The notes under the pieces were generated by a model. The model worked only from the letters and a program-made list of their open reading frames with translations, ran no database searches and had not been told where the DNA came from. Positions 1 through 44,856 of a stretch of DNA of 44,856 bases are shown here, piece after piece. The position numbers and the translations under genes were made by a program. The stretch comes from a virus, in the IMG/VR virus record IMGVR_UViG_3300009164_000131, positions 1 to 44,856 of that record. The stretch is one strand, 5' to 3'. The number at the start of each line of letters is the position of its first letter. Position 1 is the stretch's first letter.

Positions 1-315
1 AAATATATAAACAAAGTGCAAATTGTCAAGGAGAAGGGTGATGATATTATTAAGCAAGTGCCAGTATATATTACAAAAGATGCTGATGCTAAGTGCGATG
101 TGCCTACTGGTTTCGTCGTGCTCCACGACAGTGCCAGTCGCAATGAAGTTCCCGACCCCACCAGAAAAGTTGATGGAACCACCTCCGCAGTTAAAATCTC
201 TGGAGTCGCAGAAACGGTAATCGTAAAGTATACAACCTATCATCAAGTAGCGGAACAACTTAAATCGTTACAAGAGTGGATTAAAGAACAGCAGAAAGTA
301 TATGGGAGTAAGTAA
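1..315 (+). CDS. i-spanin (Rz-like), 5' end missing
   Basis: The frame is open from the first base, so the N-terminus with the expected inner-membrane anchor lies outside the window. A GTG at 16 is only an internal codon. About 104 residues are visible, with a stretch around KQVPVYITKDADAKCDVPTGFV and a helical C-terminus (YHQVAEQLKSLQEWIKEQQK). This pattern matches Rz-type spanins I recall from betaproteobacterial phages. Spanins join inner and outer membranes at lysis. A second gene with a lipoprotein signal is wholly embedded in the +1 frame, as in lambda Rz/Rz1, which is the strongest support. Confidence 0.72.
   Translation, partial: KYINKVQIVKEKGDDIIKQVPVYITKDADAKCDVPTGFVVLHDSASRNEVPDPTRKVDGTTSAVKISGVAETVIVKYTTYHQVAEQLKSLQEWIKEQQKVYGSK
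41..220 (+). CDS. o-spanin (Rz1-like lipoprotein), embedded in the i-spanin gene
   Basis: The 59-residue product has a hydrophobic signal peptide ending in a lipobox (LLVSSC) followed by a proline-rich segment (FPTPPEKLMEPPPQLKS), the hallmark of Rz1 outer-membrane spanin lipoproteins. The ATG at 41 lies a few bases after GGAGAAGG, a good ribosome binding site. A later ATG at 80 would still leave a signal peptide. It is read in a frame different from the surrounding i-spanin gene, and the two products should form the spanin complex that disrupts the outer membrane. Confidence 0.8.
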   Translation: MILLSKCQYILQKMLMLSAMCLLVSSCSTTVPVAMKFPTPPEKLMEPPPQLKSLESQKR

Positions 316-641
316 TGTTAGATTCAGAAAGAGTAGCTAGATTGGAGGCACAAGTGGAAGGCATAAAAGACGATGTTGCTGCCGTGAAACAAGATATCAA
401 AGAACTCCATTCTCGTATTACCACTGGTAATCGTGAGATCATGGATAAACTCGACGAGAAGATCGATGAACTTGCACAATCTGATAAAGCGCAACATGAA
501 GTCATGAGCGCAACAATGAATGCAATTAAAGTTAGAGTTGATATACTTGAGAAATGGCGATATATGATAGTTGGTGGAGCCATAGTACTTGGTTACGTAA
601 TTGGTCACATGGGATTCTTTAATAAACTGTTCGGTGGGTGA
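315..641 (+). CDS. XhlA-like coiled-coil protein with C-terminal membrane anchor
   Basis: The 108-residue protein has a long charged coiled coil (residues about 5-75) followed by one C-terminal membrane segment (YMIVGGAIVLGYVIGHMGFF) and a short tail. This architecture resembles XhlA/haemolysin-type proteins found in phage lysis cassettes. The start overlaps the i-spanin stop (TAATG), so translation is probably coupled. A role as a holin accessory or membrane-bound lysis regulator is inferred from architecture and context only. Confidence 0.6.
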   Translation: MLDSERVARLEAQVEGIKDDVAAVKQDIKELHSRITTGNREIMDKLDEKIDELAQSDKAQHEVMSATMNAIKVRVDILEKWRYMIVGGAIVLGYVIGHMGFFNKLFGG

Positions 642-682
642 TTATACCAGTTACAAAGTCGCCAACGACTATATAAAATTGC

Positions 683-709
683 AAGCAAGTTTGTATAACT
701 TGCTTTTTT
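683..709 (+). terminator. intrinsic terminator after the lysis genes
   Basis: A perfect 9-bp stem, AAGCAAGTT / AACTTGCTT, with a 5-nt loop runs directly into six or more T residues. It ends the spanin/XhlA transcription unit. Confidence 0.85.
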
Positions 710-735
710 ATTGTGTTTAAGGTATAATTGATATG
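700..735 (+). promoter_or_regulatory. candidate promoter for the primase/nrd operon
   Basis: A perfect TATAAT at 723-728 is preceded by AAGG, as in the other promoters of this genome. The -35 element (TTGCTT, 700-705, 17-bp spacing) lies inside the 3' arm of the preceding terminator. It is a weaker match than the TTTACT boxes elsewhere. Confidence 0.5.
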
Positions 736-762
736 TGACTTCTTTTATAATGGGACTTTATT

Positions 763-1791
763 ATGTTATTTGTTGATGTTAAATTTGCATCGATGCTTAG
801 TCCGTATCTGCGGAATTTTAAGCAGAAAAATGATTATCTATGGAATTACAGTTGCCCAGTCTGTGGCGACAGTTCTAAAAACAAACTTAAAGCACGTGGC
901 TTCATCTATAAGGTAAAGTCAGACCTGTTCGTTAAATGCCACAACTGTGGATATGGAACGAATATTGGAAACTTTATTAAGTTTGTTAATTCTAACCTTT
1001 ATGATGAATACGTATTGGAACGCTATAAGTCTGGCGCATTACGTTATAATGATCACAAAGATATCAATGAAGTTGATACTCGTTTTGCCGATACCAAACC
1101 AGTCTTTCTAGAGCCTCCATTATTGAGGGGAACTACACGACTTGATAAGTTGAGCGAAACACATCCTGCAGTACAATATGCAATCAAAAGACAAATACCA
1201 AAAGATAAGTGGGAACTTCTTTATTTCTGTCCAAAATTTAAGAACTGGACAAATAGTGTAATTTATAAATTTACCAAAGAAGATGATGACCATCCAAGAA
1301 TGATATTCCCGTTCTTTAATACATCAGGTGTAATGTATGCTTTTGCAGGCAGAGCGTTCGGCTCTGAAGAACCGAAGTATTATACGATAAAACTTGATGA
1401 AAATGCTGAAAAAATATATGGTTTAGATAGAATTGATTACGAAAAACACATATATGTAGTTGAAGGTCAGGTTGACTCACTATTCCTTCCTAATTGTATT
1501 GCAGTTGCTGGAGCATCTTTTGATCTTCCAACTATACAAAAGATTAAGAATACCTGCACAATTGTAATGGATAATGAGCCACGTAATAAAGATATCGTGA
1601 ACCAACTCACTAAGTATATCGATGAAGATTATAGTGTCTGTATGTTTCCCGATAATGTTCAGGAAAAAGATATTAATGAGATGGTCCTTGCGGGTCGTAC
1701 GATTGGCCAAATTACAGATATCATAAATAGAAACACCTTCAGAGGAATTTCAGCCAGACTTAAATTTAGTACATGGAAAAGAATTAATTAA
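763..1791 (+). CDS. 61: DNA primase (T4 gp61-like)
   Basis: The 342-residue protein has the length and sequence pattern of T4 gp61, which makes RNA primers for lagging-strand synthesis with the gp41 helicase. An N-terminal zinc finger is formed by C31, C34, C59 and C62. The motif ARGFIYK, then RLDKLSETHP and IPKDKW, track gp61 closely. The C-terminal Toprim-like half shows YVVEGQVDSLFL and IVMDNEPR, supplying the acidic metal-binding residues. It is the first gene of the operon that continues into nrdA. Confidence 0.95.
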   Translation: MLFVDVKFASMLSPYLRNFKQKNDYLWNYSCPVCGDSSKNKLKARGFIYKVKSDLFVKCHNCGYGTNIGNFIKFVNSNLYDEYVLERYKSGALRYNDHKDINEVDTRFADTKPVFLEPPLLRGTTRLDKLSETHPAVQYAIKRQIPKDKWELLYFCPKFKNWTNSVIYKFTKEDDDHPRMIFPFFNTSGVMYAFAGRAFGSEEPKYYTIKLDENAEKIYGLDRIDYEKHIYVVEGQVDSLFLPNCIAVAGASFDLPTIQKIKNTCTIVMDNEPRNKDIVNQLTKYIDEDYSVCMFPDNVQEKDINEMVLAGRTIGQITDIINRNTFRGISARLKFSTWKRIN

Positions 1792-1829
1792 CCCAGCATT
1801 AAAAATATAAGAATAATAGGACGAAGTAT

Positions 1830-3629
1830 ATGAATAGTATTGTGCATGGTATAGCTGTAGATTACACACGTGATGGATTATTTGATGTATTGGGTAATAT
1901 AAGATTAAAAGAAAGTTACATGACAGACGAGGAAAACAGTCCTCAGGAAAGATTTGCTTTTGTTTCAAAATCATTTGCATCAAATCCAGAACATGCACAG
2001 AGGTTATATGAATATTCTAGTAAGCATTGGTTATCTTATAGCACTCCCATTCTTTCTTTTGGTCGCTCTAAACGTGGCATGCCTATATCATGCTTCCTTA
2101 ATTATATTGAAGATACTTCGGAGGGTCTAGTTGATAATTTATCTGAAACAAATTGGCTGTCAATGCTGGGAGGTGGCGTCGGCATTGGCTTTGGTATTCG
2201 TTCGGCTGATGACAAATCCACAGGAGTTATGCCACATCTTAAAATGTACGATGCGTCTTCTTTGGCTTACCGTCAAGGTCGCACTCGCCGTGGAAGTTAC
2301 GCTGCTTATCTCAGCATTGATCATCCCGATATTATTAATTTCCTGGAAATGCGCAAGCCTACTGGGGATCAAAACTTACGAACATTAAATCTTCATCATG
2401 GTATTAACATACCAGATGAGTTCATGGAGATTATTGAAAAGTCAATGCTAGATTCAGAAGTTGATGACAGTTGGAAATTAAAAGATCCACATAGCGGAGA
2501 GATTCGTGAAGTAGTGTCAGCAAGAGAACTCTGGCAGAAGATTATCGAGTTACGTATGCAGACAGGCGAACCTTACTTACATTTTATAGATGAGTCTAAT
2601 CGTAAAATGCCACAATGGTTAAAAGATAAAGGATTGCAAATTAATCAATCTAATCTTTGTTCTGAGATTATTCTTCCAACAGATGTTAAGAGAACAGCTG
2701 TCTGTTGTTTGTCGTCATTAAATCTAGAATATTATGATGAATGGAAAACGGAATCATTATTCCTAAGAGACGTTGCCGAGATGCTTGATAATGTTCTTCA
2801 GTATTTTATTGATAATGCACCAAAAACAATCAAACGTGCTATCTATTCAGCAAAGCAAGAACGTAGCATTGGAGTTGGCGCACTGGGATGGCATGCATAT
2901 TTACAGAAAAATAATTTGCCATGGGAATCGCCGATGGCAATTGGTAGAAATAAACAAATCTTCAAACATATTAGGGAAACACTAGATGCAGCGAACAAAC
3001 AACTGGGGATGGAACGAGGTGAAGCTCCTGATGCAGTGGGTACTGGGAATCGCTTTAGTCATCTTATGGCTATCGCTCCCAATGCTTCTTCTTCCATTCT
3101 TATGGGCAACACTAGTCCTTCTATTGAACCTTATCGTGCCAATGCTTATCGCCAAGATACTCTATCGGGTGCTCACTTAAATAAAAATAAATATCTTAAT
3201 GATTTAATTTTAAAAGAGGCGATTAATAATAAAGAAGGATGGGCAGATGATATATGGTCTAGTATTATTGCGAATGATGGTAGCGTTCAGCACTTGGATT
3301 GGTTGGGAGACTGGGAGAAAGATGTTTTCAAGACATCTATGGAAATTGACCAGCGTTGGCTCATTCAACACGCTGCCGATAGGCAAGAATATATTGACCA
3401 ATCACAATCGTTAAATCTATTCTTCAGACCAGATACTAATATCAAATATTTACATGCTGTTCACTTTATGGCATGGAAAGCAAAATTGAAAACTTTATAT
3501 TATTGTCGTTCAGAAAAGATTGGCAAGGCAGATAAGGTAGCAAAACGTATTGAGCGAGATGTGATTAAAGAAATTGATCTCACTGCGCTTGCTCAAGAAG
3601 ACAATACATGTATAGCATGCGAAGGGTAA
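1830..3629 (+). CDS. nrdA: ribonucleoside-diphosphate reductase class Ia, large (alpha) subunit
   Basis: This enzyme reduces ribonucleoside diphosphates to deoxyribonucleotides for phage DNA synthesis. The catalytic set is present: C88 (PISCFLNY) and C292/C293 (TAVCCLSSLNL) for the redox pair, the N275/C277/E279 motif NLCSEI for the active-site thiyl radical, the paired tyrosines of the radical path near the C-terminus (TLYYCRSE), and a C-terminal CIACEG tail. At 599 residues it is shorter than the 761-residue E. coli protein and has no N-terminal ATP-cone, so dATP feedback inhibition is probably lost. AGGA precedes the ATG. Confidence 0.97.
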   Translation: MNSIVHGIAVDYTRDGLFDVLGNIRLKESYMTDEENSPQERFAFVSKSFASNPEHAQRLYEYSSKHWLSYSTPILSFGRSKRGMPISCFLNYIEDTSEGLVDNLSETNWLSMLGGGVGIGFGIRSADDKSTGVMPHLKMYDASSLAYRQGRTRRGSYAAYLSIDHPDIINFLEMRKPTGDQNLRTLNLHHGINIPDEFMEIIEKSMLDSEVDDSWKLKDPHSGEIREVVSARELWQKIIELRMQTGEPYLHFIDESNRKMPQWLKDKGLQINQSNLCSEIILPTDVKRTAVCCLSSLNLEYYDEWKTESLFLRDVAEMLDNVLQYFIDNAPKTIKRAIYSAKQERSIGVGALGWHAYLQKNNLPWESPMAIGRNKQIFKHIRETLDAANKQLGMERGEAPDAVGTGNRFSHLMAIAPNASSSILMGNTSPSIEPYRANAYRQDTLSGAHLNKNKYLNDLILKEAINNKEGWADDIWSSIIANDGSVQHLDWLGDWEKDVFKTSMEIDQRWLIQHAADRQEYIDQSQSLNLFFRPDTNIKYLHAVHFMAWKAKLKTLYYCRSEKIGKADKVAKRIERDVIKEIDLTALAQEDNTCIACEG

Positions 3630-3630
3630 C

Positions 3631-4263
3631 ATGGCACACATCGTAGCAAACCTACCCCCAGTAAAATGTTTTGTTCGCAGAGAGTTTCTTTATGACTTTG
3701 AGAAAGGTCATGGGGAACTTGAACCCTGCTGGTGGATCTCGATAAAGTCTCAACGCAGTCAGGCATTCCGTATTGAATCGTACTTGAATCAATATGGTGC
3801 GTTATATGATAAACTTCCACTACATGCTTACTGCTGGAAACCGATTGAGGGCGATCCTTATCCACTAGACTTTTTGCAATTATGGAACAGCATGTCTTAT
3901 GATATCACTGTAATTAAAAAAGCAATGATAGCAAACATGAGATGTAAAATTAAGATGAAAGATGGTTCATGGTTAGAAGGTGAATATCTCTTTACTGTAG
4001 ATTCTTCTCATCCTGATTTTAACATCCTTGATTGTGGACACAGTGAAGATGTTGAGGATCATAAGTCTTTTAACTTTATCAAGTGCGACAATGGACAATT
4101 TGCTGCACAGCCAAACAATCGTATTGTTATATTGGAACCAGCATCGAATCCTAAACAAATGAAGATCCCAGATTTTAATGTTGCCACTACTAGATGGAAT
4201 GTTGAAATGGATCCAAAATGGGATTATGGATTACCCGAAAACAAATGGAGAATGAACGAATGA
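3631..4263 (+). CDS. conserved hypothetical protein between nrdA and nrdB
   Basis: The 210-residue protein is soluble, with no signal peptide or membrane segment, and is rich in aromatic residues (CWWISIK, YCWKPIEG, LQLWNSMSYD). The central part (CKIKMKDGSWLEGEYLFTVD) looks like a small beta-barrel. I recognise no catalytic motif. It starts one base after the nrdA stop and overlaps the next gene by four bases, so it is cotranscribed with nrdA and nrdB. A role in nucleotide metabolism is suggested only by position. Confidence 0.75.
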   Translation: MAHIVANLPPVKCFVRREFLYDFEKGHGELEPCWWISIKSQRSQAFRIESYLNQYGALYDKLPLHAYCWKPIEGDPYPLDFLQLWNSMSYDITVIKKAMIANMRCKIKMKDGSWLEGEYLFTVDSSHPDFNILDCGHSEDVEDHKSFNFIKCDNGQFAAQPNNRIVILEPASNPKQMKIPDFNVATTRWNVEMDPKWDYGLPENKWRMNE

Positions 4264-5018
4264 AAACAATAGCAGCAATATTCATTGCATTTTACACAAC
4301 ACTATCACTTGCTAATCCAATTGATGATAACTGCCCACAACATGTTTACTTTGGTGCACCACAGATAACACAAGAAGGTAACAATCAATACATTTGCCGT
4401 ATTGGTTATGCTCTTAACTACAGCTACCAAACCAAGACTGTTATCTTTGTTGTTGAGCATATCAAGAAACAAAACCTAGTTGGTGGTAACAAACGCAAGG
4501 ATGACTTTAGAGAAGATCCTTCAGTGCCACAACAATTTCGTTCTACGCTAAAAGATTATCAGGGATCTGGTTACGATCGTGGGCATGTGGCACCAGCTGC
4601 AAACTTCCCATACTCACCAGAAGCCATGAGTGAATCTTTCTACCTAACCAATATGATACCTCAAGATCCAGGTAACAATCGTGGCATCTGGAAGTATGTT
4701 GAAGAATACACTCGTTTCTGGGCAGATGCTTATGGCGAAGTTTATGTAGTGTCTGGTGTTATTAATACACCAACTGCAAAGCGTATCGGTAATAATGTAA
4801 TCGTTCCTGATTATGTATGGAAAATTGTTATTGACCCAAGCAAGAATCGTTCTGTTACTTTCTTATTCCCTAATCAAAAGTTAGACGCAAAAGAACTTGA
4901 TAAGTATGTAACTACGATCGCTGAAATAGAAAAACTAACTGGTATAAATATATCCCCAAAGTTGCCTACCAATCTGCAGGGACTTGAGAATGTTCTCGCA
5001 AATTTAAAGGAATGGTAA
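4260..5018 (+). CDS. secreted DNA/RNA non-specific endonuclease (NUC1/EndA family)
   Basis: The 252-residue protein carries a signal peptide (MKTIAAIFIAFYTTLSLA) and the DRGH motif (YDRGHVAPAANF), whose His is the general base in Serratia-type nucleases. A downstream Asn-rich metal-binding helix follows (NMIPQDPGNNRGIWKYVEEYTR). It should cleave DNA and RNA with Mg2+ in the periplasm or outside the cell. The start at 4260 overlaps the previous stop (ATGA) and gives a clean signal peptide. Its place inside a nucleotide-reductase operon is notable because the signal peptide would remove it from the cytoplasm. Confidence 0.88.
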   Translation: MKTIAAIFIAFYTTLSLANPIDDNCPQHVYFGAPQITQEGNNQYICRIGYALNYSYQTKTVIFVVEHIKKQNLVGGNKRKDDFREDPSVPQQFRSTLKDYQGSGYDRGHVAPAANFPYSPEAMSESFYLTNMIPQDPGNNRGIWKYVEEYTRFWADAYGEVYVVSGVINTPTAKRIGNNVIVPDYVWKIVIDPSKNRSVTFLFPNQKLDAKELDKYVTTIAEIEKLTGINISPKLPTNLQGLENVLANLKEW

Positions 5019-5019
5019 A

Positions 5020-6012
5020 ATGACAAAAAATATTGTATCTAATTTAACAGATGAACGCACGTATTTTAAACCATTCAACTACCCATGGGCTTATGATGCA
5101 TGGCTGAAGCATGAGCAATCGCATTGGCTTCACACTGAAGTGCCGATGCTTGAAGATGTTAAAGACTGGAAGAAGAAACTAAGTAAGGAAGAGAAACAAT
5201 TTCTTACACATATCTTTCGTTTCTTTACGCAAGGTGACATTGATGTGGCTGGTGGTTATGTTCGTAACTATCTTCCATACTTTCCTCAACCAGAGATTCG
5301 TATGATGCTTACTGGCTTTGCTGCACGTGAAGCATTGCATGTGGCTGCATATTCTCACTTGATTGAAACACTTGGTCTGCCAGAAACTACATACAATGAG
5401 TTTGGTGAGTATCAGGAGATGAGGGATAAGCATGACTATGTGATGGATCTATCATCAAAGAATGGAACTAAAGAATCAACAGCCACTCATATCGCTGTGT
5501 TCTCTGCGTTCACCGAAGGTATGCAATTGTTCTCATCGTTCATTATGCTCTTGAACTTTCCTCGTATGGGTAAGATGAAAGGTATGGGGCAGATCGTAAC
5601 ATGGTCTATCGTTGATGAAACTATGCATGCTGAGTCCATGATCAAATTGTTCCGCACTTACATCGAAGAGAATCGTGAGATATGGAATGACGAATTAAAA
5701 GGTAAGATCTATACTATCGCTGAGAAGATGGTGGAACTCGAAGACAAGTTTATCGATCTAGCATTTTCCATGGGTGCTATGGAAGGACTTACGCAAGAAG
5801 ACGTGAAAAAGTATATTCGTTATATTGCTGATCGTCGTCTCATTAGTCTTGGACTAAAAGGTATCTTTAAAGTCAAACGCAATCCTCTACCATGGGTAGA
5901 AGAAATGATTAATGCTCCAGGTCATGCCAACTTCTTTGAGAACCGAGCAACAGATTATGCCAAGGGTGCACTGTCTGGTAACTGGGGTGATGTTTGGGCA
6001 AAGGTAGCATAG
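5020..6012 (+). CDS. nrdB: ribonucleoside-diphosphate reductase class Ia, small (beta) subunit
   Basis: This subunit holds the diiron centre and radical that start catalysis in NrdA. The metal ligands align in spacing with E. coli NrdB: D73, E104, H107, E166, E200 and H203. Y111 lies four residues after H107, the position of the stable tyrosyl radical (E. coli Y122). The 330-residue length is near normal. It begins two bases after the endonuclease stop. Confidence 0.97.
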   Translation: MTKNIVSNLTDERTYFKPFNYPWAYDAWLKHEQSHWLHTEVPMLEDVKDWKKKLSKEEKQFLTHIFRFFTQGDIDVAGGYVRNYLPYFPQPEIRMMLTGFAAREALHVAAYSHLIETLGLPETTYNEFGEYQEMRDKHDYVMDLSSKNGTKESTATHIAVFSAFTEGMQLFSSFIMLLNFPRMGKMKGMGQIVTWSIVDETMHAESMIKLFRTYIEENREIWNDELKGKIYTIAEKMVELEDKFIDLAFSMGAMEGLTQEDVKKYIRYIADRRLISLGLKGIFKVKRNPLPWVEEMINAPGHANFFENRATDYAKGALSGNWGDVWAKVA

Positions 6013-6014
6013 GT

Positions 6015-6326
6015 ATGAAAGCAATAGGATTATTATTATTTACTTTTTCACTGAATGTATATGCTCAGGTAACTGAGGTGTTTACATACAACTATGAAAT
6101 AACCTGTGGTCCAGTCATACAAATAATAGAATTTCTTTCTAAAACACAAAAAGAAGAATTAACTTGGACGGGATTAGATATAGCAGATGGATCTGTTTAC
6201 TCTTTGTGGCAGGATAAAGATGATAATTGGACACTATTAAAAAAGGGTAAAAAAATTGCTTGCATTATTGGTTATGGCACAATGGCACAAAACCAAAAAT
6301 TATACAACATAATAGAAAGATTATAA
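6015..6326 (+). CDS. small secreted protein of unknown function
   Basis: The 103-residue protein has a signal peptide (MKAIGLLLFTFSLNVYA) and two cysteines in the mature part (EITCGP, KIACIIGYG) that could form a disulfide in the periplasm. The segment TWTGLDIADGSVYSLWQDKDDNWTLLKKGKKIACIIGYGT resembles small exported proteins I associate with marine T4-like phages. Function is unknown. It overlaps iscU by one base (TAATG). Confidence 0.7.
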   Translation: MKAIGLLLFTFSLNVYAQVTEVFTYNYEITCGPVIQIIEFLSKTQKEELTWTGLDIADGSVYSLWQDKDDNWTLLKKGKKIACIIGYGTMAQNQKLYNIIERL

Positions 6327-6709
6327 TGGCTTACTCTGATAAAGTTATTGAACACTATGAGAATCCTCGTAATGTAGGTTCTCTTGATAAAGATGATCCA
6401 TCAGTTGGCACTGGTATGGTTGGTGCTCCAGCATGTGGTGATGTTATGAAATTGCAGATAAAAGTAGAAGATGGGATTATCATAGATGCAAAGTTTAAAA
6501 CGTATGGCTGTGGTTCGGCGATCGCGAGCAGTTCGCTTATCACCGAGTGGGTTAAAGGCAAAACGCTGTATCAAGCAGGCGAAATCAAGAACAGTCAAAT
6601 TGCCCAGGAACTTGCACTACCACCTGTCAAGATCCATTGCTCTATCCTCGCTGAAGATGCGATCAAAGCAGCGATTAACGATTACCAACTAAAATGTGAG
6701 TGCATATGA
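6326..6709 (+). CDS. iscU: IscU-type iron-sulfur cluster assembly scaffold
   Basis: The 127-residue protein is a full-length IscU. The three cluster-binding cysteines are present (C37 in GAPACGD, C62 in TYGCGSAIASSS, C105 in KIHCSILAEDA), as is D39, which controls cluster release. The LPPVK motif (98-102), which host HscA recognises, is intact, so the protein could work with the host Isc chaperones. No cysteine desulfurase is encoded in the window, so sulfur would have to come from host IscS. It is cotranscribed with nrdB and the next carrier gene. Confidence 0.95.
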   Translation: MAYSDKVIEHYENPRNVGSLDKDDPSVGTGMVGAPACGDVMKLQIKVEDGIIIDAKFKTYGCGSAIASSSLITEWVKGKTLYQAGEIKNSQIAQELALPPVKIHCSILAEDAIKAAINDYQLKCECI

Positions 6710-7017
6710 TTACTCTAACAGAAAACGCAAAAACGCAACTTACTGAGATTCTTTTAGATGAACCAGCCATGAAATATGTAAGAGCATTTATCTCTGGCGG
6801 TGGATGTTCTGGATTTAATTATGGTTTTACACTCGAAGCTGACAAAGAAGAAGATGACTTTGTTATCAATAATCTTGTAGTTGACGCCATGAGTATGCAG
6901 TATTTTGATAATGCAACAATTGACTACACGACAGACAAACTAAAAGGATCTCAGTTTGTTATATCAAACCCAAATGCAAAATCAACATGTGGTTGCGGAA
7001 GTTCATTTAGCGTATGA
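6706..7017 (+). CDS. A-type iron-sulfur carrier (IscA/ErpA-like)
   Basis: The 103-residue protein has the HesB/IscA fold signature: C34 in GGGCSGFNY and the C95-x-C97 pair in STCGCGSSF. These cysteines hold an iron or a [2Fe-2S]/[4Fe-4S] cluster and pass it to target proteins. The ATG overlaps the iscU stop (ATGA), so the two are translationally coupled. I cannot separate IscA from ErpA by sequence alone. Confidence 0.92.
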   Translation: MITLTENAKTQLTEILLDEPAMKYVRAFISGGGCSGFNYGFTLEADKEEDDFVINNLVVDAMSMQYFDNATIDYTTDKLKGSQFVISNPNAKSTCGCGSSFSV

Positions 7018-7160
7018 CAACAAAATATTTTGAATGTGAAAGCTGTGAAGCGAGGGGAAAGATAGTATTAAAGGGCGATGATAACTCTGTTGCTGATATT
7101 GTCTATTGTCCTGTATGTTCTGCTGACATCTACGAAGAGGATCTAGAAGAAGACGAATAA
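7014..7160 (+). CDS. small zinc-ribbon protein
   Basis: The 48-residue product has two CxxC knuckles (FECESCEA and VYCPVCSADIYEED) and an acidic tail, a typical small zinc ribbon. The start overlaps the previous stop (ATGA). Target and role are unknown; a metal or protein contact function is a guess. Confidence 0.75.
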   Translation: MTTKYFECESCEARGKIVLKGDDNSVADIVYCPVCSADIYEEDLEEDE

Positions 7161-7163
7161 ATA
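7156..7163 (+). promoter_or_regulatory. candidate T4-type late promoter (AATAAATA)
   Basis: AATAAATA lies 8 bp before the ATG of the GIY-YIG-like gene and overlaps the preceding stop codon. It differs from the T4 late consensus TATAAATA by one base. Confidence 0.3.
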
Positions 7164-7171
7164 TATCTACC

Positions 7172-7597
7172 ATGTGGATATATAAAAATGATACTATCGA
7201 AGAATTGCCAGAAGATTGTATTGGGTTCGTTTACCTGATAGAAAATCTAGAAACTGGTCGCAAATACATTGGCAAAAAATTAGCCAAATTTTCTAAGACT
7301 ACCTATAGAGTAGTTAAACTAAAAAATGGAACCAAGAAGAAAAAGAAGATCCGATCAAAGATTAATTCAGATTGGATGGACTACTATGGTTCTTCTATAG
7401 AATTAAATAAGGATGTAGAATTACTCGGTAAAGAACAGTTTAAAAGAGAAATTTTATTTTACTGTAAATCAAAGGCAGAGTGTTCTTATGTGGAAGCAAG
7501 AGAACAATTTATACATAAAGTTTTAGAAAGTGATTTGTATTATAATGGACAGATCTCCTGCAGAATACATGGGTCACATATAAAGGGAAAAATTTGA
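7172..7597 (+). CDS. GIY-YIG-like nuclease-domain protein
   Basis: The 141-residue protein opens with GFVYLIENLETGRKYIGKK, fitting the GIY...YIG core of GIY-YIG nucleases, then a basic patch (NGTKKKKKIRSK) and DWMDYYGSS. The glutamate in YVEAREQFIHKVL could be the metal-binding residue. Related proteins recur in T4-like phages, where such domains occur in homing endonucleases. There is no sign of an intron or of a disrupted neighbour, so mobility is unproven. Confidence 0.6.
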   Translation: MWIYKNDTIEELPEDCIGFVYLIENLETGRKYIGKKLAKFSKTTYRVVKLKNGTKKKKKIRSKINSDWMDYYGSSIELNKDVELLGKEQFKREILFYCKSKAECSYVEAREQFIHKVLESDLYYNGQISCRIHGSHIKGKI

Positions 7598-8721
7598 ATA
7601 CTCAGAAACAAGAAGGTTTAACCATTCTTTTATTTCTTTGTGCGATAGGATTGTCAGTCACATCAGCATTTTATGCTGTCTCTGGATTGGTGGCGATTTT
7701 CGCTGCGGCAGTTATTCCAATCATTGTGATGGGAACCATGCTAGAGATATCTAAACTAGTGGTCGCATCATGGCTTTATCGTAACTGGAAATATACATCA
7801 ATTCTTCTTCGTAGTTACTTCTGTATTGCTTTAACAGTTTTAATGTTGCTAACATCGATGGGTATTTTTGGATATCTAAGTAAAGCGCATTTAGACCAAG
7901 CAGTACCAAGTGGGGAAGTTTCAACTAAAGTTGCTATCATTGATGAAAAAATTAAAACAGAGAAGGAGACTATTGATGGAGCACGAAGAGCTATTAAACA
8001 AATGGATTCTCAAGTTGATCAAACAATTGCAAGATCGACTGACGAGAGGGGAGCCGAAAGATCTGTCCAGATTAGACGAGGACAGCAAAAAGAAAGGTCC
8101 GCACTACTTGCTGATATCGCAACAGCGCAAGGAAAGTTATCAAGATTAAATGATGAGCGAGCACCAATTGCCAGTGAATTGCGTAAAGTAGAGGCAGAAG
8201 TTGGACCACTTAAATATATTGCCGCATTAATATATGGAGATAATCCAGATCAAAATATTTTAGAGAAAGCAGTACGCATCGTTATTATAATGATCGTTAT
8301 TGTTTTTGATCCAATGGCAGTTCTTATGTTAATTGCCGTAAACCAATCTCTTTCACGAAAGGAAGAAAATGACCCAGCCATCGTCCCCAACCAAGAAACC
8401 CCAGACCCAAAGAAAACCGAAGACGAACCCAGCACAGTCTCAATCTTCGCCAGCGAAAACACAACCTTCCAAGCCATTGAGGAAATCCCCACCACGCCAA
8501 CGCAAGACCCCGAGCCAGAACCAGTCGAGTCCAATCCCTTCGATGGAAGTCAACTCAACAGTGATTCAACCCCAGTTACCAGTGGAATCCCCAAATGTGA
8601 ACCCGATGCTCAATCTGTGGAACTGGTTGAAACGCTCTATCAAAAAATAAACACCAACTCTAGTGATTTAAAGGAAATAATAGACAAACCAACATTTGGA
8701 AGACCCCATCGTTATAAATAA
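7594..8721 (+). CDS. large membrane protein with coiled-coil loop and proline-rich tail
   Basis: The 375-residue product starts with TTG after AAAGGGAAAAA and overlaps the previous stop. About three membrane segments lie in residues 1-95, then a long charged helical region (about 100-195), another hydrophobic segment (IVIIMIVIVFDPMAVLMLIAV, about 230) and a Pro/Ser/Thr-rich tail after 255. The layout resembles DUF4407-type membrane proteins found in T4-like phages, but function is unknown. The tail region is unusually C-rich for this genome and carries another open frame. Confidence 0.75.
   Translation: MNTQKQEGLTILLFLCAIGLSVTSAFYAVSGLVAIFAAAVIPIIVMGTMLEISKLVVASWLYRNWKYTSILLRSYFCIALTVLMLLTSMGIFGYLSKAHLDQAVPSGEVSTKVAIIDEKIKTEKETIDGARRAIKQMDSQVDQTIARSTDERGAERSVQIRRGQQKERSALLADIATAQGKLSRLNDERAPIASELRKVEAEVGPLKYIAALIYGDNPDQNILEKAVRIVIIMIVIVFDPMAVLMLIAVNQSLSRKEENDPAIVPNQETPDPKKTEDEPSTVSIFASENTTFQAIEEIPTTPTQDPEPEPVESNPFDGSQLNSDSTPVTSGIPKCEPDAQSVELVETLYQKINTNSSDLKEIIDKPTFGRPHRYK
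8369..8650 (+). CDS. possible overlapping gene inside the membrane-protein tail
   Basis: A 93-codon frame lies entirely within the 3' part of the membrane-protein gene. Its ATG has a good ribosome binding site (AAAGGAAGAAA). The product is Lys/Pro/Ser/Gln-rich and ends in a short amphipathic helix (MLNLWNWLKRSIKK). The stretch has far more C than its surroundings, which is expected if two frames are constrained, but also if one low-complexity tail simply creates the other. There is no family match I know of. Confidence 0.3.
   Translation: MTQPSSPTKKPQTQRKPKTNPAQSQSSPAKTQPSKPLRKSPPRQRKTPSQNQSSPIPSMEVNSTVIQPQLPVESPNVNPMLNLWNWLKRSIKK
8713..8720 (+). promoter_or_regulatory. candidate T4-type late promoter (TATAAATA)
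   Basis: An exact TATAAATA, the T4 late promoter consensus read by the gp55/gp33/gp45 system, overlaps the end of the previous gene and sits 31 bp before the next ATG. Presence of gp33 in this window fits late transcription of this kind. Confidence 0.55.
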
Positions 8722-8751
8722 TAGTGTTAAATCACTATAATTATAATAAAA

Positions 8752-9030
8752 ATGGAATTTTTCAAACTAGTTGCGGAAGTCGGATTTCCCATAGCTGCAT
8801 CAATCTCAGCTGGGTATTTCGTATTCCTGACGCTAAAATTTATTCTAGCTGGAGTTACCTCATCCGTCAAGTCCCTAAGTGGTATCATTACTGGACTTGA
8901 AAATCGTGTTAAAACAATGAACCATGATGTTATTAGGATTGATACTCTAATGTCGAGTGCCATGGGCGTAAAACCAGACATTGATCGAATTGCACGAGCC
9001 GATGGTAAAACCGATGCTAGGAAAGATTAA
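8752..9030 (+). CDS. small membrane protein, holin-like, copy 1 of a tandem pair
   Basis: The 92-residue protein has one N-terminal membrane helix (GFPIAASISAGYFVFLTLKFIL) and an amphipathic cytoplasmic helix (ENRVKTMNHDVIRIDTLM), a layout seen in BhlA/UviB-like holins. The following gene has the same layout and similar motifs (GFPI...GY..F, then RVK/IRML.ND.IR). A candidate late promoter lies just upstream. Lysis or superinfection functions are possible but unproven. Confidence 0.65.
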   Translation: MEFFKLVAEVGFPIAASISAGYFVFLTLKFILAGVTSSVKSLSGIITGLENRVKTMNHDVIRIDTLMSSAMGVKPDIDRIARADGKTDARKD

Positions 9031-9296
9031 TGCCCGATATAGCAGATCTAATAAACAAATATGGATTCCCAATAGTTGCTGCTGGAGGGATGGGGTATCT
9101 TATATTTTATGTTTGGAAGTGGGCGACGCAAGAAATTAAACCAGTTCTTTCAGAAGCCAGCGGTGTTTTAATTGCTTTGATAGACCGTATAAGAATGTTA
9201 GATAATGATTTGATTAGATTGAACCAAAAAATCAATATTGTGTTGATGATGCGTGAAGTGAACGAAAAGAAAACTGACAAAGATAAACCTGAATAA
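9030..9296 (+). CDS. small membrane protein, holin-like, copy 2 of a tandem pair
   Basis: The 88-residue protein starts on the stop of the previous gene (TAATG). It has one membrane helix (GFPIVAAGGMGYLIFYVWKW) and an amphipathic helix (IDRIRMLDNDLIRLNQKIN). The shared pattern with its neighbour suggests tandem duplication and divergence. A terminator follows immediately. Confidence 0.65.
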   Translation: MPDIADLINKYGFPIVAAGGMGYLIFYVWKWATQEIKPVLSEASGVLIALIDRIRMLDNDLIRLNQKINIVLMMREVNEKKTDKDKPE

Positions 9297-9313
9297 ACCT
9301 GTATATTACGAAT

Positions 9314-9339
9314 AACCCTACTCTTGGTAGGGTTTTTTT
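9314..9339 (+). terminator. CCCTAC-type intrinsic terminator, copy 1
   Basis: An 8-bp stem AACCCTAC / GTAGGGTT with a 5-nt loop is followed by seven T residues. It is part of a 55-bp block (9311-9365) found identically at 18766-18820. Confidence 0.88.
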
Positions 9340-9380
9340 ACGTCTATAAGTTATTGATTTTAAAGAGAAAAAAATAGTCC

Positions 9381-9416
9381 TTTACTTTAATTGGGTTTTA
9401 AGGTATAATTATATTA
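9381..9416 (+). promoter_or_regulatory. sigma-70-type promoter cassette
   Basis: TTTACT (9381-9386), a 17-bp spacer ending AAGG, and TATAAT (9404-9409). The predicted start site is the A of an ATG at 9416. A leader with TTGAGAAAAGGAAA, a strong Shine-Dalgarno, leads to the gene at 9442. Confidence 0.85.
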
Positions 9417-9441
9417 TGGAATTGAGAAAAGGAAATAAATT

Positions 9442-9657
9442 ATGAAATTACGTGTTATACTTAATGGGGTATCTTTCTATACTACCTCTACTGCTATTAA
9501 GAATCGCAGAGTCGGTGACAATCTTTTACAGAACGATGCACTGTTCTATGCGTTAGAACAGATGGGTAAAAATGCTGGGATTGGTACTACAGTGCGGTAT
9601 TATGATCACAAGATGGAACAGCAGAAGTTTGATGTTCAATTAAGTAGGAGTGTTTAA
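9442..9657 (+). CDS. hypothetical small protein
   Basis: The 71-residue soluble protein (VRYYDHKMEQQKFDVQLS near the C-terminus) has no motif I recognise. It is the first gene behind a strong promoter and a purine-rich ribosome binding site, so it is likely expressed early. Confidence 0.65.
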   Translation: MKLRVILNGVSFYTTSTAIKNRRVGDNLLQNDALFYALEQMGKNAGIGTTVRYYDHKMEQQKFDVQLSRSV

Positions 9658-9658
9658 T

Positions 9659-9823
9659 ATGAGTAAGATGGCAGAAATAGATTATGAAGTTAGAGAAGCT
9701 CTTGATACATACAGAAAATTATCATGCGAAGAAATTGCATGCTTGTTAGGTATCCCTCTTGAGTTTGTTCATCAAGTAGTTGAAGCACGTTGGAATGAAA
9801 TTATTGGGAGAGTGTCACAATGA
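9659..9823 (+). CDS. small helix-turn-helix-like protein
   Basis: The 54-residue product contains LSCEEIACLLGIPLEFVHQVVEARW, which has the spacing of a helix-turn-helix. A similar 49-residue protein is encoded at 16637-16786. A DNA-binding role is inferred from pattern only. The stop overlaps the next start (ATGA). Confidence 0.6.
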   Translation: MSKMAEIDYEVREALDTYRKLSCEEIACLLGIPLEFVHQVVEARWNEIIGRVSQ

Positions 9824-10530
9824 GTTTACTTACTGTAGGTAATCCAAAATTAATTAAGGGAGAAAAGAAGGGTTATCAATCCTTCGTTCTTCATCTAGCA
9901 CCAGCAAATTTATCGGGACATAATACTTGCCCCAAAGCAACAACTGGTTGTAAACAGGCATGTTTGAATACTGCTGGTCGTGGTGGCATATTCAAAAAAG
10001 GCGAAACAAGCAACACCATTCAGAAAGCACGGATTCGTAAGACCAAAGAATTCTTTGAAAATCGTGAGCAATTTCTAGATAATTTGAGTGCAAACATTAA
10101 GTTGGGCATCAAACAAGCCGAGAAGAAAGGGTTGATCCCTGCTTTCCGATTGAATGGTACTAGTGACTTATCATGGGAAAAGTATCCAGTAAGAAAATCT
10201 AGTGGTTATTACTATGCCAATATTTTTGAGGCATTCCCTAATGTGCAATTTTATGACTATACTAAAGTATTGGGTCGTAAGGTAAGTCATATACCAAACT
10301 ATCATTTGACATTCAGTCAGGCAGATGGTAATATTGAAGATGTTATCAAAGCCAAAAAAGCAGGAATGAATATTGCTACAGTATTCAGAACTGTACCTGA
10401 GAGTCATTTGGGTCGTACAGTTATAAATGGTGACGAGACCGATCTTCGTTTCTTAGATCCAAAGAATGTTATCGTTGGTCTTAAAGCCAAAGGTAAAGCA
10501 AAGAAAGATACTTCAGGATTCGTTATATAA
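9820..10530 (+). CDS. GP88-like conserved phage protein with cysteine motif
   Basis: The 236-residue protein resembles a family (GP88-like) common in phages. A cysteine-rich motif near the N-terminus (NTCPKATTGCKQACLNTAGRG) could bind metal or an Fe-S cluster. RLNGTSDLSWE and FYDYTKVLGRK are other recognisable segments, and the C-terminus reads as an (alpha/beta)-type fold (VIVGLKAKGKA). The biochemical role is not known to me. Presence of IscU/IscA in the same genome makes a cluster-binding test attractive. Confidence 0.7.
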   Translation: MSLLTVGNPKLIKGEKKGYQSFVLHLAPANLSGHNTCPKATTGCKQACLNTAGRGGIFKKGETSNTIQKARIRKTKEFFENREQFLDNLSANIKLGIKQAEKKGLIPAFRLNGTSDLSWEKYPVRKSSGYYYANIFEAFPNVQFYDYTKVLGRKVSHIPNYHLTFSQADGNIEDVIKAKKAGMNIATVFRTVPESHLGRTVINGDETDLRFLDPKNVIVGLKAKGKAKKDTSGFVI

Positions 10531-10542
10531 TAGGAGATACAA

Positions 10543-10758
10543 ATGTTAACATATGAAAATACTTACAACACTTTTAATAATCCAATTCCACGTTGTGGAA
10601 TGTTTGTGACGCAATCTTTAGAAGAGATAGAGTCTTATATTTCTAGTCTTCCATCTAAGGAACAGGCACTTGCCAACATGGTGTTTATGTTTACTCTTAA
10701 TGCAACTAATAAACTAGTGCAGGAAAATGTTTTAGACCGTATGGGTCATGAACAATGA
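10543..10758 (+). CDS. hypothetical small protein
   Basis: The 71-residue protein is preceded by AGGAGAT and overlaps the next gene by four bases. The second half is helical (EQALANMVFMFTLNATNKLVQENVL). I do not recognise it. Confidence 0.65.
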   Translation: MLTYENTYNTFNNPIPRCGMFVTQSLEEIESYISSLPSKEQALANMVFMFTLNATNKLVQENVLDRMGHEQ

Positions 10759-10934
10759 TAGTAATGCAAGAAACAACTTCATGGGATGATAACGTGCCCA
10801 ACCATGTATATGTATTATCTGATTGTAAAACTAAGATGATTGCATATATTAAAGAAGGCACAAAAGAAGTGAAGACATTTAATAAGCCACTACCGTTTTC
10901 TTGTAGAGGTAGAACATTTAGGAAAATAAAATGA
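10755..10934 (+). CDS. hypothetical small basic protein
   Basis: The 59-residue product (WDDNVPNHVYVLSDCKTKMIAYIKEG, C-terminus PFSCRGRTFRKIK) links by ATGA overlaps to both neighbours, including the DNA ligase. Beta-rich with a basic C-terminus. Function unknown. Confidence 0.6.
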   Translation: MIVMQETTSWDDNVPNHVYVLSDCKTKMIAYIKEGTKEVKTFNKPLPFSCRGRTFRKIK

Positions 10935-12244
10935 ATATCAATAAATTTTTGAATGATTTAGCAGAGAATAATTCTCGCTTATATAAGCTGGAGCAACTGC
11001 GTGCGAATGCAGATAACCCCACATTACGAGAAGTAGTTCGGTTGGCTTTGGATCCATTTACGCAATTTTATATCCGTAAAATACCAAAGTATAATGCTGG
11101 CGCAAATCCTAATCCAAATAAACTTGAAGCTGGCATTGATGCACTGTTTGAGTTGTCATCAAGGAATCGTACTGGTAATGCTGGTATAACACACTTAAAG
11201 AATATATTATCAGATCTCAGTAAAGATGATGCAAAAGTCATTGAGAGAATAATTAAGAAAGATTTAAAGTGTGGTGTTCAGGTATCAACTGCTAATGAAG
11301 TTTGGGCAGGTCTTATTATAGAATATCCCTGTATGTTGTGTTCACCATTTGAGCAGAAGTTGGTTGATAAGATAAAATTTCCTGCCTATGCACAGATGAA
11401 AATGGATGGTATGCGCTTTAACGCAATCGTTCGTGAGGGTAAGTGCGAGTTTAGAAGCAGGAATGGTAAAGAGATTCTTTTGCTTGGCAATCTAGAGAAA
11501 GAATTTATAAAACTGGCTGGTGATGTTGATTTTGTATTTGATGGTGAACTATTAGTTATGGATGACATGACTGGTCAATTCGTAGATCGTCAGACTGGTA
11601 ATGGCATTCTTAATAAAGCAAACAAGGGTACAATCTCTGCTGAGGATGCCGCAAAGGTTCATGCCTCAATTTGGGATGTGATTCCTTACGTATCTTTTAT
11701 TACTGGTAATTGTAAAAGTCCATACTCAGTAAGATTCGGAGCTGTAGAAAAATTTGTAGAATCGCAGAAATCAGAGGGTAAAAAGATTTGGGCTGTTTCT
11801 TCAACATTTGTTTCATCATTAGAACAGGCTCAAGCAATTTTCCAAGATTTCTTATCGCAAGGATATGAAGGTATTATCCTTAAAGATTTTTCTGGTGAGT
11901 GGGAAGACAAACGTGCAAAGCATCAGATTAAATTCAAAGGTGAGTTAGAGTGCGATCTTAAGATCGTTGCTATCGAAGAGGGACAAGGTAAAGCCGAGGG
12001 AATGCTGGGAGCAATTATCTGTGAATCTTCAGATGGTATTGTAAAGGTAAGTGTTGGTTCTGGATTTACAGATTCGCATCGCAAAAATTATTGGAAAGAT
12101 TCCAGTTTAATTGGACAGATCGTTGCAGTAAAATACAACGCAAGAATTAAAAACAAACAGGGTGAAGAGTCTTTATTCTTACCAGTGTTTATTGAATTGC
12201 GAGACGACAAAGATATTGCTGACGCATCACAGGATATAAAATGA
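10931..12244 (+). CDS. 30: ATP-dependent DNA ligase (T4 gp30-like)
   Basis: The 437-residue protein seals nicks in DNA, joining Okazaki fragments after RNase H removes primers. The nucleotidyl-transferase motif I is KMDGMR with K157 as the AMP-accepting lysine. Further motifs visible are FRSRNGKEI (III region), FDGELLV, GYEGIILKD (IV) and HQIKFKGELECDLKIV (V). An N-terminal helical domain precedes them, and the OB-fold follows. Near-normal length compared with T4 gp30 (487). Confidence 0.95.
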   Translation: MNINKFLNDLAENNSRLYKLEQLRANADNPTLREVVRLALDPFTQFYIRKIPKYNAGANPNPNKLEAGIDALFELSSRNRTGNAGITHLKNILSDLSKDDAKVIERIIKKDLKCGVQVSTANEVWAGLIIEYPCMLCSPFEQKLVDKIKFPAYAQMKMDGMRFNAIVREGKCEFRSRNGKEILLLGNLEKEFIKLAGDVDFVFDGELLVMDDMTGQFVDRQTGNGILNKANKGTISAEDAAKVHASIWDVIPYVSFITGNCKSPYSVRFGAVEKFVESQKSEGKKIWAVSSTFVSSLEQAQAIFQDFLSQGYEGIILKDFSGEWEDKRAKHQIKFKGELECDLKIVAIEEGQGKAEGMLGAIICESSDGIVKVSVGSGFTDSHRKNYWKDSSLIGQIVAVKYNARIKNKQGEESLFLPVFIELRDDKDIADASQDIK

Positions 12245-12363
12245 GTTTCAATATTTACACAAAAGCAGGAATACATTACGTTCAGTTCTTTGAAACTATT
12301 GAAGAGCTCATAGCGCACATGATTAAAAACAACCAAGATGCATATCATAGGATAGACAAATGA
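12241..12363 (+). CDS. hypothetical very small protein
   Basis: A 40-residue product overlapping the ligase stop and the next start by ATGA junctions. The sequence FFETIEELIAHMIKNNQDAYHRI is helical. No function recognised. Confidence 0.5.
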   Translation: MSFNIYTKAGIHYVQFFETIEELIAHMIKNNQDAYHRIDK

Positions 12364-12710
12364 ACGACAAACTGCAAGACCTTATGTATCAAGCAGGACT
12401 CACAGCACAGGGCTGTTGGGACGAGATGGACAACTATGATCATACTGCTATAGAAAAATTCGCCAAGTTGATTGTTCGAGAATGTGCTGACGTAATTGAT
12501 GATATTCCAGCAGCACCACAAGGAACTTGGAGTGATGGTTATTACGAAGGGTGCAGGGATTCTGCAAAGGTAATCAGAATGCATTTTGAACCAGCTCCAA
12601 TTAGACAAGTAACCATAGAAGAAAGTATGATGGGTCCAATTAGACAGGTAACGATACAAGAAAGTATGATGGAAGAAGTTTTACTACAAGAACGTCTTAA
12701 TAAAGACTAG
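12360..12710 (+). CDS. hypothetical protein with internal duplicated QVT motif
   Basis: The 116-residue protein ends with a duplicated block (PIRQVTIEESMM then PIRQVTIQESMM) followed by LLQERLNKD. A related sequence (PAPVKQVTLEETIVASVSLQERIDNK) lies in the middle of the 368-residue protein at 15530. The N-terminal part is acidic and helical. Function unknown. Confidence 0.6.
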   Translation: MNDKLQDLMYQAGLTAQGCWDEMDNYDHTAIEKFAKLIVRECADVIDDIPAAPQGTWSDGYYEGCRDSAKVIRMHFEPAPIRQVTIEESMMGPIRQVTIQESMMEEVLLQERLNKD

Positions 12711-12726
12711 AACATGCAAGATTTGC

Positions 12727-12764
12727 TTTACTTTAATTCAGTATTCAGGTATAATATAATTATA
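12727..12764 (+). promoter_or_regulatory. sigma-70-type promoter cassette
   Basis: TTTACT (12727-12732), 17-bp spacer ending CAGG, TATAAT (12750-12755). The leader from 12764 contains AAAGAGGAATATT before the ATG at 12803. Confidence 0.85.
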
Positions 12765-12802
12765 TGATCAATTACGAAAAACGCAAAAGAGGAATATTAG
12801 AT

Positions 12803-12958
12803 ATGTTTGATTATGAAGAGATTAGATTGTCACGTGCATTGGCTAGATCTATTGAAGATGAAATGCGTAAAGGTACTGTATTCTCAGATGAGTTGTTTGC
12901 AGTATATAATCAATTGTGTATGTTTTATATAAAACAAATGGAAGCGGAGGTAACATGA
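12803..12958 (+). CDS. hypothetical small protein
   Basis: The 51-residue helical protein (EEIRLSRALARSIEDEMRKG) probably starts at ATG 12803 after AGAGGA, by analogy with the other promoter-leader genes. An in-frame ATG at 12764 at the predicted +1 would add 13 basic residues. Its stop overlaps the next start (ATGA). Confidence 0.6.
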   Translation: MFDYEEIRLSRALARSIEDEMRKGTVFSDELFAVYNQLCMFYIKQMEAEVT

Positions 12959-13221
12959 ACTGTTTAGAATGCGGTAAACATATTTACGATAGCGGATTAA
13001 ATCCATGGACAGAGGGAGATGTTTGTCTTTGTGGAGTGAAGACTTCTAAGGTGGAGGATGTTGTGAATCCACTTCAGGTGGGGGATGTTGTGAATCCACT
13101 TCGTGAGTTAACTGATGAAGAAATAACAGAAGTATATGGCAAGTATTTTGATGCTGAAAATTGTGATTGGTATCATCTTGAGTGTATAAGAGCAATATTA
13201 AAATTGGCGAGTGAGAAATGA
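12955..13221 (+). CDS. zinc-ribbon protein with 9-residue tandem repeat
   Basis: The 88-residue protein has CLECGKH and CLCG at the N-terminus, probably a zinc ribbon, then a 27-bp tandem duplication giving DVVNPLQVG twice (13056-13102). The C-terminal ELTDEEITEVYGKYF...CIRAILKLASEK is shared with the next gene product. Starts overlap at both ends with neighbouring genes. Confidence 0.6.
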   Translation: MNCLECGKHIYDSGLNPWTEGDVCLCGVKTSKVEDVVNPLQVGDVVNPLRELTDEEITEVYGKYFDAENCDWYHLECIRAILKLASEK

Positions 13222-13457
13222 ACCAAAATATTTTTTGTAGCAAATGCCACAGAATACCTAGTCAATGTTGTTGTTCGTCAGCAAAAGAACTAACCGATGA
13301 GGAAATAAAAAAAGTTTGGTCAAATTTAAAATGTAATCGTTCTGATGCTATTGAATTAATTTTTGCAAGAGCAATACTAAAGAAGGCGAGTGAGAAATGG
13401 GAAAAAATAAATGAACGCAACAGAGTATTACCTAGCACTAGATTTGGAATTGAATAA
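13218..13457 (+). CDS. cysteine-rich small protein, paralogue of the previous gene
   Basis: The 79-residue protein has FCSKCHRIPSQCCCSS at the N-terminus followed by ELTDEEIKKVWSNLK...FARAILKKASEK, matching the C-terminal domain of the preceding protein. The same module also resembles the ELTDEEI...RAI motif common in small phage proteins. It overlaps the exonuclease gene by 47 bases. Confidence 0.6.
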   Translation: MNQNIFCSKCHRIPSQCCCSSAKELTDEEIKKVWSNLKCNRSDAIELIFARAILKKASEKWEKINERNRVLPSTRFGIE

Positions 13458-14013
13458 TGCTGAAGATGGTTCTACACCAAACCCACCAATCATACAGGTT
13501 GGCGTGGCTATAGGTACTTGGGACCATTATTTGGAGAATTCTATAATCACACGCAAGTGGTATTTCAATCCTAAAGAAGAGATATTTCCATTTATCACTA
13601 GACTTACTGGTATAACCGATGATGATGTGAAGTATAACTCGGTGGATTACCATGTCTTTGCTGAGGAGTTTGCTGAGTTTATTAATCAATATAAACCATT
13701 CGTCAATCCAGTTACATGGGGTGGTGGGGATAGTGTTGAGTTGAAGTCCTTAATGAATGAGAAAGGTGTGCACTTTCCATTCTTTGGGCATCGTTGGATA
13801 GATGTAAAGACTTGGTATGTTTTGAGACTAATAGCAAATGGCAAACGACCAACAGGTGGTTTGAAGTCTGCTATGGCAACATACAAGATGCAATTTGTTG
13901 GAACACCACATCGTGCTGATGATGATGCTCACAATACATTAAGATTGTTCTTTAATATATTGGATAGACAGAACAAGATGCAACGATTGATAGATAGCGC
14001 AAAAGAATTATAA
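13411..14013 (+). CDS. DnaQ-like 3'-5' exonuclease (DEDDh type)
   Basis: The 200-residue protein has the DEDD exonuclease motifs: LALDLELNN (Asp and Glu of ExoI), an Asp in the middle region (WGGGDSVELKSLM), and HRADDDAHNTLRLF (His and Asp of ExoIII). It should remove nucleotides from 3' ends of DNA or RNA with two metal ions. There is no polymerase domain attached. The start lies inside the previous gene. Confidence 0.85.
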   Translation: MNATEYYLALDLELNNAEDGSTPNPPIIQVGVAIGTWDHYLENSIITRKWYFNPKEEIFPFITRLTGITDDDVKYNSVDYHVFAEEFAEFINQYKPFVNPVTWGGGDSVELKSLMNEKGVHFPFFGHRWIDVKTWYVLRLIANGKRPTGGLKSAMATYKMQFVGTPHRADDDAHNTLRLFFNILDRQNKMQRLIDSAKEL

Positions 14014-14033
14014 TCAACCAAAGAGAATTATTA

Positions 14034-14477
14034 ATGACTAAAATCGCAGCTTTGTTAAAACCTCGTATGGTATCAAGTGAAGTCACAACATCTAAGAAAG
14101 AAATTACTATGAAGAAAGTCGCCATAAATAAATGCTTTGGTGGGTTCGGTATCTCAAATGAAGCGTTTGAGAAGTTATTAGATCGTAAGGGTATTGCGTT
14201 CGACCGAGTTGAACCAAAAAAAGATTGGTCACATGTTGGTGCTACATATTATGAAGCAGGACATGCTGGTGATGATAACCATTACCTAAGTGATTATGAT
14301 ATGATTCAAGATCGTGCAGATCCAGATTTAATCGCAGTGATTGAACAGTTGGGTGAGAAAGCCAACGCATGGGCAGCATGCATTGAGATTGTGGAAGTGC
14401 CAGCTGATGTTTTTTGGCACATTCATGAATATGATGGAATGGAACACGTGGCTGAAGACCACAGAACATGGGGGTAA
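14034..14477 (+). CDS. conserved phage protein of unknown function
   Basis: The 147-residue protein contains MKKVAINKCFGGFGISNEAF, a start typical of a common phage family. That internal ATG at 14109 may be the true start, giving 122 residues. Later parts are acidic (ADPDLIAVIEQLGEKAN) and end with WHIHEYDGMEHVAEDHR. No enzyme motif is evident. Confidence 0.7.
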   Translation: MTKIAALLKPRMVSSEVTTSKKEITMKKVAINKCFGGFGISNEAFEKLLDRKGIAFDRVEPKKDWSHVGATYYEAGHAGDDNHYLSDYDMIQDRADPDLIAVIEQLGEKANAWAACIEIVEVPADVFWHIHEYDGMEHVAEDHRTWG

Positions 14478-14478
14478 T

Positions 14479-14700
14479 ATGAAAAGAAGTCTTGGTATTA
14501 AATTTAATGAGCAGTATGATTTATTTTTCCACTGCAATACAATCCCAACACCAGAGGGAATGTATCAATTGCAACTGGTTGATAAAGACAGCCTTAGAGG
14601 TCCTAGTTTAGAAAATAAAAAAGATATCTTTCTAACCAAAGATCAACTTATGATGATTTGTGATTATTTTAATGGAGTTAAGAATGAACTTGACAAGTAA
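14479..14700 (+). CDS. hypothetical small protein
   Basis: The 73-residue protein starts after GGGGGTAAT. The sequence FHCNTIPTPEGMYQLQLVDKDSLRG is beta-rich and the C-terminus helical. Not recognised. It overlaps the next gene by 17 bases. Confidence 0.6.
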   Translation: MKRSLGIKFNEQYDLFFHCNTIPTPEGMYQLQLVDKDSLRGPSLENKKDIFLTKDQLMMICDYFNGVKNELDK

Positions 14701-15013
14701 TAGTAATATGGATTTTATTGCCATGGCGAACGCATCTGGCACAAACTTAGAAGAACTAATTACATCAGATGAATTTGTAGAATGGTTTAAAGAGTATCTC
14801 TCTGAAAAAGAAATCAATGTAACCTTTACTAAGAAAGACGGCACAAGTCGCAACATGTATTGTACACGTGACTTTAGTAAGATCCCAGCTGATATGGTTC
14901 CAAGTGGTACTGGTACTAAGACAACTGGTGATGCTATTCAGGTATTCGATTTGACTATCAACGAATGGCGTTCATTTAAAACTTCATCACTAACACATAT
15001 TGAGTGGCTATGA
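14684..15013 (+). CDS. DUF2693/WYL_2-like small protein
   Basis: The 109-residue protein contains NVTFTKKDGTSRNMYCTRDFSKIP and a later FDLTINEWRSFK, the pattern of the DUF2693 (WYL_2) SH3-like family of phage proteins. Members are thought to bind nucleic acid or regulate transcription, but evidence is thin. It overlaps the dsbA start by four bases. Confidence 0.65.
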   Translation: MNLTSNSNMDFIAMANASGTNLEELITSDEFVEWFKEYLSEKEINVTFTKKDGTSRNMYCTRDFSKIPADMVPSGTGTKTTGDAIQVFDLTINEWRSFKTSSLTHIEWL

Positions 15014-15285
15014 CACAAATCATTTCATCTTCCGTAGATCGGGAAAAAATCAAAAAGGTACTAGCAGAAATATCTGGTAGTATGACACGTATAGAAGCAG
15101 AACGTGACTACATTAAAGAATCTATACGAGAAATGTCAGATCAGTTTCAGTTATCAAAGAAGACACTGAATAAGATGGCACGTGTATATCATAAACAAAA
15201 CTTCAGTCAAGAAGTTGCCTCGCATGAAGAGTTCGAGGATCTTTACGAAACAATCCTTCAGGAGAAAACTAGTGAACAATTATAA
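15010..15285 (+). CDS. dsbA: DsbA-like double-stranded DNA-binding protein
   Basis: The 91-residue all-helical protein matches T4 DsbA in length, pattern and neighbourhood (near rnh). The region KKTLNKMARVYHKQNFSQEV...EEFEDLYETIL corresponds to LNRLLALYHKDNR...ELYDTVF in T4. DsbA binds dsDNA and has been linked to late transcription. The ATG at 15010 overlaps the previous stop. Confidence 0.85.
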   Translation: MTQIISSSVDREKIKKVLAEISGSMTRIEAERDYIKESIREMSDQFQLSKKTLNKMARVYHKQNFSQEVASHEEFEDLYETILQEKTSEQL

Positions 15286-15466
15286 AATCATCGGAGTTAT
15301 TGCATTGATCATTTTCTTTGTAATTGTCGGACCACTATTAACTATCTGGTCACTCAATACATTATTCCCTGTTCTTGCTATTCCCTATATATTAGAAACT
15401 TGGTCTGCAGTGGTGCTTCTAGGACTTTGGATTCGTGGAGCTGTTGATTTTAAAGGAAAAAAATAG
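15272..15466 (+). CDS. small two-helix membrane protein
   Basis: The 64-residue protein starts with GTG after CAGGAGAAAACTA and has two hydrophobic helices (IIGVIALIIFFVIVGPLLTIW and WSAVVLLGLWI). The motif WSLNTLFPVLAIPYILETW is typical of a small membrane protein widespread in T4-like phages. Function unknown. Confidence 0.7.
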   Translation: MNNYKIIGVIALIIFFVIVGPLLTIWSLNTLFPVLAIPYILETWSAVVLLGLWIRGAVDFKGKK

Positions 15467-15469
15467 TCC

Positions 15470-15505
15470 TTTACTTTAATTCAGTATTCAGGTATAATTA
15501 TATTA
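15470..15505 (+). promoter_or_regulatory. sigma-70-type promoter cassette
   Basis: TTTACT (15470-15475), 17-bp spacer ending CAGG, TATAAT (15493-15498), predicted +1 at the A of ATG 15505. The leader contains TTGAGAAAAGGAAAG before the gene at 15530. Confidence 0.88.
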
Positions 15506-15529
15506 TGAAATTGAGAAAAGGAAAGTGAT

Positions 15530-16636
15530 ATGTCAAATACGATCAAAAGAAAAGAATTAACTAAAAAATTAGTTGGAACGCATGAGCCAAAGCTCGCTGA
15601 GGGCACTGGCTATGATATTTCTTTTATCATGGCATTAAACCACTACAATAGAGAAAACGATGACAAAGACAAACAGAAATGGGCTGTCTCCTATGTCTCA
15701 CAAACTAACAAGCAACTAGCAATTGCGATGTTAAAATTGGATGCTGGATTGTTTAGGCATGCTGGTATTTTATCACGTCTAGTAATGCGGGAACAATATC
15801 TTTCTGAAAAACATGTGTCTGTCCTTCAGGAAAGACTAGAAGTTCTAACACAACTCGCAAAAGAATATATTCCAGCACCAGTTAAACAAGTAACACTAGA
15901 AGAAACAATAGTAGCATCAGTTTCTCTACAAGAACGTATAGATAATAAAGCACATGAATTGGCTGGAGAATTTGAAGGAGCAATTGATAAGTTTGTTCTA
16001 GAAGATAAAATGTTTGATGCTAAAGACTTAATGAAGAAATTAAATGCGTCAGGTCCAGTTGCAAAAATCATCGGGTCATTCTATGTTGACACAGTGAAAG
16101 AATTAGAAGAAGCATATGAAGGTAAAGATGAACAACTTGTTGAGGGTTACTCAAACTTTAAGAAACCGAAACTAAAGAAACTCATTGGGCTCTATCAATC
16201 TATTATTGATGCGGCAGACGTACAGGTTCAGGTAGCGAAAGCAACAAGGAAGCCACGCATTCGTAAAGAGAAACCAGCTGGGGTTCTTGTAGCAAAAATG
16301 AAGTTTAAAAAAGAAGATGCAGAGTATAACATTAAGTCTGTACTTGCTACAAACATAATTAACTCTCAAGAATTGTGGGTGTTTAACACTAAGTATCGTA
16401 AACTTCAGGTATATCGTGCAAACGATCCAAAGGGATTGTCTGTGAAAGGAACTAGCATTATTGGTTATGACCCAGAGACATCTGGTTCTAAAACATTACG
16501 TAAACCAGAGTTGGTATCGAGTTATGCTGGCTTGTCTAAGCGACCGATGAGTCAGACTTATAAGTCTTTAACTACGCAGGAACAAAAAGTGAATGGCAGG
16601 ATTAACGAAGAGCACATTCTGTTGCGTGTATTTTAA
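15530..16636 (+). CDS. conserved hypothetical protein, 368 residues
   Basis: This soluble, Lys-rich protein has an N-terminal helical half (WAVSYVSQTNKQLAIAMLKL, EQYLSEKHVSVLQERLEVL), a linker with PAPVKQVTLEET and LQERIDNK, a basic segment (ATRKPRIRKEKPAG, 237-250) and a beta-rich C-terminal domain (NIINSQELWVFNTKYRKLQVYRA). The C-terminal domain could bind nucleic acid. Its own strong promoter suggests high early expression. I do not recognise its function. Confidence 0.75.
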   Translation: MSNTIKRKELTKKLVGTHEPKLAEGTGYDISFIMALNHYNRENDDKDKQKWAVSYVSQTNKQLAIAMLKLDAGLFRHAGILSRLVMREQYLSEKHVSVLQERLEVLTQLAKEYIPAPVKQVTLEETIVASVSLQERIDNKAHELAGEFEGAIDKFVLEDKMFDAKDLMKKLNASGPVAKIIGSFYVDTVKELEEAYEGKDEQLVEGYSNFKKPKLKKLIGLYQSIIDAADVQVQVAKATRKPRIRKEKPAGVLVAKMKFKKEDAEYNIKSVLATNIINSQELWVFNTKYRKLQVYRANDPKGLSVKGTSIIGYDPETSGSKTLRKPELVSSYAGLSKRPMSQTYKSLTTQEQKVNGRINEEHILLRVF

Positions 16637-16786
16637 ATGAGTGAAATACCCAAAGACCTTATTTATGCAGTAAAGGAAGTGATGGAAAGGCATTGGACTG
16701 GGTTTGGATTTGATGCTCAGGAAATTGCCTTACGTCTTAAGATAGATGTTACTATTGTTCAAACTATAATAGATATGCTAACATGA
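16637..16786 (+). CDS. small helix-turn-helix-like protein
   Basis: The 49-residue protein has FDAQEIALRLKIDVTIVQTIIDML, like the HTH-style segment of the product of 9659-9823. It follows the previous stop directly and overlaps the next start (ATGA). Confidence 0.55.
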   Translation: MSEIPKDLIYAVKEVMERHWTGFGFDAQEIALRLKIDVTIVQTIIDMLT

Positions 16787-17163
16787 AATTAATCTGCGAT
16801 GACCACTCTAACGTCTATTATTGGATAGACGATACGGAGAAACGTATTAGTCCTCACTTTGATTATGAACAAGATGCGGTACAGTGGAAATACAATATTG
16901 ATAATAATGTTTTTAAAGATGATCAACTTAAATTTGATAAGGAAAGAGAAATGGAAATGAAAAATTATAGTATAACGAATGAAGAATATATCGCAGTTCT
17001 GGAAACAGAAATAGAAACACTGCGCAGATACTATTTTGATCCGTATACGGAAGGCACTGGGCATTATAATACTGCCATAGGAGTTCTCCAGTTTAGAATT
17101 TCTCAGATTAAAGCTGAAGATGAGATCAATCGTATTAAAGAACGTAAAGAAGAAATTAAATGA
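16783..17163 (+). CDS. hypothetical protein with YYWIDD/ISP motif
   Basis: The 126-residue protein opens with a segment (VYYWIDDTEKRISPHFDYEQDAVQW) that recurs in the product of 34905-35057 (YTYFWVQEGRTISPYFSSEKEAQDW). The rest is coiled-coil-like. It overlaps the RNase H start by four bases. Function unknown. Confidence 0.65.
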   Translation: MKLICDDHSNVYYWIDDTEKRISPHFDYEQDAVQWKYNIDNNVFKDDQLKFDKEREMEMKNYSITNEEYIAVLETEIETLRRYYFDPYTEGTGHYNTAIGVLQFRISQIKAEDEINRIKERKEEIK

Positions 17164-18059
17164 TTCTAGTTGATTACAGCCAAGTGGCACTGGCAAATTG
17201 TATGTCTTTTAAGACAGAATTAACACGTGGCACTGAAACTGATATCATTAATCTTATTCGTCATTCTACTTTATCTACATTAAAATACTATAAGAAGAAG
17301 TATGGTGGTGAATACGGTGATCTAGTTATCTGTTGTGATGGACGTAAATATTGGCGTAAAGAAATCTTTCAATACTACAAAGGTATGAGAAAAACAAATA
17401 GAGAGAAATCTGCATTTGATTGGAATCTAATCTTTAATGCTCTCAATACTCTGCGTATAGATTTAGCCACGCATTTTCCATATAAAATTATGCATATTGA
17501 ACGTGCCGAAGCAGATGATATCATTGCAGTGTTAACTAAGTTTGCACAAGAGAATGAACTAGTGCAACAGGGTCTAGTTGAGGAACCACAAAAGATTCTT
17601 ATCCTGTCTTCTGATAAAGATTTTAAACAACTTCATCTGTATCCATCAGTCAAGCAATGGTCTCCGATTCAAAAGAAATTTGTTTCTGCAAGTCGACAAG
17701 AGATTATTGAATATAAAATTCAGCACATCGTTAAGGGAGACTCTGGTGATGGTATACCAAACATCCTAAGTAAAGATGATGTGTTCATGATTGGCGAACG
17801 TCAGAAACCAATGAGTGCTAAACGTCTTCAAGAGTTTATTGATGCTGGCGGATTTCCCGCATGCAAGAACGATGAAGAGAAGCGTAATTGGCAAAGGAAT
17901 AGTCACCTCGTTGATTTTGATAACATCCCACCAGACGTATCTGGGGAGATTATAACATCATATATAAATAGTAAACCAACAGGTGATAAGATGTCTATAA
18001 TGACATATCTAATTAACAATCGATGTAAACTTTTATTATCAGAGATCGAGGACTTTTAA
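17160..18059 (+). CDS. rnh: RNase H / 5'-3' exonuclease (T4 Rnh-like)
   Basis: The 299-residue protein (T4 Rnh is 305) belongs to the FEN-1 family and removes RNA primers and adjacent DNA from Okazaki fragments. Metal-binding acidic clusters are visible: ILVDYSQ, VICCDGRKYWRK, ERAEADDIIAVL, ILSSDKDFKQL and KGDSGDGIPN. The helical arch lies around YYKGMRKTNREKSAFDW. It works with primase, ligase and gp32, all encoded here. Confidence 0.93.
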   Translation: MILVDYSQVALANCMSFKTELTRGTETDIINLIRHSTLSTLKYYKKKYGGEYGDLVICCDGRKYWRKEIFQYYKGMRKTNREKSAFDWNLIFNALNTLRIDLATHFPYKIMHIERAEADDIIAVLTKFAQENELVQQGLVEEPQKILILSSDKDFKQLHLYPSVKQWSPIQKKFVSASRQEIIEYKIQHIVKGDSGDGIPNILSKDDVFMIGERQKPMSAKRLQEFIDAGGFPACKNDEEKRNWQRNSHLVDFDNIPPDVSGEIITSYINSKPTGDKMSIMTYLINNRCKLLLSEIEDF

Positions 18060-18060
18060 G

Positions 18061-18483
18061 ATGGCTATATATGTTACAGAAATACTTGATGAGATCAACA
18101 AAGATCCAAAAACAATTGAGAAGTGGAAAAATGATGCCGCATTAAAGTATATTGTCAAGCATGCGTTTGAGAAAGAACATAAGTTTATATTACCTGAAGG
18201 AGATCCTCCGTATAGGGAATCAAATGAACCGATAGGTATGACGCCAACAAATTTTAAGCAAGAGTTGCGTCGTCTTTATATATTCTGTCGCAGTGATTTG
18301 AAACCTATTAAGCGTGAGGCACTTTTTATTGGATTGCTAGAAACTATTCATCCGAGCGAAGCAAAATTATTATTGGCAGTGAAGGATCAAAAACTAAGTA
18401 AGATGTATCCAAAGATTACCGCAAAGCTGATTGCTGAAGCTGGTTTGATTACTCTACCTGTAAAAGAAAAGAAAAATGCCTAG
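18061..18483 (+). CDS. conserved T4-like protein (DUF6433-like)
   Basis: The 140-residue helical protein begins one base after rnh. Its pattern (NDAALKYIVKHAFEKEHKFILPEGDPPYRES, then EALFIGLLETIHPSEAKLLLAVKD) resembles the DUF6433 family of T4-like marine phages. That assignment is from memory. Function unknown. Confidence 0.65.
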   Translation: MAIYVTEILDEINKDPKTIEKWKNDAALKYIVKHAFEKEHKFILPEGDPPYRESNEPIGMTPTNFKQELRRLYIFCRSDLKPIKREALFIGLLETIHPSEAKLLLAVKDQKLSKMYPKITAKLIAEAGLITLPVKEKKNA

Positions 18484-18718
18484 CATAATTATTTACATTA
18501 CCAATTCAGAGGGAACTAAAGTTCCAGCAGAAGTTCGCAGTTGTATACCTGAAGAAAAATTAATATGTATCTATCGTGATTTTAGTAGTGCTAGATTGAC
18601 GCCAGTAACATTTGAGTGGAATTTAGAAACAAAATCATGGACAAACTCAGAGGGGTTTCTGAGCGACTATTCAGGTGGTACAAGTGCTCCAGAAGAGATA
18701 ACTACACGTATTTCCTAA
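18476..18718 (+). CDS. hypothetical small protein
   Basis: The 80-residue beta-rich protein (IIIYITNSEGTKVPAEVRSCIPEEK) overlaps the previous gene by eight bases and is the last gene before a terminator. Not recognised. Confidence 0.55.
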   Translation: MPSIIIYITNSEGTKVPAEVRSCIPEEKLICIYRDFSSARLTPVTFEWNLETKSWTNSEGFLSDYSGGTSAPEEITTRIS

Positions 18719-18765
18719 GTCATTGATTTTAAAGGATATATTCCCAGCTCGGTTTTAACACTATT

Positions 18766-18820
18766 AATAACCCTACTCTTGGTAGGGTTTTTTTACGTCT
18801 ATAAGTTATTGATTTTAAAG
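18766..18820 (+). repeat. 55-bp direct repeat, partner of 9311-9365
   Basis: A 55-bp block containing the terminator and a following TTATTGATTTTAAAG box is identical to 9311-9365. Partial copies of the box recur at 18720-18734 and, inverted, near 24875 and 38287-38304. In both full copies a sigma-70-type promoter follows 15-20 bp downstream. Confidence 0.9.
18769..18794 (+). terminator. CCCTAC-type intrinsic terminator, copy 2
   Basis: The stem AACCCTAC / GTAGGGTT with loop TCTTG and a seven-T tail is identical to copy 1 at 9314. Confidence 0.88.
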
Positions 18821-18834
18821 GCGAAAAATAATGC

Positions 18835-18870
18835 TTTACGGTAATTCAATTTAAGCGTATAATTATTATA
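18835..18870 (+). promoter_or_regulatory. sigma-70-type promoter cassette
   Basis: TTTACG (18835-18840), 17-bp spacer ending AGCG, TATAAT (18858-18863), predicted +1 at ATG 18870. The leader (TTAAGAAAAGGAAAC) leads to ATG 18894. Confidence 0.85.
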
Positions 18871-18893
18871 TGAACTTAAGAAAAGGAAACAAA

Positions 18894-19130
18894 ATGACTG
18901 AATTTGAAATGAAGTGTTACGGTATATCTGAAGCCCAAATCCGTGCTGAATATATGAATTCTATTACTGCTAAATTTAGTGGTTTAGAAATGGTTGCGAT
19001 GGGTGTGCTGTCTGATGCTCAAGAATTAATGGCGATGAATAGCGAGCGAACATCTGAACAGGCTCGTAAGAATATTAATATCGCAAAATTTATTCTCTGT
19101 GAAATTATGGAAAAGAAAGAGGCAGTTTAA
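18894..19130 (+). CDS. hypothetical small protein
   Basis: The 78-residue helical protein (EMVAMGVLSDAQELMAMNSERTSEQARKNINIAKFI) is placed at the ATG after AAAAGGAAACAAA. The leader ATG at 18870 is in frame and would add MNLRKGNK. Not recognised. Confidence 0.65.
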   Translation: MTEFEMKCYGISEAQIRAEYMNSITAKFSGLEMVAMGVLSDAQELMAMNSERTSEQARKNINIAKFILCEIMEKKEAV

Positions 19131-19131
19131 T

Positions 19132-19293
19132 ATGAGAGGTTCTATTCGTACTTTCCTTGGGTTATTATTATTGATGCTTGCTGGATCGTCTATGGATTTT
19201 GCAGCAGACAATGAAATAATTTATATCCTTGGTGTTGCTTTTCTTGGTGGCATGATTGCTATGTCTGGTATAAATGAGATGAGGAAATTATAA
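19132..19293 (+). CDS. small membrane protein
   Basis: The 53-residue protein has two hydrophobic segments (TFLGLLLLMLAGSSM and IIYILGVAFLGGMIAM). It follows the previous stop directly and its stop overlaps the next start (TAATG). Confidence 0.6.
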   Translation: MRGSIRTFLGLLLLMLAGSSMDFAADNEIIYILGVAFLGGMIAMSGINEMRKL

Positions 19294-19490
19294 TGGTAAA
19301 TCCGTATGCTGATATTGATATTGAAGAATTCAATCTTGAGTTAGACGACATTGCTCGTAAAGAACGTGAGTCGATGACTGAACAAGAATTTGAAGACATG
19401 ATGAATAAGATGGCAAGTGAATATGAAACGCAACTTCATGTGGCATTTTCATATGACGAAGATACAAGTAATTGTGGAGAAAACGAATAA
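19293..19490 (+). CDS. acidic hypothetical small protein
   Basis: The 65-residue protein is strongly acidic (DIDIEEFNLELDDIARKERESMTEQEFEDMM). Its stop overlaps the next start. Acidic small early proteins can mimic DNA or bind host enzymes, but nothing here shows that. Confidence 0.55.
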   Translation: MVNPYADIDIEEFNLELDDIARKERESMTEQEFEDMMNKMASEYETQLHVAFSYDEDTSNCGENE

Positions 19491-19750
19491 TGAATGATGA
19501 TTGGTCTAACGCAGTTGCAAAGTTATTAGAGGTGCATATATCAAATGGTGCTAGAAGTTACTATGCTGGTATTCCAATACAGTTTTTGAAGGATGTTCAA
19601 AAATTCTTAAGAATTCAAAAGACAATTCCTTCTGGCTATAGATATATCTTTCGTGGTCCACGTAGACGTGGTGCTGTTAGTACAAGATTAGGTGATGCGC
19701 ATTCTTTTTGCATCTATCCAAATTCTGAACAACATAAGATTAAAATTTAA
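19490..19750 (+). CDS. hypothetical small protein
   Basis: The 86-residue protein has a basic centre (YIFRGPRRRGAVSTRLG) and is otherwise mixed alpha/beta. The start at 19490 overlaps the previous stop. No family recognised. Confidence 0.55.
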   Translation: MNDDWSNAVAKLLEVHISNGARSYYAGIPIQFLKDVQKFLRIQKTIPSGYRYIFRGPRRRGAVSTRLGDAHSFCIYPNSEQHKIKI

Positions 19751-19757
19751 GGTAAGT

Positions 19758-20030
19758 ATGAAAAACAAAGACAGAGAAATATTATTAATACTGCAGGAAG
19801 AATGTGCCGAGGTTACTCAAGCAATTTCCAAAGTATTTCGGTTTGGTGTTAACGATGAGTACAAAGGTGTAACGAATAAGCAACACCTAGAAGAAGAGAT
19901 CGGTGATTTAATGTGTATGATTGACTTACTAATAGATAGTGGTGTTGTTAACGAAACAGAAATATTAACTGCAAGACGAGAGAAACTGCAGAAGTTACAC
20001 CTGTGGTCTACGATTTTTGAGGAAAAGTAA
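19758..20030 (+). CDS. MazG-like nucleotide pyrophosphohydrolase
   Basis: The 90-residue protein has the all-alpha NTP pyrophosphatase pattern: LQEECAEVTQAISK (ExxE) and HLEEEIGDLMCMIDLL (ExxD). It could hydrolyse NTPs, (d)NTPs or (p)ppGpp and so shift nucleotide pools. The start after GGTAAGT removes an out-of-family N-terminal extension. A second MazG-type gene lies at 30964. Confidence 0.75.
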   Translation: MKNKDREILLILQEECAEVTQAISKVFRFGVNDEYKGVTNKQHLEEEIGDLMCMIDLLIDSGVVNETEILTARREKLQKLHLWSTIFEEK

Positions 20031-20052
20031 TCTTGGAAAACAGTTTGCAAAC

Positions 20053-20088
20053 TTGACGAAAATTAATTTATCAGGTATAATAACAGTG
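20053..20088 (+). promoter_or_regulatory. sigma-70-type promoter
   Basis: TTGACG (20053-20058), a 17-bp spacer ending CAGG, and TATAAT (20076-20081). The -35 is the closest to host consensus in the window. The gene begins at 20119 after GGAGAGTAAGAA. Confidence 0.85.
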
Positions 20089-20118
20089 TAGGGTTTGATT
20101 TTAAATGGAGAGTAAGAA

Positions 20119-20349
20119 ATGACTGCAAATGAATTAGCTGATATATTGCAATATGGTGATGGAACTGGATATTTGCATTGTAGTAATATAAAAACATCAG
20201 TAACGTATGCTGCTGCGCTTATGTTACAGCAACAAGCCAAAGAGATTGAGGATTTGAAAACTTTTATAACTGTTAACAGAATGCAAATATTAGATGCATT
20301 AGATAATGTAGATGCAATATTAAAGAGAGCGAGGAACACTGATGTTTAA
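20119..20349 (+). CDS. hypothetical small protein
   Basis: The 76-residue product begins MTANELADILQYGDG and has a helical C-terminus (QQQAKEIEDLKTFI...LDALDNVDAILKRA) that may form a coiled coil. It overlaps the next gene. Confidence 0.6.
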   Translation: MTANELADILQYGDGTGYLHCSNIKTSVTYAAALMLQQQAKEIEDLKTFITVNRMQILDALDNVDAILKRARNTDV

Positions 20350-20509
20350 TAAAAATGCATTTCAAATAGTAGCAATTGAGAAGGATACAAATGTTGCTGA
20401 AGTAGTAGGAACATATGCTAACTATCTTACAGCTGAAGACACTTTGTTCAGGCTACAAGAAGGTGATAAAGAGTGTGAGTATTATATTGAAGAAGTAACT
20501 TGTGAATAA
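20342..20509 (+). CDS. hypothetical small acidic protein
   Basis: The 55-residue product (VGTYANYLTAEDTLFRLQEGDKECEYYIEEV) resembles small phage proteins with a YxxxxxAE...L pattern. It overlaps the previous gene by eight bases. No function recognised. Confidence 0.55.
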   Translation: MFNKNAFQIVAIEKDTNVAEVVGTYANYLTAEDTLFRLQEGDKECEYYIEEVTCE

Positions 20510-20527
20510 CTTAATAAAGGATATATT

Positions 20528-21190
20528 ATGAAAAAGAGTATTTTGTGTTTAGCATGTATTGCAATTATGTCAAGTGGGTGTTCTTCCTTTGGAACGAAAG
20601 CACCTGCTCCGATAATTAAAGTTGAGAACAAACTTGAACAGAAGCCAGACATTAAGAAAGCGGAAGCAGAGTTTCTTGAAGCCAATGGTTCTTTACAATT
20701 ACAGTTCTCTGAAGATGGCGAATGGTTAGTTATCAAAACAACTGGCACTGCTCCTATTAACTTTAATCATCCTCAAGGACATGAAGATGCGTTCATGCTT
20801 GCTGGTATGCGTGCGAAACGTAATCTAATTGAGTTCTTGAATAATGATGTTAAGAGCACAAAGACAGCTGAGAATATCACAAAGACTTCTCTTCGTGATT
20901 TGGTTTCTGTTAAGAATACAGAGCAACGTAATCCTGACGTAAAGAAAAATGATGAGGATGACTCTCAAGGTGTAGATACTTATAGTGAAGAAGATCGTCG
21001 TAGAGCCAGTCGCATTTCACAAAATGTAACTGAAAGCATTCGCGATTCATCTCAGGGTATTATCAAGGGAGCATATATTGCATCGCGACGCATTGATCGT
21101 GATAGTAATATGGTAACTGTAGTGTTAGTAGTTTCTAAGAAAACTATTAATACATCAGCAAATGTTCGTAAAATGATGAATGGTTTCTAA
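20528..21190 (+). CDS. lipoprotein, LPP20/FlgP-like
   Basis: The 220-residue protein has a lipoprotein signal with lipobox (IMSSGC, Cys18) and a domain with AMLAGMRAKRNLIEFL-like repeats of small residues, then an Arg-rich helix (EEDRRRASRISQNVTESIRDSSQGIIKGAY) and a beta strand (MVTVVLVVSKK). This reminds me of LPP20/FlgP or DUF6844 outer-membrane lipoproteins. It overlaps the next gene (TAATG), which is also exported. Confidence 0.6.
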   Translation: MKKSILCLACIAIMSSGCSSFGTKAPAPIIKVENKLEQKPDIKKAEAEFLEANGSLQLQFSEDGEWLVIKTTGTAPINFNHPQGHEDAFMLAGMRAKRNLIEFLNNDVKSTKTAENITKTSLRDLVSVKNTEQRNPDVKKNDEDDSQGVDTYSEEDRRRASRISQNVTESIRDSSQGIIKGAYIASRRIDRDSNMVTVVLVVSKKTINTSANVRKMMNGF

Positions 21191-22179
21191 TGAAGAAGTC
21201 TATTCTTGCTTTATTGCTGGCATCGACATTGGTACATGCTGAACCGATAACTGTAACTGGTTATGGTTCTACCTATGATTCTGCATTGAAGAATGCAAAA
21301 ACACAGGCTCTTGAAAAGGGTGCCAGCACTTTTATTATTGGTGAAAATGCTGCGAGAAATGGTAGAGTAACTGAACAGATTGATCAATATAATGGTGGTA
21401 TAATTAAATCATATGCCATAGTGAATAGTACTACTGCGTTCAATGGATATGAGATAACTATTACCGCTGATGTAGTTCCGAAGGATAATCGTGTTGTTAG
21501 AGAGTCTGCGGAATTTACACCAAACTATAAAGAGTTCAATGAACGTCTTGCGGTATTTGATCAGATAGATAATGTTGGTAAAGCCATCACAGCGAAACTT
21601 GTCAATCCAAAGTATGAGATTGGACGCAGAACAGTTGTAATGAACGCAAGTATTGTCATGTCGTTTCAACCAAAATGGTTAAGTGATGTTAAAGAGTTCA
21701 GTACTGTTATAAATGAGAAGGGAAGTACTTCATCTAATACTTACAATAGAGTTCATGGTGGAGTTGTTGCTGGACTTTTACCTGTGTCACCATTCCTTGC
21801 TGTAGCTGCAACTGCATTTACTGAGAAGCCACAGAAAACAAGTAATGCGATGATGATATGTTTTGATTCATCACGCAATTGTAGCACAGTTGGTATAAGT
21901 TTTGATAACATTCCAAGATCGCCGAAGTTGGTAATAATTGGAGTAACTGAGAGTGGGCATGAGCGTATACTTTATGAGCATTTACTTAATACAAATTTGT
22001 ATGAGTTCTATTCTCCAGGTGAAACTGTTACAAGTAAGTATTTTGTAAGTTACAATGTTACATATAAACAACCAACACTAATGTTAAATACAAAAAAGAC
22101 TGACATCGTTGATGTGAGTTTCGATATTGATACTGATTTTGCAAGGCAGTTGCGAGGTGTTAAAATATATTTGAAGTAA
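21190..22179 (+). CDS. secreted protein, FlgT-like or CsgG-related
   Basis: The 329-residue protein has a signal peptide (MKKSILALLLASTLVHA) followed by ITVTGYGSTYDSALKNAKTQALEKGAS, a fold pattern like the N-terminal domain of FlgT-type envelope proteins. A long beta-rich remainder follows. It is paired with the upstream lipoprotein. CsgG-like genes are known in some T4-like marine phages, so an envelope complex altering the host surface is possible. The family assignment is tentative. Confidence 0.5.
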   Translation: MKKSILALLLASTLVHAEPITVTGYGSTYDSALKNAKTQALEKGASTFIIGENAARNGRVTEQIDQYNGGIIKSYAIVNSTTAFNGYEITITADVVPKDNRVVRESAEFTPNYKEFNERLAVFDQIDNVGKAITAKLVNPKYEIGRRTVVMNASIVMSFQPKWLSDVKEFSTVINEKGSTSSNTYNRVHGGVVAGLLPVSPFLAVAATAFTEKPQKTSNAMMICFDSSRNCSTVGISFDNIPRSPKLVIIGVTESGHERILYEHLLNTNLYEFYSPGETVTSKYFVSYNVTYKQPTLMLNTKKTDIVDVSFDIDTDFARQLRGVKIYLK

Positions 22180-22192
22180 TGCTTTACAATGC

Positions 22193-22228
22193 TTTACCGT
22201 AATTCATTTCTCAGGTATAATTATATTA
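22193..22228 (+). promoter_or_regulatory. sigma-70-type promoter for the RNA gene cluster
   Basis: TTTACC (22193-22198), 17-bp spacer ending CAGG and TATAAT (22216-22221), predicted +1 at 22228. It lies directly upstream of the tRNA and structured-RNA block. Confidence 0.85.
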
Positions 22229-22242
22229 TGTTATACGTTTTA

Positions 22243-22279
22243 TGGGGTGTGGCTCATCGTGAGATGCCCAGTCACCCCA
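22243..22279 (+). ncRNA. 5' hairpin of the tRNA-cluster transcript
   Basis: TGGGGTG-TGG (22243-22252) pairs with CCA-CACCCCA (22268-22279, two bulged bases), capped by CTCA-TCG-TGAG. It starts 15 nt after the predicted transcription start and is not followed by a T run, so it is not a terminator. It could protect the transcript 5' end or direct processing. Confidence 0.55.
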
Positions 22280-22283
22280 CCTT

Positions 22284-22358
22284 ACTCGGTTCGTCTATCG
22301 GTTAGGACATACGGTTTTCATCCGTATAAGAGCAGTTCAATTCTGCTACCGAGTACCA
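22284..22358 (+). tRNA. tRNA-Glu (UUC)
   Basis: A seven-bp acceptor stem ACTCGGT / ACCGAGT, anticodon stem ATACGG/CCGTAT with loop TTTTCAT (anticodon TTC), T arm GCAG-TTCAATT-CTGC and an encoded ACCA end. It decodes GAA/GAG. Confidence 0.93.
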
Positions 22359-22360
22359 GA

Positions 22361-22585
22361 TTTAATTACATTGGTTACCAAACCAGTAGGTAATTTAGCA
22401 AGTGGATTCCAGTTGACGGACTGGCACTTCTAAGTTACACGAAAGATGGAAACGAAGCCGAAAGGTGGATACGGTGGTCACGCTGGAAGAATTGGCAAGT
22501 AATGTGTGCGAAAGACAAGTCCATGGACGGCATGGTAGGACAGGTTTAAAACTGTTGTTTCTTTCAAACATCCAGTGTAATTAAA
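22361..22585 (+). ncRNA. structured non-coding RNA A (unidentified)
   Basis: TTTAATTACATTGG (22361-22374) pairs with CCAGTGTAATTAAA (22572-22585), 14 bp with one G-U, closing the whole 225-nt segment. Inside are TTACC/GGTAA (22375-22393), a two-part hairpin AAGTG...CACTT with CCAGT/ACTGG (22400-22429), GAAA-containing loops and a GTCC/GGAC hairpin near 22519-22540. No ORF and no known family match from memory. It lies between tRNA genes in one transcript. Confidence 0.6.
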
Positions 22586-22590
22586 TGTGG

Positions 22591-22710
22591 TATTAGTTTA
22601 GCTGACGTAAGCCATTGAGTAAACGTCAACTCTCCGTAACCATATCAATAAACAGTAAACTCGAGTAAAGCTGTTGAGGTATAGCAAACAGTACGTCAGC
22701 TAAACTAATA
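22591..22710 (+). ncRNA. structured non-coding RNA B (unidentified)
   Basis: A perfect 19-bp inverted repeat, TATTAGTTTAGCTGACGTA at 22591-22609 and its complement at 22692-22710, closes an 82-nt interior. Inside, AACAG/CTGTT and GAGT/ACTC can form smaller hairpins. Only five bases separate it from RNA A, and tRNA-Asn begins six bases later. It lacks a T run and is not a simple terminator. Confidence 0.65.
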
Positions 22711-22716
22711 GTAAAT

Positions 22717-22792
22717 TGCCTTGTAGCTCAGTTGGTAGAGCAAATGACTGTTAATCATTGGGTCGCTGGTTCGAGCCCAGCCGAGGCAGCCA
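22717..22792 (+). tRNA. tRNA-Asn (GUU)
   Basis: Acceptor TGCCTTG / CGAGGCA with discriminator G and encoded CCA, D arm GCTCAGTTGGTAGAGC, anticodon loop CTGTTAA (anticodon GTT), T arm CTGG-TTCGAGC-CCAG. Confidence 0.96.
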
Positions 22793-22798
22793 TGACAT

Positions 22799-22874
22799 GC
22801 CCTCGTAGCTCATTTGGTAGAGCAACTGATTTGTAATCAGTAGGTGGTCAGTTCGAATCCGACCGAGGGCACCA
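22799..22874 (+). tRNA. tRNA-Thr (UGU)
   Basis: Acceptor GCCCTCG / CGAGGGC with encoded ACCA, D arm GCTCATTTGGTAGAGC, anticodon loop TTTGTAA (anticodon TGT), T loop TTCGAAT. Confidence 0.95.
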
Positions 22875-22886
22875 GTAAAGTATTAT

Positions 22887-22970
22887 GGAGAAGAAGCATC
22901 AATGGTGATGCAGTGGACTGTAAATCCGCCGACTTTGTCATGACTGGTTCGATCCCAGTATTCTCCACCA
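22887..22970 (+). tRNA. tRNA-Tyr (GUA), long variable arm
   Basis: Acceptor GGAGAAG / ATTCTCC with an A-G mismatch at the seventh pair and encoded ACCA, anticodon stem GTGGA/TCCGC with loop CTGTAAA (anticodon GTA), a long variable arm around GACTTTGTC and T arm ACTGG-TTCGATC-CCAGT. The class II shape is right for bacterial tRNA-Tyr. The D arm (GCATC/GATGC, AATGGT loop) is atypical. Confidence 0.88.
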
Positions 22971-22993
22971 CCTATATATTTCTAGGAGATTCC

Positions 22994-23077
22994 ATGGATG
23001 ACGGCACATTAATGTTTCTAATTGCTTTTATTATTACACCGATATTGATATTGTTAGTAACTACTATCTATGGATAA
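22994..23077 (+). CDS. very small membrane protein
   Basis: The 27-residue product (one helix, LMFLIAFIITPILILLVTTI) follows TAGGAGATTCC, a strong ribosome binding site, just after tRNA-Tyr. It overlaps the next gene by eight bases (ATGGATAA). Confidence 0.6.
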   Translation: MDDGTLMFLIAFIITPILILLVTTIYG

Positions 23078-23216
23078 ATGTTTATTCATACTTGGGAAAA
23101 TAGTAATGTTACCTGTCTATAGTGCCTTCGCAATTATTTGGCTCGGTGTCATGCCTGCTCTACTCTTTGGAATGTTGAAAGCTGTTATTTACTTAATATT
23201 GGACATGAAGCCATAG
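23070..23216 (+). CDS. small membrane protein
   Basis: The 48-residue protein has one long or two short hydrophobic helices (MLPVYSAFAIIWLGVMPALLFGMLKAVIYLIL). It overlaps the previous gene; the next begins two bases later. Function unknown. Confidence 0.6.
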   Translation: MDKCLFILGKIVMLPVYSAFAIIWLGVMPALLFGMLKAVIYLILDMKP

Positions 23217-23217
23217 C

Positions 23218-23670
23218 ATGCTATATCTAATTGAAACACTGACTGATAAGTTCTTTGAGTTACTTGCAGATGATCCTGTGAGACCAACCATACCACATGT
23301 TGATAGAGTCGGAGAGAACAAAGATATATTTGTCTATCGTGATGAGAGTGACACAGTGAAGGCAATCACTTGCGTATCCTATCAGGAATTCATTCCAACA
23401 AAAGAATCAGAGTTGTTTCAGCATTCAAGCACACCATCAAACGCAATCTTCTATACAATCTGGAGTTATGCTCCAGGTGCTGGACGGAAGTTAATCTTTG
23501 ATGCAGTGAAGCATATCAAAGCGACAGATCCAAGCATAGAACGATTCATTACACTATCACCGAAGACTGACATGGCTAAACGATTCCATCTTGGAAACAG
23601 AGCAATCATTCTTCGGGAAAACGATGAGACTGTCAATTACGAATACGTAGAAGGGAAAACCAATGGCTAA
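23218..23670 (+). CDS. GNAT-like hypothetical protein
   Basis: The 150-residue protein has an alternating alpha/beta pattern with an N-terminal helix pair and strands (DIFVYRDESDTVKAITCVSYQEF), ending FITLSPKTDMAKRFHLGNRAIILRENDETVNYEYV. The order suggests an acetyltransferase-like (GNAT) fold, but the acetyl-CoA pocket motif is not clear. Confidence in the family is low; the gene is well supported by tight spacing. Confidence 0.6.
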   Translation: MLYLIETLTDKFFELLADDPVRPTIPHVDRVGENKDIFVYRDESDTVKAITCVSYQEFIPTKESELFQHSSTPSNAIFYTIWSYAPGAGRKLIFDAVKHIKATDPSIERFITLSPKTDMAKRFHLGNRAIILRENDETVNYEYVEGKTNG

Positions 23671-23797
23671 TGTAAAGCAAGGCAATCTTACAAAGAGTCC
23701 GCAGTGGTGGAAACATCTAAAAGACTTCAAGCGATTCTTTTGGAAAGCAGAACGAAAAGCACATAACCAGAACATAAAGAAAGAATTCCATGAGTGA
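23663..23797 (+). CDS. hypothetical small basic protein
   Basis: The 44-residue product (SPQWWKHLKDFKRFFWKAERKAHNQNIKKEF) is Lys/Trp/Phe-rich and overlaps both neighbours by eight bases. Function unknown. Confidence 0.5.
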   Translation: MANVKQGNLTKSPQWWKHLKDFKRFFWKAERKAHNQNIKKEFHE

Positions 23798-23981
23798 TAC
23801 ACCATCCACATTCAAAGAACAATGGGAAGCAAAGAAGGTATTAAAACATGCAAAGAAGAAAGCCAAACGCCAACTACTTGCGCAAGGTTTTAACAAGAGA
23901 GAAGCAAACACAAAGATCAGTGAAGCATTGACTCGAATAGCATCAAGTCCAGCAAGAAGAGCAAGCGGAAGAGGAAGATGA
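23790..23981 (+). CDS. hypothetical small basic protein
   Basis: The 63-residue Lys/Arg/Ala-rich protein (KKVLKHAKKKAKRQLLAQGFNKREANTKISEAL, tail ARRASGRGR) may bind nucleic acid. It overlaps genes on both sides. Confidence 0.55.
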   Translation: MSDTPSTFKEQWEAKKVLKHAKKKAKRQLLAQGFNKREANTKISEALTRIASSPARRASGRGR

Positions 23982-24256
23982 AAATGAGTTACACTCGCTG
24001 GGGTAATTCGTCATGGTATTCCTTCTATTCTGACTCTGATAGTAGCGAAAGGAATGATCAAGTACTTGCGCTTTGGTATAGTACAGAGCAGGATCTTACT
24101 TGGTCCTATGAGGAACTAAGCCATGTAATGAAGCAGAGTGATGATAATATTACTGACTTCTTTATACGATACTATCATTGCACTGAGGATGAGGCAAGGG
24201 AAGCGAAGACAATCGTTGGCTGGTTCATGGCAGATGTGGAGGAAGATTTTAAATGA
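23978..24256 (+). CDS. hypothetical protein
   Basis: The 92-residue acidic, aromatic-rich protein (WGNSSWYSFYSDSD, LTWSYEELSHVMKQ) may start at 23978 or 23984. The segment DEAREAKTIVGWFMADVEEDF is helical. It overlaps both neighbours (ATGA at 24253). Confidence 0.6.
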   Translation: MKMSYTRWGNSSWYSFYSDSDSSERNDQVLALWYSTEQDLTWSYEELSHVMKQSDDNITDFFIRYYHCTEDEAREAKTIVGWFMADVEEDFK

Positions 24257-24486
24257 AGATTAATGCACTATTGACGAATATACACTATAGCACACTGGCC
24301 AAAGAACATATAGTAATGACAAGCCCAGCAACATTCCCCACTGTTACACCTGCCTGTTATATTCATATGAGTACACTAGAAAAGAATCATATTAATTTGT
24401 TAGATCCACAACCATATCCAGTAGTTACACCAGCATCCAATATCAAATTAAGTGCTGGAGCAAAGCAGTATTTGTGCTGGGAGTGA
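24253..24486 (+). CDS. hypothetical protein with two-fold internal repeat
   Basis: The 77-residue protein repeats a unit: HYSTLAKEHIVMTSPATFPTVTPAC then IHMSTLEKNHINLLDPQPYPVVTPAS, and LSAGAKQYL at the end starts a third. The repeats suggest an extended beta or binding array. Function unknown. Confidence 0.6.
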   Translation: MKINALLTNIHYSTLAKEHIVMTSPATFPTVTPACYIHMSTLEKNHINLLDPQPYPVVTPASNIKLSAGAKQYLCWE

Positions 24487-24522
24487 ATGAATGCTAAAAG
24501 AAATGATGTATTACGTGTGTGA

Positions 24523-24864
24523 ATGACATACCGCACAAAGTCCTGTAAATACTGCGGTATAGATCACAAGAAACGTGGTCCATTCTGCTCTAAGATATGC
24601 TCTAATAAGAATAGAACACATTCCGACGAGACAAAAGCAAAGATGTCTGCGTCTCAATCGGTGGCGCAACGTGTCCCAGAAGTGCTAGAGAAGACTTGGC
24701 ACCAGCGGACAAAGGCACAACTCAAGTCGCATGCCATGCATCGTAAGGATAATCTAGACAATGTTGAACTGGAACCCGATAATGTCTATCTGCCACCCAT
24801 GCGACCCACACTACCAACGACCAAATTCGTTCAAGACGGAGATTTATGGGAGGAAGTTGAGTAG
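24523..24864 (+). CDS. zinc-finger protein with NUMOD3-like motif
   Basis: The 113-residue protein has CKYCG and CSKICSN (zinc finger) and then HSDETKAKMSASQSV, a NUMOD3-like DNA-binding motif usually found in homing endonucleases. No nuclease domain is attached. It may be a free-standing remnant or a regulator. Confidence 0.6.
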   Translation: MTYRTKSCKYCGIDHKKRGPFCSKICSNKNRTHSDETKAKMSASQSVAQRVPEVLEKTWHQRTKAQLKSHAMHRKDNLDNVELEPDNVYLPPMRPTLPTTKFVQDGDLWEEVE

Positions 24865-24897
24865 AAATCTCCTTTTAAATCAATAAGATACGATAAT

Positions 24898-24918
24898 AAC
24901 CCTATTCTGAGTAGGGTT
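24898..24918 (+). terminator. CCCTA-type hairpin before the AAA+ gene
   Basis: AACCCTA / TAGGGTT with a 7-nt loop, followed by AAAAATATTCC rather than a clean T run. It may act as a terminator or processing site upstream of the promoter. Confidence 0.6.
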
Positions 24919-24929
24919 AAAAATATTCC

Positions 24930-24965
24930 TTTACTTTAATTCGCTTTTAACGTATAATTATTATA
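24930..24965 (+). promoter_or_regulatory. sigma-70-type promoter cassette
   Basis: TTTACT (24930-24935), 17-bp spacer ending AACG, TATAAT (24953-24958). The leader is about 30 nt and contains AAAGTAAAGAAATAA before ATG 24996. Confidence 0.85.
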
Positions 24966-24995
24966 TTGAGTTAATAAATGAAAGTAAAGAAATAA

Positions 24996-25928
24996 ATGAA
25001 TCTAATTAAAACTACCCTCCGCACTGTTGATAATAAAACTGAAATTATGATCGGTGAAGCTGGTCCTTTTAAAACCTCTAAAACTGGTGTGGCTCTTGAG
25101 AAAAACGTTGAGTACCACTATTTTAATACTACTGGTGTTAAATTACCCTACAGTGTTATCATCGGTGGTACTACTATCTCTGAGTCTAAAGCTGAAAGAT
25201 ACGATATTAACCAGAGATTCTCTTTTGTAGAGAAATTAGTGACCATGGTTGCTGCTGGTGTTCAGCCCTCTGCTGTTATTACTGGTTCTGGTGGTCTTGG
25301 AAAGACTTATACTGTTACTAAGACTCTTGAGAATGCTGGTTACAAAGATATTTCTGACCTTGCCTCGTTTCAGGTAGGTTCTGTTATTAGAATGGCTAAG
25401 TCCTTCTCCTTTGTGAAGGGTTATTCTACTCCGAAGGGTCTCTATCGTACTTTATTCGAAAATAATAAGTCTATTATTATATTTGATGACTGTGATGCTG
25501 TGTTAAAAGACCCTGTGGCTCTAAATCTATTGAAGGGTGCGCTTGATTCTTACGGAAAACGTATTATTTCTTGGAATGCTGACTTTAAAGATGAAGATTT
25601 GCCTAAGAGCTTTAATTTTGAAGGTCGTGTGATTTTTATTTCGAATCTAAGCCATGATAAAATCGATCAAGCGATTCGTAGTCGTTCTATGATGATCGAT
25701 TTGTCTATGACTCGCGAGCAGAAAATTGATCGTATGGCTCATATTGCTATGTCGGTTGAGTTTCTCCCTGAGTATTCTGCTGAACAGAAAGAAGATGCTC
25801 TTACTTTGATTCGTGAACTCAAAGATGATGCTAAAGAGATTAATCTCCGTACTTTGATCTCGGTTACTAAGATCCGTGCCTCTAATAAGGACTGGAAAGA
25901 TCTTGCTACTTATATGTTAACTGCTTAA
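24996..25928 (+). CDS. AAA+ ATPase
   Basis: The 310-residue protein has Walker A (GSGGLGKT, 97-104), Walker B (IIIFDDCD, 160-167), a sensor-1 Asn (VIFISN, 217) and candidate arginine fingers (AIRSRSMMID, 228-230). An N-terminal domain of about 70 residues precedes the ATPase. It resembles MoxR-like or clamp-loader-like AAA+ proteins, but no partner with a VWA domain is seen here. The strong promoter suggests a prominent early role. Its codon use (GGT/TCT/ACT-rich) differs from many neighbours. Confidence 0.8.
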   Translation: MNLIKTTLRTVDNKTEIMIGEAGPFKTSKTGVALEKNVEYHYFNTTGVKLPYSVIIGGTTISESKAERYDINQRFSFVEKLVTMVAAGVQPSAVITGSGGLGKTYTVTKTLENAGYKDISDLASFQVGSVIRMAKSFSFVKGYSTPKGLYRTLFENNKSIIIFDDCDAVLKDPVALNLLKGALDSYGKRIISWNADFKDEDLPKSFNFEGRVIFISNLSHDKIDQAIRSRSMMIDLSMTREQKIDRMAHIAMSVEFLPEYSAEQKEDALTLIRELKDDAKEINLRTLISVTKIRASNKDWKDLATYMLTA

Positions 25929-25943
25929 TTGGAAGGGTTTACT

Positions 25944-26180
25944 ATGAATTGGGTGAATATTGATGATGGTCTACCTGAAGCGGGAAAGCGAGTCCTAATT
26001 AAGACTACTACCTGTGGAATGATGGTAGCATCCATGGGTGGGGTTACAACAGAGTGGATTCTAGGATTCGGTTTCGAGGAAGGATGGCGTTGGGAGGTAA
26101 TCGATGATATTATCTTCACTCCAGAACAAGTAACCCACTGGATGGAACTTCCAAGTAACCCTACTGTGAGTAGGGGTTAA
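25944..26180 (+). CDS. DUF551-like small protein
   Basis: The 78-residue protein opens with NWVNIDDGLPEAGKRVLIKT and ends with VTHWMELPSNPT, the DUF551 pattern. The start at 25944 follows GGAAGGG. Its last codons coincide with the CCCTAC hairpin. Function unknown. Confidence 0.75.
   Translation: MNWVNIDDGLPEAGKRVLIKTTTCGMMVASMGGVTTEWILGFGFEEGWRWEVIDDIIFTPEQVTHWMELPSNPTVSRG
26157..26178 (+). terminator. CCCTACT-type hairpin overlapping the end of the DUF551 gene
   Basis: CCCTACT / AGTAGGG with loop GTG, followed by TTAAAAATAG. The hairpin is coding: it specifies the final residues of the upstream protein. Confidence 0.6.
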
Positions 26181-26189
26181 AAATAGTTC

Positions 26190-26225
26190 TTTACTTTAAT
26201 TCAATATTCAGGTATAATTATATTA
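26190..26225 (+). promoter_or_regulatory. sigma-70-type promoter cassette
   Basis: TTTACT (26190-26195), 17-bp spacer ending CAGG, TATAAT (26213-26218), predicted +1 at ATG 26225. The leader contains AAAAAAGGAAAC. Confidence 0.87.
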
Positions 26226-26248
26226 TGAAATCAAAAAAGGAAACAAAA

Positions 26249-26407
26249 ATGAAGAATAGTAAAAATAGTATGCTTGTGAATGACCTAATTGCTCTTGGTT
26301 TTACTGACCCAAAGAAAGTCGGTAAAGCTGTTGAAATTTATCTAAAAACAGGTAAGTTGTCTAAGCTGGGTACTGGTATCGGTGTGGCTCGTAAAGGGAG
26401 TAAATAA
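26249..26407 (+). CDS. hypothetical small basic protein
   Basis: The 52-residue protein (MLVNDLIALGFTDPKKVGKAVEIYLKTGKLS) has helix-turn-helix-like spacing and a basic tail. The ATG at 26249 follows AAAGGAAACAAAA; the leader ATG at 26225 is in frame and would add eight residues. Confidence 0.6.
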   Translation: MKNSKNSMLVNDLIALGFTDPKKVGKAVEIYLKTGKLSKLGTGIGVARKGSK

Positions 26408-26408
26408 T

Positions 26409-26732
26409 ATGAACGATTATGTGACTATTTCTGCTCTCGTGACCAAAGTTAATATTGGTGGTCTCGGTGGTGTTTTCGGTTCTGTTAATGGATACAAACT
26501 TAGTTCTATTCTCCATGGTGGTCGTCGAATTTCGCTGGCTGATAATAATTACTATTATTTACCTTCTTTGCATAAAGTTGTTTCTTATAAGGCGACCCCA
26601 GTAAGAAAAGAAATGGTTGTTACTGATGGTAAGTTTAATTTTGCTGAGAAGTTCGGTGACCGTAAAGGACAGTGGAATTTTAAGGTAGATGCTGCGACGA
26701 TTTATTCTATTGCGTTTAAACAGTTTAAGTAA
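26409..26732 (+). CDS. hypothetical protein
   Basis: The 107-residue protein is beta-rich (FGSVNGYKLSSILHGGRRISLADNNYYYLPSLH) and starts one base after the previous stop. Its codons are skewed to GGT/TCT/GTT as in the AAA+ gene, suggesting high expression or shared origin. Not recognised. Confidence 0.65.
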   Translation: MNDYVTISALVTKVNIGGLGGVFGSVNGYKLSSILHGGRRISLADNNYYYLPSLHKVVSYKATPVRKEMVVTDGKFNFAEKFGDRKGQWNFKVDAATIYSIAFKQFK

Positions 26733-26742
26733 AGGAAATATA

Positions 26743-26985
26743 ATGGAAGTATGTGAAAAAATTGAATATCGGGGTCAAGTATTTGATCGGTCTCATGGTA
26801 GTCCCTTTGACAGGGGTGCTGCTGATAGTTACTATCATCGTGCCCATGATCCGCATTATTACCCTGAAGGAACATACATCAACAAACGTATGGAATCTCG
26901 TGACATGAGTGGTGCTGAATTACGTGCATACTACATGGGTTATGAGTATAACGAACAGTTTGGTGATAAAAAGGATTGGGGTTAA
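26743..26985 (+). CDS. conserved small phage protein of unknown function
   Basis: The 80-residue protein contains FDRSHGSPFDRGAADSYYHRAHDPHYYPEG and AYYMGYEYNEQFGDKKDW, a pattern repeated in many phages. AAAGGAAATATA precedes the start. Function is unknown. Confidence 0.75.
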   Translation: MEVCEKIEYRGQVFDRSHGSPFDRGAADSYYHRAHDPHYYPEGTYINKRMESRDMSGAELRAYYMGYEYNEQFGDKKDWG

Positions 26986-27014
26986 AACCCAATAGTCTTT
27001 GTGGAGGGATATCC

Positions 27015-27125
27015 TTGGCAGACTTTAAACAGCCAAAACAGCAACTCGCAAGGGACAATAGCGTTCCTCATTGGATGATTAGATGTTTTATAGATATGGC
27101 GCCACTTGCGGCGATATCAATCTAG
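27015..27125 (+). CDS. possible small protein with TTG start
   Basis: The 36-codon frame begins with TTG 7 nt after GGAGGG, a strong ribosome binding site. The product is MADFKQPKQQLARDNSVPHWMI plus a hydrophobic end. There is no other candidate in this gap. Confidence 0.4.
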   Translation: MADFKQPKQQLARDNSVPHWMIRCFIDMAPLAAISI

Positions 27126-27168
27126 TCAGCGAATCATAAATTACCCATGGAAACCCGCAGTCGCTTTT

Positions 27169-27210
27169 TGCTGGTTTTTGACTATAAAGAAAAACCAGCA
27201 CTTATTTTTG
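27169..27210 (+). terminator. intrinsic terminator or bidirectional hairpin
   Basis: A perfect 11-bp inverted repeat, TGCTGGTTTTT (27169-27179) and AAAAACCAGCA (27190-27200), with a 10-nt loop, is followed by CTTATTTTT. The T-rich 5' arm could also serve the other strand. Confidence 0.7.
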
Positions 27211-27222
27211 GAGGGTTTACCT

Positions 27223-27414
27223 ATGACAGTATTAATCGCTAAACTCGACGATAAAATTGTTGAGATTATCAAAATGACTGAAACAGTGCAATTCTCCTCG
27301 GAGAAAGACTGGATATTGATCAGCCATCAGATTAGTAAAAGGGATAGTTTGCAAGTGAAGTGGTTGCAAGCGAGTAAGGTAAAATTTGATTGGATACGGG
27401 AGTTTATATTATGA
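27223..27414 (+). CDS. hypothetical small protein
   Basis: The 63-residue protein starts after GGAGGGTTTACCT. It looks alpha/beta (VLIAKLDDKIVEIIKMTETVQF). The stop overlaps the next start (ATGA). Confidence 0.6.
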   Translation: MTVLIAKLDDKIVEIIKMTETVQFSSEKDWILISHQISKRDSLQVKWLQASKVKFDWIREFIL

Positions 27415-27638
27415 ATACGATTGTTTTTGTATTAACAGTAGAGAATGAAGACGGGAAGTCAGTAGTTGGAGTTTATAGTACACATATGAAGGCATATGCC
27501 GAGAAGTGTGCCACTATACGTGACTGCTATGATATACCCGAGGATGAGGTAGCTGATGAAGACTTGGATAGCGAAGTTGAGTCCATGAACGTCTTCTTTG
27601 AGATCGCTCCGATTCAATTAGACAGATCACTTATCTAG
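27411..27638 (+). CDS. hypothetical acidic small protein
   Basis: The 75-residue protein opens with TIVFVLTVENEDGKSVVGVYSTHMKAYAEK and then a very acidic part (DIPEDEVADEDLDSEVE). It looks like small phage proteins that report or modify a substrate by a beta-strand core. Function unknown. Confidence 0.6.
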   Translation: MNTIVFVLTVENEDGKSVVGVYSTHMKAYAEKCATIRDCYDIPEDEVADEDLDSEVESMNVFFEIAPIQLDRSLI

Positions 27639-27649
27639 GAGAAAACTGA

Positions 27650-27856
27650 ATGTTATTGGAATTAATCAATAGTAGTAAGACCAGATTTGATATTAACTCT
27701 GAGTCTCATATAAGTAGATATAGGTACTTTCTTTTAGAGTCTACATGGGGCAAAGACTGTTGTCCTTTTATACTGGAGTTTCCATACGCATCAATTCCAG
27801 ATATGATCAAAGATAAACTAGTGCGTAAATATATAACAAATACGGTGGAATTATGA
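27650..27856 (+). CDS. hypothetical small protein
   Basis: The 68-residue protein (SRYRYFLLESTWGKDCCPFILEFPYASIPDMIKDKL) follows AGGAGAAAACTGA. It overlaps the next gene by four bases. Not recognised. Confidence 0.6.
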   Translation: MLLELINSSKTRFDINSESHISRYRYFLLESTWGKDCCPFILEFPYASIPDMIKDKLVRKYITNTVEL

Positions 27857-28071
27857 CATTAAAGCAGAAAGCGATGCTGGAAATTGCAAAAATGATAGCA
27901 TTTGCAACACTTTTTTCAGCAGTAGTATCAGTGACCCTTTACCTCGGTTATGGAGCATATGTAGGGACAGTCCTTCTAGTGGCTGGTATATGCTATATGG
28001 TCTATGTCGCTTACCTGATGAAGTTGGATGAACTTGAATCCAAAGATAAATTCAAAGATATGTTTAAATAG
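27853..28071 (+). CDS. small two-helix membrane protein
   Basis: The 72-residue protein has two membrane helices (MIAFATLFSAVVSVTLYLGY and YVGTVLLVAGICYMVYVAYLM) and a charged C-terminus. It is the last gene before the next promoter. Confidence 0.65.
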   Translation: MTLKQKAMLEIAKMIAFATLFSAVVSVTLYLGYGAYVGTVLLVAGICYMVYVAYLMKLDELESKDKFKDMFK

Positions 28072-28074
28072 TCC

Positions 28075-28110
28075 TTTACTTTAATTGAGTTTTCAGGTAT
28101 AATTATAGTA
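28075..28110 (+). promoter_or_regulatory. sigma-70-type promoter, start site at the gene ATG
   Basis: TTTACT (28075-28080), 17-bp spacer ending CAGG, TATAAT (28098-28103). The predicted +1 is the A of the first ATG of the next gene. Confidence 0.85.
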
Positions 28111-28400
28111 TGATGAATGAAATATTAAAACCGACCTTTGACTGGATTCGAACAGATTGGAACAGCAATAAGTATAGGTTCAGCGTAGAGATCTTTGCAT
28201 GGCTGATTAGTATCAGTTGCGCAATTACCATGGCTCTCACTGTTCCTAACCCTCCACTATTATACCTATATCCTGTATGGATTGCTGGGTGTACTCTCTA
28301 TGCACTATGTGCTTACAGTAGGCGATCGTTTGGAATGCTTCTTAATTACATGGTTCTAGTATTGATCGATATCGTTGGACTATTAAGAATGGTATTCTAA
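28110..28400 (+). CDS. membrane protein, about three helices
   Basis: The 96-residue protein has hydrophobic segments at FAWLISISCAITMALTV, YLYPVWIAGCTLYALCAY and LLNYMVLVLIDIVGLL. The first two codons are ATG; the first lies at the predicted transcription start, so the message may be leaderless or start at the second. Function unknown. Confidence 0.65.
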   Translation: MMNEILKPTFDWIRTDWNSNKYRFSVEIFAWLISISCAITMALTVPNPPLLYLYPVWIAGCTLYALCAYSRRSFGMLLNYMVLVLIDIVGLLRMVF

Positions 28401-28418
28401 CCGTAAGGAAAAGGTATT

Positions 28419-28640
28419 ATGGATGATAACAAGTTAAGAGCAGTAATAGCAGACGTTGATACGTTGATTACCGATTTAATACTGAAACACCAGATTGATG
28501 CCTTACTCATGTCATCATGCGTTCTAGCAAGATTGTGTATATTGAATAAGGAAATTGATGGGGGAAGTGATTTTAATCAACTGCTAACATCAATAATTGC
28601 CACTACTCAAGAGAGTCATGGTGATAGTATATTACATTAA
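28419..28640 (+). CDS. hypothetical helical small protein
   Basis: The 73-residue protein (LRAVIADVDTLITDLILKHQIDALLMSSCVLARL) is probably all-helical. AAGGAAAAGGTATT precedes the ATG. Not recognised. Confidence 0.6.
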   Translation: MDDNKLRAVIADVDTLITDLILKHQIDALLMSSCVLARLCILNKEIDGGSDFNQLLTSIIATTQESHGDSILH

Positions 28641-28655
28641 GAAATGGAAAGAAAA

Positions 28656-29564
28656 ATGAAACTCGCATTATGTTCCGATGTCCACTTAGAATTTGGGCAA
28701 CTCCACATAGAAAACACTCAGAATGCTGAAGTCCTACTTCTGTCTGGCGATATTTGCACAGCAAAAGATCTACTACCCACTGGGCTAGTAGGTTCTGGTA
28801 AGTATGCTCGTTTCATGGAATTTTTTACGACTTGCTCTAGGGAGTTCCCTCATGTTGTTTATATCATGGGTAATCATGAGCACTATCATGGGGATTTTAT
28901 AACCTCCATAGATATCATTCGAAATGCTCTAGCGCAGTTTGAGAATATTCATGTTCTTGAGAAAGAGGTATGGGTACTGGGGGACTATCAGTTTATCGGG
29001 GGTACTCTATGGACCGACATGAATGGTGGTGATATTGATACCATGTCTCATGTTGAATACCGTATGAACGATTTTAATCTTTGCTATAATGGGTCAAAGG
29101 TAATACACTATACTGTGAATAAACCACTCCTCGATGAGAATGGTGAACAGGTACTGAGTAAACATGGTGCTCCTCAATTCACTGAGGAAAAGATACGTAA
29201 GAAACGTACAGGTAATCTATCACCAAGTGATACTGTGGAAGACCATAAGAAAATGCTGGATTTTATTCGTGTAACTACTGAAGGTAAATATGATCAGAAG
29301 TTTATAGTAGTGGGTCATCATGCTCCAAGTAAGGGTTCAGAACATCCAAAGTATATGCATGATACGCTGATGAATGGAGCGTATAATTCTGTACTAGACG
29401 ATTTCATCATGGATCGTCCGCAAATTAAACTGTGGACTCATGGGCATACGCATGAGGACTTTGACTACATGATTGGAAGTACTCGGGTTGTATGTAATCC
29501 TCGTGGTTATATTAATCATGAAGAACGTGCAGAAACTTTTAAACTGAAGTATATTGAGGTATAA
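28656..29564 (+). CDS. metallophosphoesterase (calcineurin-like)
   Basis: The 302-residue protein has the full phosphoesterase motif set: SDVHLEF, LSGDIC, GNHEHYHG, VVGHHAPSKGSEHP and THGHTHEDFDY. Two metal ions bound by these His and Asp residues hydrolyse phosphomono- or diesters. The substrate could be nucleic acid or a nucleotide signal. The start at 28656 gives MKLALCSDVH, where motif I is at the N-terminus. Confidence 0.92.
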   Translation: MKLALCSDVHLEFGQLHIENTQNAEVLLLSGDICTAKDLLPTGLVGSGKYARFMEFFTTCSREFPHVVYIMGNHEHYHGDFITSIDIIRNALAQFENIHVLEKEVWVLGDYQFIGGTLWTDMNGGDIDTMSHVEYRMNDFNLCYNGSKVIHYTVNKPLLDENGEQVLSKHGAPQFTEEKIRKKRTGNLSPSDTVEDHKKMLDFIRVTTEGKYDQKFIVVGHHAPSKGSEHPKYMHDTLMNGAYNSVLDDFIMDRPQIKLWTHGHTHEDFDYMIGSTRVVCNPRGYINHEERAETFKLKYIEV

Positions 29565-29565
29565 T

Positions 29566-29712
29566 ATGGTATACGCATATAAACATGTTATGTATAATAT
29601 GATCATGCGTTATTTGAAGTGGTTCTCCGCTACACTTAATAGTAGATGTAGCGGTAATTGTAATCAAGGAAGGAATTGCAAATGTCAGACTATAGACCAG
29701 ACAGGTGGGTAG
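29566..29712 (+). CDS. small cysteine-rich protein (CNQGRNCKC)
   Basis: The 48-residue product begins one base after the previous gene's stop (TAATATG) and contains CSGNCNQGRNCKC, a motif I recall from small phage proteins. It overlaps the start of the next gene by about 31 bases in another frame. Metal binding by the cysteines is likely but untested. Confidence 0.55.
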   Translation: MVYAYKHVMYNMIMRYLKWFSATLNSRCSGNCNQGRNCKCQTIDQTGG

Positions 29713-30020
29713 TTGTAAAAATCAAAGGGGAAAATCTTCCTACAGTACATAAGGTATTTGCCTCATGGTATGGTGGTTATGCAGGAAGCGACTCATGGAA
29801 GCTGAACAGTGGTATTGTAAGTGTTACTCAGGATAGTACCTACTATTACTTTGAGGGTAGCTCGGGTTCTGTATATGAGTGTAGTAAGCATTCCTCCTAT
29901 GGAACGAATGGTTATGGTGCTGGGGTTCTTAATAACCTGATTGACAAAGTCATGAAGGCTGGTGGTGCTATTGAAGTACTACCAGAGGATACGAATTGGA
30001 TGGAAGTAGACTATGAATAG
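29682..30020 (+). CDS. conserved phage protein (YRPDRWVV family)
   Basis: The 112-residue protein starts MSDYRPDRWVVVKI and contains FASWYGGYAGSDSWKLNSGI and a glycine-rich SYGTNGYGAGVLNNL. This is a common phage protein of unknown function. GGAAGGAATTGCAA precedes the ATG. Confidence 0.75.
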   Translation: MSDYRPDRWVVVKIKGENLPTVHKVFASWYGGYAGSDSWKLNSGIVSVTQDSTYYYFEGSSGSVYECSKHSSYGTNGYGAGVLNNLIDKVMKAGGAIEVLPEDTNWMEVDYE

Positions 30021-30654
30021 CGCAAAGCCATGTAAAGAACATCCTGATGCACCTCATGGGTATCTAAAAGACGAATCATATATAGCAGGTTACTATGTGT
30101 GTCAGTGTAGATTTTGGAGTCCTGAGGAAGACTATCACTCTGATAAGGGATATGAAGTAGCTTCCTTGGAAGAGGGTGATGAATTTGCTCAGAAGCGTAA
30201 CATTAAATATACCGTAGTAATCGAGGAAGATCCTGAGACAGGTGAGCAAATGTTGCCACTCACCGATGAAATTGTAGAGCAACTGGGCTGGAAGATCGGT
30301 GATACGATTAACTGGAAGAATAATCATGATGGGAGTTTTACTTTGAAAGTTAAAAAAGAAGAGAAGGTCTGGGTAATGATTGACACTGTGCTATCATATC
30401 GTCTACGGTATTGCGTAGAAGCACCTGTTGATTATCCTGAGTATGCCATGGATGACGTGGTATTGGAAGTAGCCAAGGAGTTTTCCCAGAAGGTAATTGG
30501 AGAACAGATTATTTCTCATAGGGTAGTAACCAAGGAAGAAGCACTTGCCATGTGTGATGAGGAAAATGACTATGCCAAGTCATGGAATGACAAGATGAAA
30601 GTTAAAGCATTTTTCACTAAAGAAGGAGAAGTAGCCGATCATGCCAAAGTTTAA
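30013..30654 (+). CDS. AbrB-like domain protein, 213 residues
   Basis: The N-terminal part has CKEHPDAPHGY and YVCQCRFW, a likely zinc site. Residues around 78-114 (EQMLPLTDEIVEQLGWKIGDTINWKN) match SpoVT/AbrB-like domains used in DNA binding. The C-terminal 100 residues form a separate alpha/beta domain (VVLEVAKEFSQKVIGEQ). Neighbours overlap by eight and fourteen bases. A regulator role is possible. Confidence 0.65.
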   Translation: MNSAKPCKEHPDAPHGYLKDESYIAGYYVCQCRFWSPEEDYHSDKGYEVASLEEGDEFAQKRNIKYTVVIEEDPETGEQMLPLTDEIVEQLGWKIGDTINWKNNHDGSFTLKVKKEEKVWVMIDTVLSYRLRYCVEAPVDYPEYAMDDVVLEVAKEFSQKVIGEQIISHRVVTKEEALAMCDEENDYAKSWNDKMKVKAFFTKEGEVADHAKV

Positions 30655-30961
30655 ATTAACAGCAACTCATGAATCACATTTCAATGATTCACATGTTACA
30701 TCTGAATTCAGTGCTGACACATTAGAGTATGTACTGGAGAATATTGAACTTTTTCTAAAGGGAGTTGGCTATCATATTGATGGAGTCATAGATGTTATTC
30801 CCTTTGAGAAGGAAGAAGAGTTTCACTCTGAAGAAGTTGATGAGTGGACTAGAGTTCTTCGTGAAGATGCCGAAGCAGAAAATATACCACAACAAAGAGA
30901 TCTATTTGAGCATTCCGCACATTACTATGATACCGATCGTAATAAACCACTTGGAGCGTAG
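30641..30961 (+). CDS. hypothetical acidic protein
   Basis: The 106-residue protein has a beta-strand start (PKFKLTATHESHFNDSHVTSEFSADTLEYVLENI) and a very acidic middle. It looks like other phage small proteins with a ferredoxin-like fold, but no family is certain. Confidence 0.6.
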   Translation: MPKFKLTATHESHFNDSHVTSEFSADTLEYVLENIELFLKGVGYHIDGVIDVIPFEKEEEFHSEEVDEWTRVLREDAEAENIPQQRDLFEHSAHYYDTDRNKPLGA

Positions 30962-30963
30962 AC

Positions 30964-31317
30964 ATGGGTATGCCCTTAGATGTACTAGTATTTCAGCAAG
31001 CATGTGATCAGAAACCCTCTGAGGAAAATGCCGCACTGTATAAGTCTTTAATGGAAGAAGAGTTTAAAGAATTTATTGAAGCACATTGGAATAAAGATGA
31101 TGTTGAAATGCTTGATGGATGTATGGACTTAATATGGGTAACCCTTGGATTTTGTAACATGAAGGGTTATAACATTGTCGCTGCATGGGATGAAGTGCTT
31201 CGAAGTAACATGAAAAAAGTTGACCCGATAACTCGTAAAGTAATTAGACGTGAAGATGGTAAAATATTAAAACCCGAGGGATGGACCCCTCCTGACCTGA
31301 GTAAATTTATAAAATGA
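30964..31317 (+). CDS. MazG/PRA-PH-like pyrophosphohydrolase
   Basis: The 117-residue protein has EEFKEFIEA (ExxE) and EMLDGCMDLIWVTLGF (D...D), the signature of the MazG/dUTPase-like all-alpha NTP pyrophosphatases. The C-terminal EDGKILKPEGWTPPDL is typical of phage versions. It probably clears or recycles nucleotides. A second MazG-like gene lies at 19758. Confidence 0.85.
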   Translation: MGMPLDVLVFQQACDQKPSEENAALYKSLMEEEFKEFIEAHWNKDDVEMLDGCMDLIWVTLGFCNMKGYNIVAAWDEVLRSNMKKVDPITRKVIRREDGKILKPEGWTPPDLSKFIK

Positions 31318-31805
31318 TAACACTATACCTTGATATGGATGGAGTACTTTGTGATTTTGATAAAGCATATAAGGCACTTAGGACTGGTGCTCCAGATAAC
31401 ACAAAACGATTTAGATCGGCAGTGCTTGACCATAAACTATTTGAAACTTTGGAATTAATGCCAGATGCAACACAGCTACTCGCCCATGTAAAAACCCTAC
31501 GTCTTCATGTAGAGATGTTAACATCAGTGGGCACTCATGATCCTTTTCAAGGAGAAGAAACAAAACGACAAAAGACTCTCTGGTTGAGTAAGCATAATAT
31601 TACTTACAAGGCAAACTTTGTTGGAAGTAAACCAGAAAAGGCAAAGTACGCATCTCCGCTATCTATTCTTATTGACGACTCAGTTGGTTGTACTTTACCC
31701 TTTGAAGCGCAAGGTGGTTGGAGTATTTTACACACTTCAGCAAAAAGTAGTATTGCTTCACTTGACAATTTACTTTTACAATTATCCGCTGGTGCTTTAG
31801 AATGA
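31314..31805 (+). CDS. HAD-family 5'(3')-deoxyribonucleotidase-like protein
   Basis: The 163-residue protein begins LYLDMDGVLCDFD, the DxD HAD motif I, has LTSVGTHD as motif II and KAKYASPLSILIDDSVG as motif III. It should remove phosphate from deoxynucleotides or a related substrate. Adjacent nucleotide genes (MazG-like upstream) fit nucleotide salvage. Confidence 0.8.
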   Translation: MITLYLDMDGVLCDFDKAYKALRTGAPDNTKRFRSAVLDHKLFETLELMPDATQLLAHVKTLRLHVEMLTSVGTHDPFQGEETKRQKTLWLSKHNITYKANFVGSKPEKAKYASPLSILIDDSVGCTLPFEAQGGWSILHTSAKSSIASLDNLLLQLSAGALE

Positions 31806-32344
31806 ATATATTTTACCTAGATAAAGATCCAATAATCTGTGCAGAAATGCATGTTGATAAACACTGCGTAAAGATGATACTCGAATATGCTCAATTACTT
31901 TCTACTGCTCATCGTGTTCTTGATGGCACTCTCCTTGATGGCTACAGTAAAACTGGTCGTAAACAAAAAAGATATGTACTTTCTGACGATCGTGAATCTA
32001 TTCTCTATATTGCTACTCACATCAATCATCCTTCGGCAATTTGGGTACGTCATTCTGCCATGAATTATTATTGGCTTTATACTTTGCTTTCTGCACTGTG
32101 TAAAGAATATACGTATAGATATGGTAGAGTACATAAGTGTGAAAGTATTGGTCTTGTAAATAGATTGCAAAGTACGCCAACTAATATTAATGGCACTAGA
32201 GACTTCACTGAACCAACACCAGCCATGCCAGAAGATTATAAAGTATCTGGTGATTCTATTACATCTTATAAGAACTATTATCTCGGGGATAAAACGAGAA
32301 TGTTCTCATGGAAAAATCGTCCAACACCCAGCTGGATTACCTAA
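31802..32344 (+). CDS. conserved phage protein of unknown function
   Basis: The 180-residue protein contains MHVDKHCVKMILEYAQLLSTAHRVLDG, THINHPSAIWVR, CKEYTYRYGRVHK and PAMPEDYKVSG. This pattern recurs in many phages and has no agreed function. Conserved His and Asp/Glu residues suggest a metal-using enzyme. Confidence 0.75.
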   Translation: MNIFYLDKDPIICAEMHVDKHCVKMILEYAQLLSTAHRVLDGTLLDGYSKTGRKQKRYVLSDDRESILYIATHINHPSAIWVRHSAMNYYWLYTLLSALCKEYTYRYGRVHKCESIGLVNRLQSTPTNINGTRDFTEPTPAMPEDYKVSGDSITSYKNYYLGDKTRMFSWKNRPTPSWIT

Positions 32345-32347
32345 ATA
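32341..32347 (+). promoter_or_regulatory. candidate late promoter (CTAAATA)
   Basis: CTAAATA overlaps the previous stop and lies 25 bp before the GTG of the next gene. It resembles the late promoter core reported for T4-like marine phages. Confidence 0.35.
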
Positions 32348-32372
32348 CTTTTCATATTCGAAAGGAATATTA

Positions 32373-32618
32373 GTGCCTACATATATGTTTAGTAACAAAG
32401 AGACTGGTGAGGTTACAGAAGTCTTCATGAAGATATCAGCTCTTGATGCATACAGGAAAGACAATCCAAGTTTAGAAACCATCATTCAGGCTCCAATGAT
32501 ATGTGACCCTGTACGTGTTGGCGTTCGTAAAATGGATAGCGGATTTAAAGAAGTTCTTCAAAAGATTCATGAAAGAACACCAGGAAGTAAATTAGATAAA
32601 TCCTCAACACAACTTTGA
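32373..32618 (+). CDS. conserved MPTY-type protein upstream of phoH
   Basis: The 81-residue protein begins with GTG (AAAGGAATATTA upstream) and reads MPTYMFSNKETGEVTEVFMKI, then PMICDPVRVGVRKMDSGFKEVLQKIHERTPGS. I recall close relatives next to phoH in T4-like phages. Function unknown. Confidence 0.75.
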   Translation: MPTYMFSNKETGEVTEVFMKISALDAYRKDNPSLETIIQAPMICDPVRVGVRKMDSGFKEVLQKIHERTPGSKLDKSSTQL

Positions 32619-32624
32619 TCGACC

Positions 32625-33389
32625 ATGGCACGTAAACCCACAGCATTAAAATTAATAGACTCCGAAACTTCAGAAACTACTCCGCAGAAAAGACCAAGCA
32701 ATCAATTGCGTGTAAGACTAGAGGATTTAAAAACATTCGCACCACTTACCGATAATCAAAAATTATTCTTTGATGCGTATAAGCGTCAAGACTATTTTAT
32801 TGCACTTCATGGAGTGGCTGGAACTGGAAAAACATTCTGTGCACTATATAAAGCAATTGAAGAAGTGCTGGATAAAAATAATCCATTTTCAAAAATTATA
32901 GTTGTTCGTTCGGCTGTTCAGTCTAGAGAAGTTGGACATCTTCCAGGTGATATAAATGAGAAGATGGATATCTATCAACAGCCATATCGACAGATTTGCG
33001 AGACACTGTTTAGTCGTAAAGACGCATGGGATAGATTAGAGGAACAACATTATATTGAATTTATCTCAACATCATTTATTCGTGGTATGTCTTTTGATGA
33101 TGCAATTATTATTGTTGATGAGATGCAAAATTTAACCTATGAAGAAATTGATACTGTCATGACACGTGTTGGTTATAGATCAAAGATTATCTGGTGTGGT
33201 GATTATCGTCAGACGGATCTAAACAAACGCAAGAGTGATGTTACAGGTATTTTAAAATTCTTTGACATTGCTCAGCATATGAGTGCGTTTACCCGTATAG
33301 AATTTACTGTTGATGATATTGTAAGATCGTCACTAGTTAAAGATTATATTATGGCAAAACTTCGTTATGAAGATGTTAATAAAAATTAA
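32625..33389 (+). CDS. phoH: PhoH-like ATPase
   Basis: The 254-residue protein has Walker A (GVAGTGKT, 63-70), the IVVRSAVQSREVGHLPGDINEKMDIYQQP region, Walker B (AIIIVDEMQN) and sensor WCGDYRQTD. PhoH proteins are P-loop NTPases of the phosphate-starvation family, common in marine phages. They are linked to RNA metabolism, and the exact role in phages is unsettled. Confidence 0.93.
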   Translation: MARKPTALKLIDSETSETTPQKRPSNQLRVRLEDLKTFAPLTDNQKLFFDAYKRQDYFIALHGVAGTGKTFCALYKAIEEVLDKNNPFSKIIVVRSAVQSREVGHLPGDINEKMDIYQQPYRQICETLFSRKDAWDRLEEQHYIEFISTSFIRGMSFDDAIIIVDEMQNLTYEEIDTVMTRVGYRSKIIWCGDYRQTDLNKRKSDVTGILKFFDIAQHMSAFTRIEFTVDDIVRSSLVKDYIMAKLRYEDVNKN

Positions 33390-33399
33390 GGAGATTAAA

Positions 33400-33588
33400 A
33401 TGTTAGCACAATTATTAAAATCAAAAACAGTTTGGTACGCAATTATAATTGCTGTACTTTCTATCGTACAAGGTTATGTTGGACTATTACCTTTAACACC
33501 AGCTGTTCAGATGATAGTTGGTATAGTAATCGCTGTTGGAATAGTAGTACTTCGTTTAATTACAACTACACCGATTGCACAAAAATGA
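33400..33588 (+). CDS. holin (two-helix membrane protein)
   Basis: The 62-residue protein has two membrane helices (VWYAIIIAVLSIVQGYVGL and AVQMIVGIVIAVGIVVLRLI). It follows AGGAGATTAAA and overlaps the endolysin start by four bases (ATGA). The arrangement is the usual holin-endolysin pair, and holins make the membrane holes that let endolysin reach the wall. Confidence 0.75.
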   Translation: MLAQLLKSKTVWYAIIIAVLSIVQGYVGLLPLTPAVQMIVGIVIAVGIVVLRLITTTPIAQK

Positions 33589-34199
33589 TTACACAAGAAC
33601 AATTTGTTCACTTGTTTCCAAAAAACAAAAATGCCGAAGCATGGTCTAAAGCATTGAACGAGGTTCTTCCTACATATGAAATTAATAGTACAGAACGCAT
33701 TGCGGCATTTCTTGCGCAGTGCGGTCATGAATCTATGGGATTTACAGTGTTGCAGGAAAATCTTAATTATTCGGCAGAAGGTCTAACTAAAATATTTCAT
33801 AAGTATTTTCCAACATTAGAATCTGCGCAACCTTATGCTCGTCGACCAGAAATGATTGCGAATAAAGTTTACGCAAATCGTATGGGAAATAGTACTGAAG
33901 AATCTGGCGAGGGGTATCGCTACCGTGGTCGTGGACCGATTCAGTTGACTGGTAAGAGTAATTATACTGAGTGCTCGGATTTCTTATTTCAAGACGACAC
34001 TTTAATTAAAGACCCAGACATGCTTCTTGATCCAGAATATGCTTTACACTCTGCTTGTTGGTTCTGGTGGAAAAATGCCTTAAATAATTACGCAGACTCA
34101 GCTGATCTAGTTACAATGACAAAACGTATTAATGGTGGAACAATAGGATTGGATGATAGAATTAAACATTATAATGAAGCAATACATTTACTAGCATAA
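33585..34199 (+). CDS. endolysin, glycoside hydrolase family 19 (chitinase-like)
   Basis: The 204-residue protein shows the GH19 fold: LAQCGHESMGF with catalytic E49, then YRYRGRGPIQLTGKSNY and KRINGG near the end. Phage GH19 enzymes cut peptidoglycan. The start is 33585, overlapping the holin stop; an in-frame upstream extension has no family match. Confidence 0.92.
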   Translation: MITQEQFVHLFPKNKNAEAWSKALNEVLPTYEINSTERIAAFLAQCGHESMGFTVLQENLNYSAEGLTKIFHKYFPTLESAQPYARRPEMIANKVYANRMGNSTEESGEGYRYRGRGPIQLTGKSNYTECSDFLFQDDTLIKDPDMLLDPEYALHSACWFWWKNALNNYADSADLVTMTKRINGGTIGLDDRIKHYNEAIHLLA

Positions 34200-34852
34200 T
34201 GTTCAATCACATACATCATGATATACCAAAATTGGAACGTGTTACCGCAACCGATGGGACCAGAGTCTATAAAACTCCATCAGGTAAATCCTATCCAAGC
34301 GTTACCACAGTTACAGGATTGCTTAACAAACAGGCAATCAATGAGTGGAGAAAAAGAGTCGGAGAAGCAGAAGCAAACAGAATTAGTGGAACTGCCTCAA
34401 AACGTGGAACAAGAGTTCACTCCCTCTGCGAATCCTATCTCAATAACGAACATGTTGTCCCAGATTTATTTGATGCAGAAACTTTCCAAACTATAAAACC
34501 ACTCTTGAATAATATTCAAGACATTCATTGTTTAGAGACACCATTATATTCTGATCATTTAGAGATAGCTGGTACAGTTGATTGCATCGCTAAGTATAAT
34601 GGTAGAGTATCTGTAATTGATTTTAAAACATCTAAGCGGAAAAAGACTCGAGACAGTATTCAAAATTATTTTATGCAATGTTCTGCGTACGCTGTTGCGT
34701 TTGAAGAAAGAACTAACATACCAGTTGATAGACTTATCATTTTAATGACTGTCGATGATGAGGACGCAATAGTCTTTGAAGAAAAAAGAGATTCTTGGAT
34801 TGATTCATTTAAAGAATTAAGAAATAATTACAAGAAATTAAAAGGTATGTAA
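34199..34852 (+). CDS. PD-(D/E)XK exonuclease (MGME1/RecB-like)
   Basis: The 217-residue protein has SYPSVTTVTGLL, KRGTRVHSLCESYL, EIAGTVDCIAKYNGRVSVIDFKTSKRKK (the D...DxK core) and YFMQCSAYAVAFEE (QxxxY). This is the PD-(D/E)XK nuclease pattern of mitochondrial MGME1 and T4-like phage exonucleases. It likely degrades ssDNA ends in replication or recombination. It overlaps the endolysin by one base. Confidence 0.87.
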   Translation: MFNHIHHDIPKLERVTATDGTRVYKTPSGKSYPSVTTVTGLLNKQAINEWRKRVGEAEANRISGTASKRGTRVHSLCESYLNNEHVVPDLFDAETFQTIKPLLNNIQDIHCLETPLYSDHLEIAGTVDCIAKYNGRVSVIDFKTSKRKKTRDSIQNYFMQCSAYAVAFEERTNIPVDRLIILMTVDDEDAIVFEEKRDSWIDSFKELRNNYKKLKGM

Positions 34853-34868
34853 ATGCAATTAAATATAT

Positions 34869-34904
34869 TTTACTTTAATTCATTTATAGGGTAAACTTGA
34901 TTAT
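34869..34904 (+). promoter_or_regulatory. weak sigma-70-type promoter
   Basis: TTTACT (34869-34874), 17-bp spacer ending AGGG, TAAACT (34892-34897). The next ATG begins eight bases later. It could transcribe the small gene and the tmRNA. Confidence 0.6.
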
Positions 34905-35057
34905 ATGAGTGAGATTGAAATTGAACTTTCTAAATGCAGAGATGCTGGTTCAGCTTCTTATACATATTTCTGGGTACAAGAAGGACGAACAATTAGTCCA
35001 TACTTTTCTTCCGAAAAAGAAGCACAGGATTGGCTACGTGAGAATGTAAAGTTTTAA
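34905..35057 (+). CDS. hypothetical small protein with YFW/ISP motif
   Basis: The 50-residue product reads SYTYFWVQEGRTISPYFSSEKEAQDWLREN, a motif shared with the N-terminus of the protein at 16783. The ATG lies near the predicted transcription start, so the mRNA may be nearly leaderless. Confidence 0.6.
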   Translation: MSEIEIELSKCRDAGSASYTYFWVQEGRTISPYFSSEKEAQDWLRENVKF

Positions 35058-35121
35058 AAATGGTAGTAAACTGATAAAGCGAAATCTAGGCAAGACGGGA
35101 GTGCGATTCTCCCCACCTCCA

Positions 35122-35209
35122 CCGAAGCATACTAGAATCCGTAAAACGATTAGGGCTGGTATCCCAGAGTCACTCAGAGAAACTCTAAAGTGCCATAGTA
35201 TGTTTCGGT
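35122..35209 (+). other. tmRNA intervening segment removed on processing
   Basis: This segment joins the two acceptor strands. Its ends (CCGAAGCATACTA and TAGTATGTTTCGG) extend the acceptor helix, and the middle has CTGG/CCAG and AGAGT/ACTCT hairpins. Removal would leave free 5' G35210 and 3' A35121. The genome has CCG rather than CCA after the discriminator, so CCA would have to be added by the host enzyme. Confidence 0.75.
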
Positions 35210-35346
35210 GGGGGTGACTAGTATCGATTGATAGCAAAGTAACTTTAGAGGCTACTCGGTAGGCGATGACCGTAAATCAAGCAAAAAACGTAACCGCAAA
35301 CGACGAAATGTTCGCATTAGCAGCTTAAACACTGCTTAGGGTTTTC

Positions 35347-35391
35347 GGTGGGTTTCCTCGTAACAGAATAACTCACCACGATTTATTTTTT
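35347..35391 (+). terminator. terminator-like hairpin after the tmRNA tag frame
   Basis: GGTGGGTT (35347-35354) pairs with AACTCACC (35370-35377, one G-U) and TTTATTTTTT follows within 15 nt. It may also be part of the tmRNA coding piece. Confidence 0.6.
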
Positions 35392-35411
35392 AAACAACAA
35401 AGAGGTCTAGA

Positions 35412-36128
35412 ATGAAAAGAAAATTATTAGCAGTTACACTTTTAATGGGCGCAACAATGGCTCATGCTGAATTAGCAGGAAATGTATCATTGACAAGTGA
35501 CTATCGGTTTCGTGGTGTTAGTCAAACTCAAAATGGTTTAGCAGTTCAGGGTGGTATTGATTATACCCATTCAAGTGGGTTATATGCTGGTAACTGGAAC
35601 AGTTCTGTTTCTAGTCAGGTCTACACAAATGGATCTGGAATTGAAAGTGACTTATATGCTGGATTTAAGAAAAAAGTTTTCAAGGATATTACAGTTGATG
35701 TTGGTACGATGAATTATTTCTACCCACAAGCAACAAATAATACTTCTAACAACTTTGATACTAACGAATTGTATGCAGGTGTTGCGTATAAAGAATTAGT
35801 AACAGCAAAATACAGTCAGTCTTTAAGCAACTATTTCGGTATTGCTAATAGTTCTGGAAGCACTTATATGCAGGCTGATGTAGCAGTTCCTGTATTTGGT
35901 AAGTTGACAGCAGTTGCTCATGCAGGTCGTACTGATGTTAACAACAGTGCTAAATTGAATTACACTGATTATAATGTCGGTGTTACGTATGACTTAAAAG
36001 GTTGGAACATTGGAGCCAAATATTATACAAACTCAAGCAAAGGTACTGGCTTTCAAACTGCCAATACAGTTAGTGGTGAGAAATTGTATAAAAATGCTGC
36101 AGTACTATCCGTCTCTAAAGCATTTTAA
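35412..36128 (+). CDS. outer-membrane beta-barrel protein (Gcw_chp/TIGR02001-like)
   Basis: The 238-residue protein has a signal peptide (MKRKLLAVTLLMGATMAHA) and a barrel-type alternating pattern ending in Phe. The start of the mature part (NVSLTSDYRFRGVSQTQNGLAVQGGIDY) matches the proteobacterial Gcw_chp family. It should sit in the host outer membrane. It lies just after the tmRNA. Host acquisition is probable because such proteins are bacterial in origin. Confidence 0.85.
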   Translation: MKRKLLAVTLLMGATMAHAELAGNVSLTSDYRFRGVSQTQNGLAVQGGIDYTHSSGLYAGNWNSSVSSQVYTNGSGIESDLYAGFKKKVFKDITVDVGTMNYFYPQATNNTSNNFDTNELYAGVAYKELVTAKYSQSLSNYFGIANSSGSTYMQADVAVPVFGKLTAVAHAGRTDVNNSAKLNYTDYNVGVTYDLKGWNIGAKYYTNSSKGTGFQTANTVSGEKLYKNAAVLSVSKAF

Positions 36129-36142
36129 TTTAACTGAATAGT

Positions 36143-36158
36143 GTGGGGGAAACCCCAC
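36143..36158 (+). promoter_or_regulatory. GNRA-type hairpin between two genes
   Basis: GTGGGG-GAAA-CCCCAC is a six-bp stem with a GNRA tetraloop. No T run follows, so it may stabilise the end of the porin-like mRNA or affect translation of the next gene, 18 nt downstream. Confidence 0.45.
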
Positions 36159-36175
36159 CTCGTTTAGAGGTAATT

Positions 36176-36364
36176 ATGAAACTACTAATTTCAATTTTCT
36201 TATTAATGTTTACATTAAATGTATTTTCCGCAGATGTGGTCAAGGAGCGCAAGAAAGTTACTCCAGACTTTACTAAGAAGAAGCAGAAAAATCCTGAAAA
36301 GAAACCAACTTCAAAAGCAGTTCCAGCTTCAAAACAGAAGCCAAAAACTGAACCAGCGAAGTAA
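36176..36364 (+). CDS. small secreted lysine/proline-rich protein
   Basis: The 62-residue protein has a signal peptide (MKLLISIFLLMFTLNVFSA) and a highly basic tail (KKKQKNPEKKPTSKAVPASKQKPKTEPAK). The start at 36176 follows TTTAGAGGTAATT. Such tails can bind the outer surface, lipopolysaccharide or DNA. Function is a guess. Confidence 0.6.
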   Translation: MKLLISIFLLMFTLNVFSADVVKERKKVTPDFTKKKQKNPEKKPTSKAVPASKQKPKTEPAK

Positions 36365-36370
36365 GAATAC

Positions 36371-36377
36371 CTAAATA
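36371..36377 (+). promoter_or_regulatory. candidate late promoter (CTAAATA)
   Basis: CTAAATA lies 6 bp past the previous stop and 64 bp before the next ATG. It has the core sequence of T4-type late promoters but is short. Confidence 0.35.
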
Positions 36378-36440
36378 GTAAACAGTGGGTTGTTAGTCCC
36401 AATAAAACTATCATTACACACAACACAGAAAGGAAGTAAA

Positions 36441-36713
36441 ATGAGTAATATGACTCCGTTCGAGATTCGCCTTGAACTATTAAAAATGGCGAAAGATATG
36501 CTTTCCGAGGACTATCATGGAAAGCGTGAAGTGATTAGCAACGACTGGCAACAGAAAGTCGAATCTGCTAAATTAAATGGTGGAACGATTCCTGATCATC
36601 CAGGATTCCCAGTCTACCCTGCCGAAACTGATATCATTGCCAAGGCACAGATACTCAATGGTTTCGTCAGCAATATCCTACCAGAAAATAAGATTAGCAA
36701 GAAATCAACTTAA
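36441..36713 (+). CDS. conserved T4-like protein (MTPFEIRLELLKMAK)
   Basis: The 90-residue helical protein opens SNMTPFEIRLELLKMAKDMLSEDYHGKRE, a pattern I know from T4-like marine phages. AGAAAGGAAGTAAA precedes the ATG. Function unknown; its small size suggests a virion-assembly or replication accessory. Confidence 0.7.
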   Translation: MSNMTPFEIRLELLKMAKDMLSEDYHGKREVISNDWQQKVESAKLNGGTIPDHPGFPVYPAETDIIAKAQILNGFVSNILPENKISKKST

Positions 36714-36720
36714 TAGGATT

Positions 36721-36740
36721 GGGTGTGATTTTTCACACCC
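36721..36740 (+). terminator. hairpin terminator
   Basis: GGGTGTGA / TCACACCC, a perfect 8-bp stem with a TTTT loop, followed by TCATTTAT. The following T run is weak. Confidence 0.7.
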
Positions 36741-36764
36741 TCATTTATCTAAGAAAGGTTTAGT

Positions 36765-37436
36765 TTGCCAAAAATAAAACTACAAATAATTATATCAACA
36801 ATAATAGCAGTCGCATTAATTGTTGCTGCAGTAACATATGATCACAAAAGACTACTCTTGATTAAAGCGTCATTCGTACAATTAACACCGACTGCGCAAA
36901 AAGAAGTAATGTGCCTTGCCGACAACATTTTATTTGAAGCAGGAAATGAACCACGAGATGGGCAGTTAGCAGTTGCAAGTGTTACATTAAATCGCCTCAA
37001 ATCTGGCAACTACGCAGATTCAATCTGTGGTGTTGTGAAACAAAAGACTGGAAAAACCTGTCAGTTCTCATGGTGGTGCGAAGACAAACCAAGAACAGCT
37101 TCTATTACAAGGAATTTGACAAATGGTCAATTTGCTTTATATAACTCTATATTAGACTTGGCAACATTTGCTTACTTAAATGCAGATAGAATAAAAGACG
37201 ACACCATGGGTGCAACTTATTACCATGCGGATTATGTAAATCCACATTGGAGGCATTTGAAAAAGACAGTACAAATCGGTAGGCATATATTTTATAAAAA
37301 TGGAGAAGTTGATGGCAAATATGATGAAAAAAATAAATCTGGCACTGGAGAAGGACAATCTGTCCCACTCGTATTTTTTACTAATGGAAGAGATTACAAT
37401 GTCTACTTGCAAACAAACTATAGAGTGGATTTTTGA
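36765..37436 (+). CDS. cell wall hydrolase (SleB/CwlJ family)
   Basis: The 223-residue protein begins with TTG after AAGAAAGG and has an N-terminal membrane anchor (IIISTIIAVALIVAAVTY). The hydrolase domain has ADNILFEAGNEPRDGQLAVASVTLNR with catalytic Glu58, then SWWCEDK and GATYYHADYVNPHW...IGRHIFY. It should cleave peptidoglycan. The family domain ends near residue 180; the remaining residues overlap the ClpP-like gene. Confidence 0.85.
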   Translation: MPKIKLQIIISTIIAVALIVAAVTYDHKRLLLIKASFVQLTPTAQKEVMCLADNILFEAGNEPRDGQLAVASVTLNRLKSGNYADSICGVVKQKTGKTCQFSWWCEDKPRTASITRNLTNGQFALYNSILDLATFAYLNADRIKDDTMGATYYHADYVNPHWRHLKKTVQIGRHIFYKNGEVDGKYDEKNKSGTGEGQSVPLVFFTNGRDYNVYLQTNYRVDF

Positions 37437-37878
37437 TTCTAATTTTGCTGAAGACCGACCAGAGGTATTAAATTTAATTATTTGCTCGCCAGGAGGTGAT
37501 CTTAATGCTTCCTTTGCAGTAATTGATACAATGCGTGGTAGCAAGATACCAATACATACGATTGGGCTTGGGCAGATTGCTTCCGCTGGATTGTTAATCT
37601 TTATTAGTGGTTTAAAGGGTAGTCGTGTTCTAACACCAAACACTTCTATTCTTTCCCACCAATATACATGGGGTGCTTTCGGTAAGGAACATGAACTGTT
37701 CGCAACCGTAAAAGAGTTTGATCTCACAACGAAACGACTCATTGCGCATTATAAAAAATGTACTGGAATGACTGAACCCCAAATTCGTGAAGTCCTTCTT
37801 CCTCCGCATGATGTGTGGCTTGATGCGCAGGAATCTAAGAAACTTGGTCTTTGCGATTTGGTAAAAGATCTTAAATAG
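37312..37878 (+). CDS. clpP: ClpP-like protease subunit
   Basis: The 188-residue protein has the ClpP core: LNLIICSPGGDLNASFAVIDTM, GLGQIASAGLLIF with nucleophile S91, ILSHQYTWG with H116 and a likely D167 in PPHDVWLDAQESKKLGL. It lacks the usual N-terminal loops that contact ClpX, as in other phage ClpPs. The ATG at 37312 follows GGAGAAGTTG. It overlaps the SleB gene by 125 bases. It lies about 2 kb from the phage tmRNA, whose ALAA tags are ClpXP substrates. Confidence 0.85.
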   Translation: MANMMKKINLALEKDNLSHSYFLLMEEITMSTCKQTIEWIFDSNFAEDRPEVLNLIICSPGGDLNASFAVIDTMRGSKIPIHTIGLGQIASAGLLIFISGLKGSRVLTPNTSILSHQYTWGAFGKEHELFATVKEFDLTTKRLIAHYKKCTGMTEPQIREVLLPPHDVWLDAQESKKLGLCDLVKDLK

Positions 37879-37886
37879 GAGAAAAA

Positions 37887-38138
37887 ATGAATCATGAAAG
37901 AATCACACTTATCATCTGTACAACAATTATTGTACTCAGTGCTATCTTTGGTTGTACCAACTACTACACGAATCAATCTAAACTTATGGCAGAAACGATT
38001 GCAGCTGCTTCAGCGAAAGGTGTTGACCCATTAGCAGTGCGTTGCTCTTTCTCAAATAATAGTGATACAATCTGCTTAATTTATGCGTCAAATTTACATA
38101 ATGGGTCTTTTGTAGCTCCCTCAAAATCAAGTAGGTAA
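37887..38138 (+). CDS. small membrane protein or lipoprotein-like
   Basis: The 83-residue protein has an N-terminal hydrophobic helix (LIICTTIIVLSAIFGCTNYY) followed by small polar residues and two cysteines (VRCSFSNNSDTICLIYAS). A lipobox-like FGC is present. Function unknown. Confidence 0.55.
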   Translation: MNHERITLIICTTIIVLSAIFGCTNYYTNQSKLMAETIAAASAKGVDPLAVRCSFSNNSDTICLIYASNLHNGSFVAPSKSSR

Positions 38139-38155
38139 TTTCTAAAAATATAGGT

Positions 38156-38174
38156 AGCCCTACTATGTAGGGTT
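38156..38174 (+). terminator. CCCTAC-type hairpin
   Basis: AGCCCTAC / GTAGGGTT with loop TAT (one G-U). No T run follows (ATCTG). Confidence 0.55.
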
Positions 38175-38342
38175 ATCTGTAATCAATTATAGACCCTCCA
38201 GAACGTCCTAGGAGCGGTTTTTGCTAGTTTCGCTGGGGTTGCCCTTAATACCATTAAAAACGTCCCAGAAGCTCTTTAAAAAATCATTTAAAATCAATGA
38301 CTTACAAAATACCCCTATTTTCAGTAGGGTTAAAAATAATCC
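38175..38342 (+). other. non-coding stretch with degenerate repeats and a CCCTA hairpin
   Basis: No convincing gene is seen. Two similar segments (ACGTCCTAGGAGC near 38212 and ACGTCCCAGAAGC near 38267) sit about 55 nt apart. A TTTAAAATCAATGACTTA box near 38288 is the inverted match of one at 18716, and a CCCTA...TAGGG hairpin (38311-38331) precedes the next promoter. Confidence 0.5.
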
Positions 38343-38378
38343 TTTACGGTAATTCAATTTAAGCGTATAATCATTATA
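38343..38378 (+). promoter_or_regulatory. sigma-70-type promoter cassette
   Basis: TTTACG (38343-38348), 17-bp spacer ending AGCG, TATAAT (38366-38371), predicted +1 at ATG 38378. The leader resembles that at 18870. Confidence 0.85.
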
Positions 38379-38402
38379 TGAACTTAAGAAAAGGAATAAA
38401 AA

Positions 38403-38555
38403 ATGTTTAATTTAAAAATAGTTGATGAAATGGGCTTAACTTATAAATTTTCGTTTTCTGAAATGAAATCGTTAAAATCTGAATTAAATAAATGGCTTAA
38501 AGATATTGATGAAACTCCTTTAGAAAAAATTGAAATCGGGTTTGAAGAAGAATAA
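38403..38555 (+). CDS. hypothetical small protein
   Basis: The 50-residue protein (YKFSFSEMKSLKSELNKWLKDIDETPLEKIEIGFEEE) is helical and acidic at the end. It follows AAAAGGAATAAAAA. The leader ATG at 38378 is out of frame here. Confidence 0.6.
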   Translation: MFNLKIVDEMGLTYKFSFSEMKSLKSELNKWLKDIDETPLEKIEIGFEEE

Positions 38556-38574
38556 CCCTACTGGGTGAAGGGTT
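38554..38574 (+). terminator. CCCT-type hairpin
   Basis: AACCCT / AGGGTT with a 9-nt loop, overlapping the stop codon of the preceding gene. No long T run. Confidence 0.5.
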
Positions 38575-38587
38575 ATGAAAATAATCC

Positions 38588-38623
38588 TTTACTTTAATTG
38601 GGTTTTAAGGTATAATTATATTA
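38588..38623 (+). promoter_or_regulatory. sigma-70-type promoter cassette
   Basis: TTTACT (38588-38593), 17-bp spacer ending AAGG, TATAAT (38611-38616), predicted +1 at ATG 38623. The leader ATGGAATTGAGAAAAGGAA is the same as at 9416. Confidence 0.87.
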
Positions 38624-38646
38624 TGGAATTGAGAAAAGGAACTAAA

Positions 38647-38850
38647 ATGAAACAAGTGTTATATAAATCTAAATCTGAAATACGTGCTGAATCCGAGAAG
38701 ACTCTTGAGAGTTTCTTGAAGTCTGGTGGTGTTGTCGAAGTTGTAAAGGCAAAGCGTATTCCCAAGGTAAAAATGTCTTGCAAGAATAGCAGGAGTTTTC
38801 TTGGTTCGTCTAAACCAGTTGGTACGACTGTTTCTAATTTTTGGAGATAA
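38647..38850 (+). CDS. hypothetical basic small protein
   Basis: The 67-residue protein (LYKSKSEIRAESEKTLESFLKSGGVVEVVKAKRIPKVKMSC) matches small phage proteins with a YKSKxEIRAE start. The leader ATG at 38623 is in frame and would add MELRKGTK. A nucleic-acid-binding role is possible. Confidence 0.65.
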   Translation: MKQVLYKSKSEIRAESEKTLESFLKSGGVVEVVKAKRIPKVKMSCKNSRSFLGSSKPVGTTVSNFWR

Positions 38851-38851
38851 T

Positions 38852-39223
38852 ATGAAGATTGTAATCACTACTCAATTTTGCGAAAACTATGGAGCCCATG
38901 ATTGGGACGGAGAGGGTGAGTGCCCTCAGCACTGGAAATTCAAAGGTGGGTCTGATTACATCATCGAAGATATTGAAACACATGTCACACTGGATAACTT
39001 CTTTGGAAAGAACTGCGGGATAATTGTAGACGCAATTCGTTCAAAGATTGAACACAAGTCTGAGTATTCGGAAGAATACATTATTGACTGGTCTATTGAA
39101 GAGGATAGTTACATGTCTGATTTTGAGAAGTCGCAGTTAGAGTATGATGGTTATATCGCTCACCCAGAACCACGTTTGGATATTACAGGTGAACTTATAC
39201 AGCCAGAGAAACATCTTGCATAA
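38852..39223 (+). CDS. conserved phage protein (ENYGAHDWDG family)
   Basis: The 123-residue protein opens MKIVITTQFCENYGAHDWDGEGECPQHWKFKGG, a common pattern in phages. It starts after TTGGAGATAAT. The remaining parts are acidic (YIIDWSIEEDSYMSDFEKS). Function unknown. Confidence 0.75.
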   Translation: MKIVITTQFCENYGAHDWDGEGECPQHWKFKGGSDYIIEDIETHVTLDNFFGKNCGIIVDAIRSKIEHKSEYSEEYIIDWSIEEDSYMSDFEKSQLEYDGYIAHPEPRLDITGELIQPEKHLA

Positions 39224-39234
39224 CTTTGTATCGC

Positions 39235-39270
39235 TTTACTTTTATTAACATTTAAGGTATAATTAAACTA
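39235..39270 (+). promoter_or_regulatory. sigma-70-type promoter, start site at the gene ATG
   Basis: TTTACT (39235-39240), 17-bp spacer ending AAGG, TATAAT (39258-39263). The predicted +1 coincides with the gene's ATG, with no internal ribosome binding site. Confidence 0.85.
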
Positions 39271-39425
39271 TGGAAATTACTATTAGAAAAGTCGCGAATG
39301 GATATGTCGTGCGAACAGAAGGTGAAGACCCTGTTGAAGGATTTGTGACTAAAGAACATGTGTTCACAAGGAAGTCTCAGGTTATTAAATTCTTTAGAGA
39401 AACCTTTTCGTTCACGCAGGAATAG
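39270..39425 (+). CDS. hypothetical small protein, probably leaderless mRNA
   Basis: The 51-residue product (MEITIRKVANGYVVRTEGEDPVEGFVTKEHVFTRKSQVIKFFRETF) is a common pattern in T4-like phages. Its ATG lies at the predicted transcription start. Confidence 0.65.
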   Translation: MEITIRKVANGYVVRTEGEDPVEGFVTKEHVFTRKSQVIKFFRETFSFTQE

Positions 39426-39426
39426 T

Positions 39427-39759
39427 ATGCCTATAATCTATGCTCGTTCTTCTTCTGTGAAGAAAAAGAAAACTAAAAAAGAACGTGACTTGGCTGAGCA
39501 GTGGGATAAGTTACTTAAACAGTTTCCTCCCATGCGTGCGAGTAAGTCATCTGGTACTATAAAAGAGACTAAGGCATATGTCAGAGAGACGCCATACTAT
39601 CCCTCTGTGAACAGTGGTGGTTATAATGCCACTGCCAAGCCTACTAACGTATATACTGGGACTAAGATGATTGGCATAGGTACTATGCATAAGTCTAATT
39701 CAGTACCTGTCTTCAGTGACGATGAAGCAAAAGACATAGCAACAATGAGAAGAAACTAA
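39427..39759 (+). CDS. conserved phage protein (GIGTMHKSNSVPVFS)
   Basis: The 110-residue protein has YVRETPYYPSVNSGGYNATAKPTNVYTGTK and a C-terminal GIGTMHKSNSVPVFSDDEAKDIATMRR, a widely distributed phage protein of unknown function. It starts one base after the previous stop. Confidence 0.8.
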   Translation: MPIIYARSSSVKKKKTKKERDLAEQWDKLLKQFPPMRASKSSGTIKETKAYVRETPYYPSVNSGGYNATAKPTNVYTGTKMIGIGTMHKSNSVPVFSDDEAKDIATMRRN

Positions 39760-39780
39760 TATTAAATAAGGACTATGATT

Positions 39781-40062
39781 ATGGAAATTACTATTACCGA
39801 AATGAGATCTAAAATTTCACTGTGCGCTTCGGACAATGACGTTGATGCGTTATCGAAGATACACGATTTTCTTTTACAACAATCTAATCAAATGGATAAA
39901 TGGTTCGACAAATATCTTGACATGTTTGAAAATAAAATGAAACCTGATAATCCAAATACTAATATTTGGAAAATGTATCATACCAAGTCTAACGAATATT
40001 CAGAAATACAAACTCTTATTAGGACAACGAACGCATATGTTAGAAAACTTAAATCCATTTAG
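39781..40062 (+). CDS. hypothetical helical protein upstream of gp33
   Basis: The 93-residue protein (ITEMRSKISLCASDNDVDALSKIHDFLLQQSNQMDKWFDKYLDMF) is helical. The ATG at 39781 is nine bases after AAGGA; 39775 is an alternative. It overlaps the gp33 gene by 26 bases. Confidence 0.65.
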   Translation: MEITITEMRSKISLCASDNDVDALSKIHDFLLQQSNQMDKWFDKYLDMFENKMKPDNPNTNIWKMYHTKSNEYSEIQTLIRTTNAYVRKLKSI

Positions 40063-40270
40063 TACTGCTTCATCATTCTCACTCTTTATTGAGAAGAGAG
40101 CCATGGAAAATCGTATGCCGTACATGGATACTGTTCTTGAGTATTGCGCAGAGAATTATATTGACCCAGAAGATATTGCTTCATTAATTAATAAGTCTCT
40201 AAAGGATAAGATCCAGATAGAGATGATTGAAGCAAACATGCTACCTAAACAGGCAAAACTTGATGTATGA
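40037..40270 (+). CDS. 33: late transcription coactivator (T4 gp33-like)
   Basis: The 77-residue protein has FIEKRAMENRMPYMDTVLEYCAENYIDPEDIASLINKSLKDKIQIE and a C-terminal MLPKQAKL, the pattern of gp33 in T4-like marine phages. gp33 bridges RNA polymerase and the sliding clamp at late promoters. It sits between the gp59/gp32 genes and their usual neighbours. Confidence 0.85.
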   Translation: MLENLNPFSTASSFSLFIEKRAMENRMPYMDTVLEYCAENYIDPEDIASLINKSLKDKIQIEMIEANMLPKQAKLDV

Positions 40271-40481
40271 AATATTTAGAAAAATATCTATACTAGACTA
40301 CTGTTTCGTATTAGGATTTTTAATTCTAATGCCTCTAATATATATGTCATTGGAACAACGAAATTCTGAAAAGAAATTAAATGTTATTACATATGATTGT
40401 CGTATGTTGATTGGTGGATGGCATCCTGATTTTCCACCTCAGGTAATGGAAGAATGCAGGAAAAGAAGTGGACGGATTTAA
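40263..40481 (+). CDS. small membrane protein
   Basis: The 72-residue protein has one membrane helix (YCFVLGFLILMPLIYMSL) and a C-terminal part (YDCRMLIGGWHPDFPPQVMEECRKR) with two cysteines, resembling small T4-like membrane proteins. It overlaps gp33 and gp59. Confidence 0.65.
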   Translation: MYEIFRKISILDYCFVLGFLILMPLIYMSLEQRNSEKKLNVITYDCRMLIGGWHPDFPPQVMEECRKRSGRI

Positions 40482-41073
40482 TGTATACAAATACTACATG
40501 GCTGTCAAGTTACACTTTACAACTGATGGCTATGACGTATTTGAAACTAAAGGAAATGTGAAAGGATCTCGCGATGTATTCTACAGCCGTAATGATAGGT
40601 TCATTTTTGAAAAACTTGCAAGAAAGTTTGAACGACCTTTTGATGTCATACAATATTTTGTTGCTAACTTTGCTTATGGTAACGATGCCGTCATATATTG
40701 TGATTCTGATGCTGATTCTAATTTAATATTATGGCAGAAAAGAAAACAATCTTTGACGCAAACATTTAAAGATGATGTTGATACAATTATACTTCATCTA
40801 GAAAAAAACAAACACACACAAGACAGACTCTTTTCTTTTATACATAATGACCATCCAGAATTACTTAAACTATTTCTTGGAAGTCATATTAGTATTGAAA
40901 CTATGGTTATTCTAGACTCCTTTGAGAATTATCTTTCTTCATGGAAATCATTTACAAACTTGATTTGGGAAGAAGAATACCGTAAAATAGTTAAATGTAG
41001 GAAATTTATTAAATTTGACTCCCAGAAGTTATTGGGGATTTATCAAGAATTAAAAGAGGGAATTGTATTCTAA
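40468..41073 (+). CDS. 59: DNA helicase loader (T4 gp59-like)
   Basis: The 201-residue protein matches T4 gp59 (217). Shared features include NVYKYYMAVKLHF near the N-terminus, KLFLGSHISIETMVILDSFENYL and CRKFIKFDSQK near the C-terminus. gp59 loads the replicative helicase onto forks coated with gp32. GTG is the start, after AGGAAAAGAA. Confidence 0.88.
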   Translation: MDGFNVYKYYMAVKLHFTTDGYDVFETKGNVKGSRDVFYSRNDRFIFEKLARKFERPFDVIQYFVANFAYGNDAVIYCDSDADSNLILWQKRKQSLTQTFKDDVDTIILHLEKNKHTQDRLFSFIHNDHPELLKLFLGSHISIETMVILDSFENYLSSWKSFTNLIWEEEYRKIVKCRKFIKFDSQKLLGIYQELKEGIVF

Positions 41074-41077
41074 TATC

Positions 41078-41248
41078 ATGGGCAACACTAGACGTAGAAA
41101 TAAATCTTATGATGATGAGAATGATTTTGAGCAGAGAAGGAACTCAAGTCAATTAAAAACTGATAAGAGCCGTATAAAGATACTAAATAGATATGTTGAG
41201 GAAGAAGACTTTGATGATGTTGAAGATGACGACCAAGACGATAACTAA
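41078..41248 (+). CDS. hypothetical small charged protein
   Basis: The 56-residue protein is basic first (GNTRRRNKSYDD) and ends in a very acidic tail (EEEDFDDVEDDDQDDN). It follows gp59 by four bases. Function unknown; acidic tails in phages may mimic DNA. Confidence 0.55.
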   Translation: MGNTRRRNKSYDDENDFEQRRNSSQLKTDKSRIKILNRYVEEEDFDDVEDDDQDDN

Positions 41249-41299
41249 AATACTTTTTTATACAAAACATTAATATACATTTTATACAAGGAAAATACG

Positions 41300-42226
41300 A
41301 TGGACATTCAAGCACTACGTAATATGCGTAAAACAGACTTCAGCAAAATCTCTGCTGAGTTTGACAAGATTGCTAACCCAGAAGCTGGTGGCAAAAAATC
41401 TTATCAAGACGATCGCTTCTGGAAACTAGAAGCCGATAAAGCAGGAAACGCAACTGCAGTTATTCGATTCTTACCACGTGTTGAGGGTGATGAACTCCCA
41501 TGGGTTCGTATCTTCTCTCATGGATTTCAAGGTCCAACTGGAAAGTGGTATATCGAAAATTCTCTCACTACCATTGGTGAGAAAGATCCTGTTGGTGAAC
41601 TAAACTCCAAACTCTGGAACTCTGGTTCTGAAACCAATAAGGAAATCTCCCGTAAACAAAAACGTAGGTTATCTTATACTGCAAACATATTGGTTATCTC
41701 CGATCCAAAGCATCCCGAAAATGAAGGACAGGTTCGTCTGTTCAAGTTTGGTAAGAAGATCTTTGATAAGATCATGGAGAAAGCCAATCCCACCTTTGAG
41801 GATGAGAAGCCAGTTATCGTATTTGATCTTTGGGAAGGTGCAGACTTTAAACTGCGTCAACGTAAAGTTGATGGTTATGCTAACTATGACCAGTCTACTT
41901 TCATGGAGCCAGCACCTCTATTTGATGGTGACGAAGAGAAGTTGTTAAAGGTCGTTAACTCTCAACACAAACTTGCTGAGTTTCTAGATCGTAAGAACTT
42001 CAAGACCTTTGAAGAACTTGCTCGTAAGTTGAATGATGTTCTTGATGGTGAGGGTTCTGCTCCTGTTGCTTCTGCTGCTACTATGGCTGAAGATGAGGAT
42101 TATACTCCACCTGTGCGTACACCTGCTCCAGCTGCGAAACCAGTAAGTGTAGCGAAAGCAAAGGTTGGTGCTGGGGATGATGAAGACGTAATGTCTTATT
42201 TCCAGAAGATTGCTGACGAAGCATAA
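41300..42226 (+). CDS. 32: single-stranded DNA-binding protein (T4 gp32-like)
   Basis: The 308-residue protein binds ssDNA at replication forks. The start (DIQALRNMRKTDFSKISAEFDKI) is the cooperativity domain. The core shows HGFQGPTGKWYIENSLTTIG, KRRLSYTANILVISDPKHPENEGQVRLFKFGKKIFDKI and the acidic C-terminus (DDEDVMSYFQKIADEA), which binds gp59 and other partners. Most zinc ligands of T4 gp32 are absent here. An AT-rich leader (41249-41299) precedes it, as in T4 where gp32 represses its own translation. Confidence 0.95.
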   Translation: MDIQALRNMRKTDFSKISAEFDKIANPEAGGKKSYQDDRFWKLEADKAGNATAVIRFLPRVEGDELPWVRIFSHGFQGPTGKWYIENSLTTIGEKDPVGELNSKLWNSGSETNKEISRKQKRRLSYTANILVISDPKHPENEGQVRLFKFGKKIFDKIMEKANPTFEDEKPVIVFDLWEGADFKLRQRKVDGYANYDQSTFMEPAPLFDGDEEKLLKVVNSQHKLAEFLDRKNFKTFEELARKLNDVLDGEGSAPVASAATMAEDEDYTPPVRTPAPAAKPVSVAKAKVGAGDDEDVMSYFQKIADEA

Positions 42227-42245
42227 ACGCTTCTAGCATTTTAAG

Positions 42246-42269
42246 AGCCACCTTCGGGTGGCTTTTTTT
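42246..42269. terminator. terminator between convergent gp32 and tape-measure genes
   Basis: AGCCACC-TTCG-GGTGGCT is a seven-bp stem with a UUCG-type tetraloop, followed by seven T residues on the plus strand. It sits where plus-strand and minus-strand genes meet. Confidence 0.9.
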
Positions 42270-44553
42270 ATGTTCCGTATCTTTGTGCCAGCTGACGTCG
42301 AACACCTTCATCAGGATTACGAACACGTGGCTTCATTGCGTAAGTAGTAGAACTACTATTATTAACATTGCTTGTTGGGGCAATAACAGTACTTGATTGA
42401 GATGGTTGAACAGTCTTAGCCATCTCACTGTCTGCAGACTGAGAAGCAACTTGATTACCTACCTGTGGTTCATATGGCGCAAGTTTAGCAGAAGCACCGC
42501 CAGAAGCAATTTGCTTTAATTTTTCCACACCACCAAATGATTCTATGTCTCGTTTGCTACCATTCTCCAAAATGTTCTGCGCTTCTTTAGGACTTATGCT
42601 AGACTTAGACATATCCTGATTCGCAACTGTCTTAGGTGCATTGTCTTTTGGTGTTACTGATTCAACTTTCGTATCGACACCTGACTCTGGTGCTTTCTCT
42701 TCTTTCTTAAAGGGATACCATGGTCCGAATTTCTTCTTAAAACTTCCTATACCAATTTCAAATCCTGGAATCTCTAGATTTTCAAACCATCCCATTATAT
42801 CACTGAATAGTTTCTTGATTAAATCAATTGGAGCAAATACCGCATTAATAAATTTCTTAAATATATCTTCTAGTGAGAATGACTCTAGCATTTCTTTGGC
42901 TTTATCGAAACCGAAGAAACCAAGAACCCATGCGATTGCATCTTTCAGCATATCAAGTGGACCGAAGATTAACGAATTGAAGAAGCCAGTGATAGCACCT
43001 TTAATACCACCAATAATACCTTCTTCCTTGAATCCTTCAATGATTCCCTTAACTGTATCCCATACTGTCATAATAATAAGTACTGGAAACATTAATTTTC
43101 CTACAATTCCTGCTACTTTGCCAACAGTCTTTGCAAATGCACTGAAATATTCTTTGATAAGAGTGAAGACACCCTCAACCATTTTTACTGGACCTTTTAA
43201 TAAGTCTGCTATGACTTCATAGGCTGTTACAAATGGTTTAATGAAGCTACTCATTGCTTCTTTAATAGTCGCAAATACTTTTCCAATTTTAGACTCGCCA
43301 CTAAAATCGAAAAGTGACTTAAATTTACTAAAAATACCTGAGAAGAATTCTTCAACTGCAGAGAATCCTTTCTTAATCTTTTCCATTAATTCAGTTGGTA
43401 TCAATGCATCTGCGAACAACTTAATTGTCTTGACCCATGCACGTGCTAGACCAACAATTGATCCAACAATACCCGCAAGGATAGTTCCAATGATACCAAT
43501 ACCCATACCTTCTTTAGGTGTCTCTGGTTTATTGCCAATCGGTTTCTTAAGAGATGATGTATTGTCTGCGATTTCTTGTAGAATTTTTGTTTGCGTGTCG
43601 TCTATTTTCTGTTGCTCAACTTCAGCTTCAGTCATATCCGCTGCACCTAAACCAGAAGACTGTTTAGTTTTCCCTGGAAACTTTAGAACATTGGCTGGTA
43701 ATTGTGACTCAGCAATCTTTTCTGCTTTTACTTTCTTAATGTCTTTTGCTTTTATAACAGTAGAGTTTGGGTCTGTGTTGTTAACTCCACCAAACGATTC
43801 ACTAAACCGCACATCTGTTTTTGCTAATTCTTTTTCTAGTGTTTGATTCTTTGCATAGAAACCACCACGTTTGATCTGCCCTTCTTTGAAGCCACGATCT
43901 TTTAATCCCTTGACCTCTTCTTCATTCTTGAGTATCTCTTTTTGTATTTTTTCTGACTTATCAAATGTTTTACCAAAACTCTTTTCATCCCCAAAGGTGC
44001 TACCCTTTGTGGCTATTCTATCTTTAACATACTGCTGTTTTCTTTCTGCGTAGTCTTTCTTCTCAGCATCTGCCTGAAGACTTTTTTGTTCTCTATTGCC
44101 GAGCATTTTATCAATTCCACGTCCAACAGCGGTATCACTATGCCCTCGTTTAAGAATACCAGTCTTATCTAAGAATCCACGTGCAGTAAAGAAGTCTTTT
44201 ATTCCTGTCGGTGGAGCTATATCTCCTGGCTTGCCAGTTTGTGCCATACCCATTACCTTTTGAGTAATCGCTCCAGGCTTAGACCCACTGTCAAGTGTAG
44301 TCTTTAGTTTTTTCAGTTGCTTTGATAGTTCGCCTTTATCACCAAGACCTTCACCAATGGTTTTATTGAGTTTTTGTAACTCGATAATTTGCTTATTAGC
44401 AAAGTCTACATAAACAACATTACCTTCTCTGGATAGAGATTCTAATCTAGACGTACCTGATCCACCAAGTGCATTAGTGTCTTGTACTTTCTGTTTGTCT
44501 AATAATTGTTTCATTTGTTGTTTTGCATCCTTTGTTTTTCTTCTTCTAACCAT
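42268..44553 (-). CDS. tail tape-measure / baseplate hub-associated protein (T4 gp29-like position)
   Basis: The 761-residue protein is coiled-coil and charged in the first 330 residues, has several hydrophobic helices from about 345 to 600 (GIIGTILAGIVGSIVGLARAW, VAGIVGKLMFPVLIIMTVWD, GAITGFFNSLIFGPLDML) and a flexible Ser/Thr-rich C-terminus. This is the layout of phage tail tape-measure proteins, which set tail length. It follows gp26- and gp51-like genes, where T4 places gp29, so position and architecture agree. Its direct sequence link to T4 gp29 cannot be shown from here. Confidence 0.75.
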   Translation of the reverse strand: MVRRRKTKDAKQQMKQLLDKQKVQDTNALGGSGTSRLESLSREGNVVYVDFANKQIIELQKLNKTIGEGLGDKGELSKQLKKLKTTLDSGSKPGAITQKVMGMAQTGKPGDIAPPTGIKDFFTARGFLDKTGILKRGHSDTAVGRGIDKMLGNREQKSLQADAEKKDYAERKQQYVKDRIATKGSTFGDEKSFGKTFDKSEKIQKEILKNEEEVKGLKDRGFKEGQIKRGGFYAKNQTLEKELAKTDVRFSESFGGVNNTDPNSTVIKAKDIKKVKAEKIAESQLPANVLKFPGKTKQSSGLGAADMTEAEVEQQKIDDTQTKILQEIADNTSSLKKPIGNKPETPKEGMGIGIIGTILAGIVGSIVGLARAWVKTIKLFADALIPTELMEKIKKGFSAVEEFFSGIFSKFKSLFDFSGESKIGKVFATIKEAMSSFIKPFVTAYEVIADLLKGPVKMVEGVFTLIKEYFSAFAKTVGKVAGIVGKLMFPVLIIMTVWDTVKGIIEGFKEEGIIGGIKGAITGFFNSLIFGPLDMLKDAIAWVLGFFGFDKAKEMLESFSLEDIFKKFINAVFAPIDLIKKLFSDIMGWFENLEIPGFEIGIGSFKKKFGPWYPFKKEEKAPESGVDTKVESVTPKDNAPKTVANQDMSKSSISPKEAQNILENGSKRDIESFGGVEKLKQIASGGASAKLAPYEPQVGNQVASQSADSEMAKTVQPSQSSTVIAPTSNVNNSSSTTYAMKPRVRNPDEGVRRQLAQRYGT

Positions 44554-44692
44554 TGAATCAACATAGTCACATATATCTCTCGTTCAAACGGGAACATTTC
44601 CTCTAGTGCTTCCAAACTATACTTATGATATTGCATAAGTGCAAAGTTTGTTTTATAATAATTGTAGAGAGACTCATGACAAAGGCATATTA
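44511..44692 (-). CDS. 51: gp51-like baseplate hub assembly frame, possibly made by -1 frameshift
   Basis: The frame reads YNYYKTNFALMQYHKYSLEALEEMFPFEREIYVTMLIQWLEEEKQRMQNNK. This follows the pattern I know for gp51-like proteins of T4-like marine phages. There is no ATG, GTG or TTG upstream of the conserved part; the first is Met at YKTNFALM (44636). A T8 run (44692-44699) at the end of the gp26-like gene could give a -1 slip into this frame. The stop lies within the tape-measure gene. Confidence 0.65.
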
Positions 44693-44856
44693 AAAAAAAC
44701 TGCTAAGACCCTCAATTACCTTCTCATGATGATGATTGCAAACTGGGCAATCATACTGTACTTCCTTGGAAAGTTTGGGCATGGTTTCAAAGAACTGTTG
44801 TATTTTCTTAAACTGCTCTTGAGATAAATTTTCAAGAAACTCTTTTAGTTCAGCCT
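44690..44856 (-). CDS. 26: gp26-like baseplate hub protein, 5' end missing
   Basis: The last 54 residues are visible (AELKEFLENLSQEQFKKIQQFFETMPKLSKEV then YDCPVCNHHHEKVIEGLSSFF). The CxxC...H pattern looks like a small zinc-binding end and matches my memory of gp26-like C-termini in T4-like marine phages. The gene ends in AGT TTT TTT TAA, directly beside the T8 run. Its start lies beyond the window. Confidence 0.7.
   Translation of the reverse strand, partial: AELKEFLENLSQEQFKKIQQFFETMPKLSKEVQYDCPVCNHHHEKVIEGLSSFF

Follow-up and report, generated by a model that had tools for sequence, protein, structure and literature searches.

A predicted circularly permuted tmRNA gene of beta type at a conserved locus of T4-like phages

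Anatomy of the locus

The window, by which we mean the whole 44,856-bp IMG/VR virus record analysed here, has T4-like phage gene content, with genes for DNA primase, NrdA, NrdB, DNA ligase, an exonuclease, a clamp-loader-like protein, PhoH, the gp59 helicase loader and gp32, as well as a set of four tRNA genes, for Glu, Asn, Thr and Tyr, at 22284-22970. Upstream of gp59 and gp32 lies a gene for a tmRNA, the RNA that rescues stalled ribosomes and marks their incomplete proteins for degradation. The features of this region are as follows.

34199-34852, + strand: PD-(D/E)XK exonuclease gene, upstream of the tmRNA and syntenic in phage Melnitz
35062-35123, + strand: acceptor piece (5' arm of P2, T arm, 3' acceptor strand, discriminator A, CC), from the start of the RF04321 match and the sequence
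35097-35113, + strand: T arm with G, not U, at tRNA position 55 (sequence; D-loop covariation), consisting of T stem GGGAG (35097-35101), T loop UGCGAUU (35102-35108) and T stem CUCCC (35109-35113)
35114-35120, + strand: 3' acceptor strand CACCUCC, which carries U70 of the G3-U70 pair (sequence)
35121 and 35122-35123, + strand: discriminator A, then CC; the next base is G, leaving CCA incompletely encoded (sequence)
35124-35209, + strand: intervening segment of 86 nt, predicted to be removed on maturation
35210-35216, + strand: 5' acceptor strand GGGGGUG (sequence and covariance-model alignment); an RNase P cut is expected immediately 5' of 35210
35217-35228, + strand: D loop ACUAGUAUCGAU, with AG where U55-type tmRNAs carry GG (sequence parse)
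35296-35328, + strand: tag reading frame ANDEMFALAA with its stop (translation)
35329-35395, + strand: 3' part of the coding piece, with a hairpin and T-rich run, the probable 3' end (RF01850 match to 35385)
35412-36128, + strand: gene for a secreted-type Gcw_chp protein (PF09694), just downstream of the tmRNA
37300-37878, + strand: gene for a phage ClpP-family protease (PF00574, 2e-27)

As a first-pass annotation of the letters had proposed, the T arm and 3' acceptor strand lie 5' of the 5' acceptor strand, and the two strands, in reversed gene order, pair at 7/7 positions. One of these pairs is G3-U70. Together with the ends of the intervening segment, the acceptor stem forms a 21-bp precursor helix (35114-35134 with 35196-35216) in which just two of the pairs are G-U, again in agreement with that annotation; the helix was recovered by a repeat search and in the minimum free energy (MFE) fold (-69.9 kcal/mol, z = -3.2, 0/200 shuffles equally low). 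Translation bore out the suggested tag frame (GCA AAC GAC GAA ATG TTC GCA TTA GCA GCT TAA), with the stop codon present and the ClpX-type LAA tail kept. Further 3', a hairpin of 8 bp (35347-35354 with 35370-35377) was found by eye, its loop exceeding the limit of the terminator scan, and a sigma-70 promoter scan gave counts close to those of shuffled sequence. When P2 arms were swapped between tmRNAs, the window's own arms gave -10.3 kcal/mol, against means of -8.3 kcal/mol for its 5' arm with the 3' arms of others and -12.4 kcal/mol for the 5' arms of others with its 3' arm, so that the copy was not separated from its swapped partners.

Two neighbouring reading frames were noted in passing. 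The Gcw_chp protein has a signal-like N terminus and relatives in few phage records; in L010, too, such a gene adjoins a tmRNA. A 761-aa ORF on the minus strand (42268-44553) weakly matches families that are unknown or of tail tape-measure type, and in Melnitz a long ORF likewise runs on the minus strand beyond the 3' side of gp32.

Detection and class assignment

With E-values computed over the whole window, RF04321 (tmRNA_permuted) matched 35062-35328 in permuted order and over model positions 1-213 of 213 (125.8 bits, E = 2.4e-24, gathering score 47), and RF01850 (beta_tmRNA) matched 35011-35385, likewise in permuted order (109.7 bits, E = 1.2e-32, gathering score 84). RF01849 (alpha_tmRNA) also exceeded its gathering score (73.7 bits, against 50), and RF01851 (cyano_tmRNA) fell below its own (19.1 bits, against 70), which ranks the subtypes beta, alpha, cyano. 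These results, on a T4-like phage contig, support the earlier claim of a phage-encoded, circularly permuted tmRNA gene, the product of which would consist of two mature RNA pieces. ARAGORN called no tmRNA at the window locus, and did call those of L002-L005 and L010. Since this copy is invisible to the program, surveys that rely on ARAGORN may underestimate the number of two-piece tmRNAs in phages.

Host and origin

The virus is one of aquatic bacteria, and its host is most likely a betaproteobacterium, because of the tmRNA subtype, the likeness to phage Melnitz, which infects Methylophilales sp. H5P1 of the OM43 group, and the window tRNA-Tyr, which is 86% like its counterpart in Limnohabitans phage DC31. 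When isolates are compared by gp32, Melnitz and marine cyanophages come closest, with 51-53% identity. The suggestion that the tmRNA would point to the host lineage holds in part: the best-scoring subtype is betaproteobacterial. As a host fingerprint the tag is uninformative, since the bacterial genomes searched contain no exact codon-degenerate match to ANDEMFALAA that ends in TAA. The same tag recurs in a second phage (L206), the rest of whose tmRNA differs from that of the window. The window sits on a long branch of the tmRNA tree (0.23 changes per column). The idea that the gene was recently copied from one of the sampled hosts was considered and rejected, as the window branches apart from 16 clustered host sequences in this short alignment of low resolution.

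A coordinated D-loop and T-loop pair

Across about 55 phage and 46 bacterial tmRNAs, U at T-loop base 55 always occurs with GG in the D loop, and G55 always with AG; the D-loop partner of base 55 would be position 18, named by tRNA convention. Of 53 classified phage sequences, the U55/GG class comprises 41 parsed tmRNAs and one assigned by eye (L177). The G55/AG class, which includes the window, comprises 8 parsed and 3 assigned by eye, in which the D loop is one base longer. The rule is obeyed by 46/46 bacterial permuted tmRNAs (17 U55/GG and 29 G55/AG) and by the tmRNA of Melnitz. G3-U70 is present in every parsed phage tmRNA, and the remaining acceptor pairs are of several types. The window lacks the U55/GG found in 17 of 18 sampled beta genes and carries G55/AG, which is otherwise alpha-typical; its sequence combines a scaffold of beta type with a loop pair like that of alpha genes. 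Such coordinated changes in the two loops argue for an RNA that is under selection and not decaying.

A fixed locus shared with a phage ClpP gene

The tmRNA gene marks a clade of T4-like phages in IMG/VR, in which it occupies one fixed locus upstream of ClpP, gp59 and gp32. RF04321 matched 30/50 contigs fetched by ClpP and 22/50 fetched by gp32, many of the non-matching contigs being fragments. In every relative having both genes, the tmRNA sits 1.4-2.9 kb upstream of ClpP. Contigs of the former set were chosen on ClpP, and the association was drawn only from the gp32 sample, in which 29 loci had at least 7.5 kb upstream. Both tmRNA and ClpP were present at 21 of these, neither at 6, a divergent ClpP only at 2, and a tmRNA only at 0 (hand-worked hypergeometric p of about 6e-5, for phages that are related and not independent). 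The window ClpP keeps the triad Ser95-His120-Asp171 with ClpP spacing, when aligned with PDB ClpP sequences. Three loci (L096, L100 and L169) have a ClpP of divergent type (24-31% identity) in the same position downstream of the tmRNA, which looks like one ClpP type substituted for another.

The first-pass annotation had called a phage with its own two-piece tmRNA unusual, and phage tmRNAs rarer. This was overstated, given the 21/29 gp32-anchored relatives with one at the same locus and the 53 two-piece cases published among 402 tmRNA-bearing phage genomes in a 2021 census, 50 of these 53 being marine or aquatic (PMC9004378). The linkage between tmRNA and ClpP looks undescribed; a search of PMC full texts for phage tmRNA with ClpP returned nothing relevant beyond PMC9004378.

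Small genes nested in the tmRNA genes of relatives

Intervening segments of phage tmRNA genes span 14-348 nt, with a median of 89 (45 different segments, Melnitz included), and those parsed from bacteria 5-48 nt, with one of 116 nt. The 86-nt segment of the window holds no ORF. Among phage segments of at least 138 nt, 10/11 are filled by an ATG frame covering 86-93% of their length and starting 11-21 nt past the CC end, an arrangement reached by at most 7 of 300 shuffles in each case. The nested ORFs of relatives span 41-108 codons, and nested genes within their tmRNA genes are well supported. ORF-filled segments were seen in L172-L175, L189, L196, L213, L215, L218 and L221, as well as in Melnitz (L360:10079-10217), and the frames are often preceded by a Shine-Dalgarno-like AAGGA or GGAG.

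Five of the ten nested ORFs form one 41-aa family of putative membrane proteins. By codon comparison this family is under purifying selection, with dN/dS of about 0.05-0.2 where dS was measurable (many pairs being saturated at silent sites) and 0.44 for a near-identical pair. An unbiased search placed the family inside tmRNA genes at 12 loci (11 by parser and L309 by eye), and in several others (L314-L317, L319, L320 and L331) it ends just upstream of the tmRNA. With its GYW-Y-L-TYDW core, it is placed inside or upstream of the tmRNA as if mobile around the locus; when nested, its TGA stop is immediately followed by the 5' acceptor strand. Near-identical intervening segments also recur within otherwise different tmRNA genes (L176/L183/L210; L185/L199/L202; L192/L209/L214), which suggests segment exchange between phages by recombination.

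Small genes nested in the excised segment appear not to have been described previously. A search of PMC full texts for ORFs in permuted tmRNA yielded no relevant paper other than PMC9004378. What has been reported from intervening sequences, in two permuted genes of bacteria or archaea, is a tRNA gene and a repeat, not ORFs (PMC11915505).

Proposed function and alternative explanations

We consider it very probable that the circularly permuted tmRNA gene of the window works and belongs to a lytic T4-like phage, most likely one of a betaproteobacterium, because of the permuted covariance-model matches, G3-U70, the loop pair, the clade-wide locus, the synteny with Melnitz, the intact LAA tag and the ClpP linkage. 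The anatomy of the gene, its conservation, its locus and the ClpP linkage are observed directly; processing, charging, tagging and benefit to the phage we infer as follows. In the fold of the single transcript, the acceptor stem would run on into the paired ends of the intervening segment as one unbroken 21-bp helix. Host RNase P would cleave just 5' of 35210, and the end after 35123 would be completed by the 3' processing enzymes of the host and by CCA addition, yielding two RNAs that stay joined at P2 and at the acceptor stem. The RNA would be charged by alanyl-tRNA synthetase via G3-U70, and host SmpB would bring it to ribosomes stalled on broken mRNA, where ANDEMFALAA would be added; SmpB must come from the host, since SmpB (PF01668) had no match in the window, which is a fragment. 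The tagged protein would be degraded by host ClpXP, possibly with the phage ClpP encoded 2 kb downstream, and the phage would gain from ribosomes and amino acids recycled during the destruction of host mRNA.

Against a working gene stand the ARAGORN miss, the long branch, the absence of SmpB and the P2 swap without separation. The first two, together with the non-consensus D and T loops, would fit a host tmRNA that the phage acquired and that is now decaying or a pseudogene. We hold this to be quite improbable, as the loop changes are coordinated and obey the rule of 46 bacterial tmRNAs, the tag frame and the precursor helix are intact, as is the acceptor stem with its G3-U70 pair, and the locus is kept in many relatives. 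Slightly less credible still is the idea that the RNA acts as a decoy, binding SmpB or the ribosome so as to block trans-translation in the host instead of performing it. A precedent exists in the tag-less tmRNA-like RNA of phage DS6A, reported to inhibit endogenous tmRNA (PMC11915505), but the window gene has a full tag frame with its stop, G3-U70 and a resume region, all of them needless for a decoy, and the tags of phage relatives are varied yet LAA-type.

Whether ClpP acts with the tmRNA is a separate matter. The chances seem about even that it is a head-maturation protease unrelated to the tmRNA, the two being neighbours only through the conserved gene order of the clade. The best PHROGs match of the window ClpP is a head maturation protease family, related phages are non-independent samples, a divergent ClpP occurs at two loci that lack a tmRNA, and in Melnitz no ClpP was recognised within the 26 kb read on either side of its tmRNA taken together. 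On the other hand, the Pfam match is to Clp_protease (2e-27), the gene sits among replication genes and not beside capsid genes in the window, and no gp32-anchored locus has a tmRNA without ClpP, even where ClpP is divergent. A wider reading that builds on a working tmRNA is one we offer only tentatively and think rather unlikely: the locus would be a cassette in which the RNA tags proteins, the downstream phage ClpP helps to destroy them, and the excised segment serves as a slot for small genes, the working link to ClpP being its uncertain step.

Trans-translation in phages is poorly understood, and the fixed tmRNA-ClpP neighbourhood in a large aquatic T4-like group makes a tag-and-degrade pathway of the phage's own directly testable. 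The nested genes pose the question of how the same transcript is both processed to tmRNA and translated.

Comparison with known systems

The closest known counterpart is the two-piece tmRNA of phage Melnitz (MZ577097; PMC9004378), likewise a T4-like phage with a permuted tmRNA, in the syntenic order PhoH, PDDEXK nuclease, tmRNA, gp59 and gp32. The Melnitz tmRNA is of alpha type (RF01849, 106.7 bits), whereas that of the window is of beta type, and its tag has 14 aa instead of the ten of ANDEMFALAA. Its intervening segment is 143 nt long and open as an ORF, in contrast to the shorter, ORF-free one of the window. A glutamine riboswitch lies just downstream of the Melnitz tmRNA, but an Rfam scan of the window found no riboswitch beside the tmRNA. 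ClpP, present in the window, was not recognised in the part of Melnitz read; gene 78, placed after a cell wall hydrolase, was considered as a candidate and rejected, having no Pfam match.

Among bacterial systems, the betaproteobacterial RF01850 genes (e.g. of Rhodocyclaceae) share with the window the gene order, the tRNA-like domain, G3-U70 and a tag of ANDE..LAA type. The sampled ones carry U55/GG (one has G55/AG) and segments of 5-43 nt, compared with G55/AG and 86 nt in the window. Alphaproteobacterial RF01849 genes of the Caulobacter type resemble the window in combining G55 with a D-loop AG, but have a T loop of GGCGGUA or GGCAGUA instead of UGCGAUU and tags of ANDN.. type, and the alpha model scores lower on the window than the beta model. 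The window tmRNA is a further two-piece phage tmRNA, of the beta subtype, and joins a set of such phage genes that is already known.
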